A stretch of 53,233 nt of DNA. Origin: Treponema sp. (GTDB taxonomy: Bacteria > Spirochaetota > Spirochaetia > Treponematales > Treponemataceae). The first letter of the stretch is position 1; every line of letters starts with the position of its first letter. The stretch lies in the NCBI GenBank assembly GCA_012520945.1, contig JAAYNH010000072.1, positions 1-53,233 on the forward strand, written 5' to 3'. The position numbers and the translations under genes were made by a program. Below, piece by piece: positions 1 through 53,233 of the stretch. The notes beneath the pieces are model-generated. The model saw only the letters and a list, made by a program, of their open reading frames with translations, had not been told where the DNA came from and made no database searches.

Positions 1-219
1 CATTTTAATTACTAAATCAATACCAGCTTTTTCACCTTTGAAAGCAAATTTTGTAGTATCTTGCCAATCTATTTTTGCCATGTCGTTAAAAATAAAGCTG
101 TCTTCTTTTGCATTAATCAAGTTTGTTCCCATACGGAAGTTACCTGAAATTGCAACGTCTGCAAACACAACACTGCATGCTAGAGCGAGAACTACCAATA
201 CGCTTACGATTTTTTTCAT
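1..219 (-). CDS. Outer-membrane protein, N-terminal part only (runs off left edge)
   Basis: Only the first 73 codons are in the window; the gene continues past position 1. The product starts with a clear signal peptide (MKKIVSVLVVLALACSVVFA, likely cleaved before DVAIS). The mature start, DVAISGNFRMGTNLINAKE, alternates like a first beta-strand of a membrane barrel. The start is fixed by a perfect Shine-Dalgarno sequence (AGGAGGA, complement of 226-232) and by a canonical promoter further upstream. The style matches Treponema porin-like or major-sheath-type outer-membrane proteins, but the family cannot be fixed from 73 residues. Function as a porin is inference. Confidence 0.6.
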   Translation of the reverse strand, partial: MKKIVSVLVVLALACSVVFADVAISGNFRMGTNLINAKEDSFIFNDMAKIDWQDTTKFAFKGEKAGIDLVIKM

Positions 220-285
220 AAAAAATCCTCCTGTTTATTATGAGGTTAAACCAACGGTTTTTTGAAACCTCTTTTAATATAATTA

Positions 286-314
286 ATAATATCATACTAA
301 ATTTTACAAGTCAA
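286..314 (-). promoter_or_regulatory. Sigma-70-type promoter of the outer-membrane protein gene
   Basis: On the minus strand, TTGACT (314-309) is followed after 17 bp by TATTAT (291-286). The predicted transcript starts near 279, giving a leader of about 60 nt that ends in a strong Shine-Dalgarno site. This is the ordinary leadered arrangement. Confidence 0.75.
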
Positions 315-436
315 GCATATGTTTAAATATTTTCACGATATAATTTTGAAAAATAAAGACTTTTTTTTAAAAATAATCACATAGTATACTATCTTTTTAT
401 TGTTAAAAATTTAATCAAATCTTTATTTTAAATATA

Positions 437-465
437 TTGTTTAATCATATTTTTCATGGTATATT
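437..465 (+). promoter_or_regulatory. Promoter giving a leaderless dCMP deaminase mRNA
   Basis: TTGTTT (437-442), 17 bp, TATATT (460-465). The ATG at 472 lies exactly 7 nt after the last base of the -10 hexamer, the usual distance to a transcription start. No purine-rich ribosome site precedes the ATG, so the mRNA is predicted to begin at or next to the start codon. Confidence 0.65.
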
Positions 466-471
466 AAATAA

Positions 472-954
472 ATGAAACGTAAAGATTATATTACCTGGGA
501 TGAATATTTTATGGGTGTTGCCAAATTGGCGGGATTTCGTTCAAAAGACCCCGGAACACAAGTTGGTTCGTGCATCGTATCACAAGATAATAAAATTCTT
601 TCCATTGGATACAACGGATTACCACGTGGTTGCTCCGACGATGAATTTCCTTGGGCACGATGTGCAGAAAACGAAAATGACACAAAATATCCATATGTTA
701 CTCACAGTGAATTAAATGCTATTTTAAACTATAGAGGCGGAAGTTTAGAAGGTGCAAAAATCTATGTTTCCCTTTTTCCGTGCAACGAATGTGCAAAAGC
801 TATTATTCAAAGCGGAATAAAGACAGTTGTATATGATAGTAACAAATATGACGGAACACCAAGCATTGAAGCTTCAAAGCGTATGTTTGAAGCAAGTGGC
901 GTAGAATGCATTCAATATATTTCAACGGGACGTAAGCTCGAAATTTATCTTTAA
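472..954 (+). CDS. Deoxycytidylate (dCMP) deaminase family protein
   Basis: A 160-residue zinc-dependent cytidine/deoxycytidylate deaminase. The zinc motif is visible as HSE (residues 78-80, zinc-ligand His and the proton-shuttle Glu) and PCNEC (103-107, two zinc-ligand Cys). The N-terminal region (WDEYFMGVAKLAGFRSKDP, VGSCIV, GYNGLPRG) is typical of dCMP deaminases, which convert dCMP to dUMP to feed thymidylate synthesis in the cytoplasm. The usual HAE is HSE here, a common variant. Length is normal. It appears to be transcribed alone from a promoter that leaves no leader. A competence-type ComEB role is not indicated, since there are no competence genes nearby. Confidence 0.88.
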   Translation: MKRKDYITWDEYFMGVAKLAGFRSKDPGTQVGSCIVSQDNKILSIGYNGLPRGCSDDEFPWARCAENENDTKYPYVTHSELNAILNYRGGSLEGAKIYVSLFPCNECAKAIIQSGIKTVVYDSNKYDGTPSIEASKRMFEASGVECIQYISTGRKLEIYL

Positions 955-989
955 TAAATAAAAAAATCTTGATTAATTTCTTAACATAA

Positions 990-1018
990 TTGAACTGTTC
1001 CTTATTTTATGATATTCT
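990..1018 (+). promoter_or_regulatory. Promoter of trpS, predicted leaderless
   Basis: TTGAAC (990-995), 17 bp, TATTCT (1013-1018). The transcript should start near 1025-1027, at the ATG at 1027. The upstream in-frame ATG at 1009 lies between the promoter hexamers and would not be transcribed, so 1027 is the start. No Shine-Dalgarno site is present. Confidence 0.6.
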
Positions 1019-1026
1019 CTTTTATT

Positions 1027-2091
1027 ATGACAAACGATACTTTTGATGCTGCTTTAGAACGCAGTAAAAAGCTGGAACAAGATATTCAGATTAATCCTAA
1101 AAAATATAAAGTTCTTACAGGGGACAGACCTACCGGACGCTTGCATATTGGGCATTATTTCGGTTCATTACAAAATCGTGTACGTCTTTCAAAAATGGGC
1201 GTACCCACTTACATCCTAATTGCTGACTATCAAGTTTTAACTGACCGCGATGTTTTTTCCGAAATTTCACAAAACACAAAACAATTGGTAATAGATTATT
1301 TAGCTGCAGGAATTGTACCAAGCGATGAAGTTTTCATATATCCGCATAGTTATGTACCGGAGGCAAATCAGCTTATGTTACCTTTTTTAACGTTGGTAAC
1401 TAATGCTGAACTGTCACGAAATCCTACAGTAAAAGAAGAAATTCTAGTCTCCGGTCTTAAAAGCGTAAATGCCGGAATGTATATGTATCCCGTTCATCAA
1501 GCTTGTGATATTTTATTTTGCAAAGGAAACGTTGTCCCTGTAGGAAAAGATCAGTTACCTCACTTAGAGTTGACACGTTCCATTGCACGTAGATTTAACG
1601 AAAAATTTTCGCCCGAATCACCTGTTTTTCCTGAACCACAAGCTTTGCTGAGCAAAACACCAAGTATTTTAGGTTTAGACGGTAGCCAAAAAATGAGCAA
1701 AAGTCGTGGTAATGCCATTATGCTAAGTGCCACAGAAGATGAGACGGCAAAACTTATCAAAAAAGCAAAAACCGATGGTGAACGTTTTATCACATATGAC
1801 CCTGAAAATCGTCCTGAAGTAGCAAATCTTCTTATGATAATTTCTCTTTGTACAGGTGAAGAACCGCAAGCCATTGCCGAACGTATTGGAGATGGCGGTG
1901 GTGGTATGTTGAAAAACGTAATGACGGAAGCACTAAATGAAACATTACGTCCTCTTCGTACGGAAAGAACAAAACTTGAATCTTCTCCGGATTATATTCG
2001 CCAAGTTCTTCTTGACGGTGCCAAAAAAGCACGTAAAATTGCCATTGAAACGTTAGATGAAGTTCGTCGCGTAATGAATATGGAAATTTAA
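1027..2091 (+). CDS. trpS: Tryptophanyl-tRNA synthetase
   Basis: Class I aminoacyl-tRNA synthetase that charges tRNA-Trp. The HIGH-type signature is seen in RLHIGHYFGS and the KMSKS loop in SQKMSKSRGN. The product is 354 residues from the start at 1027, normal for bacterial TrpS. An in-frame ATG at 1009 would add MIFSFI but lies inside the promoter; the residues from MTNDTFDAALERSKK onward look like the real N-terminus. Its own promoter lies in the 72-bp gap after the deaminase gene. slyX follows after about 60 bp and may be co-transcribed. Confidence 0.93.
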   Translation: MTNDTFDAALERSKKLEQDIQINPKKYKVLTGDRPTGRLHIGHYFGSLQNRVRLSKMGVPTYILIADYQVLTDRDVFSEISQNTKQLVIDYLAAGIVPSDEVFIYPHSYVPEANQLMLPFLTLVTNAELSRNPTVKEEILVSGLKSVNAGMYMYPVHQACDILFCKGNVVPVGKDQLPHLELTRSIARRFNEKFSPESPVFPEPQALLSKTPSILGLDGSQKMSKSRGNAIMLSATEDETAKLIKKAKTDGERFITYDPENRPEVANLLMIISLCTGEEPQAIAERIGDGGGGMLKNVMTEALNETLRPLRTERTKLESSPDYIRQVLLDGAKKARKIAIETLDEVRRVMNMEI

Positions 2092-2153
2092 TTAATAGAT
2101 ATTTATGTCGTTACTGTTCCGTAAGCAAAAATATTTGAGAAAAGGATTCAAAA

Positions 2154-2363
2154 ATGATTGAAAATGATTCTCGATTAACAGCTATTGAAATTAAACTCGC
2201 ATATATGGAAGATTTTGTAAACAAACTTCAGAATATTGTTGTGGAACACAGTAATGACATAGATAAACTAAAAGCCGAAAATCGTTTCTTAATAAATAAA
2301 GTAAAAGAACTTTCCGACAAGCAAGAAGATGATATTCCAAACTGTCGCCCGCCACACTATTAA
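2154..2363 (+). CDS. slyX: SlyX family coiled-coil protein
   Basis: A 69-residue protein with heptad-like spacing over residues 5-55 (LTAIEIKLAYMEDFVNKLQN) and the family's characteristic ending PPHY. The pattern IEIKLAYMED close to the N-terminus is the SlyX hallmark. The biochemical role of SlyX is not established; it is a small cytoplasmic coiled coil. A Shine-Dalgarno site (AAAGGA) precedes the ATG. It lies just downstream of trpS on the same strand and converges with nth. No strong terminator is seen in the 11 bp between the two stop codons, only a weak A-rich/T-rich repeat. Confidence 0.8.
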   Translation: MIENDSRLTAIEIKLAYMEDFVNKLQNIVVEHSNDIDKLKAENRFLINKVKELSDKQEDDIPNCRPPHY

Positions 2364-2374
2364 CATAAAAAAAA

Positions 2375-3043
2375 CTATTTTTTCGTAACGCCGTTTTTTT
2401 TGCAAATATGCTCAATTATACACTCATTACAATCGGGCTTGCGTGCTTTACAGACGTACCGACCATGCAACACAAGATGATGGTGTGCATTTTTCATATA
2501 TCTATCAGGGATTTTTTCAAGCAAATCTTTTTCTACAAGCAAAGGAGTTGCACCATCTGACAAACCTATTCGTGCAGAAATTCGTAAAACATGTGTATCC
2601 ACAGGCATTGTAGATTTTCCAAAAACCGCATTAAGTATTACCGAAGATGTTTTTCGACCAACACCTGGTAACGTTTCCAAATCTTCCCTATTTTTCGGAA
2701 CTTTACTATCGAATTTTTCAATTAGCTTTTTACATAAAGCAATAATATTTTTAGCTTTTGTATTATACAGTCCAATTGTTTTAATATATTTTTTTAATCC
2801 ATCTTCGCCTAATGCAAAAATTTTCTCGGGTGTGTCTGCAACTTTATAAAGCTCTTTTGTTGCTGCATTAACACTTTTATCAGTTGCTTGTGCAGAAAGA
2901 ACAACAGAAATTAACAAAGTGAAATCATTCGGTGCATGTAATTCGGTTTTGGGCTCAGGATTATGGCTTGAAAAAATGTCAAAAACTTGTTTTATTTCAG
3001 TTTTATTGAGAAATTCGATATTGGCAAGCCGTTTTTCCGCCAT
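2375..3043 (-). CDS. nth: Endonuclease III (DNA glycosylase/AP lyase)
   Basis: A 222-residue base-excision repair enzyme that removes oxidised pyrimidines and nicks abasic sites. The helix-hairpin-helix motif LPGVGRKTSS carries the catalytic lysine (K131), and the catalytic aspartate is in PVDTHVLRIS (D149). Four cysteines spaced C-x6-C-x2-C-x5-C (198, 205, 208, 214) form the family's [4Fe-4S] cluster. It starts 13 bp after the metK stop with its own Shine-Dalgarno site (AAGGA), so it is the second gene of a metK-nth transcript. Length and motifs are complete. Confidence 0.95.
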   Translation of the reverse strand: MAEKRLANIEFLNKTEIKQVFDIFSSHNPEPKTELHAPNDFTLLISVVLSAQATDKSVNAATKELYKVADTPEKIFALGEDGLKKYIKTIGLYNTKAKNIIALCKKLIEKFDSKVPKNREDLETLPGVGRKTSSVILNAVFGKSTMPVDTHVLRISARIGLSDGATPLLVEKDLLEKIPDRYMKNAHHHLVLHGRYVCKARKPDCNECIIEHICKKNGVTKK

Positions 3044-3056
3044 AAATATCCTTATG

Positions 3057-4283
3057 TTATTTACACAATTGTTTTAATTCTTGAGCCTTGTCTGTTTTTT
3101 CCCAAGTAAATTCATTTCTGCCAAAATGTCCATAATTGCTCGTGTCTTTGAAAACCGGTTTTTTCAGGTCCAATATTTTTACAATTCCTGCCGGCGTACA
3201 ATCAAATATTTTTTCAACAGCTTTTACAATTTTTTCAACACTCACCTTTTCCGTACCGAATGTTTCAACCATGATTGAAACAGGATGCGGAACACCAATT
3301 GCATATGCAAGCTGGACTTCCGCACGTTCAGCCAACTGAGCGGCAACAATGTTTTTTGCAATATATCTTGCCATATAAGCTGCACTGCGGTCAACTTTTG
3401 AAGAATCTTTACCGCTGAACGCACCACCGCCATGTCGTCCCATTCCTCCGTACGTATCCACAATTATTTTACGTCCTGTTAAACCACTGTCACCGTGAGG
3501 GCCACCCGTAACAAAACGCCCTGTAGGATTAACATAAATCTTTGTGTTGTTGTCAAAAAGTCCGGTAGGTTCAAGCACAGGTTTTATAATTTCTTCTATT
3601 GTAACGCGTTCTATTTCATCATGTTCTATTTTAACATCATCGTTTAATACAGCATGTTGGTGAGAAACAACAACAGAATCAATGTGTACAGGTTTATTAC
3701 CGTTATATTTAATTGTAACTTGACTTTTTGCATCCGGACGTAACCATGAAATCTTTCCGGACTTACGCAATTGCGTTGCTTTACGTAAAAGTTGATGTGC
3801 ATATATTATTGTTGCAGGCATAAATTCTGCCGTCTCATTGCATGCAAATCCGAACATCATGCCTTGGTCACCTGCACCTTGTTCACCTTTATATTTATCT
3901 AAACCCTCTCCATCGACACCTTGAGAAATATCCAAAGATTGTGTGTGCAATTTATTAACAAATTGGAAGGTTTGTGCATCAAAACCTAAACTACTGTCCG
4001 TATAACCAATTTCGGCTACAACTTTTCGTGCAATTTTTTCTACTTCTTTTTCAATAATCTTTAAATTTTCATCGCTATTAGTCTTAAATCCGATTTCTCC
4101 ACCAACAAGTACAAAGTCTGTTGTAACAAAAGTTTCGCAAGCAACGCGACAATCTTTGTCTAATTCAAGACATCTGTCTAAAATAGCATCGGAAATAGCA
4201 TCACAAACTTTGTCAGGATGTCCTTCACTCACAGATTCTGAAGTAAATAAATGATATTTTTTGTTAGATAAGATAAAACCCAT
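3057..4283 (-). CDS. metK: S-adenosylmethionine synthetase
   Basis: A 408-residue methionine adenosyltransferase that makes S-adenosylmethionine from methionine and ATP. Diagnostic motifs are the N-terminal [15 protein letters not shown], the ATP-binding hexapeptide region [12 protein letters not shown] and the phosphate loop [16 protein letters not shown]. The start codon follows a good Shine-Dalgarno site (TAGGAG). The mRNA has a 110-nt leader with several possible hairpins, treated as a separate feature. nth follows on the same transcript. Confidence 0.97.
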
Positions 4284-4394
4284 TTTGGTCTCCTATTTAG
4301 CAAGATTTGCAATCTTCAAAAGATTGTGTCCGCTCTGCAATTTGGATAAATCGGCGGAATGCTTAGAAAAGATAGTATCCTCTTCTTTTTTATG
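4284..4394 (-). promoter_or_regulatory. Structured metK leader, candidate regulatory RNA
   Basis: Between the predicted transcript start (about 4394) and metK there are several hairpins (plus-strand coordinates). Stem 4367-4372/4384-4389 is AT-rich. Stem 4329-4333/4354-4358 (TCCGC/GCGGA) encloses a smaller stem, 4339-4343/4348-4352. Then CAATCTT/AAGATTG (4310-4316/4320-4326) competes with AAGATT/AATCTT (4302-4307/4311-4316), since both use 4311-4316. The second lies just before the Shine-Dalgarno site (4287-4295). Mutually exclusive hairpins next to a ribosome site fit a translational switch, and metK leaders are a known place for S-adenosylmethionine sensors. No known SAM riboswitch core was recognised, so ligand and mechanism are inference. 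Confidence 0.4.
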
Positions 4395-4400
4395 AAAATG

Positions 4401-4429
4401 AATATAACATAAATAAATAAAAAAAGCAA
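4401..4429 (-). promoter_or_regulatory. Promoter of metK-nth
   Basis: On the minus strand TTGCTT (4429-4424), 17 bp, TATATT (4406-4401). The predicted start is near 4394. Confidence 0.65.
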
Positions 4430-4452
4430 GCAATCATCATTTTATGATTATT

Positions 4453-5346
4453 TTACATACTTGCAATTTTTTTTCGTCGATATTTTACCAAAACTTCACT
4501 TTTATGCTTAACTAACTCCGCTAAATCCGTAACAATTTGTTTTTTTATGGCTTCAGCAGTTGCTTTTGGATTTATATGTGCTCCTCCCACACTTTCGCGA
4601 ATAACGCCGTTAACAACCTTCATATTCAAAACTTCATTACTTGTAATTTTTAACATTGCAGCTGCGTCTTTTGCACGCGAAGAATCACGAAGTAAAATGG
4701 ACGCACAACCTTCAGGAGAAATTACCGAATATATTGCATTTTCAAGCATATAAATTTTATCTCCTACTCCTATTCCTAAGGCACCACCGGAACCACCTTC
4801 ACCAATAATAATACAAATTATGGGTGTTTTCAAACGGCTAAATTCACGTAAATTAACAGCAATAGCTTCACCAATGCCTCGTTCTTCCGAACCAAGCCCG
4901 GGATATGCTCCTTGTGTATCTATAAAAGTAATTATGGGTCGATGAAATTTTTCAGCTTGTTTTGCCAAACGTAATGCCTTTCTGTATCCTTCAGGATTTG
5001 CCATGCCACCGTTTCTGTCAATTGTTTCTTTCAAGTTACGGCCTTTCATATTTCCCAAAACAGTAACCGGCATTCCGTCCAAAAAGCCTATGCCACCAAT
5101 CATGGCAGGGTCATCGCCAAAAAATCTGTCACCGTGCAGCTCAACAAAATCATCAATTATCATATCGATATAATCAAGTGTACGTGGCCTGTCCGAATGA
5201 CGTGCAAGCTCAACTTTTTTCCACGTGCTTTCAGGAAGATTTTGTGCCTTTTCCATTTTTTTTGCAATAGCGGCAATTTCATTAGATAAATCTACGCCAC
5301 CTTTTTTTGCCAAATTTTCCAATTCTTCAATAATATTGTTTTTCAT
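4453..5346 (-). CDS. accA: Acetyl-CoA carboxylase carboxyltransferase subunit alpha
   Basis: A 297-residue subunit that, with AccD, transfers CO2 from biotin-carboxyl carrier protein to acetyl-CoA, giving malonyl-CoA. The crotonase-like core is clear: LARHSDRPRTLDYI, ELHGDRFFGDDPAMIGG, FIDTQGAYPGLGSEERG, GEGGSGGALGIGVGD. It is the last gene of the fatty-acid cluster. No Shine-Dalgarno sequence directly precedes its ATG; instead a strong one sits about 58 bp upstream, in front of a 13-codon reading frame, so its translation may depend on that frame. The 137-bp gap after accD is the longest in the acc part of the cluster. Confidence 0.95.
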   Translation of the reverse strand: MKNNIIEELENLAKKGGVDLSNEIAAIAKKMEKAQNLPESTWKKVELARHSDRPRTLDYIDMIIDDFVELHGDRFFGDDPAMIGGIGFLDGMPVTVLGNMKGRNLKETIDRNGGMANPEGYRKALRLAKQAEKFHRPIITFIDTQGAYPGLGSEERGIGEAIAVNLREFSRLKTPIICIIIGEGGSGGALGIGVGDKIYMLENAIYSVISPEGCASILLRDSSRAKDAAAMLKITSNEVLNMKVVNGVIRESVGGAHINPKATAEAIKKQIVTDLAELVKHKSEVLVKYRRKKIASM

Positions 5347-5356
5347 AGTAATAGTT

Positions 5357-5398
5357 TTAGGAAAAGCATTTATTTAAAATCTCTGTGCCTTTCCTCAA
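5357..5398 (-). CDS. Possible leader peptide upstream of accA (13 codons)
   Basis: A perfect 10-base anti-16S match (AAGGAGGTGA, minus strand 5410-5401) is placed 5 nt before a TTG that opens a 13-codon frame (MRKGTEILNKCFS, stop at 5359-5357). A GTG at 5404 in the same frame overlaps the ribosome site and is less likely. The frame ends 10 bp before accA, which lacks its own ribosome site. The site also sits in the loop of a short repeat, CTCAA/TTGAG. Either this is a real upstream reading frame coupled to accA, or a ribosome stand-by site. Its size makes coding status unsure. Confidence 0.3.
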   Translation of the reverse strand: MRKGTEILNKCFS

Positions 5399-5483
5399 AC
5401 TCACCTCCTTGAGATTAATTTTACCATTTCAGTAACCGATTAAACTTGTACAATACAAATCATAATCTTTATTCATATATAAA

Positions 5484-6242
5484 TTAAAAACCGTGTGCAC
5501 GAATCATTTTTGCCCAAAAAGACTTTTGTTCTTTACGTGCAACAATGCAATCAACAAAACCTTTTTTTAGTTGAAACTCCGCACGTTGAAATCCTTCCGG
5601 CAGTTTTTGACTGATTGTTCCTTCAATAACTCTTGGACCTGCAAAACCGATTAATGCACCCGGTTCAGCACAAATTAAATCGCCAAGCATTGCAAAACTT
5701 GCAGTCACACCTCCTGTTGTCGGATCACACAACATTACAAAATACGGAACACCAGCTTCATCCAAACTAGCAGCGGAAGAAGAAGTTTTTGCCATTTGCA
5801 TTAAACTAAAAAGACCTTCTTGCATCCTTGCACCACCACTCGTTGTATAAATAATAACCGGTTTTCTTTCTTCCGCACCTTTTCTCATGAGTCGTGAAAT
5901 TTTCTCACCTACAACCGAACCCATTGAACCGCCCATAAAATCAAAAGACATAATTGCTAAAAGTGCATTTTTGTTTTCAATTTTACATTCTCCTGTTACA
6001 ACTGCTTCTTCAAGCATGGATTTAGCTTTTGCTGTTTCTATTTTTTCTTCATAACCTTCCATTTCAATTGGATTTGATGTTTTTAATTCTGCATACAACT
6101 CAACAAAACTCCCCTCATCTGCAATATAAGCAATTCTGTCTTGAGCAGAAATTCTCAAGTGATGATTACAATCCGGACAAACGTTCAAGTTTTTTTTAAA
6201 AACGCTTTCTTCATGATTTTTTTTACAATATAAGCATTCCAT
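5484..6242 (-). CDS. accD: Acetyl-CoA carboxylase carboxyltransferase subunit beta
   Basis: A 252-residue partner of AccA. The N-terminal zinc ribbon is complete (C3, C6, C22, C25) and begins almost at the first residue, so the short leader found before the zinc ribbon in many AccD proteins is absent. The carboxyltransferase core is seen in IMSFDFMGGSMGSVVGEK, TTSGGARMQEG and FAGPRVIEGT. Its ATG overlaps the accC stop by one base (TAATG), so translation is probably coupled. Confidence 0.95.
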   Translation of the reverse strand: MECLYCKKNHEESVFKKNLNVCPDCNHHLRISAQDRIAYIADEGSFVELYAELKTSNPIEMEGYEEKIETAKAKSMLEEAVVTGECKIENKNALLAIMSFDFMGGSMGSVVGEKISRLMRKGAEERKPVIIYTTSGGARMQEGLFSLMQMAKTSSSAASLDEAGVPYFVMLCDPTTGGVTASFAMLGDLICAEPGALIGFAGPRVIEGTISQKLPEGFQRAEFQLKKGFVDCIVARKEQKSFWAKMIRAHGF

Positions 6243-7561
6243 TATTTATCTCCATAAACTTCTACATAAAAACTCGTACCGAAATTTCCTGACACAAATT
6301 TTTTATTTTGCAAAATTTCTTTTTGTTGTTCAAGGTTTGTCGGCACTCCTTCAATCACAAGCTCGTCTAAAGAACGTAACATTTTTTTTATTGCTTTATC
6401 GCGTGTGTCATCATAGACAATTACTTTTGCAACCATTGAATCATAATGTGGCAAAACTTTGTAACCGTTATAAAGAAAAGAATCAAACCGAACACCCATT
6501 CCTCCGGGAACTTCCAAACGAGTAACCGTACCGGGAGCTTTTGCATTTATACGTGCTTCAATTGACCAACCGCTAATTTTATTTTCACCGTCTTTACATG
6601 TCATTATATTTTGTGTACATGACAAAATTTGTTCACGAATAATATCAACGCCACTTACAAATTCTGAAACAGGATGCTCAACTTGTACGCGTGCATTTAC
6701 TTCCATGAAATAAAAATTCTTTCCACTTACCAAAAACTCAATTGTTCCGGCACCTCGATATTTTAATGCACTAAAAAGATTATAAGCACCTTCATACATT
6801 TTTTTTCGCATTTCATTTGTAACTGCAGGAGATGGACTTTCTTCTATTAATTTTTGATGATTTTTTTGAACGGAACAATCGCGTTCGCCCAAAATTGCAA
6901 CACCGCCTTTTCCATCTCCAACAACTTGCAACTCAACATGTCTCGGATTTTCAATATATTTTTCTATATATACGGTAGAGTCCGCAAAATTCGCTTGAGC
7001 TTCTGTTGATGCAATTTGCAAATTACTAGCTAAAGCTTCTGCATTGTGAACAATACGCATCCCTTTACCACCACCACCGGATGCCGCTTTTATAATCACA
7101 GGGAAACCACAAACTTCTGCAATTTTTTTTGCTTCATTTTCATTTGTGACGGCACCTTGTGAGCCGGGTGTCGGATTTAATTTATATTTTTCTGCAGTCA
7201 TTCGTGCTTGGACTTTGTCACCCAACATTTGAATTGTATCAGGCTCCGGTCCAATCCAAATTAAACCAGCTTTTTCAACATCACGTGCAAAGTCCGCATT
7301 CTCGGATAAAAAGCCAACTCCAGGATGAATTGCTTCGGCTCCTGTTAAAAGTGCAGCAGTAATTATTGCTTGTGCATTCAAATAACTTTTTGCAGAAGGT
7401 GCCGGTCCTATGCAGACTGCTTTGTCAGCCATTCGTACATGCAAGTTGTCTTTATCTGCCGTTGAGTAAACAGCCACTGTTTCAATATTCATTTCTTTAC
7501 ATGTACGTATTATACGTACAGCAATTTCACCACGGTTTGCAATTAACAATTTTTTTATCAT
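6242..7561 (-). CDS. accC: Biotin carboxylase subunit of acetyl-CoA carboxylase
   Basis: A 439-residue ATP-grasp enzyme that carboxylates the biotin on AccB. Motifs: N-terminal KLLIANRGEIAVRIIRTCKE, the glycine-rich ATP loop KAASGGGGKGMRIV, the EKYIENPRHVELQV strand, and the catalytic region EVNARVQVEHPVSE. Length is normal for a stand-alone biotin carboxylase. A Shine-Dalgarno site (GAGGA) precedes the ATG. It lies between accB and accD, with one-base overlap to accD. Confidence 0.96.
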   Translation of the reverse strand: MIKKLLIANRGEIAVRIIRTCKEMNIETVAVYSTADKDNLHVRMADKAVCIGPAPSAKSYLNAQAIITAALLTGAEAIHPGVGFLSENADFARDVEKAGLIWIGPEPDTIQMLGDKVQARMTAEKYKLNPTPGSQGAVTNENEAKKIAEVCGFPVIIKAASGGGGKGMRIVHNAEALASNLQIASTEAQANFADSTVYIEKYIENPRHVELQVVGDGKGGVAILGERDCSVQKNHQKLIEESPSPAVTNEMRKKMYEGAYNLFSALKYRGAGTIEFLVSGKNFYFMEVNARVQVEHPVSEFVSGVDIIREQILSCTQNIMTCKDGENKISGWSIEARINAKAPGTVTRLEVPGGMGVRFDSFLYNGYKVLPHYDSMVAKVIVYDDTRDKAIKKMLRSLDELVIEGVPTNLEQQKEILQNKKFVSGNFGTSFYVEVYGDK

Positions 7562-7585
7562 TACAAAATCCTCAAAAAAAATTGT

Positions 7586-8098
7586 TTAGATTTTTTTCAC
7601 TTCAAAAAGCGGTTGATCAAATTCAACTAACTCACCATTTTCTGCAAGCACTTTCACAACTTCCAAATCAAACTCACATTCCAAAGTGTTCATCATTTTC
7701 ATTGCTTCCAATATACAAAGCCCCTCTCCTTTTTTAATAATCTTTCCTGCTTCAGCAAAAGGAGGAGCATCAGGTGAGGGTGCTCGATAAAATGTTCCAA
7801 CAATTGGGCTTTTAATTATTTCAATATTATCTGTGTTTTTTGTATTTTTATTTTCAGAATGTTTCCCTTCATTTGTTTTTTTTATAACTTCATTTTCCGT
7901 TGCCTTGTGTTGAGTTTGAACACTTTGATTTTGAACAATTTCATTTGTTGAAATATGTGAAACGGAATTTGAAACACCACTAACACAACCTGCAGCTTTT
8001 TTTAGATTTATTGTTGTATTGCCCCTTGCAAAATCTAAAGCAACAACTTCACTTTCATTGAACTTTTCCACAAGTTCCATTACAAAATTATCTGTCAT
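7586..8098 (-). CDS. accB: Biotin carboxyl carrier protein of acetyl-CoA carboxylase
   Basis: A 170-residue carrier. The C-terminal biotinyl domain (about residues 95-170) contains the biotinylation motif EAMKM with the modified lysine at K134. A low-complexity linker rich in Asn, Thr, Glu and Lys (about 45-93) joins it to an N-terminal segment of about 40 residues, the usual AccB plan. The ATG at 8098 is chosen because AGAGGA lies just before it; a TTG at 8116 in the same frame lies upstream of that site. Confidence 0.93.
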   Translation of the reverse strand: MTDNFVMELVEKFNESEVVALDFARGNTTINLKKAAGCVSGVSNSVSHISTNEIVQNQSVQTQHKATENEVIKKTNEGKHSENKNTKNTDNIEIIKSPIVGTFYRAPSPDAPPFAEAGKIIKKGEGLCILEAMKMMNTLECEFDLEVVKVLAENGELVEFDQPLFEVKKI

Positions 8099-8151
8099 AA
8101 TTTTCCTCTTTATCAAACTTCCATTTATGCAACATTATTTTTACACTAATA

Positions 8152-9369
8152 TTAAATAACGTCATATCGTTCAACATCTTTTTCATAATCAACGCCTTCA
8201 ATATCAAAACCACTTGTTGCTAAAAAGTCATGACGGTAGCCTATCAAATCAGTAACTTCATAAATATTATTTTCATTTACCTTTGGCATAATTTCGTTTA
8301 CACGTTTTTGTACTTCACTACTCATTTCCCAATCATCAATGCGTATTAAATTATTTTCATCAACAGGAACACTTGCGTCACCATTTTTATTTTTAACATA
8401 AAGACGTTCTGCAAAAAGACGATTAATTTGTTCAATACAACCTTCATGGTTACCCATTTCTTTCATAACTTTAAATAGTACGGAAAGATAAAGTGGAATA
8501 ATCGGAATTACACTACTGGAGCGCGTTACCAAACCTTTGTTTACAGAAACAAATGCTTGACCACCAAAATTTTTCATTTTCTCTGTTAATATTTTTGCAG
8601 TTTTTTCCAAATGTTCTTTTGCTTTCCCAATTGTTCCGCGTCTGTAAATTGCTTGTGAAACTTCCGGCCCAATGTATGAATATGCAACTGTCATACAATT
8701 TTTTTCCAAAACATCTGCTGCACTTAATTGGTCAATCCATCTTTCCCAATCTTCCCCACCCATAACTTTTACAGTTGCATCTGCTTCTTCTTGAGTTGCT
8801 TTTTCTGCCGTAATTGTTTTTATTGTGCCAGTCATCGTGTCAATTGTTACTCCTGTAAATTCTGCACCAAAAGGTTTAAGCACAGAACGATACATTACTC
8901 CATCACTCGGATCTGTTCGAACAGGACTAGCAAGCGAATAAACAACTAAATCAAATTTCATATTATTCGATTTAGCCGCTTCAATAACTTGAGTTTTAAT
9001 TTCATCGGAAAAAGCATCTCCGTCAATAGTAATTGATTTGTATCCAGCTTTTTTTGCTTCCATATCAAAAGCTAAATTATTATACCAGCCCGGTGTTCCG
9101 AATTTTTTTTCCGTTCCTTCTTTTTCCAAGGACACACCAATTGTATCTGCACCATAGGCAAAAGTTGCAACAATGCGACTTGCCAAACCGTATCCGTTTG
9201 AGCAACCAAGCACTAAAACGTTTTTTATCTGTTTGTGCTTACCTGCAAGTTTTGCATACTTTGCTTTTTCTTTTTTTGTATATTCAATTTGATTCAACAC
9301 CGCTTGTTTACATCCCTGTGGATGTGCATTCAAACAAATGTTATTTCGCACCATAGGTTTTACACTCAT
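8152..9369 (-). CDS. fabV: Trans-2-enoyl-ACP/CoA reductase, FabV/Ter family
   Basis: A 405-residue NADH-dependent reductase related to Treponema denticola Ter. The family start (MVRNNICLNAHPQGCK), the cofactor loop VLVLGCSNGYGLASRI and the active-site pattern Y-x8-K (the tyrosine of QAIYRRGTIGKAK) are all present. As the only enoyl reductase in a cluster holding every other elongation enzyme, it most likely does the last step of the fatty-acid cycle. Ter enzymes in this group can also reduce crotonyl-CoA for butyrate formation, so a double role is possible. Confidence 0.93.
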   Translation of the reverse strand: MSVKPMVRNNICLNAHPQGCKQAVLNQIEYTKKEKAKYAKLAGKHKQIKNVLVLGCSNGYGLASRIVATFAYGADTIGVSLEKEGTEKKFGTPGWYNNLAFDMEAKKAGYKSITIDGDAFSDEIKTQVIEAAKSNNMKFDLVVYSLASPVRTDPSDGVMYRSVLKPFGAEFTGVTIDTMTGTIKTITAEKATQEEADATVKVMGGEDWERWIDQLSAADVLEKNCMTVAYSYIGPEVSQAIYRRGTIGKAKEHLEKTAKILTEKMKNFGGQAFVSVNKGLVTRSSSVIPIIPLYLSVLFKVMKEMGNHEGCIEQINRLFAERLYVKNKNGDASVPVDENNLIRIDDWEMSSEVQKRVNEIMPKVNENNIYEVTDLIGYRHDFLATSGFDIEGVDYEKDVERYDVI

Positions 9370-9414
9370 ATCTGCATTCCTTATTTGTTCTTTATAATTT
9401 ATTTTTCAAAGCAA

Positions 9415-9843
9415 TTACGCTTTACCTACAAGACACATCCATTCTGCTTCCGCTGCAATTTGCTTGCCTACATATGCAACGCCGGATTGCTTTATCATTT
9501 TTTTTGACACACGTAAATTTTTTATTTCTATGCGTACCTTGTCATTTGGTCTAACTTGATTTCTAAACTTAACTTTATCAACCGTTGCCAAAAAAAACAA
9601 ACTACCTTTTTCAAAAATATTTTGAAAACTCAGTGCTGCTCCTCCTGCTTGCGCCATTGTCTCAACAAGAATCACTCCCGGTACAACAGGATATTCGGGA
9701 AAGTGACCTTTGAAAAAAAATTCATCTTCGGTAAAAATATGTTCACTAACCGAACCGTTTTCATTACAACTCAAAATTTCATCTACAAACAAAAACGGTT
9801 TTCTGTGTGGCAATAAACTTTCAATATCTTTTGTTATGCTCAT
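9415..9843 (-). CDS. fabZ: 3-hydroxyacyl-ACP dehydratase
   Basis: A 142-residue hot-dog-fold enzyme that dehydrates 3-hydroxyacyl-ACP. The catalytic histidine is in KGHFPEYPVVPG (H47) and the acidic partner in GVILVETMAQAGG (E61). Length is normal. A Shine-Dalgarno site (AAAGGA) precedes the ATG. It lies between fabF and fabV in the cluster. Confidence 0.95.
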   Translation of the reverse strand: MSITKDIESLLPHRKPFLFVDEILSCNENGSVSEHIFTEDEFFFKGHFPEYPVVPGVILVETMAQAGGAALSFQNIFEKGSLFFLATVDKVKFRNQVRPNDKVRIEIKNLRVSKKMIKQSGVAYVGKQIAAEAEWMCLVGKA

Positions 9844-9887
9844 ATCTATTTTCCTTTATTCATATCTTCATAAAAACATTTTTTTGT

Positions 9888-11138
9888 TTATTTAACTTTT
9901 TTAAAAATAACAACTCCATTATGTCCTCCAAAACCTAAAGAGCCGGATGCCACACAATTTATTTCATCTTTTGCAACAACAGATTTATTTGGAACATAAT
10001 CTAAGTCACATCCGTTTTCTAAATCAGGATTTTCCAAGTTAATCGTTGGAGGATAAACACCATCTTGAATAGCTTTTACGCAGAACAATGCTTCCAATGC
10101 TCCAGCTGCACCAAGACAGTGTCCGGTCATACTTTTTGTTGATGACACTTTTATTTTATAAGCATGCTCTCCAAATGCTTTTTTTATCATTGCTGTTTCT
10201 GCAGGGTCGTTTACCGGTGTTGAAGTTCCATGTGCATTATAATATTGAACATCTTGCGGTTTTACATTTGCATCTTTCATTGCAAGAATCATCGCCTTTG
10301 CACCGCCGTCGCCACTTGGATCAGGGCTTGTAATGTGATACGCGTCAGATGAGCCGCCATAACCTGCAAATTCACAATAAATTTTTGCTCCACGTGCTTT
10401 TGCATGTTCATACTCTTCTAAAATTAAAATAGCGGCTCCTTCTGCCATTATAAAACCTTCACGTGCAGAGTCAAAAGGGCGACTCGCTTTTTCCGGACAA
10501 TCATTATAACTTGAAGCCAATGTTTTCAAAACAGAAAAACCACCTATTCCAAAACCGTTAATCGAACCTTCCGTTCCGCCGGCAACACAAACATCGTAGC
10601 GACCACTTCTTATTTGATCTAATGCAACACCAAGAGCATCCGTTGAAGAAGCACATGCCGTTTGTAAATTAAATGCAGTCCCTTTAATTCCAAAAAGCAT
10701 ACTTATATTTCCCGGACCTTCATTTCCAATCATCATAGGAACAGTTAGAGGCGGTATACGTGATGCACCGGCTTCAAAATATTTTTTCATTGACTGCTCA
10801 ATAACTTCAAAACCACCAATGCCATTTCCAAGCATAATTGATGTTCTGTCTGCATCAATATTTTCCTTTGTCAAACCGGCATCTTCCAATGCTTGTGCAG
10901 TTGCAACCGTAGCGAATTGACAAAAGCGTGCCATCTTACGTGCCTCTTTTTTATCAATCCAATTTGATGCATCGAAATTTTTTACTTCACCTGCAATCTT
11001 CACACTAAAATCTGTAGTGTCAAAAAGTGTTATTTTTGAAATTCCACTCTTGCCCGCTTTAATATTTACCCATGTTTCTTCAACACTATTCCCAAGAGGA
11101 CTCACACAACCAAGCCCGGTCACAACAACTTTTCTCAT
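9888..11138 (-). CDS. fabF: 3-oxoacyl-ACP synthase II
   Basis: A 416-residue condensing enzyme that elongates acyl-ACP with malonyl-ACP. The catalytic triad is complete: C162 (QTACASSTDA), H303 (NAHGTSTPVND) and H340 (KSMTGHCLGAAG). A strong Shine-Dalgarno site (AGGAG) precedes the ATG, 17 bp after the fabG stop. It is the only elongating synthase in the cluster; no FabB is seen. Confidence 0.97.
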   Translation of the reverse strand: MRKVVVTGLGCVSPLGNSVEETWVNIKAGKSGISKITLFDTTDFSVKIAGEVKNFDASNWIDKKEARKMARFCQFATVATAQALEDAGLTKENIDADRTSIMLGNGIGGFEVIEQSMKKYFEAGASRIPPLTVPMMIGNEGPGNISMLFGIKGTAFNLQTACASSTDALGVALDQIRSGRYDVCVAGGTEGSINGFGIGGFSVLKTLASSYNDCPEKASRPFDSAREGFIMAEGAAILILEEYEHAKARGAKIYCEFAGYGGSSDAYHITSPDPSGDGGAKAMILAMKDANVKPQDVQYYNAHGTSTPVNDPAETAMIKKAFGEHAYKIKVSSTKSMTGHCLGAAGALEALFCVKAIQDGVYPPTINLENPDLENGCDLDYVPNKSVVAKDEINCVASGSLGFGGHNGVVIFKKVK

Positions 11139-11155
11139 TTTTTTCTCCTATCGTT

Positions 11156-11899
11156 TTAGCAGCCCATGCCACCGTCTACTCCAAGCACTTGTCCCGTAAT
11201 ATATGTTGATAAATCAGACGCCAAAAAAACCGCTGCATTTGCAACATCCGTTACAACGCCAACACGTTTCATCGGAACGCCTTCAATCATACTTTGTTTT
11301 AATGCTTCAGGCAAAACATCAGTCATATCGGTTTGGATAAATCCGGGTGCAATTGCATTTACACGCACACCTCGGCTACCTGTCTCCTTTGCCAAACTTT
11401 TTGTTAAACCGATAAGCCCTGCTTTACTTGCGGCATAATTTGTTTGCCCTGCTTGTCCGTGAATTCCAACAATGCTTGACATATTTATTATGGAGCCACT
11501 TCTTTTTTTAATCATATCGCCGGAAACAATTTGACAAGCCAAAAATGCACTTGTTAAATTCACTTGAATTACATTTGACCAATCTTCAATTTTCATTCTA
11601 AAAGATAAAGTGTCTTTTGTAATTCCCGCATTATTCACTAAAATATCGAATCCGCCCGATTGATTCATTGCTTCTTTAATTACACTTGTCCAACTTTCAT
11701 TGTCTGTGGCATTTCCATAAAGCTCAACAAAACTTGAACCATATTCTTTTGCAACCGTTTCCAATTCTTCTTTACTTGCAGAAAGTTTTGAACAAACGCC
11801 CCAAACGGAACAATCTTCTTGCAAAAATCTTTTTACAACTTCTTTTCCAATGCCTCTACTTGAACCGGTAACAAGGGCTTTTTTTCCTTTTAGTAACAT
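11156..11899 (-). CDS. fabG: 3-oxoacyl-ACP reductase
   Basis: A 247-residue short-chain dehydrogenase that reduces 3-oxoacyl-ACP with NADPH. It has the cofactor motif TGSSRGIG (11-18), NNAG (89-92), the catalytic serine region MSSIVG and YAASK (Y155, K159), and ends with the family's ITGQVLGVDGGMGC. A Shine-Dalgarno site (AAAGGA) precedes the ATG. It sits between fabD and fabF, as in most FAS II clusters. Confidence 0.95.
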   Translation of the reverse strand: MLLKGKKALVTGSSRGIGKEVVKRFLQEDCSVWGVCSKLSASKEELETVAKEYGSSFVELYGNATDNESWTSVIKEAMNQSGGFDILVNNAGITKDTLSFRMKIEDWSNVIQVNLTSAFLACQIVSGDMIKKRSGSIINMSSIVGIHGQAGQTNYAASKAGLIGLTKSLAKETGSRGVRVNAIAPGFIQTDMTDVLPEALKQSMIEGVPMKRVGVVTDVANAAVFLASDLSTYITGQVLGVDGGMGC

Positions 11900-11932
11900 A
11901 ATCTTAATATCCTTTTTCCGTATTTTTATATA

Positions 11933-12907
11933 TTAAATTTCAACAATGTTTACACTAATGTTTTCTGCATAACCGGAGTCTCTCCACAAACCAGCCAATA
12001 CATTTCCCGGTCCTACTTCATAAATTTTCCAATAATCAGAACAATTCGGATTTTTATAATCAATCATATTTGCAATAACTTCACTTTCTTGTGTCCAACG
12101 AACACCTTCTACAAAATGTTTAAGCAAGTTTGATTTTATTTCTTTTGGATTTTTTACAACATTCCCGGTAACATTAGATAAAAGTATTTTTGTCGGTTCA
12201 TTAAATTCAACATTTTCCATGATAGGCTCAAAAGCATTTGCAGCTTTTTTCATTAACGGACTATGAAACGGACCGGCAACTTTCAAACGAATTACACGAC
12301 GGGCACCACCATCTTTTAACACAGCTTCCGCTTTTTCCAAGCCTTCGCTTGTTCCGGCTATGACCGTTTGTTTCAGGCTATTCCAATTTGCAACAAAAAC
12401 ATCTTTACCATTAGCACCTTCCGGTATTGAATCTACTACGGCAACAACCTTTTCAGGACTCAGCCCAATAACCGCTGTCATACCTGGAAGATTACCATCA
12501 ACAGAAGTTGTGGCTATTTCATCACAAACTTTTTGCATAATTTTTCCGCGTTGCCATACAAGATAAATTGTATCTTCCATGGATAAAACACCACTTCCGT
12601 AAAGAGCGGCAAATTCTCCCAAACTAAATCCTGCAAAAACGTCTCCTTCTGTCCCGCAAACTTTCAAGCTAGCAGTTAAGGCCAGCTCCATAACACATAT
12701 TGCTATTTGACTTCTGTCACTTCTTGCCAATTCTTCTGCAGAAATTTCCCACATATATTTACGGATATTTTCACCCGTTATTTTCTCTGCCAGAGCGATA
12801 ACATCATTTGCTGCAACAGAGTCTTCACTGCCTTTTTGACAAAACTCTTTCAGCATGCCTGAAAACTGTGCTCCTTGCCCCGGATACAAAAATATATTTT
12901 TCTTCAT
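11933..12907 (-). CDS. fabD: Malonyl-CoA:ACP transacylase
   Basis: A 324-residue acyltransferase that loads malonate on acyl carrier protein. It has YPGQGAQ near the N-terminus, the nucleophile motif GFSLGEF (S95) and the catalytic histidine in GPFHSPLMKKA (H215). A Shine-Dalgarno site (AAGGAAAG) precedes the ATG. A promoter in the 113-bp gap upstream suggests that fabD and the genes after it can be transcribed separately from fabH. Confidence 0.95.
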   Translation of the reverse strand: MKKNIFLYPGQGAQFSGMLKEFCQKGSEDSVAANDVIALAEKITGENIRKYMWEISAEELARSDRSQIAICVMELALTASLKVCGTEGDVFAGFSLGEFAALYGSGVLSMEDTIYLVWQRGKIMQKVCDEIATTSVDGNLPGMTAVIGLSPEKVVAVVDSIPEGANGKDVFVANWNSLKQTVIAGTSEGLEKAEAVLKDGGARRVIRLKVAGPFHSPLMKKAANAFEPIMENVEFNEPTKILLSNVTGNVVKNPKEIKSNLLKHFVEGVRWTQESEVIANMIDYKNPNCSDYWKIYEVGPGNVLAGLWRDSGYAENISVNIVEI

Positions 12908-12958
12908 TTAACTTTCCTTGATGACATTTTTACAATGTTTTGTCATTTTAGATATATA

Positions 12959-12999
12959 AAGAATAACACTTTTACAAAATTTGTCAAGGTGTTATTCTT
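12959..12999. promoter_or_regulatory. fabD promoter spanned by an 11-bp inverted repeat (candidate operator)
   Basis: On the minus strand TTGACA (12987-12982), 16 bp, TATTCT (12965-12960) predicts a start near 12953 and a leader of about 46 nt. The perfect 11-bp arms AAGAATAACAC (12959-12969) and GTGTTATTCTT (12989-12999) frame this promoter: one covers the -10 hexamer, the other lies just upstream of the -35. Arm centres are 30 bp apart, close to three helical turns. A second shorter repeat (ATGACA 12921-12926, TGTCAT 12941-12946) lies in the leader. Position over the promoter of a fatty-acid operon suggests a regulator site. It does not match FapR or FabT sites as I know them. Confidence 0.5.
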
Positions 13000-13020
13000 A
13001 TATTTTTTTTGATGTTATTT

Positions 13021-14016
13021 TTAAGTACGTAAAATAGCACCCGCCCAAGTAAGCCCCGCACCAAAAGCCGCAAAAACAATTGTCATGCCCGGTTTTATAC
13101 GTTTATCTTTTATATAACTTGACAATGTCATTGGAATACAAGCACTTGATGTATTTCCATAATTTGCTAAATTTAAAATTATTTTTTCTTCAGGTAATTT
13201 TGCACGTTTACCTGCTGCTTTTAAAATACGTTCGTTGGCTTGATGGCATAAAAAATAGTCCACATCATCAACAGACAAATTTTCTTTTTCCATCAAATCC
13301 ATAAGCGTTTTTGCCATAATGCCAACAGCAAAATTATACACTGCACGACCGTCCATTTTAATTTTGCCGTCTTCCCCGCCATAAAGTGCAGAAACTCCTG
13401 TTCCATCAGTACCTAAAATAAACGAAGTAAAACCACGCTCTGTAATTTTTTCACCAACCGCTTGTTCGTTTTCTAACAAAACCGCTCCGGAACCGTCACC
13501 AAATAAAATACACGAACCGCGATCTTGCCAGTCCACAATTTTACTTAATAACTCCGCTCCACAAACAAGAGCATATTTATAATTATGCCGTTCCATCAAA
13601 CCACAAGCCACATCCATTGCATACAAAAAACCCGAACAAGCGGCATTTAAATCAAAAGCCGCTGCATTTGTACAACCTAATTCTCTTTGTAAAACACAAG
13701 CTGTTGCCGGTAAACACGGAAAATCAGGAGTAGCTGTTGACACAATAATCAAATCAATATCTTCCGGTCTAACCACTTTATGCGGAGAACTTTTCCCCAA
13801 ATCTTTTTCCGGATTGTTTGCATTTTTTAATGCTTCTTCGCATGCTTTTACGGCAAAATCAGAAGCCCTTTCATCATCTTTTGCAATGCGACGTTCTGAA
13901 ATGCCTGTATGACTTTTTATCCATTCATCACTTGTGTCAATAATAGTTGCCAATTCATCATTTGTTAAAATTTTTTCAGGTAATGCTTTACCGGCACTAC
14001 GTAAAATAATTCCCAT
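13021..14016 (-). CDS. fabH: 3-oxoacyl-ACP synthase III
   Basis: A 331-residue initiating condensing enzyme joining acetyl-CoA to malonyl-ACP. The triad is complete: C127 (NAACSGFLYAMD), H258 (CHQANERILKAAG) and N288 (NLANYGNTSSACIP). A small insertion around residues 70-85 (rich in Lys, Ser, Pro) makes it slightly longer than typical FabH. It is the first gene of the cluster, with its own promoter and a Shine-Dalgarno site (AAAGGGG). Confidence 0.96.
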   Translation of the reverse strand: MGIILRSAGKALPEKILTNDELATIIDTSDEWIKSHTGISERRIAKDDERASDFAVKACEEALKNANNPEKDLGKSSPHKVVRPEDIDLIIVSTATPDFPCLPATACVLQRELGCTNAAAFDLNAACSGFLYAMDVACGLMERHNYKYALVCGAELLSKIVDWQDRGSCILFGDGSGAVLLENEQAVGEKITERGFTSFILGTDGTGVSALYGGEDGKIKMDGRAVYNFAVGIMAKTLMDLMEKENLSVDDVDYFLCHQANERILKAAGKRAKLPEEKIILNLANYGNTSSACIPMTLSSYIKDKRIKPGMTIVFAAFGAGLTWAGAILRT

Positions 14017-14044
14017 ACTTTTCCCCTTTAAAATGTATTTTTAC

Positions 14045-14073
14045 AATATGACGTTTTTTGTTTATTTTGTCAA
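14045..14073 (-). promoter_or_regulatory. Promoter of fabH
   Basis: On the minus strand a consensus TTGACA (14073-14068) is followed after 17 bp by CATATT (14050-14045). It diverges from the mscS promoter about 85 bp away. Confidence 0.6.
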
Positions 14074-14157
14074 ACATAAACCTTCACTATTTAGACACAG
14101 ACAAAATAACAAAGGTTGCAACAATATTTAAAATAACATCTATAATAAAATTAAAAT

Positions 14158-14185
14158 TTGTTTTATACTTTACTTTACATATAAT
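14158..14185 (+). promoter_or_regulatory. Promoter of mscS
   Basis: TTGTTT (14158-14163), 16 bp, perfect TATAAT (14180-14185). The predicted start near 14192 lies beyond the in-frame ATG at 14189, which therefore cannot be the start codon. Confidence 0.65.
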
Positions 14186-14206
14186 TTAATGCTAAAGGAT
14201 ATTTTA

Positions 14207-15148
14207 ATGGACGAACAAACAGATATTTTTACTGAAAGCGTAAATACAGCTACAAAACTATTTAAAGATCAATCGTTAAATTTTATTAATTTTATAAAGT
14301 CATTTATGACTTGGGAAAATATGTTTAAAATTATTGGAGCAATTGCATTTATTTTTATTACTTGGATTATTTATAAAATTTTAATTCGCTCTGTAAAAAA
14401 AATTCCCGCTGGAAAAATCAATGATCAAGGTTACATGCTTTTAAGCCGTGGCATTAAATATGGTTTTTATACAATTATTGCAATGTATGTCTTGAATTTT
14501 TTTGGTGTTAAGCTTAGTGCTATTTGGGGAGCTGCAGGAATAGCCGGAATTGCATTAGGTTTTGCCGCACAAACTTCCGTGAGCAATTTAATTTCAGGGC
14601 TTTTCGTTTTAACGGAAGGTTCCGTGCATGTTGGCGACACAATTATTGTGGACGGAATTACCGGAGTAGTTGATGCAGTAAATTTATTATCGGTTCGCAT
14701 TCACACATATGACAATCAGATGGTGCGCATTCCAAACTCAACAATTATTAATTCAAACCTAATTAATAATTCATTTCATGACAAACGTCGCTTAACAATG
14801 GATATTTATTTGGAATTTGATACGGATCTACGTTTAGCCTTGGAGACAGTTATTACAGCGGTAAATAGATGCCCTACGGTTTTGTCAGATCCTGCTCCTG
14901 CAGCATGGATAAGCAGCTTTGGTGAATCAGGTGTAATTATTACTGCAGGCATTTGGTTCAAGCCTGAAAATTTTCGTCAAACAAGAACGGATTTTTATAT
15001 TAATATTTTAGAAGAATTTACGGAAGCAGGCATCAAAATTCCATATTCTAAAATGGACATTACAATTTTAAACAATGAAAAAAATAATAACTTAAATAAT
15101 GTAACAAAAAAAGAAGGTTTTGCTGACGCTAATGTTTTAAATAATTAA
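14207..15148 (+). CDS. Mechanosensitive ion channel, MscS family
   Basis: A 313-residue inner-membrane channel that opens under membrane tension to release solutes. Hydrophobic helices are seen near the N-terminus (IIGAIAFIFITWIIYKILI), then a second helix (YGFYTIIAMYVLNFFGV), then the Gly/Ala-rich pore helix (WGAAGIAGIALGFAAQTS), followed by the beta domain (GDTIIVDGITGVVDAVNLLS, VRIPNSTIINSNLINNS). The start at 14207 has AAAGGA at a good distance and is the first ATG inside the predicted transcript. It is a minimal three-helix MscS. A strong terminator follows, so it is a single-gene unit. Confidence 0.92.
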   Translation: MDEQTDIFTESVNTATKLFKDQSLNFINFIKSFMTWENMFKIIGAIAFIFITWIIYKILIRSVKKIPAGKINDQGYMLLSRGIKYGFYTIIAMYVLNFFGVKLSAIWGAAGIAGIALGFAAQTSVSNLISGLFVLTEGSVHVGDTIIVDGITGVVDAVNLLSVRIHTYDNQMVRIPNSTIINSNLINNSFHDKRRLTMDIYLEFDTDLRLALETVITAVNRCPTVLSDPAPAAWISSFGESGVIITAGIWFKPENFRQTRTDFYINILEEFTEAGIKIPYSKMDITILNNEKNNNLNNVTKKEGFADANVLNN

Positions 15149-15189
15149 TTTTTATAAAATTATTTTAACTATGTTTTTACTAATTACAT

Positions 15190-15239
15190 AAAAGCTGTTT
15201 CGACACTTTAATAAAGTAATTAACGGAGCAGCTTTTTTT
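15190..15239 (+). terminator. Intrinsic terminator after mscS
   Basis: A long stem starts with AAAAGCTG and closes with CAGCTTTT, extended by pairs including two G-U to about 13 bp. An inner ACTTT/AAAGT stem fills the loop, and a run of seven T follows on the plus strand. The A-rich 5' flank may let it work for the convergent MATE gene too. Confidence 0.8.
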
Positions 15240-15280
15240 GTGCTTTTATTTTCATTAAAAAAAGTTAGATCTTTATTTGC

Positions 15281-16630
15281 TCAAATCAAATGTTTTGTTT
15301 TCCATTTTCCGCTTTTAAATCTTATGCCAAAAAATATTGAACGCACAACCCAGTCTACCATCATTGCAACCCATACTGAAAGTGCTCCCAAGTTTGTTAA
15401 TCGTGCTAAAACATAACTGAGCCCAATCCGCACTGTCCACATTGAGACAATAGATGTTACCATAGTAAACTTGCCATCATTTGCCGCACGCAATGCATTA
15501 GGCAAAGAAAATGACAAAGGCCAAACAATTAAACACACTAAGCCGTGGCTCATGAGCATTTGCCAAGCGATAAATGACGCTTCTAAAGAAAGATTATACA
15601 AACGTATAATAGGTTTAAGGAAAATTAATATTGGGATATTTATTATCCACAATGACGCATATGCAACTTTCAGTAACTTATTTGTATAATGCTGAGCATC
15701 ATCAGGGCGACCTGCCCCAATGCATTGGCCGACTATTGTCAACATGCTCACACCAATTGCACTTGCGCTCATTACACCAAAAGACGCAATTGTATTTGCT
15801 GCCGCATTTGCCGCAATGGAAGCAGTTCCAAAAGTTGCTATTAAAGACAATACTAAAATTTTACCAATTTGAAAAATACTATTTTCAATTCCTGCGGGTA
15901 TGCCCACTTGCAAAATCCGTTTAATCAAAACAAAGTCGATGTTTACTTTTGTTATGCCTTGAATATTAATTATGTTTTTTATATTTTCTTTTTTGCTTGT
16001 CGGATTTTTGCTCAGTAAATATAATAACAAAATGGCGGCAAATGAACGCGCAATAAAAGTAGGAATTGCAACACCTTCTACTCCGCGTTTCATTACAAAA
16101 AGCATAATTGCATTACCTGTAACATTTATGATATTAACCAAAACTGCTGTGAGCATAGAAACTTTTGAATTTCCTTGTGCTCTAAAAAGGGCAGCACAAC
16201 CGTTGTAAAGCGCTACACTTGGTAATCCAATAAGCATATAGAAAAAATATGTAAGTGCATTTTCCATAACATCATTTTCAACAACACCAAAAATTAAAGA
16301 TAAAAGTCTTTGTCGCCCTATGAAACCGATTATCATAATTGCTATGGATAAAAAAACTATGGAATAAATCAGTTGCTTTGCAGTCTTGCCAGCCATTGTT
16401 AAATCTTTTTTTCCAATGTATTGCGAACAAACTACGGCACCACCCGTTGCAAGGGCCGCAAAGATTTGTTCTATCATTATAAAAATTTGGTCAACGAGGG
16501 ATACTCCTGAAACTGCAGCTTCTCCCAAAGTGCCAACCATGATTATATCAACAATACCAACTGTTATTGCTAAAAATCTTTCAATTATAAGTGGCCAAAT
16601 TAATAACCACAAATCTTTTTTTGAAAACAT
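15281..16630 (-). CDS. MATE family multidrug/metabolite exporter
   Basis: A 449-residue inner-membrane protein with about twelve hydrophobic helices and the two-fold repeat of the MATE family. N-terminal features are LIWPLIIERFLAITVGIVDIIMVG and GAAVVCSQYIG-type repeats (here TGGAVVCSQYIGKKD); the second half has ANAAANTIASFGVM and IVGQCIGAGRPDDA. MATE proteins use Na+ or H+ gradients to export cationic compounds; the substrate cannot be told from sequence. Only a weak ribosome site (AAAGAG) precedes the ATG and no clear promoter was found. It converges with mscS. Confidence 0.92.
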   Translation of the reverse strand: MFSKKDLWLLIWPLIIERFLAITVGIVDIIMVGTLGEAAVSGVSLVDQIFIMIEQIFAALATGGAVVCSQYIGKKDLTMAGKTAKQLIYSIVFLSIAIMIIGFIGRQRLLSLIFGVVENDVMENALTYFFYMLIGLPSVALYNGCAALFRAQGNSKVSMLTAVLVNIINVTGNAIMLFVMKRGVEGVAIPTFIARSFAAILLLYLLSKNPTSKKENIKNIINIQGITKVNIDFVLIKRILQVGIPAGIENSIFQIGKILVLSLIATFGTASIAANAAANTIASFGVMSASAIGVSMLTIVGQCIGAGRPDDAQHYTNKLLKVAYASLWIINIPILIFLKPIIRLYNLSLEASFIAWQMLMSHGLVCLIVWPLSFSLPNALRAANDGKFTMVTSIVSMWTVRIGLSYVLARLTNLGALSVWVAMMVDWVVRSIFFGIRFKSGKWKTKHLI

Positions 16631-16667
16631 AAATACTCTTTATAAAATAATTATTTTGCATTAAAAA

Positions 16668-16804
16668 ACCGTGCGTCGGATTGGAGGGGCGCAAATGAAG
16701 ATTGCGAAATTTTTTGAGCTGTCTTCATGTAGCGTTCACCCACAAGCACTGAGCTTGTGGGGAATGAGCGGATAGCGAACCCCGAAAAGCCGAAAAACGC
16801 ACCC
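16668..16804. repeat. GC-richer hairpin-rich intergenic element, probably a dispersed repeat
   Basis: Between the MATE gene and pta lies about 140 bp that is clearly richer in G and C than its surroundings and has no supportable reading frame. It holds a perfect 9-bp hairpin CCCACAAGC (16739-16747) / GCTTGTGGG (16753-16761) with a 5-nt loop, a 7-bp ATGAAGA/TCTTCAT repeat (16694-16727 region), and outer arms GTGCGT (16671-16676) / ACGCAC (16797-16802). Such base composition and nested palindromes are typical of non-coding mobile repeats spread through a genome. Only one copy is in this window, so the repeat status is inference. A small RNA is the alternative. Confidence 0.5.
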
Positions 16805-16813
16805 AAAAAAAAA

Positions 16814-17815
16814 TTATGCTTGGAGGGCTGTTACAGCAACCGTTGCAACAATATCTTCAACTGTACAACCGCGCGACAAATCATTAAGAGGTTTTGCAAA
16901 ACCTTGACAAATTGGGCCTATTGCCATCCAGCCACCCATGCGTTGTGCGATTTTATATCCAAGATTTCCTGCATTGATATTTGGGAATACGAATACGTTT
17001 GCACGTCCGGCAACTTTTGAGCCGGGAGCTTTCAGCTCACCCACTTCCGGTGCAACGGCGGCATCAAACTGAAACTCGCCATCTAACGATAATTCCGGTG
17101 CTTTTTCCATGGCGATTTTTGTTGCTTCTTGCACTTTTGATACCGTTTTGGAAAATTTATCATCGTTTCCGCTACCTTTTGTTGAAAAAGAAAGCATGGC
17201 CACTCGCGGTTCAATGCCGCCGATTTTTTTTGCCGTGTCTGCTGTTGCTATAGCGATGTCCGCCAATTGTGCAGCATCCGGTTCAATATTTATGGCACAA
17301 TCTGCCATTAAGCAAACGCTTTCAGGAATGTACGGATTTCCTCCTTCCGGAGCAACCATTATAAAACTTGATGAAACCGTCGATATACCGGGTGCTGTTT
17401 TTATTACTTGTAAACCCGGTCGTAGTGTATTTGCCGTTGAGTGACATGCTCCTGAAACATAGCCGTCGACATCTCCTGCTTTTAGCATAAGTGCACCGAA
17501 CATTGTGCGGTCTTTTGCCTGTTTGCCGGCTTCTTCTTCCGTCATGCCTTTTGCTTTACGTGCTTCATAAAGAATTTTTGCATATTCAACTGTTTTTTCA
17601 GATGTTTCAGGGTCAACAATTTCAATACCCGTCAAATCAACGTCCGGTGCAACTTGTTTGCATTCATCTTCATTACCTATCAAAACGATTTTTGCAATGC
17701 CTGCTTTAACAATTATTGACGCAGCTTCAACGACGCGTTTGTCTTCGCCTTCGCAAAGAACAATTTTTTTTCCTGCTTTTGCAGCTTTTTCCTCTAATTT
17801 TTTAACGAAGTTCAT
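16814..17815 (-). CDS. pta: Phosphate acetyltransferase
   Basis: A 333-residue enzyme interconverting acetyl-CoA and acetyl phosphate, the short form lacking the N-terminal regulatory domain of enterobacterial Pta. Family motifs: IVLCEGEDKRVVEAA, YVSGACHSTANTLRPGLQVIKT, MLSFSTKGSG, FVFPNINAGNLGYKIAQR. With an acetate kinase elsewhere it would provide fermentative ATP. A strong Shine-Dalgarno site (TTGGAGG) precedes the ATG. It lies 37 bp after the DJ-1 gene and is probably read from that gene's promoter. Confidence 0.96.
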   Translation of the reverse strand: MNFVKKLEEKAAKAGKKIVLCEGEDKRVVEAASIIVKAGIAKIVLIGNEDECKQVAPDVDLTGIEIVDPETSEKTVEYAKILYEARKAKGMTEEEAGKQAKDRTMFGALMLKAGDVDGYVSGACHSTANTLRPGLQVIKTAPGISTVSSSFIMVAPEGGNPYIPESVCLMADCAINIEPDAAQLADIAIATADTAKKIGGIEPRVAMLSFSTKGSGNDDKFSKTVSKVQEATKIAMEKAPELSLDGEFQFDAAVAPEVGELKAPGSKVAGRANVFVFPNINAGNLGYKIAQRMGGWMAIGPICQGFAKPLNDLSRGCTVEDIVATVAVTALQA

Positions 17816-17852
17816 TCGTATTCCTCCAATGTATATTTATATATAATTTTTT

Positions 17853-18407
17853 TTAATATAATGTACCTAAAGTAACTTTTTCAGCTACTTCTTTACCGCA
17901 TAATTTTTCAATAATTGCAAAAGCAAAATGACTTGCGGTTCCCGGTCCGCGCGAAGTAATTAAATTTTCGTCAACAACGACAGGAGCTATCTTATGATTT
18001 CCTTTACAATTTGGAATTTCTTTTTCCATTTCAGGATAACATGTAAAATCTTTTCCGTCTAAAATTCCAAGCGGAGCTAAAACGACAGCGGGAGCCGCAC
18101 AAATTGCACAAACTAATTTTCCTTTTGCAAAAAAATCTGTCAACAAGTTGCCCACTTTTAAATTTGCCGCCAATGCATTTGCTCCGGCCATTCCTCCGGG
18201 AATAACAACAGCATCGGCATTGCTATCAACTTTATCAAAAGTCGAATTTGCACAAAGAGAAATGCTTCTACTTCCGGTAACAATCGGATTTGTACCTTCT
18301 ACTGCCACCAAATCAACTTCAATTCCTGCTCGACGCATTAAATCAGCAGGCACCACAGCTTCAATTTCTTCGAAACCGTTCGCTAAAAGAATTATTGCTT
18401 TTTTCAT
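17853..18407 (-). CDS. DJ-1/PfpI superfamily protein (YajL-like)
   Basis: A 184-residue DJ-1 family protein. The conserved acidic residue (E16 in GFEEIEAV) and reactive cysteine (C103 in VCAICAAPAVVLAPLG) are present, as is SRGPGTASHFAFAI near the end. Family members have been described as oxidative-stress proteins and as glyoxalase or deglycase enzymes; the precise role here is not determinable. The ATG at 18407 is chosen over a GTG at 18422 because the promoter -10 hexamer ends 7 nt before it and overlaps the region of the GTG. It diverges from the response-regulator gene and precedes pta. Confidence 0.88.
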   Translation of the reverse strand: MKKAIILLANGFEEIEAVVPADLMRRAGIEVDLVAVEGTNPIVTGSRSISLCANSTFDKVDSNADAVVIPGGMAGANALAANLKVGNLLTDFFAKGKLVCAICAAPAVVLAPLGILDGKDFTCYPEMEKEIPNCKGNHKIAPVVVDENLITSRGPGTASHFAFAIIEKLCGKEVAEKVTLGTLY

Positions 18408-18408
18408 A

Positions 18409-18437
18409 TTGTAAATATACACTTTTTACGTTATTAT
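18409..18437 (+). promoter_or_regulatory. Promoter of the REC-STAS-REC gene, predicted leaderless
   Basis: TTGTAA (18409-18414), 17 bp, TATTAT (18432-18437); the ATG at 18444 is exactly 7 nt after the hexamer. No Shine-Dalgarno site is present. It lies almost on top of the DJ-1 promoter on the other strand. Confidence 0.65.
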
Positions 18438-18442
18438 GTATA
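18414..18442 (-). promoter_or_regulatory. Promoter of the DJ-1 gene, predicted leaderless
   Basis: On the minus strand TATACA (18442-18437), 17 bp, TATATT (18419-18414); the ATG at 18407 is 7 nt after the hexamer. The -35 is weak but the -10 is good. It shares DNA with the opposite promoter, whose -10 touches this -35. Confidence 0.5.
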
Positions 18443-18443
18443 T

Positions 18444-19691
18444 ATGAAACATGTTTTGTTGGTTAATGCACCTCTATTATTCCGCGAATTTCTCAAAGAT
18501 AAACTTTCTGCAGAACGTGTTTCAATTGACATTGCACAAGGACGTCGCGATGCTTTCACAAAAATGATTTCAACGCTACCGAGTTTAATTGTTCTAGATA
18601 TTTCCAATTCTATTCGCGATATTGTCGATTTTCTTGAAAAAAAACGCCAAGATCCGAACGCCGCATTAATTCCAATTATTATTACAGGTCCCGTTATGTC
18701 ACGTGAACAAGTTGCAATGCTTCAACCTTATAATGTTGTAAAATATTTTAATAAACCCATAAATTTTGACGTTTTTTTTGAAGCAATCGGTAGATTAGTA
18801 AAAATTGCAATAAATATAGACAAAACACCTTGCATATTGGAGACTCATGTTAACGGAAATATTATATTCATAGAAATTGCTCAAGAATTAAACAGAGACA
18901 AACTTGCCTTACTTAAATATAAACTTTCTGAAATTATTGATGAAAACAATATTTCAACACCTAAAGTTGTAATCATGCTTACAAACTTATCCTTAACTTT
19001 TGTTGACGGTTCAAACTTAGAAATTTTATTTAATAATGTTATTGCAGATACACGAATTCAAAAACGAAACATAAAAGTTCTTTCTCTGGATAAGTTTACA
19101 AAAGATTTTATTGAAGGACATACTGAATATAGCGGGATTGAAGTTACTACAAATCTTTCACAAGTATTGCACAGTTTAATAGAAAACCACGAAAAAATTG
19201 ACATTGCAGACTTAATTAACGATAAAATCTTATCATCAGAACGGCACATTTCAGAAGGTACAGTCCAAACGCGATTTTATACCGAAAGTATGCAAGCCGA
19301 TGCTGCTCAAACTTTTAACGATGGTTTTAAATATCATATCGCATTACTTGACGATGACACATATACAAAAACAATTTTGATGAATATTTACGGTTCAATT
19401 GGTGCTAAAGTATACTTTTTCGATTCCGGTGCCGAATTTATTGCAAGTACAAAAAAACTCATTTATGATTTGGTTGTGCTGGACATTATGATGTACGGAC
19501 TTTCCGGTTTTGATATTTTAACAAGTATGCATAGCGAAAAATATCCTTCACCGTTTTTAATTTATTCTAATACAACGAATCGCGATGTAATTATGCAAGC
19601 TCTTAATCTTGGAGCCAAAACTTTTTTAATCAAGCCCCAACAACCTGAATTTATCCTGCAAAAATCTTTAGAACTTTTGTCAAGAAAATAG
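18444..19691 (+). CDS. Response regulator with REC-STAS-REC layout
   Basis: A 415-residue soluble protein with three parts. Residues 1-125 form a receiver-like domain with the phospho-acceptor-type D52 (LIVLDIS) and a KP pair near 104, but the acidic pair near the start is missing (VNAP), so it is probably degenerate. Residues about 135-250 resemble a STAS domain (sulfate transporter/anti-sigma-antagonist), with a strand-helix pattern around VVIMLTNLSLTFVDGSNL. Residues about 297-415 are a complete receiver: LLDDD (302-305), D347 and K397. There is no DNA-binding domain, so output is probably by protein contact. It is followed 11 bp later by a hybrid kinase, its likely partner. Confidence 0.8.
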   Translation: MKHVLLVNAPLLFREFLKDKLSAERVSIDIAQGRRDAFTKMISTLPSLIVLDISNSIRDIVDFLEKKRQDPNAALIPIIITGPVMSREQVAMLQPYNVVKYFNKPINFDVFFEAIGRLVKIAINIDKTPCILETHVNGNIIFIEIAQELNRDKLALLKYKLSEIIDENNISTPKVVIMLTNLSLTFVDGSNLEILFNNVIADTRIQKRNIKVLSLDKFTKDFIEGHTEYSGIEVTTNLSQVLHSLIENHEKIDIADLINDKILSSERHISEGTVQTRFYTESMQADAAQTFNDGFKYHIALLDDDTYTKTILMNIYGSIGAKVYFFDSGAEFIASTKKLIYDLVVLDIMMYGLSGFDILTSMHSEKYPSPFLIYSNTTNRDVIMQALNLGAKTFLIKPQQPEFILQKSLELLSRK

Positions 19692-19702
19692 AGGTTAATT
19701 TT

Positions 19703-21265
19703 ATGCCTGAAAATTATTTTAAGGGAAGTTTTTTAGCATCAACTCTTCACGAAATTCGCACTCCCATTCAAACAATTATTGGAACGCTTGAACTTCTTGG
19801 TGATACAAAACTTGACAAAGAACAACTTGAATACGTACGTCAAATTCAGTTTGGTACAAATGTTCTTTTAACGATAGTAAATGATGTTCTTGATTTTTCA
19901 AAACTTCAATCCGGAAAATATAATATAGAAACAATACCTTTTAATTTAACGAAACTTTGTGAACAAGTTGTGGACTTAATTACAATTGAAGCACATAATC
20001 AAGGACTGGAAATCGTTACCGACATTGACTATACTTTGCCCAAATATATTATCGGCGACCCCACTCGTACGCAACAAATTCTTCTTAATCTTATAAAAAA
20101 TGCTGTCAAATTTACGCCTTCAGGTTACGTTCGTATTATCATTAAAAGCACTGATAACGGCAAATATATTAAATTTCAAATTGAAGATTCAGGTATTGGC
20201 ATTCCGGAAGAAAAACAACAGCAAATTTTCAATGATTTTTATCAAGTTGACGCTTCTACAACAAGAAAATACGGAGGAACCGGTCTTGGTCTAGCAATTT
20301 GCCAAAGTTTGGTAAAAATTTTAGGCGGAAAAATCGGCGTAAAATCTAATAAAAACGGCGGTTCCATTTTTTGGTTTACCCTACCTTGCCTTGAAGCTGA
20401 AGGAATGCCTAACTTGGAAACACCCGTTTATCAACAACAAGATAATATACTCCTTGTTGATGACAATGAACTGGCTTTACAAAGTTTAAAAAACAAACTT
20501 CATTCTCTTGGTTGCAAAAATATTCAAACGACAACTTCAGGTGCTGAAGCTCTGGAAAAACTTTTAGACGCAAGCAAAAACAACACTCCTTTTTCAATTG
20601 CTTTTATTGACATGATAATGCCTGTTATGGACGGCTGGCGTCTTTCAAGCAAAATTACGAATGACAGACGCATCAACAACACAAAACTTTACCTCGTTGT
20701 TCCTGAAGGATTGATGGGTGCAGATGCCAAAATGAAATTACTGGATTGGTTTAACGGCTATCTTTATAAACCTATAAAACGAAATATGCTTGTTTCAGTT
20801 TTAAATGATGCAATTGATGTTCCGATTGACTTGGAAGTTGTTGAGCCGAATTTAGAAACCTTAGAAGCGGTTGATGAAATTCCTGAAGATTTTTTAGCAA
20901 AAGGACTTACATGCCTAGTTGCAGAAGATCATCCTATTAATCAAAAGTTAATTCAAACATTTTTGCAAAGTTTTGGAGCAAGTGTTATAATAGCAAATGA
21001 CGGGCAAGAAGTTATCGATATATATAAAAAAAACACAAAGATAGATATTATTTTTATGGACATTCAAATGCCAAAAAAAAGCGGTCTTGAAGCAACTGAA
21101 GAATTACGTCTTATCGGTTTTAAAGGCACAATAATCGCTTGCACCGCAAACGGTGATTTAAGTGATAGAGAAGCGTATATTAACGGAGGCATGGACGACG
21201 TTCTTGTCAAACCGTTCAAGAAAAAACATATTCAGGAAATTATTGAAAAATGGAAACAAAATTAG
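19703..21265 (+). CDS. Soluble hybrid histidine kinase with two receiver domains
   Basis: A 520-residue kinase with no membrane segment and no sensor domain: the dimerisation domain starts at residue 7 with the phospho-histidine H16 (STLHEIRTPIQT). The ATPase domain (about 105-230) has NAVKFTPSG, DSGIGIP and GGTGLGLAIC boxes. Receiver 1 (about 247-372) has VDDN, D303 and K356; receiver 2 (about 403-518) has EDH, D453 and K503. Signals must come from a partner protein, and the REC-STAS-REC protein just upstream is the obvious candidate. The 3' end overlaps the next gene by 16 bp. Confidence 0.92.
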   Translation: MPENYFKGSFLASTLHEIRTPIQTIIGTLELLGDTKLDKEQLEYVRQIQFGTNVLLTIVNDVLDFSKLQSGKYNIETIPFNLTKLCEQVVDLITIEAHNQGLEIVTDIDYTLPKYIIGDPTRTQQILLNLIKNAVKFTPSGYVRIIIKSTDNGKYIKFQIEDSGIGIPEEKQQQIFNDFYQVDASTTRKYGGTGLGLAICQSLVKILGGKIGVKSNKNGGSIFWFTLPCLEAEGMPNLETPVYQQQDNILLVDDNELALQSLKNKLHSLGCKNIQTTTSGAEALEKLLDASKNNTPFSIAFIDMIMPVMDGWRLSSKITNDRRINNTKLYLVVPEGLMGADAKMKLLDWFNGYLYKPIKRNMLVSVLNDAIDVPIDLEVVEPNLETLEAVDEIPEDFLAKGLTCLVAEDHPINQKLIQTFLQSFGASVIIANDGQEVIDIYKKNTKIDIIFMDIQMPKKSGLEATEELRLIGFKGTIIACTANGDLSDREAYINGGMDDVLVKPFKKKHIQEIIEKWKQN

Positions 21266-22092
21266 TATTTAGAGAACAAAATTACAAAAAATGTAACTTC
21301 CACACTCACAGTTTATTTTGTGACGGGAAAAATACATTAGAACAAATGGTTCAAAGTGCAATAGATAGAAACTTTGACCAATTAGGTTTTTCTTCACATA
21401 CAATGTTTCCCGGTAAAACAAACTGGCATATGTGTCCCGAAAATTATTTTACATATATTTTATTGGTGAAAAAATTAGCAAAAAAACACAAAGGAGTTAT
21501 CGACATTTTTTGTGGTCTTGAAGCAGATTACATTCCGGGTTTTACTGTCCCAAGTTACAAAACATACGAACTATTTGACATAGATTTTATGATTGGTTCT
21601 GTACATTATATTTATTTTGATAAGGGAAAACGCTTTACAATTGATGGTCCCGTCGATGAAGTTGCACAAGGCTTAAATGAAGTTTTTGCAGGTGATGGAA
21701 AAAAATATGTGCAAACTTATTTTGAATTGCAAAAACAAATGGCAAAAAATTTTGATTTTGACATAATTGCACATCCGGATTTAGTACGAAAAAGAAACGA
21801 TGTTTTACATTTTTTCAATGAAAACGATGGATGGTACAAACGTGAATTAGAAGATGCCGCAAAAGTTTTTGCACAAAGCGGTAAAATTGTTGAAATTAAC
21901 ACAGGAGGTATGGCACGAGATGATCTCAAAGACGCATATCCTTCCGATGATTTTTTGCGGCTTTTGTACAAATACGATGTTCCAATTATGATAAATTCCG
22001 ATTCTCACAGTTTTGAAACTCTGGACTTTGCATTTGATTTTGCAAAAACCAAAGCTCAAAACATCGGTTATGATAAATTTATGTGTTTTTAA
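21250..22092 (+). CDS. PHP-domain phosphatase, histidinol-phosphatase (HisJ) type
   Basis: A 280-residue metal-dependent phosphoesterase. The PHP metal motifs are visible: FHTHSLFCDG near the start, SSHTMFP, GLEADYIPG, IGSVHYI, IIAHPDLVRK and NSDSHSFETL near the end. The closest family is histidinol phosphatase of the HisJ/HisK type, which makes histidinol, but no other histidine gene is here, so another substrate is possible. It overlaps the kinase gene by 16 bp and its stop abuts the dksA-type stop on the other strand with no gap. Confidence 0.85.
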   Translation: METKLVFREQNYKKCNFHTHSLFCDGKNTLEQMVQSAIDRNFDQLGFSSHTMFPGKTNWHMCPENYFTYILLVKKLAKKHKGVIDIFCGLEADYIPGFTVPSYKTYELFDIDFMIGSVHYIYFDKGKRFTIDGPVDEVAQGLNEVFAGDGKKYVQTYFELQKQMAKNFDFDIIAHPDLVRKRNDVLHFFNENDGWYKRELEDAAKVFAQSGKIVEINTGGMARDDLKDAYPSDDFLRLLYKYDVPIMINSDSHSFETLDFAFDFAKTKAQNIGYDKFMCF

Positions 22093-22449
22093 CTAACGAT
22101 TACGTCTTTCATCGGCACTTTTACAATCAATACAAAGCACGGCATATGGCAAAATTTTCAATCTTTCTTCAGGAATTTTTTTTGCACATTTCATACAAAT
22201 TCCATATTTCCCCTGTTCAATGCGATTCAATGCATTTTCAATAGCTTTAAGACGATTCAGTTCTTTTTCGCCTACACTTTCCATCAACTGACGATCTGCC
22301 ACATCTGTTGCCACATCAATTTCATCTTTACCACCCATCCTTTCCAACATTTGTTTAAAGTCTGAATTAGCAGCCGCCAATTGATTTAATATATCTTCTT
22401 TTTTTTCCAATAAAGCAACTTTCATTTTTTCCAAAAATTTTTTGTCCAT
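22093..22449 (-). CDS. DksA/TraR-type zinc-finger protein
   Basis: A 118-residue protein with an N-terminal helical part and a C-terminal four-cysteine zinc finger (CMKCAKKIPEERLKILPYAV then CIDC). DksA-type proteins bind the RNA polymerase secondary channel and, with ppGpp, adjust transcription. The coiled-coil tip region contains DVATDVADRQ, close to the D-x-x-D-x-A pattern of DksA. A Shine-Dalgarno site (TAGGAG) precedes the ATG. It diverges from infA with overlapping promoters, a suggestive position for a growth-rate regulator. Confidence 0.85.
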   Translation of the reverse strand: MDKKFLEKMKVALLEKKEDILNQLAAANSDFKQMLERMGGKDEIDVATDVADRQLMESVGEKELNRLKAIENALNRIEQGKYGICMKCAKKIPEERLKILPYAVLCIDCKSADERRNR

Positions 22450-22496
22450 TTTTTTACTCCTACATAATTATATTTGATTTTTTTTTCGTTGCCATG

Positions 22497-22525
22497 TTGA
22501 CAAACTTAATTGTAACTCATAGAAT
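22497..22525 (+). promoter_or_regulatory. Promoter of infA
   Basis: Consensus TTGACA (22497-22502), 17 bp, TAGAAT (22520-22525), predicted start near 22532. Its -10 hexamer overlaps the -10 hexamer of the dksA-type gene by two bases. Confidence 0.75.
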
Positions 22526-22552
22526 TATACGTGAGAATAAACTAAAAAGCAA
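22524..22552 (-). promoter_or_regulatory. Promoter of the dksA-type gene
   Basis: On the minus strand TTGCTT (22552-22547), 17 bp, perfect TATAAT (22529-22524). Predicted start near 22517, leader of about 68 nt. It overlaps the infA promoter. Confidence 0.65.
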
Positions 22553-22582
22553 ATCGTTTTTTCACTTTTTGCTTTTTTTTTT
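22544..22582 (+). terminator. Terminator-like hairpin in the infA leader (candidate attenuator)
   Basis: A perfect 10-bp stem AAAAAGCAAA (22544-22553) / TTTGCTTTTT (22568-22577), followed by T to 22582, lies between the infA promoter and the infA start. The stem is AT-rich with two G-C pairs, so it may be only a partial terminator. Placed inside a leader it would act as an attenuator. Confidence 0.4.
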
Positions 22583-22608
22583 AAGTTTTAATAATTTATG
22601 GAGGAAAT

Positions 22609-22827
22609 GTGGCTAAAGAAGAAGCTATTGAAGTTGAAGGCATTGTGAAAGAGGCTTTGCCGAATACAATGTTCCGTGTTGAATTAAAAAATGGACATAT
22701 AATCCTTGCACACTTATCAGGAAAGATGCGCAAACACTACATTAGAATTGTTCCAGGCGACAGCGTAAAAGTTGCACTATCACCGTACGATTTAAATCGT
22801 GGCAGAATTATTTTCCGAGAAAGATAA
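22609..22827 (+). CDS. infA: Translation initiation factor IF-1
   Basis: A 72-residue S1-fold protein that binds the 30S A site. The sequence is canonical: [57 protein letters not shown], and [12 protein letters not shown]. It starts with GTG, with an excellent Shine-Dalgarno site (GGAGGAAAT) directly before it. It is transcribed alone rather than in the usual ribosomal-protein operon. Confidence 0.97.
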
Positions 22828-22834
22828 TTTTTTA

Positions 22835-23407
22835 CTATGACTTTGTTGATTTGGCAGAAAACAGGAGCTTTATGCCTCTCAAAATGCCAAATCCACTTCT
22901 AAATAAAGTCATCAAAACGAAAATCGGTCCAATTGGAAAAATAAACAAAAGAAAGCGACCAAAAATCATAATTGCAAAAATTGAAATTGCATTTCTCAAA
23001 ATCATACGAAGGGCATCGCGTTTTGTAAATTTTTGTTCTTGATAATTTTCATCTGAATAATTTGAGTAATAACGCCGTTGTTCATTTGCTTTTTGGGCTT
23101 GTTGAGTATACCATCGCCACAAATCGTCAAAATCATTTGTATTTGCTCCTTGTGTATTTTGTCCGTAACTGGAACCGTATGCACTTGAGTGTCTTTCTGT
23201 CGTACCATAAAGATCATATTGTTTTCTTTTCATCTCATCGCCCAAAACAGAATATGCTGCATTAATTTTTTTAAATTTTTCTTCAGCAGCAGGATTGTTA
23301 GGGTTCTTATCAGGATGATATTGTAAAGCTAATTTTCTAAAAGCTTTTTTTATTTGTTCGGCAGATGCATTTTTTGAAACGCCTAAAACCGCATATAAAT
23401 CTTCCAT
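22835..23407 (-). CDS. J-domain protein with C-terminal membrane segment
   Basis: A 190-residue DnaJ-type co-chaperone. The J domain covers residues 2-65, with the HPD tripeptide in [13 protein letters not shown]. There is no zinc-finger or substrate domain of full DnaJ. A Ser/Tyr/Gln-rich linker leads to a hydrophobic C-terminal region ([20 protein letters not shown]) that should anchor it in the inner membrane. The ATG at 23407 follows GAGGAATT; an ATG 12 bp upstream overlaps that site and is rejected. It is the last gene of the long minus-strand Bat transcript and converges with infA. Confidence 0.85.
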
Positions 23408-23473
23408 ATAATTCCTCATTAATAAAATACCTAATTTTACTCAAAGTTACAACACCACCGGAAGTGAAAAAAA

Positions 23474-24028
23474 TTATTGTCTTAAAATTACCCATGTAGC
23501 ACCTTTACCACCATTTTTTCTTTCAGGATGCCCGGATTCGCCAAGTCGATAATCTTTTTCCACAAAGGTTCGTACCATATTTCTAAGCACCGGATTATCA
23601 TTCGAATGATTTCCTTTGCCATGAATTATTAAAATTTTATATAACTTTCGTCTAACACATTCTGTTACAAAAGCTTCTAATTTTTTCCAAGCTTCTTCAT
23701 ATGTTAAACCATGTAAATCAATTGTTGCATCAGGAGTTTTTTTTCGTAAATCTTCTCTTGTTATTGTTCGTTTTTCTCTTTCGATTTTTTCAATCAACGC
23801 ATCTTTATCAACAATACCATATCGACGCAAAGCCAATTCCATAACATTAATTTTTTTTTCAAATTGTTTTTCTGTTATTTTTTTTTCATCTTTTCTTTCA
23901 ATTTCTTTTTTCGGTGCATTAGGTTTTTTATTTCGCCACTCCTGTCCGCTCGTTTTATTTATATTATCTTTTTTTTGAAAATTTTTTGTTTCACTTTCCC
24001 ACTGTTCTAAAATTTCACCAAAATCCAT
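23474..24028 (-). CDS. Smr-domain protein
   Basis: A 184-residue protein whose C-terminal half is a Smr domain, with the hallmark IDLHGLTYEEAWKKLEAFV and LIIHGKGNHS. The N-terminal half (residues 1-85) is very rich in Lys and Glu and probably unstructured or helical. Stand-alone Smr domains are nucleases or ribosome-collision/mismatch factors; which applies here is not clear. A Shine-Dalgarno site (AAGGA) precedes the ATG. It lies 22 bp after the BatD gene, in the same transcript. Confidence 0.85.
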   Translation of the reverse strand: MDFGEILEQWESETKNFQKKDNINKTSGQEWRNKKPNAPKKEIERKDEKKITEKQFEKKINVMELALRRYGIVDKDALIEKIEREKRTITREDLRKKTPDATIDLHGLTYEEAWKKLEAFVTECVRRKLYKILIIHGKGNHSNDNPVLRNMVRTFVEKDYRLGESGHPERKNGGKGATWVILRQ

Positions 24029-24050
24029 TTATCACATCCTTAAAAATTAA

Positions 24051-25313
24051 TTAATAAAAAATAACATCTTCTTTTTTTATCCAATAAAGATGTTCAATTT
24101 CATTTCCAAAATTAAAAAAGGAAACTTGCATCCAATCATTTTTTTCAAAATGAAGCTCAAGTAAAATTTCAGATTGAAACAATTGAATAACTTCAGATGT
24201 TTCTTCCGGAATTTTATAAAAGTGTGCATTTGTTTGTGCAACAACATATTTTTTTGTAAGTGCAACTGTAATAAAAATTTCAACAAAAGAAAAAAAGATT
24301 AAAAAGAAAAACAAAACAGATGCAAATTTTTTCTTTTTAAAAATAAAAAAAAGAATTGATAGAACAAACAATACAAATAAAACGCAAAGTAAAAAGATTT
24401 TAAAAATTTTTAATATTTTACGTATGAAAAAAAACTTGCTTAAGTTAATTTTCGTTTTATTAATATTACTTTGCATAACATCAACTGTTGAAATTTCTTT
24501 TGTTGAATCGATAAAATAATCTAATGCTCCAATATTACTTATTTCTTTTTTATTATCTTTAGAATAAACATTAATTTTTTTAACAGGATTTTTTAAAACA
24601 GGATGACTTCCATTCCATGATTCAAATCCTATTTCTATTTCCGGTAAAATTAACTCACCACTTTTTAGGGGAATGCATTCAAATAATATTAAACTTGTTT
24701 CTTCCGTAGAAAATTCATTTACAATATATGGCAGTTTTACATATCGTTGTTTTTCAACTAAAATAAAATCCTCTGAAAGGGATAAAGAAATAAAATTTAT
24801 ATTTTTAAAATATTTTGCAAATAGTGTTATAAAAAATTTTTCTCCTGCATAATATGTTTTATCAAGTGGCAATTGAAAAAAAACTTGCGGTAAAAGCGTC
24901 ATAGGATTTTCTATTATTTCAATTGGTTCAAAAGGCAATGAATAACCACCATAACTAATTCGAGCTGCAAGACGCGGTAATTTGTAAATACCTGGTTTTG
25001 CAAAATTAAAAACAAACTGAACTAATGTTGCTTTTTCTTCACCTTGAAAAAACTGTTCTTTTTTTGAAGAAACAAAACGTACATCTTCAGGCAAAGACTG
25101 AATTGTTGTCTTAACGATCGAAGGAGAAACACCTGGAATTACTAATTCAAAAATACAGTCTTCATTTGTAAATGCAAAAGAAGTTTTGGGAACTACACGC
25201 AACTGCGTATATTTTGAAGCAAACAAAACATGAGAAAATACAAAAAAACAAAATAGCAAACTTAATAATCGTTTTGTGCAGAAATATTTTCGTTTGAAAT
25301 TTGACTTTGCCAT
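24051..25313 (-). CDS. BatD-like membrane protein with C-terminal SH3-like domain
   Basis: A 420-residue protein with an N-terminal signal or anchor segment (LLSLLFCFFVFSHVLFA), a large periplasmic part with beta-sandwich-like oxygen-tolerance (BatD) character, two close hydrophobic segments around residues 295-345, and a final stretch (about 350-420, VVAQTNAHFYKIPEETSEVI ... WMQVSF ... WIKKEDV) that looks like a bacterial SH3-like domain. Its start overlaps the preceding BatB/C gene by 52 bp; the site AAGGAGGAGG before the ATG supports it. The fused SH3 part may take the place of a separate BatE. Confidence 0.7.
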   Translation of the reverse strand: MAKSNFKRKYFCTKRLLSLLFCFFVFSHVLFASKYTQLRVVPKTSFAFTNEDCIFELVIPGVSPSIVKTTIQSLPEDVRFVSSKKEQFFQGEEKATLVQFVFNFAKPGIYKLPRLAARISYGGYSLPFEPIEIIENPMTLLPQVFFQLPLDKTYYAGEKFFITLFAKYFKNINFISLSLSEDFILVEKQRYVKLPYIVNEFSTEETSLILFECIPLKSGELILPEIEIGFESWNGSHPVLKNPVKKINVYSKDNKKEISNIGALDYFIDSTKEISTVDVMQSNINKTKINLSKFFFIRKILKIFKIFLLCVLFVLFVLSILFFIFKKKKFASVLFFFLIFFSFVEIFITVALTKKYVVAQTNAHFYKIPEETSEVIQLFQSEILLELHFEKNDWMQVSFFNFGNEIEHLYWIKKEDVIFY

Positions 25314-26860
25314 CTTTCTTTTTCCTCCTCCTTAATAATAGTAAAAACTGCATTTTCAATTGTGCTTTGCTTTTTTGATTCTATCATTTTAGAAATTTCT
25401 GTTTGAGAATCTTTTACTAAAGTATTTTGTTTTTTTGAAAGCTCATAATTTATTTTTGCATTAACATTATTTGAATCAAGCGACATTGCTTTTTTAAAAA
25501 ACTCAGATGCTTTTTCATAATGACCTTTTTCATAAAGTGCTATTCCACTATTATAATATATACCAAATAAAATATGTTCCGGAGCATCAGGAGAAATTTG
25601 TTCCATTTTTTTTAATGCATTTTCATTTTCTTTCAACATTAAATATGATGTAGCCAAACCAAACAAAGCATAATCTGAGTTTTCATCTAACATTTCATAG
25701 CTTTCAAAAAACTTTGCAACAGATTTTTCATAATTCTGTGAATGAAACAAAGTTGTCCCTTCTAAAATTTTTATTGAGCTTTTTGAAACCACATTACATG
25801 AATATAAAAAAGAAAGCAAAAATATAACAGTTATTATTGTTTTAGTTTTTTTATCTTTAAATTTATTGTAAGAAAAAAAATTAACTTCGCTAAAAATAAA
25901 ACCAAGACATATAAAAAGCAAAGATAAAAAAATAAAAAATCCATGGCGTTCTACAGAATGCAGCTCGTATCCATTTTGAACACCGCTTGAATTTTTATTA
26001 CTCAAAATAATTTCTAAAACCTTTGTTACAGAACCTTTTTCAAATGCTCTAACATACGTTACTGCATTTTTATTCAAAGGTAATTTTTCATTAATTTTTT
26101 TTGCAACTGTTTTCAAATAATTTTCTTCAAGTTTAGAATGAACTTCTGTAACTTTATCACCTGCTAAAATTTTTGTTCCTTCTTCAGAACCGAATCCAAC
26201 AATCACAACATTCATTCCATAACGAACCGCTTCAAAACACGCATTTTCAAGCTCTTGAAAAGTTTCACCTCCGTCTGTAAATAAAATGATTGTAGCAAAT
26301 TTTGCACTTTGGCTTGAAAATGAATTTATTGCTGCCTTAATACCTTTTCCAAGATTAGTTCCTGGAGCACTCATTAAGTCCACCGATAAACTTTTTGTCA
26401 ATGAAAAAATTGCCTCATAATCAGATGTTAAAGGAACAGCAAGAACACCGTCTCCTTTTGCAATAACAGCAGAAACTTCTATGTCTTCCAAATTTGATAA
26501 AATCATTTCAGCATAACGAGCACTTGACAAAAGACGATTCCTACCCAAAGTTTTTAAAACATCTTCTGCAAGCATACTACGTGAAGTGTCAAACACAAAA
26601 GAAACAGCACTGGCATTTTTTGTAACACCTACAGATTTAATTCCCCAACTAGGATTTATGATTGCAACAACCAAACAAATCCATGCAAAAGACCAAAATA
26701 ATATGCGAAAAAAACTACTCCGTTTATATTGATTAAAAACTTTCAGCGTATTTTTTTGTTGGCCGTAAAAAGCACCTAAATGATTTAAAACTTTTTTTTG
26801 TCTTTTAAAATACAATAACCAAATAGGAATTAATAAAAAAAATAAATAATACTTTTTCAT
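25262..26860 (-). CDS. BatB-BatC fusion: von Willebrand A domain plus TPR repeats
   Basis: A 532-residue protein. Hydrophobic segments at the N-terminus are followed by a von Willebrand factor A domain with a metal-site motif (FDTSRSMLAED, DxSxS). A further membrane segment near 320-355 ends with an odd FLYSCN, then comes a tetratricopeptide region (about 370-480, e.g. YYNSGIALYEKGHYEKASEF). In many Bat operons BatB (vWA) and BatC (TPR) are separate genes; here they are one reading frame. The family is linked to oxygen or envelope stress, but the mechanism is unknown. The start overlaps the batA stop by one base. Confidence 0.82.
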   Translation of the reverse strand: MKKYYLFFLLIPIWLLYFKRQKKVLNHLGAFYGQQKNTLKVFNQYKRSSFFRILFWSFAWICLVVAIINPSWGIKSVGVTKNASAVSFVFDTSRSMLAEDVLKTLGRNRLLSSARYAEMILSNLEDIEVSAVIAKGDGVLAVPLTSDYEAIFSLTKSLSVDLMSAPGTNLGKGIKAAINSFSSQSAKFATIILFTDGGETFQELENACFEAVRYGMNVVIVGFGSEEGTKILAGDKVTEVHSKLEENYLKTVAKKINEKLPLNKNAVTYVRAFEKGSVTKVLEIILSNKNSSGVQNGYELHSVERHGFFIFLSLLFICLGFIFSEVNFFSYNKFKDKKTKTIITVIFLLSFLYSCNVVSKSSIKILEGTTLFHSQNYEKSVAKFFESYEMLDENSDYALFGLATSYLMLKENENALKKMEQISPDAPEHILFGIYYNSGIALYEKGHYEKASEFFKKAMSLDSNNVNAKINYELSKKQNTLVKDSQTEISKMIESKKQSTIENAVFTIIKEEEKERWQSQISNENISAQNDY

Positions 26861-27861
26861 TAAATTAACTCCTTCATATAAAGTCTACGCAAAACCCAAG
26901 ACATAACAAAAGCTAAAAGTGCAACTTGTAAAGCATAACTAAAATATTTTTCTTTTGAATTTTTATAAAAAAAACTTTGCACTGTTTTTTCTTTTTTTGC
27001 AGCATATGATAAAGCATCTGTTAATGCATAAACATTTTCAGAAGAAAAATATGAACCATCTGTTTCTAAAGCAAGTGTACGTAAAAAATTATCATCAAAA
27101 TTTGAATCTAAATAGCCGGAATATCTTTTTCCGGTTTTAACATCCGTATACTCAAGTGGCACAGTACCTTTTGTTCCTATACCAATAATGTATAATTTAA
27201 TATTCTTTTCTTTTGCAAGCCTCGATGCGGTTTTAGGATGAATTACCCCTGCATTATTTTCTCCATCTGTTAAAAGTATAATGGATTTTTTTGGAGCTTG
27301 TGAATTTGAAAGATGCAAAACCGCAGAACTAATTCCTGTGCCTAAAGCAGTTCCTTCGCCCATTTCGCCAATTTTCAAATTGTTTAATCGTATTTTGAAA
27401 AAATCATAATCCGTTGTTGGCGGAACAATAATTGCAGCTTCAGAACCTAATGCAACCAACCCAAAAGATGTTCCTTGCATATTTTCAATCATTTGTTTAA
27501 TTGCATTTTTTGCAATATTTAATCTTGTATCAACTCCAACATCTTTTGCAGCCATTGAAGGACTTGTATCCAAGACAAAAACTATTTCACTGCCCTTTGA
27601 TGTAAAAACTTTTTCCTGTTTTAAAATTACAGGAGAAGCCCAAGCAACAATCAATGAAAAATAACCTAAAATAAAAAATGCCGTTGAAACAATTCGTGCA
27701 ACTTTAAAAACAGAAGCATTCCATGAAAAAGTTTTTCCGTTCCAATCCGAGATAGTTAACGGAAAAGAAATTTTTACTAAAATACCAAATTTACGTAAAA
27801 GATAATACAGAGGAATTGATAACAAAAACAAAAAAGCAAAAGGATTTTCAAAGTGTAACAT
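26860..27861 (-). CDS. BatA: membrane-anchored von Willebrand A protein
   Basis: A 333-residue protein with two N-terminal hydrophobic segments (FAFLFLLSIPLYYLL; the second near 55-75), a vWA domain with the metal-site motif LDTSPSMAAKD, TTDYD and LLTDGENNAG, and a C-terminal membrane segment. The start MLHFENPFAF is chosen because GAGGAA lies 7 nt before it and it matches the typical BatA beginning; an upstream in-frame ATG would overlap the previous gene further. It overlaps the upstream gene by 14 bp, indicating coupling. Confidence 0.85.
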   Translation of the reverse strand: MLHFENPFAFLFLLSIPLYYLLRKFGILVKISFPLTISDWNGKTFSWNASVFKVARIVSTAFFILGYFSLIVAWASPVILKQEKVFTSKGSEIVFVLDTSPSMAAKDVGVDTRLNIAKNAIKQMIENMQGTSFGLVALGSEAAIIVPPTTDYDFFKIRLNNLKIGEMGEGTALGTGISSAVLHLSNSQAPKKSIILLTDGENNAGVIHPKTASRLAKEKNIKLYIIGIGTKGTVPLEYTDVKTGKRYSGYLDSNFDDNFLRTLALETDGSYFSSENVYALTDALSYAAKKEKTVQSFFYKNSKEKYFSYALQVALLAFVMSWVLRRLYMKELI

Positions 27862-28777
27862 TTTCACATTCCTCATAAAACAAAACATTTTTTTCTACAG
27901 ATTCAATTAATTGATTTTTTTCTTCCACTGATAACGCAATTTGTTCTGAAGAAAATTTAATTTTATCCAGCATTTCCAAAATTTCATAAAGTTCTAAACT
28001 TTGATTTTCACATTTACTTTTTGCTTCTAGTTTTAAATTTTCTTCATTAAAGTTATCTCTTTGAATTTCTTTTTCAGAAAAGACAAATTGCTTTAACGTA
28101 ACAAAGTTATATAAATAATTTTTTATCTCTGAGGATGTTAAAACAAAAAAATCATTAGAAAAATTTTCAGAAAAAAATGCACATAAAATTTCGTACAATT
28201 TTTTTGCAAATGTTTTTTCTTCAAGGTCAAAGCAACTTTTTTTTAGCAATTTTAATTTTTTCAACGTTTTTCGACAATTACGCGAATGAAGATTTTTAAA
28301 AAAAACTTTTTTAAAAAAATTCTTTACTTGTGAAAACTTCAAAAGAAATCCTGTAACAAAAACAAAAAACAAAACAGTAATAAAAATAATACTGTAAATA
28401 AAATAAGTTGTTCCGGGAACAAGAATAGGACTTTGTAAAGGTTGCAATGTTTCTTCATTCGTTTTTTCTAAAATAGAGTTAACAAAAATTTCCGGAACAT
28501 TAATTGAAAAATTTTCCGTTATTTGTATTGGATTGAATTGTATAGCTCCGGTTTTCCATGGAATTATTTTCAAATTAAGGATATCATTTCCGCCTTCTTT
28601 ATAAAACTGTGCTGACAAAATAGTTACATCATTTTCAATTGTTTTAAAACTTTCTTCCATATTAATGTCTATAATTTCATCATTGGAAAATTCAAAATTT
28701 GTTTTTAATGTAATTATATAATTTGCTTCATCTCCACAATATATTTCTTTTGGAATTAAAACCGCACTTTGAATCAT
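27848..28777 (-). CDS. Bat-operon protein of unknown family, one central membrane segment
   Basis: A 309-residue protein without a recognised domain. Residues 1-110 are beta-rich and recall a short BatD-like periplasmic sandwich (CGDEANYIITLKTN, ILNLKIIPWKTGAIQFNPIQ). A strong membrane segment follows (YFIYSIIFITVLFFVFVTGF, about 127-147), then a Lys/Glu/Phe-rich cytoplasmic half. It lacks a cleavable signal peptide. In related operons this slot between the DUF58 and vWA genes holds a protein of similar shape (DUF4381-like), but I cannot prove homology. GAGG before the ATG supports the start. Confidence 0.65.
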   Translation of the reverse strand: MIQSAVLIPKEIYCGDEANYIITLKTNFEFSNDEIIDINMEESFKTIENDVTILSAQFYKEGGNDILNLKIIPWKTGAIQFNPIQITENFSINVPEIFVNSILEKTNEETLQPLQSPILVPGTTYFIYSIIFITVLFFVFVTGFLLKFSQVKNFFKKVFFKNLHSRNCRKTLKKLKLLKKSCFDLEEKTFAKKLYEILCAFFSENFSNDFFVLTSSEIKNYLYNFVTLKQFVFSEKEIQRDNFNEENLKLEAKSKCENQSLELYEILEMLDKIKFSSEQIALSVEEKNQLIESVEKNVLFYEECENVTL

Positions 28778-28792
28778 ATAAACCTCATAAAA

Positions 28793-29698
28793 TTATCCAC
28801 GACGTCGTGAAGAAAAAAACTTATTCAAAACAAAAACCGGATCATCTTTTGTTGAAAGAAACAAAGGGGAAACACCTCTTTTATTACAAACAGAAACAAA
28901 TTTTTCAATTCTCTTCTGTCCCGCAATCTTCCATTCTTTTTTAAAACTTTCATTTTCTGTGGGATACATTTCAAAAACTTTTGTTTCAGGATCATAAAAA
29001 GGCAACATACCTACACTCGGAAAATCCGTATCAATTGAATCACTTAAATTCACTGCAACAACATCATGCTTTATAGCAAGTGAAGCTAACGCATCTTCAT
29101 AAAATGCACAACGAAAATCCGAAAGAATAACAACCAACGAACGTTTTTTCAAAATTTTTTCAGCACCGCGCAATGCATTTGTTAATACAGAACCTGCCTT
29201 AATTTTTTTTGGTATGCGATTCAATTGCTGCAACAAAAGCATAGCATTGTCTTTGCCCGTTTTAGGTTCTGAGATAAACTGTAATTCACCGTCAAATAAA
29301 ATTAATCCCACAGGACTAGCATTTTGTTCAGCAGCAAAAGTTAGCAAACATGCAGCTTCACTTGCAACTTGTAAACGCGATTTTTTTCCACTTCCTAATT
29401 CCATTGATAAAGAGCGGTCAAGCAAAACAAATACAACCATTTCTTTTTCTTCATCAAAAATTTTTACATATGGTTTATTCATTCTTGCAGTAACGTTCCA
29501 GTCAATTGTACGTACATCATCACCGATGAAATATTCGCGAACGCCTGAGAATTCAATTCCTTGACCGCGACGCAAAGAACGAAACGCACCACTTTGCATA
29601 CTAGTTGCAATACTTTTTGCAGAAAGGCGTAACAAAGACGCACGGCTTACTAAATTTGAGGAATCTTCAAAAAGAGGAACATATTCATCCCTTTCCAT
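28793..29698 (-). CDS. DUF58 domain protein (vWA-like)
   Basis: A 301-residue cytoplasmic protein of the DUF58 family, found next to MoxR ATPases. The family block EFSGVREYFIGDDVRTIDWN is present (about 48-67), followed by a vWA-like fold with the metal-site motif LDRSLSMELGSG. DUF58 proteins are thought to be MoxR partners in protein maturation or stress response. Its ATG begins one base after the moxR stop codon, so translation is coupled. Confidence 0.9.
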   Translation of the reverse strand: MERDEYVPLFEDSSNLVSRASLLRLSAKSIATSMQSGAFRSLRRGQGIEFSGVREYFIGDDVRTIDWNVTARMNKPYVKIFDEEKEMVVFVLLDRSLSMELGSGKKSRLQVASEAACLLTFAAEQNASPVGLILFDGELQFISEPKTGKDNAMLLLQQLNRIPKKIKAGSVLTNALRGAEKILKKRSLVVILSDFRCAFYEDALASLAIKHDVVAVNLSDSIDTDFPSVGMLPFYDPETKVFEMYPTENESFKKEWKIAGQKRIEKFVSVCNKRGVSPLFLSTKDDPVFVLNKFFSSRRRG

Positions 29699-29700
29699 TT

Positions 29701-30699
29701 TTATGGAACCGGAACCAATGTAAGAATTTTTTCAACTAAATCATCGCTTGTTATTCCATCGGCTAGAGCTTCATAAGAAAGAACAAGACGATGTCGCAAA
29801 ACCATTGGGGCAACTTTTTTAATATCTTCCGGTAAAACATAATTACGACCGGCAAACATTGCGACAACTTTAGCACATTTTAAAAGTGCAATTGAACCGC
29901 GCGGAGAAACACCAAATGAAATATAACGCAAAATATAATTTTTTGATTTTCCGCTAACAACAGACATCGTTCCTAGAGGATTTACACGTGTGTTTTTTCT
30001 TGTGACAGAAACCAAAGAAACAATATAATTTATCAGTGTTTCATCACACGAAATTTTTTCAACCAAATTACGAAAATCATACAACTGCTCCGCTGTAAAA
30101 ACTTTCCGCACTTCAATGCTTTCAAAATCACCGCCTTGTGCAACGATTTTTGCTTCTTCCGTTACACTTGGATAGCTTGCGTGAACTTTGAGCAAAAATC
30201 TGTCAAGCTCCGCTTCCGGCAAAGCATACGTTCCTTCTTGTTCAATAGGATTTTGCGTTGCAAGAACAAAAAACGGCTTGGGTAACTCATAACTTTGCTC
30301 TCCAATTGTCACTTGATATTCAGCCATTGCTTCCAAAAGTGCAGACTGAACTTTTGCAGGAGCCCTGTTAATTTCATCCGCTAAAACAACGTTGGCAAAA
30401 ACAGGTCCTTTACGAACAGAAAATTTACCTGTATTTTGTTCATATACTAATGTTCCGGAAACATCAGCCGGAAGTAAATCCGGAGTAAATTGAATTCGTT
30501 TGAACGAAAGATCACTAACTTGTGCAAATGTTTTCACTGCCAAAGTTTTTGCCAAACCGGGACAACCTTCAAGCAAAACGTGCCCGCCAACTATCATCGC
30601 TGTTAAAATTCCGTCAACAACCTCCGTTTGACCAACAACACGTTTTGCAATCTCTTTTTTGCATTTTTCTATTAATTTTGACGCTTCTGTTATTTCCAT
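29701..30699 (-). CDS. moxR: MoxR family AAA+ ATPase
   Basis: A 332-residue chaperone-like ATPase: Walker A GCPGLAKTLAVKTF, Walker B VVLADEINRAPAKVQSALLEA, sensor region LATQNPIEQEGTYALPEAELDRF. It heads the minus-strand operon with DUF58, Bat, Smr and J-domain genes. There is no Shine-Dalgarno site before its ATG and the -10 hexamer ends 7 nt upstream, so its mRNA is predicted to be leaderless while every downstream gene has a ribosome site or overlap. Confidence 0.95.
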   Translation of the reverse strand: MEITEASKLIEKCKKEIAKRVVGQTEVVDGILTAMIVGGHVLLEGCPGLAKTLAVKTFAQVSDLSFKRIQFTPDLLPADVSGTLVYEQNTGKFSVRKGPVFANVVLADEINRAPAKVQSALLEAMAEYQVTIGEQSYELPKPFFVLATQNPIEQEGTYALPEAELDRFLLKVHASYPSVTEEAKIVAQGGDFESIEVRKVFTAEQLYDFRNLVEKISCDETLINYIVSLVSVTRKNTRVNPLGTMSVVSGKSKNYILRYISFGVSPRGSIALLKCAKVVAMFAGRNYVLPEDIKKVAPMVLRHRLVLSYEALADGITSDDLVEKILTLVPVP

Positions 30700-30705
30700 A
30701 CTTAA

Positions 30706-30734
30706 AGATTAACAGAAAAAATGCATTTTCGCAA
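30706..30734 (-). promoter_or_regulatory. Promoter of the moxR-Bat operon, predicted leaderless
   Basis: On the minus strand TTGCGA (30734-30729), 17 bp, TAATCT (30711-30706); the ATG at 30699 is 7 nt after it. The -10 is imperfect, so the call is moderate. Confidence 0.45.
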
Positions 30735-30742
30735 CATGAGCA

Positions 30743-32488
30743 TTATTCGTTATAAGTGCGTTTTACTTTTTTTGTAGTTGTCATTTCTAAAGGCTTATCC
30801 AAAAACGTTGTTTTCGAAATGCGTGCATAAGGTTGTAATGTTTTGTTCACTTTAGCAATAATTTCTGCAACTTCAACTTTCATTCGTTCTTGGCCTTCTT
30901 TACTTTCGCGCGTCATATCAATGCGTTTAAACAAATCGTCTGAAGTATAAACCAACGCTTCAATTCCTTCGGATTTTGTCGCTTTATCTATGATATAACC
31001 TTTTATTGTAATTTGCTCAATATCGGTAAATAACTGAAACGCATTTTCTACTTCTTCCGGAAAGACATTCTTTCCACCTTCAGTAACAATCATATTTTTG
31101 GCTCGTCCTGCAAGATACAAATATCCTTCATTATCTAATCTACCCAAATCTCCCGTTTTGAAAAAACCATCTTCGGTAAAAACCTCTGCAGTTTCTTCAG
31201 GCATATTGTAGTATCCTTGCATTACCATCGGACCTTTTACAACAACTTCACCTATACCATTTTCATCTTCGTCAATAATTTTCATTTCCATGTACGGATG
31301 AAAATATTGTCCCACACTTTCAATTTTAAAATGCTCTTTAGGATTCAATGCAATAATTGGAGATGTTTCCGTTAAACCGTAACCTTGAACAAAATCAATT
31401 CCTAATTGATTATAAAGTTTGAAAACACTTAGAGCTAATGGACCTCCACCGGAGATAGCCACACGAAGATTTTCCAAACTGACTTTTTTCAAAATGAAAC
31501 CAAACATTTTTTTACCGGGGTTTACACCGAATAATTTTTTTACAAAATATGAAATGCCCATCATAAAACGAATAAGCCCATAAACTACCGGACCTTTTGC
31601 TTTTACACCTTTCAGAACACCGGCAAGCAATTTATTAAACAAAAGCGGAACTCCCAAAAGCATTGTAATTTTGCCTTCTTTTAATTCTTTAAGCATTCGC
31701 GTAACTGCCATTGTTTTTGCAAAAACGATTTCAGCACCCACAGAAATTGATTCAATAAAAACCGCTTGCATTGTATACGCATGATGAATAGGTAAAAGTG
31801 CATAAAAAACATCTTCCGGAAAAATCAAAAGACGAGACTGAGCGATAAAAGCATCAGACACTAAGTTTTTGTGAGAAAGCATTACACCCTTAGGATTTCC
31901 TGTTGTTCCCGATGTAAACAAAATTGCCGCTAAATCATTTTCATTAGGCATATTTGCGATATGTGTTTTTTTTGCTTTTAAATTATATACGTATTCTTCT
32001 GAATGTTTTTTACTTAACGATAAAATTTTCATTCTTTTTACATAATCAAGCGATGAATTTAAAAAATGCTCAAGTTTTTCTTCATCTACAAAAAACAATT
32101 TTGGCTGCGAAACTTTCAAAAGATTTTCCATTTCTTTTTCTGTCAAAGCATAATCTATCGGAACGATAACAGCACCTGCAAATCCGGCCGCTAAAAAGAC
32201 AGTTGCCCATTCAGGTGAGTTTTTTCCGGAAACAGCAACTCTATCTCCTTTTGAAACACCTTTTTCTAACATCCACTGAGAAAGTCGTTGTACATTTGCA
32301 TAAACTTCATTATAAGTCAATGTATTTCGATCCGGTTCGAAATCCGTAAATCCGTTGCGTTCACCGTGTCGACTTGCAGTGATGGTAAAAAGCTCCGGCA
32401 AAGTAGGCCACTCACCTTTGAAAACTTCTCCCCGATAATCATCCAAAAAAGCCCATGGACAAATTAGTGGCTTATTTTTTTTAACCAT
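30743..32488 (-). CDS. AMP-forming long-chain acyl-CoA synthetase
   Basis: A 581-residue member of the adenylate-forming family. The AMP motif LFTSGTTGNPKGVMLSHKN and the later GYGLTETSPIIALNP and KTGDLGRLDNEGYLYLAGR blocks are present. It should activate free fatty acids to acyl-CoA (or acyl-ACP) at the membrane, letting the cell use host or environmental fatty acids beside its own synthesis. Most like long-chain fatty-acid ligases, but chain length is unknown. A Shine-Dalgarno site (AAGGA) precedes the ATG. It lies upstream of moxR on the same strand. Confidence 0.9.
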   Translation of the reverse strand: MVKKNKPLICPWAFLDDYRGEVFKGEWPTLPELFTITASRHGERNGFTDFEPDRNTLTYNEVYANVQRLSQWMLEKGVSKGDRVAVSGKNSPEWATVFLAAGFAGAVIVPIDYALTEKEMENLLKVSQPKLFFVDEEKLEHFLNSSLDYVKRMKILSLSKKHSEEYVYNLKAKKTHIANMPNENDLAAILFTSGTTGNPKGVMLSHKNLVSDAFIAQSRLLIFPEDVFYALLPIHHAYTMQAVFIESISVGAEIVFAKTMAVTRMLKELKEGKITMLLGVPLLFNKLLAGVLKGVKAKGPVVYGLIRFMMGISYFVKKLFGVNPGKKMFGFILKKVSLENLRVAISGGGPLALSVFKLYNQLGIDFVQGYGLTETSPIIALNPKEHFKIESVGQYFHPYMEMKIIDEDENGIGEVVVKGPMVMQGYYNMPEETAEVFTEDGFFKTGDLGRLDNEGYLYLAGRAKNMIVTEGGKNVFPEEVENAFQLFTDIEQITIKGYIIDKATKSEGIEALVYTSDDLFKRIDMTRESKEGQERMKVEVAEIIAKVNKTLQPYARISKTTFLDKPLEMTTTKKVKRTYNE

Positions 32489-32586
32489 TTATATATCCTT
32501 ATAAATATAAAATTTCTCCAATTTATGTAGACACAAATATTTAAAAAAGGTTGCAAAAAAAATAAATAATCAAATAAAAAAAATTA

Positions 32587-32615
32587 TTGATAATTCTTCT
32601 CGTTCGGTCTATAAT
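32587..32615 (+). promoter_or_regulatory. Near-consensus promoter of the tandem NlpC/P60 gene
   Basis: TTGATA (32587-32592), 17 bp, TATAAT (32610-32615). The ATG is at 32625, so the predicted leader is 0-4 nt, with no Shine-Dalgarno site. It is the strongest promoter match among the leaderless group. The rest of the 136-bp gap to the divergent acyl-CoA synthetase gene is A/T-rich without other clear features. Confidence 0.75.
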
Positions 32616-32624
32616 CTATTAAGT

Positions 32625-33641
32625 ATGAAAAAATCTATTTTTGTTACCATAGTTTTTTTCTTTTTTTTCTCATTGTATGGACAAAATGATGCAATTGCCA
32701 AACGTGAAAATTTTGTCGAACATAGCAAAACTTATTTAGGGGTCCCATATGTATGGGGTGGAACAACAACAAGTGGCATGGATTGTTCGGGTTTTGTTTA
32801 TATGGCGGCACGTAATGGTATAAAATTACAATTACCACGAAGTGCAAAAGCAATGTCTGCCAAAAGTACAAAAATTGAAAAAGATGACTTAGAAAAAGGC
32901 GACTTGCTTTTTTTTAAAACAAACACGGATCCAAACATCAGTCATGTAGGCATTTATTTAGGAAACAATGAATTTATTCACTGTGCTTCAAGTGGTAGCA
33001 AAACCGGAGTTATCATATCATCTGTTGCTGAAAACTATTGGGCAGAAAATTTCATTAGTGCAGGACAAATTTTACCAAGTGCAAAAATACAAAACACAAC
33101 TGAAATAGCTAAAAAGACAAGCGAACACATAAATTCTACAAAGATTGCCGAAAAGCCTAAAAATTCGGATTTCCTCAAATCTGAAAAGACGGCGGAGAGT
33201 GAAAAAAAAGTTGCGGTTTTCAAAAAACCTCCCAATATTAATAATTTATCCGGCAAAGAAAAACGCAAAATTTTCACTGATGCTTGTCTTTCTTGCATTG
33301 CCACTCCTTATAAAATTGACGGAACATCAAAAAACGGAGTTGATGCCTCCGGATTTATTTTTGCTATTGCTCGCGATTTATTCGGCATGGAAACATTTCC
33401 ACGCACAGTTGGTGCCCTTTTTTTATATGCACATAGAATCAAAGAATCTTCCGCACAACCCGGTGATATCATATTTTTTCATAAAAACGGACAAATTTAT
33501 CATGCCGGTGTTTTTCTTGGAAAAGGAAAATTCATTCATTCTTTTGATTCGCAAATAAAACCCGGAGTACAAATTTCTACATTAAAGGACGAACCTTTTA
33601 AGTCAGAATATCATTCTATTGCAAAAATTTTTTCAGAATAG
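32625..33641 (+). CDS. Secreted tandem NlpC/P60 protein, second domain lacking the catalytic Cys
   Basis: A 338-residue protein with an N-terminal signal peptide (FVTIVFFFFFSLYG). Domain 1 (about 28-150) is a complete NlpC/P60 cysteine peptidase: C54 (GMDCSGF), H107 (ISHVGIYLG) and H119. Such enzymes cut peptides of peptidoglycan. A Lys/Glu-rich linker (about 155-210) leads to domain 2 (about 215-338), which keeps the fold and histidines (H293, H305) but has alanine where the cysteine should be (GVDASGF, A241). Domain 2 is probably a binding module. Transcription starts within about 4 nt of the ATG. Confidence 0.88.
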   Translation: MKKSIFVTIVFFFFFSLYGQNDAIAKRENFVEHSKTYLGVPYVWGGTTTSGMDCSGFVYMAARNGIKLQLPRSAKAMSAKSTKIEKDDLEKGDLLFFKTNTDPNISHVGIYLGNNEFIHCASSGSKTGVIISSVAENYWAENFISAGQILPSAKIQNTTEIAKKTSEHINSTKIAEKPKNSDFLKSEKTAESEKKVAVFKKPPNINNLSGKEKRKIFTDACLSCIATPYKIDGTSKNGVDASGFIFAIARDLFGMETFPRTVGALFLYAHRIKESSAQPGDIIFFHKNGQIYHAGVFLGKGKFIHSFDSQIKPGVQISTLKDEPFKSEYHSIAKIFSE

Positions 33642-33686
33642 TGTAACTATTTTTCGCTTTCAATTGTTTTTTTGACGGAGCAATTT

Positions 33687-34328
33687 ATGAAAAAACAAAT
33701 CATTTTCTTTCTATTATTTATGTCTGTTTTTTTTATTTCATGCAACACAGAAATTAATATTACAATTAACGATAATAATTCTGCAACAATCGAAATAGAT
33801 ACTAACAGTAGCAAAGTTCTTGAAAATACAATTTCCACACTTTTAGGCGTTGAAGAAGATGTTGTTTTTTTTTCAAAAGAAGAAATTGAAAAAGCTTTTT
33901 CACAAACTGATTTTCAAGTAATAAATGTAAAATCTAAAGGAAAACTTGGTCTTACTTTATTATTAAAAACTCAAAATTTCAACAAAGCATTTAACATATT
34001 ACCTGAAGCGGTAAAGATTGAAAAAAACACTATCTACTTTGATTTATCTCCAAAAGTAATGCAAAACGTTGCAAATTTTTTACCTACAGATATAAATGAT
34101 TATTTAGCTTTATTAATGGCACCATGCTTTGACGGTACTTCTATGCCAAGTGATGAATATATTGAATTGATAAATGTAATTTATGGTGAAAGTTTAGCAG
34201 AAGAATTAAATAAAGCAAAAATTAAACTGAATTTTACTACATCTAACGGAAAAAAGTTTTTTTACACTGAAACTTTGGTAGATTTTTTAAGTGGCAATTT
34301 AAAAAATACTTATAAAATCGTTTTGTAA
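33687..34328 (+). CDS. Lipoprotein of unknown function
   Basis: A 213-residue predicted lipoprotein: MKKQIIFFLLFMSVFFISC carries a lipobox-like end, so the mature chain begins at Cys-Asn-Thr-Glu. The mature part starts beta-rich (INITINDNNSATIEID) and has no domain I recognise. The start at 33687 is favoured by GGAG just before it and by the signal peptide; a start 15 bp earlier would only add five residues. It lies 45 bp after the NlpC/P60 gene. Confidence 0.75.
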   Translation: MKKQIIFFLLFMSVFFISCNTEINITINDNNSATIEIDTNSSKVLENTISTLLGVEEDVVFFSKEEIEKAFSQTDFQVINVKSKGKLGLTLLLKTQNFNKAFNILPEAVKIEKNTIYFDLSPKVMQNVANFLPTDINDYLALLMAPCFDGTSMPSDEYIELINVIYGESLAEELNKAKIKLNFTTSNGKKFFYTETLVDFLSGNLKNTYKIVL

Positions 34329-34384
34329 AATATATATATTTTTTTTACTGCTTACCCCTAAAAAATTACACAAAAAAAATTATA

Positions 34385-34413
34385 TTGCCATTTACCTTTT
34401 TAGATGTTATAAT
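34385..34413 (+). promoter_or_regulatory. Promoter of the pspC gene
   Basis: TTGCCA (34385-34390), 17 bp, perfect TATAAT (34408-34413). Predicted start near 34420, with a normal 28-nt leader and a Shine-Dalgarno site. Confidence 0.75.
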
Positions 34414-34447
34414 CTAATAAAGAAATATAAGCTAAAAGAAGGATTAA

Positions 34448-34645
34448 ATGAGCAAAAAAAAATTATACAAATCAAAAGATAAAATGCTCTTTGGTGTTTG
34501 TGGAGGAATAGCTGAATATTTTAATACAGACCCTACAATTGTACGACTTGGAACTGTTCTTTTAAGTCTTTTTGTAGGCTCAGGACTTTTAGCATATATT
34601 ATAGCAATAATTATTATACCTGAAAAACCATCTAAAACAGATTAA
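34448..34645 (+). CDS. Small PspC-domain membrane protein
   Basis: A 65-residue protein consisting of one PspC domain: KLYKSKDKMLFGVCGGIAEY, then DPTIVRLGTVLLSLF and a membrane helix (LLAYIIAIIIIP). PspC proteins sense or buffer envelope stress in partnership with PspA; no pspA is nearby. A good Shine-Dalgarno site (AAGGA) precedes the ATG. The FN3 lipoprotein genes follow. Confidence 0.9.
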   Translation: MSKKKLYKSKDKMLFGVCGGIAEYFNTDPTIVRLGTVLLSLFVGSGLLAYIIAIIIIPEKPSKTD

Positions 34646-34680
34646 CCATTTTTCACGGTACATAAAATCAGGAGAGAAGA

Positions 34681-35726
34681 ATGAAAAAAAAAAATTTTTA
34701 GCTTTTGTTTTTGTATCTGCATTTCTACTTTGTTCGTTTCAATGTAGTTATGTTCAAGTAGGTACAATGCCACCACCTCAAAATTTCACTGCAACAGTAA
34801 TATCTGAAACGAAAGTAATGCTTTCTTGGTCAGAGGTTATCGCAAGTGCAACATATCATATAATTCGAAGCAATAAAGATTTTGGTACAAAGCATTTTCG
34901 CACAAATTCATTAAGTTATTTAGATTCTAACTTAATACCCGGCACGGAATATTCCTATGAAGTTTATGCAGAATATTATAATAGACATTACTACTATGGA
35001 GAAAATTCGGAAACTGTTATTGTTACAACGACAGGAATAAAACCGAATATTCCGGATGCACCTGAAAATATCACAGTTAAAGCATCTGAAACGATTAACA
35101 GATCTATTAACATTACTTGGGACCCCGTTCCTAATGCCGCTTATTACGAAGTTTTTAGCATTGTAGAATTTGACAATAATTACAAACGTTTGTACTATGA
35201 TAATTACAAACAAGAAAGAAAGCTTTTTTCCGCATCTCCCATAACAGATACAACATTCTCACACAATGGTTGCTCCGTTGGAAATTATTATACATATAAA
35301 GTGCGTGCTATTGATGCAAAAGGTAACATAGGCAAGTTTGGGTATATTTACAAGCGTACTAAGCCAAAAGGTGAAGAAGATTTTTCTAACAAAATGAAAG
35401 CACTTCCTTTAACAAAAAATTTGATTGAAGATTTTTCCTTTGTAAAATCGACAGAAAGCATCTGGGTTTCTTTTTTAACAGATGCAAATGGTAAAGCAGA
35501 TATTACATTTAATCATTATTCAAACAATGAAAATTCTATTTATATTTCAATTTATAAAGATAACGCAAATTCTTTAGAATTTATTAAAGAAATTTTTTGT
35601 AAAAAAAATCTAACAGAAAAAATAAATGGCAATCCATCCGATAAATATTTTATTCGCATGGATTACACAAAAGGTTTGAACAATGACAACAGAATAGCAA
35701 TCTTACTTCACGGAGAGGACGAATAA
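34681..35726 (+). pseudogene. FN3-domain lipoprotein gene, out of frame at an 11-A tract (phase-variable or broken)
   Basis: An ATG at 34681 with a strong ribosome site (AGGAGA) is followed by 11 A (34684-34694) and, in that frame, a stop after six codons. Adding one A restores one frame through to 35726: a lipoprotein signal peptide (MKKKKFLAFVFVSAFLLCS, then FQCSYVQ) and about 348 residues in all. The body is intact: two fibronectin type III-like domains (about 30-115, 125-225; PPPQNFTATVISETKVMLSW, SINITWDPVPNAAYYEVF) and a C-terminal beta-rich part. An internal ATG at 34767 has no good ribosome site and would give a non-secreted product. Confidence 0.75.
34684..34694 (+). repeat. Poly(A)11 tract at the start of a surface lipoprotein gene
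   Basis: Eleven consecutive A directly after the start codon. Nine or twelve would put the gene in frame; eleven put it off. Such tracts are prone to replication or transcription slippage. The downstream paralogue has only eight A at the same place and is in frame. Confidence 0.85.
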
Positions 35727-36739
35727 TGAAAAAAAACATATTTCTTTTAACCGCTTTAATTATATTATTTTTACTTTTTACTTCTTGTAAACCTATTATT
35801 ATTACTGACCCAAAACTTGTTCCTCCAAAAAACTTCACGGAAGTAAAAATAACCGACTATTCAATTTCATTTTCATGGGACACTGTTGAAGTGGCTTCTT
35901 TTTATAACATTGCTTTTTCATCTAACGATGAAATCTACATTTCTTTAATTGAGCAATGCGAATCTGCAACAAATTTTGAGTTAAAGTCTTTATTGCCTAA
36001 TACAAAGTATTATTTTAAGGTAAGAAGTCATATTAGCAGTGAAATTTATAGCGATTATTCAAATGTAGTTTCTTTCACAACACTCCCAACAAATCCGGAT
36101 CAATTGCTTTTCCCTCCAAAAAGTATTTATGTAATGTGTGATGCAAACGATTGTACAAAAATTAATTTATCATGGGAAGAAACTGAAAACACAACAAAAT
36201 ATGAAATTTATTATATGCATGATTTTGATATCGGTTATAAAGTTTTAACAACAGTTGCAGACACAAATTACGTACATACGGGACTTGATGTTGGAAAAAT
36301 CTATAACTATTACATTATAAGTAAAAATGATGTAGGACATTTTAGCAAAAAAAGTGAAATTGTTTCTTGTGGAACTTGGTTTAAGAACACTTCAATAAAT
36401 AATGCAATTGATGTTTCTGACGGTAGTTCATATGCATTTGAATTTTCAAATTTATCAAATGTTCAATGGATAAAATTTAATACCGGTTTATCAACGGAAG
36501 TAAAATTTACTGCTAAGCAAAATATTGAATCTAGTGTTTTATCTTTTACTCTTTGTAAAAAAGATTCAGATGATACAATGACATTTTTGAAAACTGTTTA
36601 TGCAGTTTCAGAAAAAGATATTATTTTTTCTGAATTAACAACAGATTCTGAATATTATATTTCTATTGATCTTGTCTTTGGAGAAACTTCTAATGCTAGC
36701 AATCAAACGAATGTTTATACTATTAAAAAAAATAGTTAA
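35726..36739 (+). CDS. Lipoprotein with fibronectin type III-like domains
   Basis: A 337-residue predicted lipoprotein (signal NIFLLTALIILFLLFTSC, mature start at Cys21). Two FN3-like domains follow: about 33-118 (PPKNFTEVKITDYSISFSW ... YYFKVRSHISSEIYSDYS) and about 128-215 (KINLSWEETENTTKYEIYY). The C-terminal third is beta-rich and similar in layout to the upstream paralogue. It probably displays on the outer or inner membrane surface; binding partner unknown. Its ATG shares a base with the upstream stop (TAATG), so it may need translation of that gene. A GGAGAGG site lies before it. Confidence 0.82.
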   Translation: MKKNIFLLTALIILFLLFTSCKPIIITDPKLVPPKNFTEVKITDYSISFSWDTVEVASFYNIAFSSNDEIYISLIEQCESATNFELKSLLPNTKYYFKVRSHISSEIYSDYSNVVSFTTLPTNPDQLLFPPKSIYVMCDANDCTKINLSWEETENTTKYEIYYMHDFDIGYKVLTTVADTNYVHTGLDVGKIYNYYIISKNDVGHFSKKSEIVSCGTWFKNTSINNAIDVSDGSSYAFEFSNLSNVQWIKFNTGLSTEVKFTAKQNIESSVLSFTLCKKDSDDTMTFLKTVYAVSEKDIIFSELTTDSEYYISIDLVFGETSNASNQTNVYTIKKNS

Positions 36740-36779
36740 CGTATTTAAATTATAATATCATTTATTAGGAGAAGAAGTT

Positions 36780-37451
36780 ATGAAACTATTTAAATTTTTG
36801 TTTATATTAATATTATTTTTTTCACTATTTAATTTTACATCTTGTCTTTATGACTATACCACCAATATTACTATTTCAAAACTGGTTCCAACATATGACA
36901 CCGTAACAATTTATATTGAAAAGGATGATGACATTTATAACTATGAATTGCAAAAAAAAATTAATTCTAAATTTGAAAACATAGCTAATAGTTATCAATT
37001 TAGAATAGACACTGATAAATACTATATTTTTGTTGACAAACTTCTTGATTCAGAAACAGAATATGAGTACAGAATAAGAAGCCAAAGATATTATTCAAGT
37101 GATGCATATTATACCGCACCCAAAAAAGTTATAACTCTAAAAAATGAAAGTTTGGTACTGGGAAAAACTACAATAACAAGTCATGTTTTAAATGAAGATG
37201 CCTTGACTTTGAATTGGGAAGCCGTTGATGGAGCAAGTTATTATGAAATATATGTAAAGGTATATCATACTAGCTATAATTCTTATGATAACTTTGATTT
37301 TTATTTACACAAAACAAATATTGAAACAACTACTTATACTTTTTCAATCAAGGATACTCATTATAATTCTTTTGTTGTTCGTGCAAGAAACGCTGAAGGC
37401 AAATATGGAAAATTTTCAGATTGCATTGAATTAATTACTGAAAATGACTGA
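36780..37451 (+). CDS. Lipoprotein with fibronectin type III-like domain
   Basis: A 223-residue predicted lipoprotein (FLFILILFFSLFNFTSC, Cys at about 22). The mature part holds an irregular beta domain and then an FN3-like domain (about 122-220: ALTLNWEAVDGASYYEIYV ... SFVVRARNAEGKYGKFS). It is the shortest of three tandem paralogues and lacks the C-terminal beta part of the other two. A Shine-Dalgarno site (AGGAGAAG) precedes the ATG. Confidence 0.8.
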   Translation: MKLFKFLFILILFFSLFNFTSCLYDYTTNITISKLVPTYDTVTIYIEKDDDIYNYELQKKINSKFENIANSYQFRIDTDKYYIFVDKLLDSETEYEYRIRSQRYYSSDAYYTAPKKVITLKNESLVLGKTTITSHVLNEDALTLNWEAVDGASYYEIYVKVYHTSYNSYDNFDFYLHKTNIETTTYTFSIKDTHYNSFVVRARNAEGKYGKFSDCIELITEND

Positions 37452-37460
37452 GTTTTTCTG

Positions 37461-37489
37461 TTGCAAAAACTTCCATTGTTTCGTAAAAT
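37461..37489 (+). promoter_or_regulatory. Promoter of the zinc uptake operon, predicted leaderless
   Basis: TTGCAA (37461-37466), 17 bp, TAAAAT (37484-37489); the ATG at 37496 is exactly 7 nt later and has no ribosome site. No clear palindromic Zur box was recognised across it. Confidence 0.65.
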
Positions 37490-37495
37490 GTTGAT

Positions 37496-38311
37496 ATGAC
37501 ATTAATTAATGTAGAAAACATAACTGTAAACTATGGAAGTTTTTGTGCCTTAAAAAACGTATCACTGAAAATTAATGTAGGTGATTATGTTTGTATTGTC
37601 GGTGCAAACGGTTCCGGAAAAACAACTTTAGTTAAAACTATACTTGGTCTCATTCCTTTTGCTTCAGGAAAAATTGAAAAAAATTTCACTTCTTGCGGAT
37701 ATTTACCACAACACTCTGCTATAAAAAAAGATTTTCCGGCAAGCGTTTTTGAAGTTGTATTAAGTGCAACAGTTGCACATCATAAATTTTGGAAACCTTT
37801 TTTTACAAAAAAAGATAAAGAAAATGCAATATTGCAAATGCAAAAACTGGAAATAGCAAACATTGCAAAAAAAAGTTTTGCTGAACTTTCCGGAGGTCAA
37901 CAGCAAAGAGTTTTACTGGCTCGTTCCTTGTGTGCTGCAGATAATTTACTTATACTTGATGAACCGGTAACCGGCCTTGATCCTATAGTTACGGATGAGC
38001 TGTATTCCATTATTCGCAAACTAAACCGACAAGAAAATTTGGCAGTGCTAATGGTTAGTCACGATATTCATAGAGCCGTACAAAATGCATCACACATTTT
38101 ACATTTACAAAAAGAAAGTTTGTTTTTTGGCACTGTTGCAGATTACAAACAAACGGAATTATTTACACGAATGTCTAGCGTAGAATCATGTACAACACAT
38201 TATTGTATGCATTGCGGACCGGATTGCATTTCAAGTCATATTATTAATAAAGAAAACTTCGCACAAAAAACAGAAGATTGTGTACACTGCAATTTAGAAA
38301 GGAATGCATAA
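37496..38311 (+). CDS. znuC: Zinc/manganese-type ABC transporter ATPase with Cys/His-rich tail
   Basis: A 271-residue ATPase: Walker A GANGSGKTTLVK, signature LSGGQQQRVLLARSL, Walker B LLILDEPVTGLDP. Family and the following permease identify a ZnuBC/MntBA-type importer. The last 40 residues are unusual: cysteines at 232, 237, 240, 244, 262 and 265 and histidines at 235, 239, 248 and 264 (including YCMHCGPDC and DCVHC), a probable metal-binding tail that could sense cytoplasmic zinc. No periplasmic binding protein (ZnuA) gene lies in the operon. It is the first gene of a four-gene unit. Confidence 0.88.
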   Translation: MTLINVENITVNYGSFCALKNVSLKINVGDYVCIVGANGSGKTTLVKTILGLIPFASGKIEKNFTSCGYLPQHSAIKKDFPASVFEVVLSATVAHHKFWKPFFTKKDKENAILQMQKLEIANIAKKSFAELSGGQQQRVLLARSLCAADNLLILDEPVTGLDPIVTDELYSIIRKLNRQENLAVLMVSHDIHRAVQNASHILHLQKESLFFGTVADYKQTELFTRMSSVESCTTHYCMHCGPDCISSHIINKENFAQKTEDCVHCNLERNA

Positions 38312-38313
38312 AA

Positions 38314-39129
38314 ATGATTAAATTTTTTACAGAATTATTTTCATATGGTTTTATTTTACGTGCTGCTATTGCAGGAAGTTTAGTTGCCCTGTGTGCATCC
38401 CTTCTAGGTATTAGCTTGGTGTTAAAAAGATTTTCCATGATTGGAGATGGACTTAGCCATGTAGGATTTGGTACTTTGGCAATTGCAATGGCATTAAATT
38501 TTTCACCTCTAGGCGTTTCCATTCCAATTTCTATTATAGCCTCATTTTTTTTACTTCGTCTTTCAAATGACTCATCTTTAAACGGAGACGCCGCAATAGC
38601 CTTAGTTTCCTCCAGCTCACTTGCTGCAGGTATTTTAATAACATCTATTACAAGCGGTCTGAACACGGATGTAACATCATATATGTTCGGAAGCATTTTA
38701 TCCATAAGCAAAAATGATGTTATTATTAGCATTATTCTTTGTACGTTAGTGTTGTTTTTGTTTTGTTTTTTTTATCACAAAATTTTTGCTGTAACATTTG
38801 ATGAAACTTTTGCAACGGCAAGTGGTATCAAAACAAAAAACTATAATTCATTGCTTGCGGTTTTGACTGCACTTACAGTTGTTGTTGGAATGCGCTTAAT
38901 GGGAGCAATGATGATTTCAAGCTTAATTATTTTTCCTGCATTAACATCAATGCGTGTTTTTAAAAGTTTTAAATCCGTAACAATTTCCAGTGCCATACTT
39001 TCAATAATATGTTTTTTTATAGGCTTGATTTTTTCATTTGCTTTTTCAACACCGGCAGGAGCCACTATTGTTATTGCAAATTTAATTTGCTTTTTAATTT
39101 TTTTTATTATAGGAAAGGTAAAAAATTAA
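38314..39129 (+). CDS. znuB: Zinc/manganese-type ABC transporter permease
   Basis: A 271-residue inner-membrane permease of the ABC-3 family with about eight hydrophobic helices. Typical segments: LLGISLVLKRFSMIGDGLSH near the N-terminus and VVGMRLMGAMMISSLIIFPA in the second half. The ATG at 38314 follows GAAAGGA and is 2 bp after the znuC stop; an upstream in-frame ATG inside znuC lacks support. Confidence 0.9.
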   Translation: MIKFFTELFSYGFILRAAIAGSLVALCASLLGISLVLKRFSMIGDGLSHVGFGTLAIAMALNFSPLGVSIPISIIASFFLLRLSNDSSLNGDAAIALVSSSSLAAGILITSITSGLNTDVTSYMFGSILSISKNDVIISIILCTLVLFLFCFFYHKIFAVTFDETFATASGIKTKNYNSLLAVLTALTVVVGMRLMGAMMISSLIIFPALTSMRVFKSFKSVTISSAILSIICFFIGLIFSFAFSTPAGATIVIANLICFLIFFIIGKVKN

Positions 39130-39133
39130 AATT

Positions 39134-39769
39134 ATGAAACACTTTTTTTCTTTAATATTCTTTATTTTAATTAGTTCAATTTCTCTTTTTTCACATCCGC
39201 ATATGTTTATGGAATGCTCTGCAGAATTTGTATGGAACAAAGATAAGCTTTCCGGCGTTTTTATAGAGTGGACATTTGATCAATTTTTTTCAGCAGACAT
39301 AATTGCCGCTTGTGATAAAAATCAAGACGGAAAATTTAATGCTCTTGAAACTCAAAATGTTTATGACAGTGCATTTATAAATTTGCGTCACTATTATTAT
39401 TTTACATTTATCCGACAGGGCGATAAAAGAACAAATCCTTCTAAAGTTGAAAAATTTTCTGTTTCTCAAAAAAACGGTGTTATGAAATATAATTTTTTTA
39501 TTGATCTTAGTGATTATAAACAAGAAGAAATAAATGTTGCAATTTATGACTATACGTTTTTTTGTGCAATTGATTACACAAAAGAAAATCCTGTGAAACT
39601 CACTTATGATAAAAACTATATAAATCCACGCTTTGACATTATTGAAAATAGAAAATATCCCGTTTATTATAATCCACTTGGAGCAATAGATGACACAACT
39701 ATTTATTATGAATATAAAAAAGGATTGCAAACATATTATCCAAAGGAAATAAAAATTTCTTATGAATAA
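39134..39769 (+). CDS. DUF1007 family periplasmic protein (ZevA-like)
   Basis: A 211-residue secreted protein (signal HFFSLIFFILISSISLFS, then the hallmark HPHMFMECSAEFVW). It has the DUF1007 layout, including an EF-hand-like DKNQDGKFNALE. In Haemophilus influenzae the DUF1007 protein ZevA works with the NicO-type permease ZevB in zinc acquisition, and the same pair occurs here behind ZnuCB. Its 3' end overlaps the next gene by 8 bp. Confidence 0.82.
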   Translation: MKHFFSLIFFILISSISLFSHPHMFMECSAEFVWNKDKLSGVFIEWTFDQFFSADIIAACDKNQDGKFNALETQNVYDSAFINLRHYYYFTFIRQGDKRTNPSKVEKFSVSQKNGVMKYNFFIDLSDYKQEEINVAIYDYTFFCAIDYTKENPVKLTYDKNYINPRFDIIENRKYPVYYNPLGAIDDTTIYYEYKKGLQTYYPKEIKISYE

Positions 39770-40727
39770 TAAGTTAAAATATATTTTTATAATTTTATTT
39801 TTTACATTTGCTTCATATTTATTCTGTAATCCATTTTTAGGAAATTCATCTAAAAAACTAGAAACAAATAATATTGAACAAGACACTGAAAATGAAACTG
39901 TAAAAAATAACACAACACCAACTCCCGTGCGTTCTTCAAAACAAAGAGAATCACTTATTAAAAAGCAAAAAATACTTCGCGAAAAATTGGGAAAGTTTTT
40001 CTTTGACTTAAAAAACAGTTCTGATAAAACACATAATCAAAAAATCATTTGGAACATTTTACTTGCTAGTTTTTTATACGGCATTTTTCATGCAGCAGGT
40101 CCAGGTCACAGAAAAACCATTGTTTTTTCAATGTATCTAACACGTAAAAGTAAAATATGGGAACCTGCTGTAACCGGTCTTGCTTTGGCTTTTCTTCATG
40201 GCGGAACAGCAATATTTTTAATGATGCTTTTTTCAGGAATATCATCATCAATTTCTGCAAAAACAAACAATGTTGCAATTTATCTTGAAGGCTTTTCTTA
40301 TTTGTTAATTATTGTAACAGCAGTAGTTTTATTAATTCATGAGATAATTTCTTTTATAAAATATCAAAATTCATCTTCTGTTTGTACCAATGAAAATTCA
40401 CAAAATAAAATAGGATACATTTCTTTTTTAATTTCCGGTTGTTATCCTTGTCCGGGAGCTATTTTAGTTTTAGTTCTTTCTTTTACATTGAAAATCTTAA
40501 AAATTGGCATAGCAAGTGTTTTAGCAATGTCTCTTGGTATGTCTATTCCAATTATTTTTTCTGCTTATCTTGCATGGTTCGGAAAAACCGGTATTTTTAA
40601 AATACTTAAACAAAATGAAAAACAAGCTTCCATCACTGCCTTTATTTTAAGTTGTTTCGGTTATGTTTTACTCATTGGTTTTTCACTTTACATTGCCCTA
40701 CCGTTTTTTTTGAACTTACACTTTTAG
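39762..40727 (+). CDS. NicO-type metal permease (ZevB/RcnA-like)
   Basis: A 321-residue membrane protein: one N-terminal hydrophobic segment, a Lys/Glu/Ser-rich stretch (about 28-85), then about six helices with the family motif HAAGPGHRKT and a second CYPCPGA motif near residue 228. The NicO family covers nickel/cobalt exporters and, with DUF1007 partners, zinc transporters. The operon context with znuCB favours zinc. Overlap with the DUF1007 gene suggests coupled translation. Confidence 0.85.
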   Translation: MNNKLKYIFIILFFTFASYLFCNPFLGNSSKKLETNNIEQDTENETVKNNTTPTPVRSSKQRESLIKKQKILREKLGKFFFDLKNSSDKTHNQKIIWNILLASFLYGIFHAAGPGHRKTIVFSMYLTRKSKIWEPAVTGLALAFLHGGTAIFLMMLFSGISSSISAKTNNVAIYLEGFSYLLIIVTAVVLLIHEIISFIKYQNSSSVCTNENSQNKIGYISFLISGCYPCPGAILVLVLSFTLKILKIGIASVLAMSLGMSIPIIFSAYLAWFGKTGIFKILKQNEKQASITAFILSCFGYVLLIGFSLYIALPFFLNLHF

Positions 40728-40919
40728 TACTATTAAGAATAAAAGATATATTATTTAACGCTATTTCTTGTTTTGTTTTTTACCTATAAATAACATTCAA
40801 TATATCAAATCTATTTTCAGCTTACTATTCTTACTTAAACATCCGTTTATAGACGCAAATAATATAAAAAAATCGTGGTTACTCTTTCAGAAGGAACAAT
40901 AATATAATATAATATATCT
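40728..40919 (+). promoter_or_regulatory. Intergenic region with promoter of aspartate dehydrogenase gene, predicted leaderless
   Basis: The 192-bp gap is A/T-rich, with no reading frame or strong hairpin seen in the first 170 bp. At its end two overlapping TATAAT hexamers (40903-40908, 40908-40913) precede the ATG at 40920; the second ends exactly 7 nt before it. The -35 match is poor (TTTCAG at 40885-40890). An AAGGA at 40891-40895 is too far from the ATG to act as ribosome site. Confidence 0.5.
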
Positions 40920-41747
40920 ATGAAAACTATAAAAAAACTTGCTTTTGTTGGCTGCGGGAAATTAGCTGACATTGTTATTAATGCGTTAATTGACGGATTT
41001 TTGCCGGATTACGCCTTAGTTGGAGTTATGTCTCGTTCAAAAAAATCTGCAGATGCTGTTGCTGAAAAAGTTGCACGAAAATTAGAAGACGGTATTTCAA
41101 ACTGTGCTGCATGTTCAACTATGGAAGAATTATTACAATTAAAACCTGATTACATTGTTGAATCTGCTAGTCCTGTTGCATTGACAGAATTAGCAATACC
41201 TGCTCTTTCATCAGGGGCTTCAATAATAGCTCTTTCTATAGGAGCATTTGCCGATGTAGATTTTTATGAAAAAGCAAAAAAAGTTGCATCGGAAAACGGC
41301 ACTAAAATATATTTAGTTTCCGGTGCTATTGGTGGCTTTGATGTTTTACGCACAACGTCATTGATGAGTGTTGCGGAAAATTACAATTGCACTGCAAGCT
41401 TTGATACGGAAAAAGGACCTAATTCCTTAAAAGATTCAAATGTATACACTGAAAGTTTGCAAGAAAACAAAAAAACGGTATTTAAAGGAAATGCTATTGA
41501 AGCCATCAAACTTTTTCCGACAAAAGTTAATGTTGCCGTTGCTGCATCTCTTGCATCTGTAGGTCCGGAAAATATGAAGGTATCCATAACTTCCATACCG
41601 AATTTTGTTGGTGACAGACATCATATTGAAATTAAAAATGACCAAGTAAAAGCAATTATCGATGTTTACAGTGAAACAGCACAAATTGCGGCATGGAGCG
41701 TTGTAAATACGTTACAAAATATTTCATCTCCGGTTGTTTTTTCATAA
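40920..41747 (+). CDS. Aspartate dehydrogenase family oxidoreductase
   Basis: A 275-residue NAD(P)-dependent enzyme of the aspartate dehydrogenase (NadX/DUF108) family: Rossmann motif LAFVGCGKLADIV (8-20), IVESASPVALTELAIPALSSG, and the family block VSGAIGGFDVLRTTSLMSV. Conserved features of the second domain (EAIKLFPTKVNVAVAASLAS, NFVGDRHHIEI) are present. The enzyme makes iminoaspartate for NAD synthesis or interconverts aspartate and oxaloacetate; no nadA or nadC is next to it. Single-gene unit closed by a strong terminator. Confidence 0.85.
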   Translation: MKTIKKLAFVGCGKLADIVINALIDGFLPDYALVGVMSRSKKSADAVAEKVARKLEDGISNCAACSTMEELLQLKPDYIVESASPVALTELAIPALSSGASIIALSIGAFADVDFYEKAKKVASENGTKIYLVSGAIGGFDVLRTTSLMSVAENYNCTASFDTEKGPNSLKDSNVYTESLQENKKTVFKGNAIEAIKLFPTKVNVAVAASLASVGPENMKVSITSIPNFVGDRHHIEIKNDQVKAIIDVYSETAQIAAWSVVNTLQNISSPVVFS

Positions 41748-41763
41748 AATGCCCATCAAACAA

Positions 41764-41801
41764 AAAAACTTCGTTTGCATAATAAAACAAACGAAGTTTT
41801 T
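41764..41801. terminator. Bidirectional intrinsic terminator
   Basis: Perfect 14-bp arms AAAAACTTCGTTTG (41764-41777) / CAAACGAAGTTTTT (41788-41801) with a 10-nt loop. The A and T ends serve both the plus-strand dehydrogenase gene and the convergent radical SAM gene. Confidence 0.92.
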
Positions 41802-41841
41802 AAACTAATTATATGTACACAAAATCATCGAATCGAGAAAT

Positions 41842-43035
41842 TTAAAAGCCCTTAATCTTTTTTCCAAAAAGCATATTTTGATAACAACGTAAACAACCCG
41901 GGAAAATTCCACCTTCACATGAATCAATTGCTTGACGGAACTTATTTGCACGTTCCCCATTATATATATCTGAAAATTTTTGCTGTGTAATATTTCCTAA
42001 AACATATTCATTATAATCGGCACAAAATGTTACGTCTCCATTGTAATTAATATTACATTGGCACCAAGGAACAATGCAGTGATTACGTACCGGCACTTCA
42101 AGCTTTGCATAATATTCATGTGTTTTTTCAGGGTTTAAAGCAGGTACTGTAATTGAAAGATGTCCATAATCTGTAGAATGAATTTTTTCTAAAATTGCAT
42201 GTAAACGTTCACCGTCAATATTTTCATTGTATCCGGTATTATATCCTTCCAAACAAAAAATATCCGTATCAAGTTTTTCTTTCATATATTGTTTGTGTGC
42301 CGCAACAATTTGATCGTTAGTATATGTACCCAAATTATAGATATGCCAATCTATATCAAAATCTTTGCTTGCTTCCGCTAAATCTGCTAAGGATTCATAG
42401 TTCATATTTGTAACAGTTGTAACTATTCCCATAAACGGAAGATGACTACCTTGCTTTTTCTTTTCACGATTAATTGCTTCAAAGCCTCTAATTACTTTTT
42501 CATAAGAACCTTTGCCCCGCATTGCATCATTTACATCTTCAAAAGCATCCAAAGAAACAAAAAGTGTGTGCCATTTTTCTGCAACAATACGCTGTGCATT
42601 TTTCTCAAGCAACGTGCCATTTGTGTTAATACTGCAAAAAGCACCTGAATCTTGAATATATTTAACTAAGGGAAAAATATCCGGATACATCAGCGGTTCT
42701 CCACCCCATAGATAATAAACCATATTCCCTTTTGCCAACTCATCTATCATAGGCTTATAACTTTCAAAAGGCAAAACTTTTTTTGACTCATCTATACCGG
42801 TTTGGCCTTTCAGCACACCTTTATCTCCGCGTTGACCGCACATAACACAACGCAAATTACATGCAGGCGTCAACTTCATATAAACAAGGCAAAAATTTTT
42901 CATATGATCGTAGCCAAAGTTATGACGTTTTTTTAACATGGTTAAACCCATTTTAAAAAAACCGCGAGCCATTTTCATTGAAAGTTTTTTATCTTTTTTA
43001 AAAAGTTTTGGAACAACAGAAAAATTTGTTTTCAT
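41842..43035 (-). CDS. Radical SAM protein with SPASM-like C-terminal cysteines
   Basis: A 397-residue protein with the radical SAM cluster motif CNLRCVMC (about 79-86) preceded by VYMKLTPA, and the YYLWGGEPLMYPD and SINTNGTLL strands of the family. The C-terminal part has a cysteine group (HCIVPWCQCNINYNGDVTFC ... CEGGIFPGCLRC) typical of SPASM domains that hold extra iron-sulfur clusters. SPASM proteins modify peptides, proteins or small molecules; no peptide substrate gene is recognisable nearby. A Shine-Dalgarno site (AGGA) precedes the ATG. It follows the dehydrogenase gene by 25 bp in one transcript. Confidence 0.88.
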   Translation of the reverse strand: MKTNFSVVPKLFKKDKKLSMKMARGFFKMGLTMLKKRHNFGYDHMKNFCLVYMKLTPACNLRCVMCGQRGDKGVLKGQTGIDESKKVLPFESYKPMIDELAKGNMVYYLWGGEPLMYPDIFPLVKYIQDSGAFCSINTNGTLLEKNAQRIVAEKWHTLFVSLDAFEDVNDAMRGKGSYEKVIRGFEAINREKKKQGSHLPFMGIVTTVTNMNYESLADLAEASKDFDIDWHIYNLGTYTNDQIVAAHKQYMKEKLDTDIFCLEGYNTGYNENIDGERLHAILEKIHSTDYGHLSITVPALNPEKTHEYYAKLEVPVRNHCIVPWCQCNINYNGDVTFCADYNEYVLGNITQQKFSDIYNGERANKFRQAIDSCEGGIFPGCLRCYQNMLFGKKIKGF

Positions 43036-43060
43036 TTTAATATCCTGAAAATTAAATATT

Positions 43061-43864
43061 TTATTTTGTTTTTGTCATGGCCCGTACTGAAACAGCTAAA
43101 CACCACGCTAAAAAATTTCGCGGAATGAACCCTGAAAAGAATGAAACAAGTTTATTTGAAAAACCGGTTCTAACATAAGAACGTTTTTTTAGTACCGCCT
43201 TCACGGCAATGTCAGAAACTTCCCGTGCGGACATACCATTTTTGTATGAAAACTTCTTATATTTTTCACTGGTAATTTTACATGCATCATCAAAGGCCGT
43301 ACGAATGTATCCCGGTTGAACACATGTTACATTTACTTTATACGGTGCAAGTTCATGTCGTAATGCCAATGAATAATTTAACACATAACTTTTTGTTGCA
43401 GCATAACTTGCAAAATATGCAGTTGGTTGGTTTCCTGCAATTGAACCGATGTTCAAAATGGAACCGCTTTTTCGTGCTTTCATCAACGCTCCAAAACTTG
43501 CACAAAGACGCGTTAATGCTATCACATTTAAATTAATCATCGCAAGTACATCATCTTTTAATTCAACGCTTTCTCCAAAAAGGCCGACACCTGCATTATT
43601 TACAAGCAAATCCACAACAATTTGTGCATCATCACAAAACTTTATAACAGAATCAACACTTTCCGCACAAGACAAATCTGCAACACAGCTTTCGGCAAAA
43701 ATATTATAATTTGAACGAATCTCATTTTTCAGTGCATCAAGTTTTTCGGAACTTCTTGCCACTAAAACCAAATTATATCCTTTTGAAGCCAAATTTAAAA
43801 CAATTTCACGTCCCACACCGGCGGAAGCACCGGTAACCAACGCCCATTTTTCCTTTTCTTCCAT
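43061..43864 (-). CDS. Short-chain dehydrogenase/reductase
   Basis: A 267-residue SDR: cofactor motif TGASAGVGREI, NNAGVG, serine in NIGSIAG and the catalytic YAATK. The C-terminal part (VQPGYIRTAF, and a late hydrophobic FFSGFIPRNFLAWCLAVSV) is like the DltE/YqjQ-type ketoreductase group, which may sit at the membrane. Substrate unknown. The ATG at 43864 (MEEKEKWALVTGASAG) is taken because the promoter ends just before it; an in-frame TTG at 43900 lies inside the -35 hexamer. Paired with the radical SAM gene. Confidence 0.87.
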   Translation of the reverse strand: MEEKEKWALVTGASAGVGREIVLNLASKGYNLVLVARSSEKLDALKNEIRSNYNIFAESCVADLSCAESVDSVIKFCDDAQIVVDLLVNNAGVGLFGESVELKDDVLAMINLNVIALTRLCASFGALMKARKSGSILNIGSIAGNQPTAYFASYAATKSYVLNYSLALRHELAPYKVNVTCVQPGYIRTAFDDACKITSEKYKKFSYKNGMSAREVSDIAVKAVLKKRSYVRTGFSNKLVSFFSGFIPRNFLAWCLAVSVRAMTKTK

Positions 43865-43871
43865 GATATGT

Positions 43872-43900
43872 AGCATAGCATATTTGAGTTTTTTTGTCAA
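43872..43900 (-). promoter_or_regulatory. Promoter of the SDR-radical SAM unit, predicted leaderless
   Basis: On the minus strand consensus TTGACA (43900-43895), 17 bp, TATGCT (43877-43872). The ATG at 43864 is 8 nt beyond the hexamer, with no ribosome site. Confidence 0.65.
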
Positions 43901-43959
43901 AAAAATTGTAATTTTCTTCTATAAAAGAAAATAATTAATCATTCAGATAAAATTTTTTA

Positions 43960-43988
43960 TTGAATTTTTTATCAAAATACATTATACT
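43960..43988 (+). promoter_or_regulatory. Promoter of the hydrogenase operon
   Basis: TTGAAT (43960-43965), 17 bp, TATACT (43983-43988). Predicted start near 43995, leader of about 50 nt with a G-rich ribosome site (GGGGG) before hndA. No Rex-like palindrome was recognised. Confidence 0.65.
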
Positions 43989-44046
43989 TCCTTTCGTACA
44001 AAATTTATCGAATTAAATTAGATAACTAAAGACGTGGGGGTCTTAC

Positions 44047-44529
44047 ATGACAACTTTGACAAATGCCGGTTTCTCAAAGGAGCTTGAAGCATTTATTGAT
44101 GAATGGAAAGAAAAGCCCGGCAATCTCATTATGATTTTGCACAAAGTTCAAGAAGAACAAGGTTATATTTCCAAAGAAGCCGCCAAAGCAATTTCAGAAA
44201 GAACGGACACACATTTGGCACGAATTTATGGCGTAATGTCATTTTATCATTTTTTTAAAACACAAAAACCGGGAAAATATCAAATCAATGTTTGCTTAGG
44301 AACAGCCTGTTACTTAAAGGGTGCACAAGACTTAATAGATGAAGCACGAGAAATTTTAGGCCTTAACGAAGGCGACATTTCTACAAAAGATGGTTTGTTC
44401 AGTGTTGAACCGGTTCGATGCATTGGCTGTTGTGGACTTGCTCCTGTTCTTTCTGTAAATGGCGAAGTTTATGGAAAATTGGACAAAAGTCATGTTGCCG
44501 GCATTTTAGAAAAATATAAGAACATATAA
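44047..44529 (+). CDS. hndA: [FeFe]-hydrogenase/NADH module subunit A (NuoE-like)
   Basis: A 160-residue thioredoxin-fold protein with a [2Fe-2S] site: C-x4-C in NVCLGTACYLKG and C-x3-C in VRCIGCCGLAPV. It is the 24-kDa (NuoE) type subunit that passes electrons between the NADH/flavin subunit and the hydrogenase. It leads the operon; its stop shares a base with the next ATG. Confidence 0.93.
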   Translation: MTTLTNAGFSKELEAFIDEWKEKPGNLIMILHKVQEEQGYISKEAAKAISERTDTHLARIYGVMSFYHFFKTQKPGKYQINVCLGTACYLKGAQDLIDEAREILGLNEGDISTKDGLFSVEPVRCIGCCGLAPVLSVNGEVYGKLDKSHVAGILEKYKNI

Positions 44530-45065
44530 TGCACTATACTCTCTGTGATTTATTTGCCGATTTAACGCAAAACTCTGTTGATGCTAAGGCAACATATATC
44601 ACTGTAGAGATTTTAGAAACAAAAAGGGATATTACCGTGTATATTCGGGACAATGGCATTGGAATGAACAAAAAAACATTAAAACAAGCCACTGACCCTT
44701 TTTACACTGACGGTATTAAACATCCAAAACGTAAAATTGGGCTTGGGATTCCATTTTTAATTCAAACGGCAAATGAAACAGCAGGAGAATGGAATATTAC
44801 ATCTGAAGAAAACATCGGCACAACAATTTTTGCAAAGTTTAATACTGAAAATATAGACACGCCACCTGTTGGCGACATTCCATCTTTTTTTCGCCAGATT
44901 TTAACATTTAATGGCAACTATGAAATGAAAATAGTTCGTTCAAAACCAAATAATTCATATGTGCTTTTGCGCAGTGAATTAATTGATGCGTTGGGAAATC
45001 TGGAAACGGTGTCAAGTTTATCTCTTTTGGGGGATTTTCTTACAAGCCAAGAAGAAGATGAATAA
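44529..45065 (+). CDS. GHKL-type ATPase domain protein in the hydrogenase operon
   Basis: A 178-residue soluble protein with a histidine-kinase-like ATPase domain: ADLTQNSVDAKA (N box), DNGIGMNKKTL, KIGLGIPFLIQTA and GTTIFAKF. There is no dimerisation or receiver domain, so it is not a complete kinase. Such small ATPases sit between hydrogenase subunit genes in several anaerobes, but their job is not known. One-base overlap with hndA and 18 bp to hndB place it firmly in the operon. Confidence 0.82.
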   Translation: MHYTLCDLFADLTQNSVDAKATYITVEILETKRDITVYIRDNGIGMNKKTLKQATDPFYTDGIKHPKRKIGLGIPFLIQTANETAGEWNITSEENIGTTIFAKFNTENIDTPPVGDIPSFFRQILTFNGNYEMKIVRSKPNNSYVLLRSELIDALGNLETVSSLSLLGDFLTSQEEDE

Positions 45066-45083
45066 TTTTGGAGGAAAAATATT

Positions 45084-45476
45084 ATGGCAAAGATGTCTCT
45101 TGAAGAACTCAGAAAGCTTCGTGGAAATGTGCAAAGTGAATTGCAACGTCGCGAAACGGACGGAAAAAGCATTCAAATTATTGTAGGTATGGGAACTTGC
45201 GGAATTGCAGCAGGTGCAAAAGCTACTTTGGATACATTTGTTAAAATCCTTGAAGAAAAAAACCTTGCAGGAAATACAATTATTCGCCAAGCCGGTTGTA
45301 TGGGTCTATGTACCAATGAACCGACAGTTGAAGTAATTGTGCCGGAAATGCCTGCTGTTATTTATGGAAATGTTGACACTTCTGTTGCTACGGAAATTGT
45401 AAACACTCACATTATTGGAAAAAAATTGCTGGATAAAAAAATTATTGACCGTCCATCAATTGACATTACAAAGTAA
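45084..45476 (+). CDS. hndB: [2Fe-2S] thioredoxin-like subunit B of the hydrogenase
   Basis: A 130-residue protein with a thioredoxin-like [2Fe-2S] ferredoxin domain: the first cysteine in VGMGTCGIAAGAKAT and the pair in IRQAGCMGLCTNEPTV. It fits HndB of the NADP/NAD-linked [FeFe]-hydrogenases. An excellent Shine-Dalgarno site (GGAGG) precedes the ATG. Confidence 0.9.
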   Translation: MAKMSLEELRKLRGNVQSELQRRETDGKSIQIIVGMGTCGIAAGAKATLDTFVKILEEKNLAGNTIIRQAGCMGLCTNEPTVEVIVPEMPAVIYGNVDTSVATEIVNTHIIGKKLLDKKIIDRPSIDITK

Positions 45477-45492
45477 GATTTAGGAGAAAAAC

Positions 45493-47304
45493 ATGGCTTA
45501 TACCCATTTTATTCTTGTCTGTGGTGGAACAGGATGTGAATCCAGCAAAGCAGATGAAATTTACAAAAATCTTATAGCTGAAGCAAAAGCATCAGGTGTA
45601 GAAGATAAAGTTCAAATTGTAAAAACAGGTTGTTTTGGATTTTGTGAAAAAGGTCCAATTGTAAAAGTTCTTCCGGAAGATTCTTTCTATGTTGAAGTTA
45701 AACCGGAAGATGCAAAAGAAATAATTGCCGAACAGATTATAAAAGGTCGTGAAGTTCAACGCCTTTTATATAGTAAAGAAAAGAAAAAAATTGAAGATGT
45801 CCATGAAATTGATTTTTATCAAAAACAACTTCGCGTCGTTTTACGCAACTGTGGCATAATCAATCCTGAAAACATTGATGAATATATTGCACGCGATGGA
45901 TATGTTGCTTTAGAAAAAGCATTGTTTGAATTAACTGCGGAACAAATCGTTGATGAAATAAAAAAATCAGGACTTCGTGGTCGCGGTGGAGCAGGTTATC
46001 CTACCGGTTTGAAATGGGAAGCCGGATTAAAAGCACAGGGAGATACAAAATATGTTGTTTGTAATGCTGATGAAGGCGATCCGGGTGCTTACATGGACCG
46101 TTCAACAATAGAAGGTGATCCGCATTCCGTTATTGAGGCCATGATTATTTGCGGTCGTGCAATTAATGCTCATAAAGGTTTTATTTATATACGTGCCGAA
46201 TATCCGTTAGCTATTGACCGCCTAAAAATTGCTATGAAACAAGCTAGAGAATACGGTCTTTTAGGACAAAACATTTTAGGCTCAGGTTTTGACTTTGACA
46301 TTGAAATACGTTTGGGAGCCGGTGCTTTTGTTTGTGGTGAAGAAACAGCTCTTTTACGCTCAATTGAAGGATTGCGCGGTATGCCTACACCAAAACCACC
46401 TTTCCCTGCACAAAGTGGGCTTTGGGGTCGCCCTACAATTATAAACAATGTTGAAACATGGGCAAACATTCCGGTTATTCTTACAAAAGGTGCCGATTGG
46501 TTTAATAAAATCGGTACGGAAGATTCAAAAGGAACAAAAGTTTTTGCACTTACGGGAAAAATTAATAATTCCGGCTTGGTAGAAGTTCCAATGGGTACTA
46601 CACTTCGTGAAATTATTTACGAAATTGGTGGGGGAATAAAAAACGGCAAAAAATTTAAAGGCGTTCAAACAGGAGGTCCTTCAGGTGGTATCATAACCGA
46701 AGAACATCTAGACACACCTATTGACTTTGGTGCGTTAGTTAGACTCGGTTCAATGATGGGTTCCGGTGGCATGATTGTTATGGACGAAGATGATTGTGTT
46801 GTTGACGTTTCTAAGTTCTATATGGATTTTTGTGTCGATGAATCTTGTGGCAAATGTTCTCCGTGTCGTATTGGAACAAGACAACTTTATACAATCCTAG
46901 ATAAAATATCCAAAGGCAACGGAGAAATGGAAGATTTACAAAAACTTAAAGATATTGGTCAAGCAATGATAAATTCTTCTCTATGTGCGTTAGGACAATC
47001 GGCTCCAAATCCAACTCTTTCAACAATTGCAAAATTTGAACAAGAATATATCGATCACATTGTAAATAAAAAATGTATTTCAGGAAAATGTAAAAAACTT
47101 ATTCGCTATGAAATTATTGCAGACAAATGTATTGGTTGTGGAATTTGTGTTAAAGCATGTCCGGCGGATGCAATCTCAAACAATGCCACAAATGCAGTAA
47201 ATGAAGGAAAAAAATTACCGTGGAAAATTATTGATCAAAGCAAATGTATCAAATGCGGTGCATGTGAAAGTACGTGTAAGTTCAACGCTATTATTAAGGG
47301 ATAA
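45493..47304 (+). CDS. hndC: NADH-binding flavoprotein subunit of the hydrogenase (NuoF-like)
   Basis: A 603-residue protein in four parts. Residues 1-90: thioredoxin-like [2Fe-2S] domain (CGGTGC ... TGCFGFC). About 150-400: NuoF core with the NADH/FMN loops GRGGAGYPTGLKWE and CNADEGDPGAYMDR. About 450: [4Fe-4S] site CGKCSPCRIGTRQL. C-terminus: two ferredoxin-like [4Fe-4S] motifs, CIGCGICVKACPADAI and CIKCGACESTCKFNAI. It exchanges electrons among NADH, ferredoxin and the hydrogenase in bifurcating complexes. A Shine-Dalgarno site (AGGAGA) precedes the ATG. Confidence 0.95.
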   Translation: MAYTHFILVCGGTGCESSKADEIYKNLIAEAKASGVEDKVQIVKTGCFGFCEKGPIVKVLPEDSFYVEVKPEDAKEIIAEQIIKGREVQRLLYSKEKKKIEDVHEIDFYQKQLRVVLRNCGIINPENIDEYIARDGYVALEKALFELTAEQIVDEIKKSGLRGRGGAGYPTGLKWEAGLKAQGDTKYVVCNADEGDPGAYMDRSTIEGDPHSVIEAMIICGRAINAHKGFIYIRAEYPLAIDRLKIAMKQAREYGLLGQNILGSGFDFDIEIRLGAGAFVCGEETALLRSIEGLRGMPTPKPPFPAQSGLWGRPTIINNVETWANIPVILTKGADWFNKIGTEDSKGTKVFALTGKINNSGLVEVPMGTTLREIIYEIGGGIKNGKKFKGVQTGGPSGGIITEEHLDTPIDFGALVRLGSMMGSGGMIVMDEDDCVVDVSKFYMDFCVDESCGKCSPCRIGTRQLYTILDKISKGNGEMEDLQKLKDIGQAMINSSLCALGQSAPNPTLSTIAKFEQEYIDHIVNKKCISGKCKKLIRYEIIADKCIGCGICVKACPADAISNNATNAVNEGKKLPWKIIDQSKCIKCGACESTCKFNAIIKG

Positions 47305-47323
47305 AAAGCAAGGAGTTATATAG

Positions 47324-49075
47324 ATGATTAATGTTACTATTAATGGAAAGCAAATTGCAGTAAAAAAAGGAACTACGGTTCTAAAAGCTGCAGAAAAACT
47401 GAATATTAAAATTCCAACACTTTGCTACAATCCTGATTTACCTGCGTGGGCATCATGTGGTATTTGTGTTTTCAAAAACGTGGATCCACGAACAGGAAGA
47501 GCACGTATGGCTCGTGCATGTTGCACAGCTTGTTCGGAAGGAATGACTATTATTACACATGACCCCGACTTAGTAAAAGCTCGTCGCACTGTTTTGGAAT
47601 TAATTTTATCAAACCATCCGGATGACTGCTTAAAATGTAATCGTTCAGGAAAATGTGAATTACAAAATTTAGCAATAGAATTTGGATTACGCGAAAATCG
47701 TTTCCAAAAAATTATTCTCGAACAACCAACAGATGACTCATACGAAGTTATTGTTTTAGACAGAAAAAAATGTATTAGTTGTGGCAGTTGTGTTGAAGCC
47801 TGTCAACATATGCAAAATGTTTGGGCATTAGAATATACAGGTCGTGGCGATAAAACAATAATTGGACCAATTGGCGAAACAAAACTTATTGATAGCCCGT
47901 GTGTTAAATGCGGTCAATGTGCCGCTCACTGTCCGGTAGGTGCAATCACAACTCATACTCCAATTGAATTAATTAGCGATATATTAGCTGACACTGAAAT
48001 TACTTCCGTCGCGTCCATTGCACCTTCCGTTCGTGCCACTTTGGGTGAAGAATTCGGCTTGCCTATTGGCACCTTAACTACGGGAAAAATTTACTCGGCA
48101 CTTCGTATGCTCGGTTTCAAGCATATTTTTGATACGAACTTTGCCGCCGATCTTACAATTATGGAAGAAGGCACAGAGTTAGTAGGTCGATTAACAAAAG
48201 GTGGTGCTTTGCCGATGTTTACAAGTTGTTGTCCTGCTTGGGTTGATTATGCGGAAAAAAATTTGCACGATATGTTACCGAATCTTTCAACGGCAAAGTC
48301 TCCACAACAAATGCAAGGTGCCATTACCAAAACGTATTTTGCACAACAAATCGGCGTTAAAGCAGATAAGATTTTTCACATTTCAATTATGCCTTGTACA
48401 GCAAAAGCATGGGAAGCACGACGCGATGACAGCATGATTTCTTCCGGTGCAAAAGATGTTGACATGGTTTTAACAACACGCGAGTTTGCAACATTAATTC
48501 GTCAAGCCGGTATTGATTTTGCAAACTTGGAAGACTCGCAAGCAGATAGCCCTATTGGACCATATACAGGAGCTGCAACCATTTTTGGTGCAACAGGTGG
48601 TGTAATGGAAGCTGCTTTACGTACAGCACACAAACTTGTAACCGGCAATGAACTTGGCGATGTAAATTACACACCTGTTCGTGGATTACAAGGTGTAAAA
48701 AAAGCTGAGGTTGACCTAAACGGCATAAAAGTAAAATTAGCGGTTGTTCACCAACTTAGCAACGTTGAAAAAATTATTAAAGAAATTAAAGACGCAAAAG
48801 CTAATGGTCAAGAACGCCCATATGACTTCATTGAAGTTATGGCTTGTCGCGGAGGATGTATTGCCGGTGGTGGTCAACCATATGGAGCAACAGATGAAAT
48901 TCGTATTAAACGTGCTTCCGCTCTCTATACAGATGATGAAACACATGAAATACGATGCTCACATAACAATCCATTAATCACAAAAATTTACGCAGATTAT
49001 TTTGGTGAACCAAACAGCGAAAAAGCTCATCATTTGCTACACACAACTTATACAAAACGTAATTTATACAATTAA
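47324..49075 (+). CDS. hndD: Catalytic subunit of [FeFe]-hydrogenase
   Basis: A 583-residue catalytic subunit. N-terminal [2Fe-2S] ferredoxin domain (C34, C45, C48 and a later Cys), His-Cys3 [4Fe-4S] site (H98, C102, C105, C111), two [4Fe-4S] motifs (CISCGSCVEAC, CVKCGQCAAHC), then the H-cluster domain with all three signatures: TSCCPAW, MPCTAKAWEARR and EVMACRGGCIAGGGQP. It makes or oxidises H2 in the cytoplasm. With HndA-C it fits the electron-bifurcating group (A3). Maturases HydEFG are not in the window. Confidence 0.97.
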   Translation: MINVTINGKQIAVKKGTTVLKAAEKLNIKIPTLCYNPDLPAWASCGICVFKNVDPRTGRARMARACCTACSEGMTIITHDPDLVKARRTVLELILSNHPDDCLKCNRSGKCELQNLAIEFGLRENRFQKIILEQPTDDSYEVIVLDRKKCISCGSCVEACQHMQNVWALEYTGRGDKTIIGPIGETKLIDSPCVKCGQCAAHCPVGAITTHTPIELISDILADTEITSVASIAPSVRATLGEEFGLPIGTLTTGKIYSALRMLGFKHIFDTNFAADLTIMEEGTELVGRLTKGGALPMFTSCCPAWVDYAEKNLHDMLPNLSTAKSPQQMQGAITKTYFAQQIGVKADKIFHISIMPCTAKAWEARRDDSMISSGAKDVDMVLTTREFATLIRQAGIDFANLEDSQADSPIGPYTGAATIFGATGGVMEAALRTAHKLVTGNELGDVNYTPVRGLQGVKKAEVDLNGIKVKLAVVHQLSNVEKIIKEIKDAKANGQERPYDFIEVMACRGGCIAGGGQPYGATDEIRIKRASALYTDDETHEIRCSHNNPLITKIYADYFGEPNSEKAHHLLHTTYTKRNLYN

Positions 49076-49106
49076 TTTATGTGTGAAACAAATTTCTGCT
49101 TGTATT

Positions 49107-49146
49107 TGCAGTGCCTTAAAAATAGAAATATTTTCTTGGCACTGCA
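49107..49146 (+). terminator. Hairpin after the hydrogenase operon
   Basis: A 9-bp stem TGCAGTGCC (49107-49115) / GGCACTGCA (49138-49146), with an inner AAAATA/TATTTT stem. A clear T-run is missing, so it may be a weak or factor-aided terminator, or an mRNA-stabilising 3' end. It also overlaps the -35 region of the next promoter. Confidence 0.5.
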
Positions 49147-49165
49147 TTTCTAAACAGAAAAATAG

Positions 49166-49171
49166 TATAAT
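49166..49171 (+). promoter_or_regulatory. -10 hexamer of the decayed gene, predicted leaderless
   Basis: A perfect TATAAT ends exactly 7 nt before the ATG at 49178. No good -35 was found and no ribosome site is present. Confidence 0.4.
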
Positions 49172-49177
49172 GCTTTT

Positions 49178-49645
49178 ATGAAAAACACAAAAGTTAATAT
49201 AAATAATATAATTATTCCTCTAACAGAAAAAGATTATTCTTCTTCCTTAAATATACCAAAAGAAATATTATTTTCTATTCTTTTTGAAATGAATAGATAT
49301 TTTGACAAAAATTTTGTTCAATTTATTAGAGAACATAATCTCAAATTGACACAACATAAAAGAAATGCATTACGAAAATATTTTTATTAATGTAATGAAA
49401 AATTTCTTAAAGAAGCTAAAATTTTAAGTTTTCCGCAATATAAAGCAAATGAAGACGATAAAAATTAAATCCTAATTTCTTTTAATACACGAATTAAAAA
49501 ATATGATTCAAAAAAAATAATACAATCTATTCAAAAAAGATATCAACTTTTAAATACTGAAAATATATATGATAATTCAAAAGCATGGCTTAATTGGTAT
49601 GAAACAAAAATAAATGTCAACACAAACCTATTGCGAATTTCTTAA
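49178..49645 (+). pseudogene. Decayed gene of unknown family with two in-frame ochre stops
   Basis: One unbroken frame of 155 codons from the ATG at 49178 to a TAA at 49643-49645 is interrupted by TAA at 49388-49390 and 49466-49468, with no frameshift. The three pieces (70, 25 and 58 residues) share the same Lys/Asn/Ile-rich composition, e.g. LFEMNRYFDKNFVQFIREHN, KEAKILSFPQYKANEDD and KAWLNWYETKINVN. I do not recognise the family. Two point mutations would explain the stops. It could instead be a 70-residue gene followed by chance open sequence. Confidence 0.5.
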
Positions 49646-49659
49646 ATTCAGTTTAAAAT
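49631..49659 (+). promoter_or_regulatory. Promoter of the beta-CASP protein gene
   Basis: TTGCGA (49631-49636), 17 bp, TAAAAT (49654-49659), predicted start near 49666 and a leader of about 34 nt with a ribosome site. The -35 lies in the last codons of the decayed gene. Confidence 0.6.
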
Positions 49660-49699
49660 AGAAGAGTAAAATATTTTCAACTCTAAAAAGGACAACTTT

Positions 49700-51133
49700 A
49701 TGGCTATTAGTTTTTATTCATTGGGAGCAGCACAAGAAGTTACAGGCTCAAAGCATATATTAGAAATTGACGGACGCCCTATCATGATTGATTGTGGAGC
49801 TTTTCAAGGAAAACGTGCAGAAAGTGATGAAAAAAACCGCAACTTTGGAATTGATGCCGATAAATTGGATTCTGTAATATTAACACACGGACATTATGAC
49901 CACTGTGGACTTTTACCAATGCTTGCAAAATTCAAATATAAAGGAAATATCTATTCGACGCCAGCCACTCGTGACTTAGCAAACTTAATAATGATGGACA
50001 GTGCCCGCATTCAAGCAAATGACGCTGCCTTTTTAAGAAAAAAAGCTGCAAAGAAAGGAGAAAAATTTACGTGGGAACCTTTATATGGTGAAAATGAAGT
50101 TATAAAAATTATGAATCAATTTATAACTTTATCGTATAAACGTAAAATGTATATATCTTCTAATGTACAAATTGAATTTTTTGATGCCGGACACATTTTA
50201 GGCTCAAGTTATGTAAATTTTTCAATCTCCGGACAACGAAAAGATAAGAACGGTAATGATGAGCCCATTAATGTGCTTTTTACAGGTGACTTAGGTCGCA
50301 AAGGTAAAGCAATCATCAGAGATCCTGACACAAATTTACCGCCTGCAGATTATATTGTTTTAGAAAGTACCTATGGTGACAGATTGCATGAAAGCATTGA
50401 TGTTGCAATGGATGAATTGGAACGGATTGTAAAAAAGGCAGTTGCACAAAAAGGTAAAATAATTATACCGGCCTTTGCCATTGAACGCACTCAAGAATTA
50501 ATTTATTATTTTCACTTACTTGTTGACCAAAAACGAATTCCTGAAATTCCGATTTATGTTGACTCTCCTATGGCAACAAATGCAACTTCAATTTTTCGTG
50601 TACATCCGGAGTGTTATGATGAAGAAACACATCAAGCTTTTATTGCTCATCATAAAAACCCATTTGGTTTCAATGAGCTTACTTTTACGACAAGTGTTGC
50701 CGAATCCAAAGCAATTAATGACAAGCCCGGACCAATGGTCATTATTAGTGCAGATGGTATGTGTGAAGCCGGTCGCGTTTTACATCACTTAGCAAATAAT
50801 ATTACCAAAAGTTCTACAATAATTTTAATTGTCGGCTTTATGGCAGAAGATACATTGGGACGCCGTTTATATCGACGCGAAAAGGAAGTTAAAATCATGG
50901 GCGATTGGTATAAAGTAAATGCAAACATTGAGCATATTAATTCATTCAGTGCACATGCAGATTATAAAGAAACTTTAGACTGGCTTCGTGAAATCGACAC
51001 TTCAAGATTAAAGAAAATTTTCTTAGTACATGGAGAAAAAAAAGCACAAGATCATTTACAAAAATACTTACGTGAAAACGGATTTCCGGAAATTCAAATA
51101 GCTAAATACGGTGAATCATATGACTTACAGTAG
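49700..51133 (+). CDS. Beta-CASP metallo-beta-lactamase protein (RNA-processing type)
   Basis: A 477-residue zinc-dependent nuclease-type protein. The metallo-beta-lactamase motif LTHGHYDHCG (HxHxDH), DAGHILGS and VLFTGDLGR are followed by the beta-CASP parts (IPAFAIERTQELIYY, VDSPMA, and a late IEHINSFSAHADYKE and LVHGE). This is the YSH1/CPSF-73-like group, in bacteria usually endo/exoribonucleases. Length and motifs look complete. A Shine-Dalgarno site (AAAGGA) precedes the ATG. The DUF2804 gene follows after 6 bp. Confidence 0.92.
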   Translation: MAISFYSLGAAQEVTGSKHILEIDGRPIMIDCGAFQGKRAESDEKNRNFGIDADKLDSVILTHGHYDHCGLLPMLAKFKYKGNIYSTPATRDLANLIMMDSARIQANDAAFLRKKAAKKGEKFTWEPLYGENEVIKIMNQFITLSYKRKMYISSNVQIEFFDAGHILGSSYVNFSISGQRKDKNGNDEPINVLFTGDLGRKGKAIIRDPDTNLPPADYIVLESTYGDRLHESIDVAMDELERIVKKAVAQKGKIIIPAFAIERTQELIYYFHLLVDQKRIPEIPIYVDSPMATNATSIFRVHPECYDEETHQAFIAHHKNPFGFNELTFTTSVAESKAINDKPGPMVIISADGMCEAGRVLHHLANNITKSSTIILIVGFMAEDTLGRRLYRREKEVKIMGDWYKVNANIEHINSFSAHADYKETLDWLREIDTSRLKKIFLVHGEKKAQDHLQKYLRENGFPEIQIAKYGESYDLQ

Positions 51134-51139
51134 GCCATT

Positions 51140-52204
51140 ATGTACAAAAGAGAAATGACAGATCCGCCGGCACAACTAATTGCTGACGGAAAACCACAAT
51201 TTGGAACATTCTCAAAACTACCGACAAACATGGATATTAAAGGAGTCCGCAGACCATTTCGTGTTTTTCCTCTACCAACATTTATCACAAATTTACGCAT
51301 TCGATGTTCCATAAACATTTCAATTTCTACAGAAGATTTTGTTGGAACTTTGTTTATTTTAGATGCAAAATTTTTCTCATATTCTGAATTAATTTTTTGG
51401 AAACGTAGTACTAACCAGAAATTTTCATACAGACATGTTTCCGGTATTCGCCGTCGTGTTGTACCCAAAAACTTAGAAAAGGCCGGAACCACTATTCGCT
51501 CAAAAAGACGCTATATTCGCATCCGTTGGAACAAAGAAAAAAATACGTTATCCGTTTTATTTAATATGACCGGAGACAGTATACGACCTTCTTTTTCCGG
51601 CTCATTTTTAATTGACTCTCGCTCACAAAAAGTCGGACAAATTTTTTCTGTAATGCCGGCACCTACAACAGCACGATGCACGGCTTTAGCACAAATTGTT
51701 TCACCTATCATTGGCACTTTGTTTTTTGAAAGCACCGACCAGCCAATTTTACCATATGAATTTTCCGGTAGTATGTTTTTTAACATTCGCCGTGCATATG
51801 AAAAACTACGCTCGAAACACGAACAACTTACAGGCATAGGTAAGATTAACGATGATAATATTTTTTTCCAAATAGGTCTTGGCTCTGCTTCTAGCATCGA
51901 CGCTAACAAATTTAATGAAAATGTTCTTTTTGTAAATGATGAACCTACTCCATTGCCTCCGGTTGTAATTACATATCCTTATGGTATTGATAAAAAATGG
52001 ATTATACAAGACACGGAAAATATGATTGACCTTAGTTTTACTCCTATATCTGCAAATATACGTAACTTGAGTATTTTTATTTTACGCTCAAAACATCATA
52101 CAATTTACGGTAAATTTAATGGTGTGCTATTAACAAAGGAAGGCAAATCAATTTCACTAAAAGATTTTACAGGAATTGTTAATGTACTACGTATTAGATT
52201 TTAA
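51140..52204 (+). CDS. DUF2804 family protein
   Basis: A 354-residue protein matching the DUF2804 layout: the start MTDPPAQLIADGKPQFGTFS, the middle GKINDDNIFFQIGLGSASS and FNENVLFVNDEP, and the end WIIQDTENMIDLSFTP, then HHTIYGKFNGVLLTKEGKSI. It is rich in beta-strands and basic residues in its first half (SGIRRRVVPKN, IRSKRRYIRIRWNKEKN). No signal peptide or membrane helix. The function of the family is unknown. It lies 6 bp after the beta-CASP gene, so probably co-transcribed. Confidence 0.7.
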   Translation: MYKREMTDPPAQLIADGKPQFGTFSKLPTNMDIKGVRRPFRVFPLPTFITNLRIRCSINISISTEDFVGTLFILDAKFFSYSELIFWKRSTNQKFSYRHVSGIRRRVVPKNLEKAGTTIRSKRRYIRIRWNKEKNTLSVLFNMTGDSIRPSFSGSFLIDSRSQKVGQIFSVMPAPTTARCTALAQIVSPIIGTLFFESTDQPILPYEFSGSMFFNIRRAYEKLRSKHEQLTGIGKINDDNIFFQIGLGSASSIDANKFNENVLFVNDEPTPLPPVVITYPYGIDKKWIIQDTENMIDLSFTPISANIRNLSIFILRSKHHTIYGKFNGVLLTKEGKSISLKDFTGIVNVLRIRF

Positions 52205-52227
52205 ATTTATAAAAGTCAGAGGGATTT

Positions 52228-53233
52228 ATGAAAGACAAAACACAACAAAAAAAACCAAAAGCAATTTATGAGCCGGGAGAATTAGACAGAACCAGAAAAA
52301 ACATCGGAGATATTGATCCAGACGAAGCAACAAAAATGACAAAACTATTAGGTGGAGAAATAGGAGTTGAAAAAACTCCACTTTATGATAAACCTAACAT
52401 ACAAAAATCTAAAACTTTTGTTCGTCGTGGAGATATCAACAATAAAACAAAAATTGAAAACAATGTTTCAAATACAAATTTATCTTCCAATGATACTAAT
52501 GTAACTCAACAAACGCTCTTCCCTAAAACAAATGCTAAACAAAGTAAAGCAAAAATTAAAAACATTTTTAGATTGCCTACTATTTCTTCTAAAGAAAAAT
52601 CTCTTATGGATAAATTAATGCAATCGAATCAATATCTAATAAAAAATCAATATGGTTTTTTCACTTATTTAATTATGCTTGCAAAAAGAAACACAGATCA
52701 AGTATCTGAATCTTTTGTCATTACCTCTTTGGACAATTATATTTTTCATATGCAAAAATTTATTTCTTCAGTTAAACAATTAATTTCCGGTGGAAGTGTA
52801 GAATTCAAAAATAAAGTTAATGAAAATGATTCAGTTAATTATCGTATTTTAAAATTTATAAATGAATTGGATATTCAACCTATAAAAGCACTTTACACAC
52901 AATTAGAAAAAACAGCAAACAATGTTAATATTGTTGATTTAATTCCATTAACAAAAACAATTTATCAAATACTTTTAAAATTATATTTTTATGGAGAAAA
53001 AAATCTTACGGACCTTTTTAAATCTGCTTATACAGAAATTTCAAAAAACTCAGAAGTGCCAAACGAAATTCTTTTAAGACATACTCGCGATGCAGCAACT
53101 GAATGGCTTTATATTTCAGGTCAAGTTGTGAAGGGTTTATATCCTCTTTTGATGAGAATGTGTTGTAATGAATATTATGATTTTCCTGAGTTTTTCTCAA
53201 AAAATATTTCAAAAATTTTACAATTTTTAGAAA
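52228..53233 (+). CDS. Large spirochaete-type protein, 5' part only (runs off right edge)
   Basis: The frame is open from an ATG at 52228 to the end of the window, 335 codons, with the stop outside. A ribosome site (AGAGGGA) precedes the ATG and it lies 23 bp after the DUF2804 gene. The first 120 residues are polar and low-complexity (Lys, Asn, Thr, Gln; e.g. AIYEPGELDRTRKNIGDIDP, TKMTKLLGGEIGVEKTP). From about residue 130 the protein becomes helical (DKLMQSNQYLIKNQYGFFTY, IYQILLKLYFYGEKNLTDLF). No known domain recognised and no signal peptide. I infer a cytoplasmic structural or scaffold-like protein only weakly. Confidence 0.75.
   Translation, partial: MKDKTQQKKPKAIYEPGELDRTRKNIGDIDPDEATKMTKLLGGEIGVEKTPLYDKPNIQKSKTFVRRGDINNKTKIENNVSNTNLSSNDTNVTQQTLFPKTNAKQSKAKIKNIFRLPTISSKEKSLMDKLMQSNQYLIKNQYGFFTYLIMLAKRNTDQVSESFVITSLDNYIFHMQKFISSVKQLISGGSVEFKNKVNENDSVNYRILKFINELDIQPIKALYTQLEKTANNVNIVDLIPLTKTIYQILLKLYFYGEKNLTDLFKSAYTEISKNSEVPNEILLRHTRDAATEWLYISGQVVKGLYPLLMRMCCNEYYDFPEFFSKNISKILQFLE

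Follow-up and report, generated by a model that had tools for sequence, protein, structure and literature searches.

The window, a stretch of 53,233 nucleotides from a Treponema sp. contig, contains an intergenic region of 36 bp from which two divergent genes appear to be read. The genes around this region and the promoter elements within it are as follows.

16814 to 17815, minus strand: phosphate acetyltransferase gene (pta), identified by domain search, 37 nt past DJ-1, with its own Shine-Dalgarno (SD) site GGAGG
17853 to 18407, minus strand: DJ-1/PfpI family gene (Pfam PF01965, TIGR01383), with no SD
18408 to 18443, no strand: intergenic region of 36 bp with both promoter cores, from the sequence and the ORF calls
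18409 to 18414, plus strand: -35 element TTGTAA of the predicted receiver-gene promoter, where relatives have (C/A)TTGTAA or a variant of it
18414 to 18419, minus strand: -10 element TATATT of the predicted DJ-1 promoter (5/6 match), 6 nt before the ATG at 18407, of the type seen in the genome-wide leaderless class
18432 to 18437, plus strand: -10 element TATTAT of the predicted receiver-gene promoter, 6 nt before the ATG at 18444, with a counterpart at 5–9 nt in 47 of 55 treponeme rows
18437 to 18442, minus strand: -35 element TATACA of the predicted DJ-1 promoter (4/6 match), assessed by a chance test and also present in genome G004, where DJ-1 lies at another distance
18444 to 19691, plus strand: gene for a 415-aa receiver protein with a C-terminal Response_reg domain and a receiver-like N domain (domain search, structure model)
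19703 to 21265, plus strand: hybrid histidine kinase, the next plus-strand gene, with its own SD (domain search)
21250 to 22092, plus strand: PHP-domain (histidinol-phosphatase-like) gene, overlapping the end of the kinase (domain search)

The structure model of the receiver protein shows a receiver-like domain at the N terminus, an alpha/beta domain in the middle, and a receiver at the C terminus; its confidence is low at residues 248–292. The middle domain (residues about 128–245) has no Pfam match and looks STAS-like in the model by the order of its strands and helices. The same region is conserved in treponemes. Neither the domain search nor the structure model gave a recognisable DNA-binding domain in this protein, and autoregulation by it is thus without support. 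On the minus strand, pta lies beside DJ-1 in the window only and not in the relatives examined (flanks of 1.5–3 kb, some contigs being shorter), and it has its own SD, GGAGG, in the 37-nt gap. A DJ-1/pta unit is therefore unproven, and as a conserved unit it was rejected. A GTG start for DJ-1 at 18422 was also rejected, since neither an SD nor a promoter is present there. Searches of 10–26 kb of the window gave no Rfam matches, and the phage records gave no match.

The hexamers lie on both strands at the bases where the earlier note had placed them. The spacer is 17 bp in both predicted promoters, giving TTGTAA-17-TATTAT for the receiver gene and TATACA-17-TATATT for DJ-1. Each -10 does touch the opposite -35, by one shared base pair (18414 and 18437), and the predicted elements of the two genes overlap as in overlapping divergent promoters. 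The -10s themselves are separate, and the predicted starts of the two genes are 37 bp apart. The earlier distance of 7 nt from -10 to start codon holds if the A of the ATG, the usual +1 position, is counted as the seventh base; six bases lie in between. With six bases after the -10, +1 would fall on the A of the ATG, so both mRNAs would be leaderless. An SD is absent at both starts, and the receiver gene and DJ-1 each combine the -10 position and the lack of an SD that mark leaderless genes. We infer the leaderless status of both genes from the sequence.

The promoter of the receiver gene has counterparts in many treponemes. Upstream of this gene, relatives carry (C/A)TTGTAA or a variant of it, followed after 17 bp by a TATNAT-type -10 and, 5–9 nt further on, by the ATG. 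A -10 matching at 5/6 positions ends 5–9 nt before the ATG in 47 of the 55 treponeme rows, which comprise the window and 54 loci and are related rather than independent, compared with 1–8 rows in seven control windows. A TTG is found at spacer 17 in 16 of these 47 rows and at any other spacer in at most one. The promoter is retained where DJ-1 is distant or absent, and hence belongs to the receiver gene. It is missing from the most distant members (L224, L226–L228), which have an SD-like match instead. The plus-strand promoter is almost certainly real and of leaderless type, and it is an old treponeme promoter with a predicted transcript start at the ATG or a few bases from it. Being conserved across treponemes, it provides a clean test case for leaderless expression in this group.

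Leaderless genes appear to be numerous in the genome of the window. The sample covers 1.02 Mb of the 2.19-Mb genome, window included, and holds 738 ORFs that start with ATG and encode at least 100 aa. Of the 356 genes without an SD, 54 are preceded by a -10 (at least 5/6) at a distance of exactly 6 nt from the ATG, where the background is about 5.5 per position (binomial tail 8e-36); the distance is 7 nt in 23 cases and 8 nt in 15. The corresponding count for SD genes at 6 nt is 3 of 382, and internal in-frame ATGs, used as a control, show no peak (0.95% at 6 nt). A -35 (at least 4/6) stands at spacer 17 in 30 of the 77 cases with a -10 at 6 or 7 nt, and in 0–6 at other spacers. The excess at 5–9 nt amounts to ~81 genes, or about 11% of the sampled genes (about one in nine), a share that is an estimate because the ORF starts are mechanical first ATGs. 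Among relatives, each sampled on a small scale, G004 has a clear peak at 6–8 nt, and G015, G028, and G045 have a suggestive one. Elsewhere in the window, the plus-strand starts at 472, 37496, 40920, and 32625 look leaderless as well, each with a -10-like hexamer 6–9 nt ahead of the ATG and without an SD match of at least 4. The genome thus presents a Treponema-like spirochaete with a large class of predicted leaderless genes that is legible from its sequence.

The DJ-1 promoter calls for a comparison with chance. Each promoter pair matches TTGACA/TATAAT at 9 of 12 positions, and sites with this score are common (109 in 18 kb vs 72.6 in shuffles). The score is weak by itself because such scores are frequent locally, and the position relative to the start codons is what counts. 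When the plus-strand elements were held fixed, 0.9–1.3% of randomised sequences contained a minus-strand match that reached 9/12 or better with exactly this geometry, and relaxed geometry (distances 5–8, spacers 16–18) raised this to 3.4–4.7%. What goes beyond chance is where the elements sit with respect to the start codons, together with the leaderless signature across the genome and, for the plus side, conservation. If about one SD-less gene in four or five is taken beforehand to have a leaderless start, and this is set against the 1% chance, the DJ-1 promoter is judged to be probable. The earlier proposal of two leaderless promoters on the same 34 bp is accordingly retained as near certain for the plus side and probable for the minus side.

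Many treponemes carry DJ-1 and the receiver gene next to each other in divergent orientation, 36 to over 1700 bp apart, and nearly all relatives with this neighbourhood have an SD match of at least 4 for DJ-1. DJ-1 lacks an SD in the window (gap 36 bp), in Treponema sp. CETP13 L182 (gap 37 bp), and in L178 and L179 (gap 86 bp), and the SD score is low in L217 (gap 53 bp; GGGGGAAAA). The loci with the two shortest gaps, the window and L182, both have a -10 6–7 nt from the DJ-1 ATG and TATACA 17 bp upstream; the L182 promoter reads TATACA-17-TAAACT and ends 7 nt from the ATG (8/12). The two are not sisters in the receiver tree, in which support near the window is modest. The leaderless DJ-1 arrangement is not conserved among relatives, as L182 alone comes close and most have an SD. 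In a related clade with gaps of 47–49 bp (L050, L219, L220, L221), the receiver -10 TATAAT is also -10-like on the other strand, and DJ-1 there could use the shared -10, with a leader and an SD.

In G004 (L034), the same minus-strand hexamers stand 52 nt from a DJ-1 start that carries an SD and has a nearer and better-placed promoter match. Because G004 keeps them with the DJ-1 start farther off and with an SD, the hexamers may be partly a by-product of the plus-strand promoter, to which the DJ-1 ATG of the window would have moved up until the distance was right. Taken further, the plus-strand promoter alone would be real, the minus-strand hexamers would follow from its conserved bases without serving DJ-1, as they do not serve at the G004 distance, and DJ-1 would be transcribed from inside the receiver gene, where a TTGAAA-18-TATCTT match would give a start near 18489. 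This account needs an SD-less leader of about 80 nt, leaves the exact leaderless distance of the DJ-1 ATG to an accident of about 1%, and meets the same arrangement again in L182; it is unlikely.

The site is likely to consist of two opposed and overlapping sigma-70-type leaderless promoters that are weak and largely independent, and to result from compaction rather than from selection of a switch. Here, we infer both transcript starts, the promoter strengths, and the absence of a switch. Within 36 bp, the two promoters would be superimposed in opposite directions, both giving leaderless mRNA. DJ-1 would have come so close in this species that its leader and SD are gone, a loss placed in this lineage. 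Its -10 would be built from the end of the plus-strand -35 and the start of the plus-strand spacer, with the DJ-1 ATG 6 nt away, and its -35 from the last base of the plus-strand -10 plus bases beyond. As the elements overlap, polymerase would bind in one orientation at a time, provided that both promoters work. If both are weak, as the 9/12 scores suggest, the genes would fire independently with little interference, and one side would be curbed only when the other is strongly activated.

Divergent pairs in the sampled genome bear on this choice. Pairs that are leaderless on both sides number 3 of 92 against 5.9 expected under independence (7 of 92 in a permissive count that allows alternative ATGs), and an enrichment of such pairs was rejected. 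Leaderless sides are more frequent in pairs less than 60 bp apart (44%) than in pairs at 120–400 bp (15%). The lack of an excess of two-sided pairs, together with the richness of close pairs in leaderless sides, points to compaction and not to a selected switch. Two other two-sided pairs of leaderless type occur in the same genome, at L139 12571–12629 (gap 57 bp) and L137 10269–10451 (181 bp). Overlapping divergent promoters with leaderless messages look like a compact layout that is ordinary in this genome. The site illustrates how divergent genes that need no 5' leader can approach each other to the point where their promoters overlap.

A selected switch, in which the orientation of polymerase decides whether the signalling operon or DJ-1 is transcribed, would draw on the coincidence of the two cores, which makes occupancy exclusive if both work, and on E. 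coli bidirectional promoters, where activating one side can repress the other (PMC12825309). In the five E. coli promoters studied, basal transcription is too low for polymerases to compete (Warman et al. 2026, PMC12825309). Relatives differ in the gap (36 to over 1700 bp), the genome shows no enrichment of two-sided pairs, and pta linkage is absent from the other loci examined; a selected switch is consequently quite improbable. Of the earlier note's regulatory reading, one polymerase orientation at a time follows from the overlap if both promoters work, its role as a regulatory switch does not, and the mutually exclusive tie between the signalling system and a DJ-1/pta unit lacks support, as pta has an SD of its own and, among the loci examined, adjoins DJ-1 in the window alone.

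Control of both directions could also come from a regulator bound to the inverted repeat ATATACA-N15-TGTATAT (18415–18421 and 18437–18443). Its 7-bp arms are perfect in the window, TATACA-N15-TGTATA is found in G034, and a central inverted repeat is bound by the regulator at the overlapping lysG/lysE promoters of Mycobacterium tuberculosis (PMC5648196). At this place, the repeat is present in only 2 of 61 orthologues, and complementarity (0.351 vs a permutation mean of 0.325, reached by 95 of 1000 permutations) is not clearly above expectation. A shared operator is extremely unlikely and was rejected, as the inverted repeat is not conserved. The centre of the repeat is 3.5 bp off the midpoint between the two start codons.

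Compaction remains the preferred reading, and the site is unproven as a regulatory device. A further proposal is that the leaderless start of the receiver/histidine-kinase operon has been selected across treponemes and that, where DJ-1 shares the 34 bp, the two messages are coupled by polymerase orientation. This is very unlikely; if true, one weak promoter core would set how much of a signalling system is made relative to a stress protein.

Overlapping divergent promoters form a known class in which the elements are interleaved, as in tetR/tetA, and a repressor acts on both classical promoters. The window has the same interleaving, whereas no repressor was identified in it. The lysG/lysE pair of M. 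tuberculosis is also divergent; its -10 and -35 elements overlap, and the region in addition yields a leaderless lysE transcript (PMC5648196). The pair so resembles the window in its gene arrangement, overlapping elements, and leaderless transcription, which is predicted in the window. In contrast, the lysG/lysE region measures 108 bp, its LysR-type regulator is known, and the leaderless lysE transcript comes from a second promoter rather than from the overlapping one, whereas the window has 36 bp, two sides predicted to be leaderless, and no known regulator.

The E. coli bidirectional promoters share their -10, with starts typically 10, 18, or 23 bp apart (PMC12825309). As in those promoters, a short stretch would engage polymerase in either orientation and one binding event would exclude the other. 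Unlike them, the window has no shared -10: the -10s lie at 18414–18419 and 18432–18437, each has one base in common with the opposite -35, and 37 bp separate the predicted starts.

A small literature search found no report of genes leaderless on both sides of one core in a treponeme, and no relevant papers on leaderless genes in Treponema. Leaderless genes in Spirochaetes and overlapping divergent promoters are both already known. Bacterial leaderless genes have a -10 whose first T is about 12 bp upstream of the start codon and have no SD (Zheng et al. 2011, PMC3160421); they were found in 6 of 18 Spirochaetes genomes, at a mean of 3.9% of genes (PMC3160421). They are common in Leptospira, where the start-site map of Leptospira interrogans contains about 440 mRNAs with a leader of less than 10 nt (PMC5243855). 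The window genes agree with these known leaderless genes in the placement of the -10 and the lack of an SD (PMC3160421, PMC5243855). They differ in that the assignment here is read from sequence, the estimated share is larger (about 11%), and two such genes stand back to back on one core.
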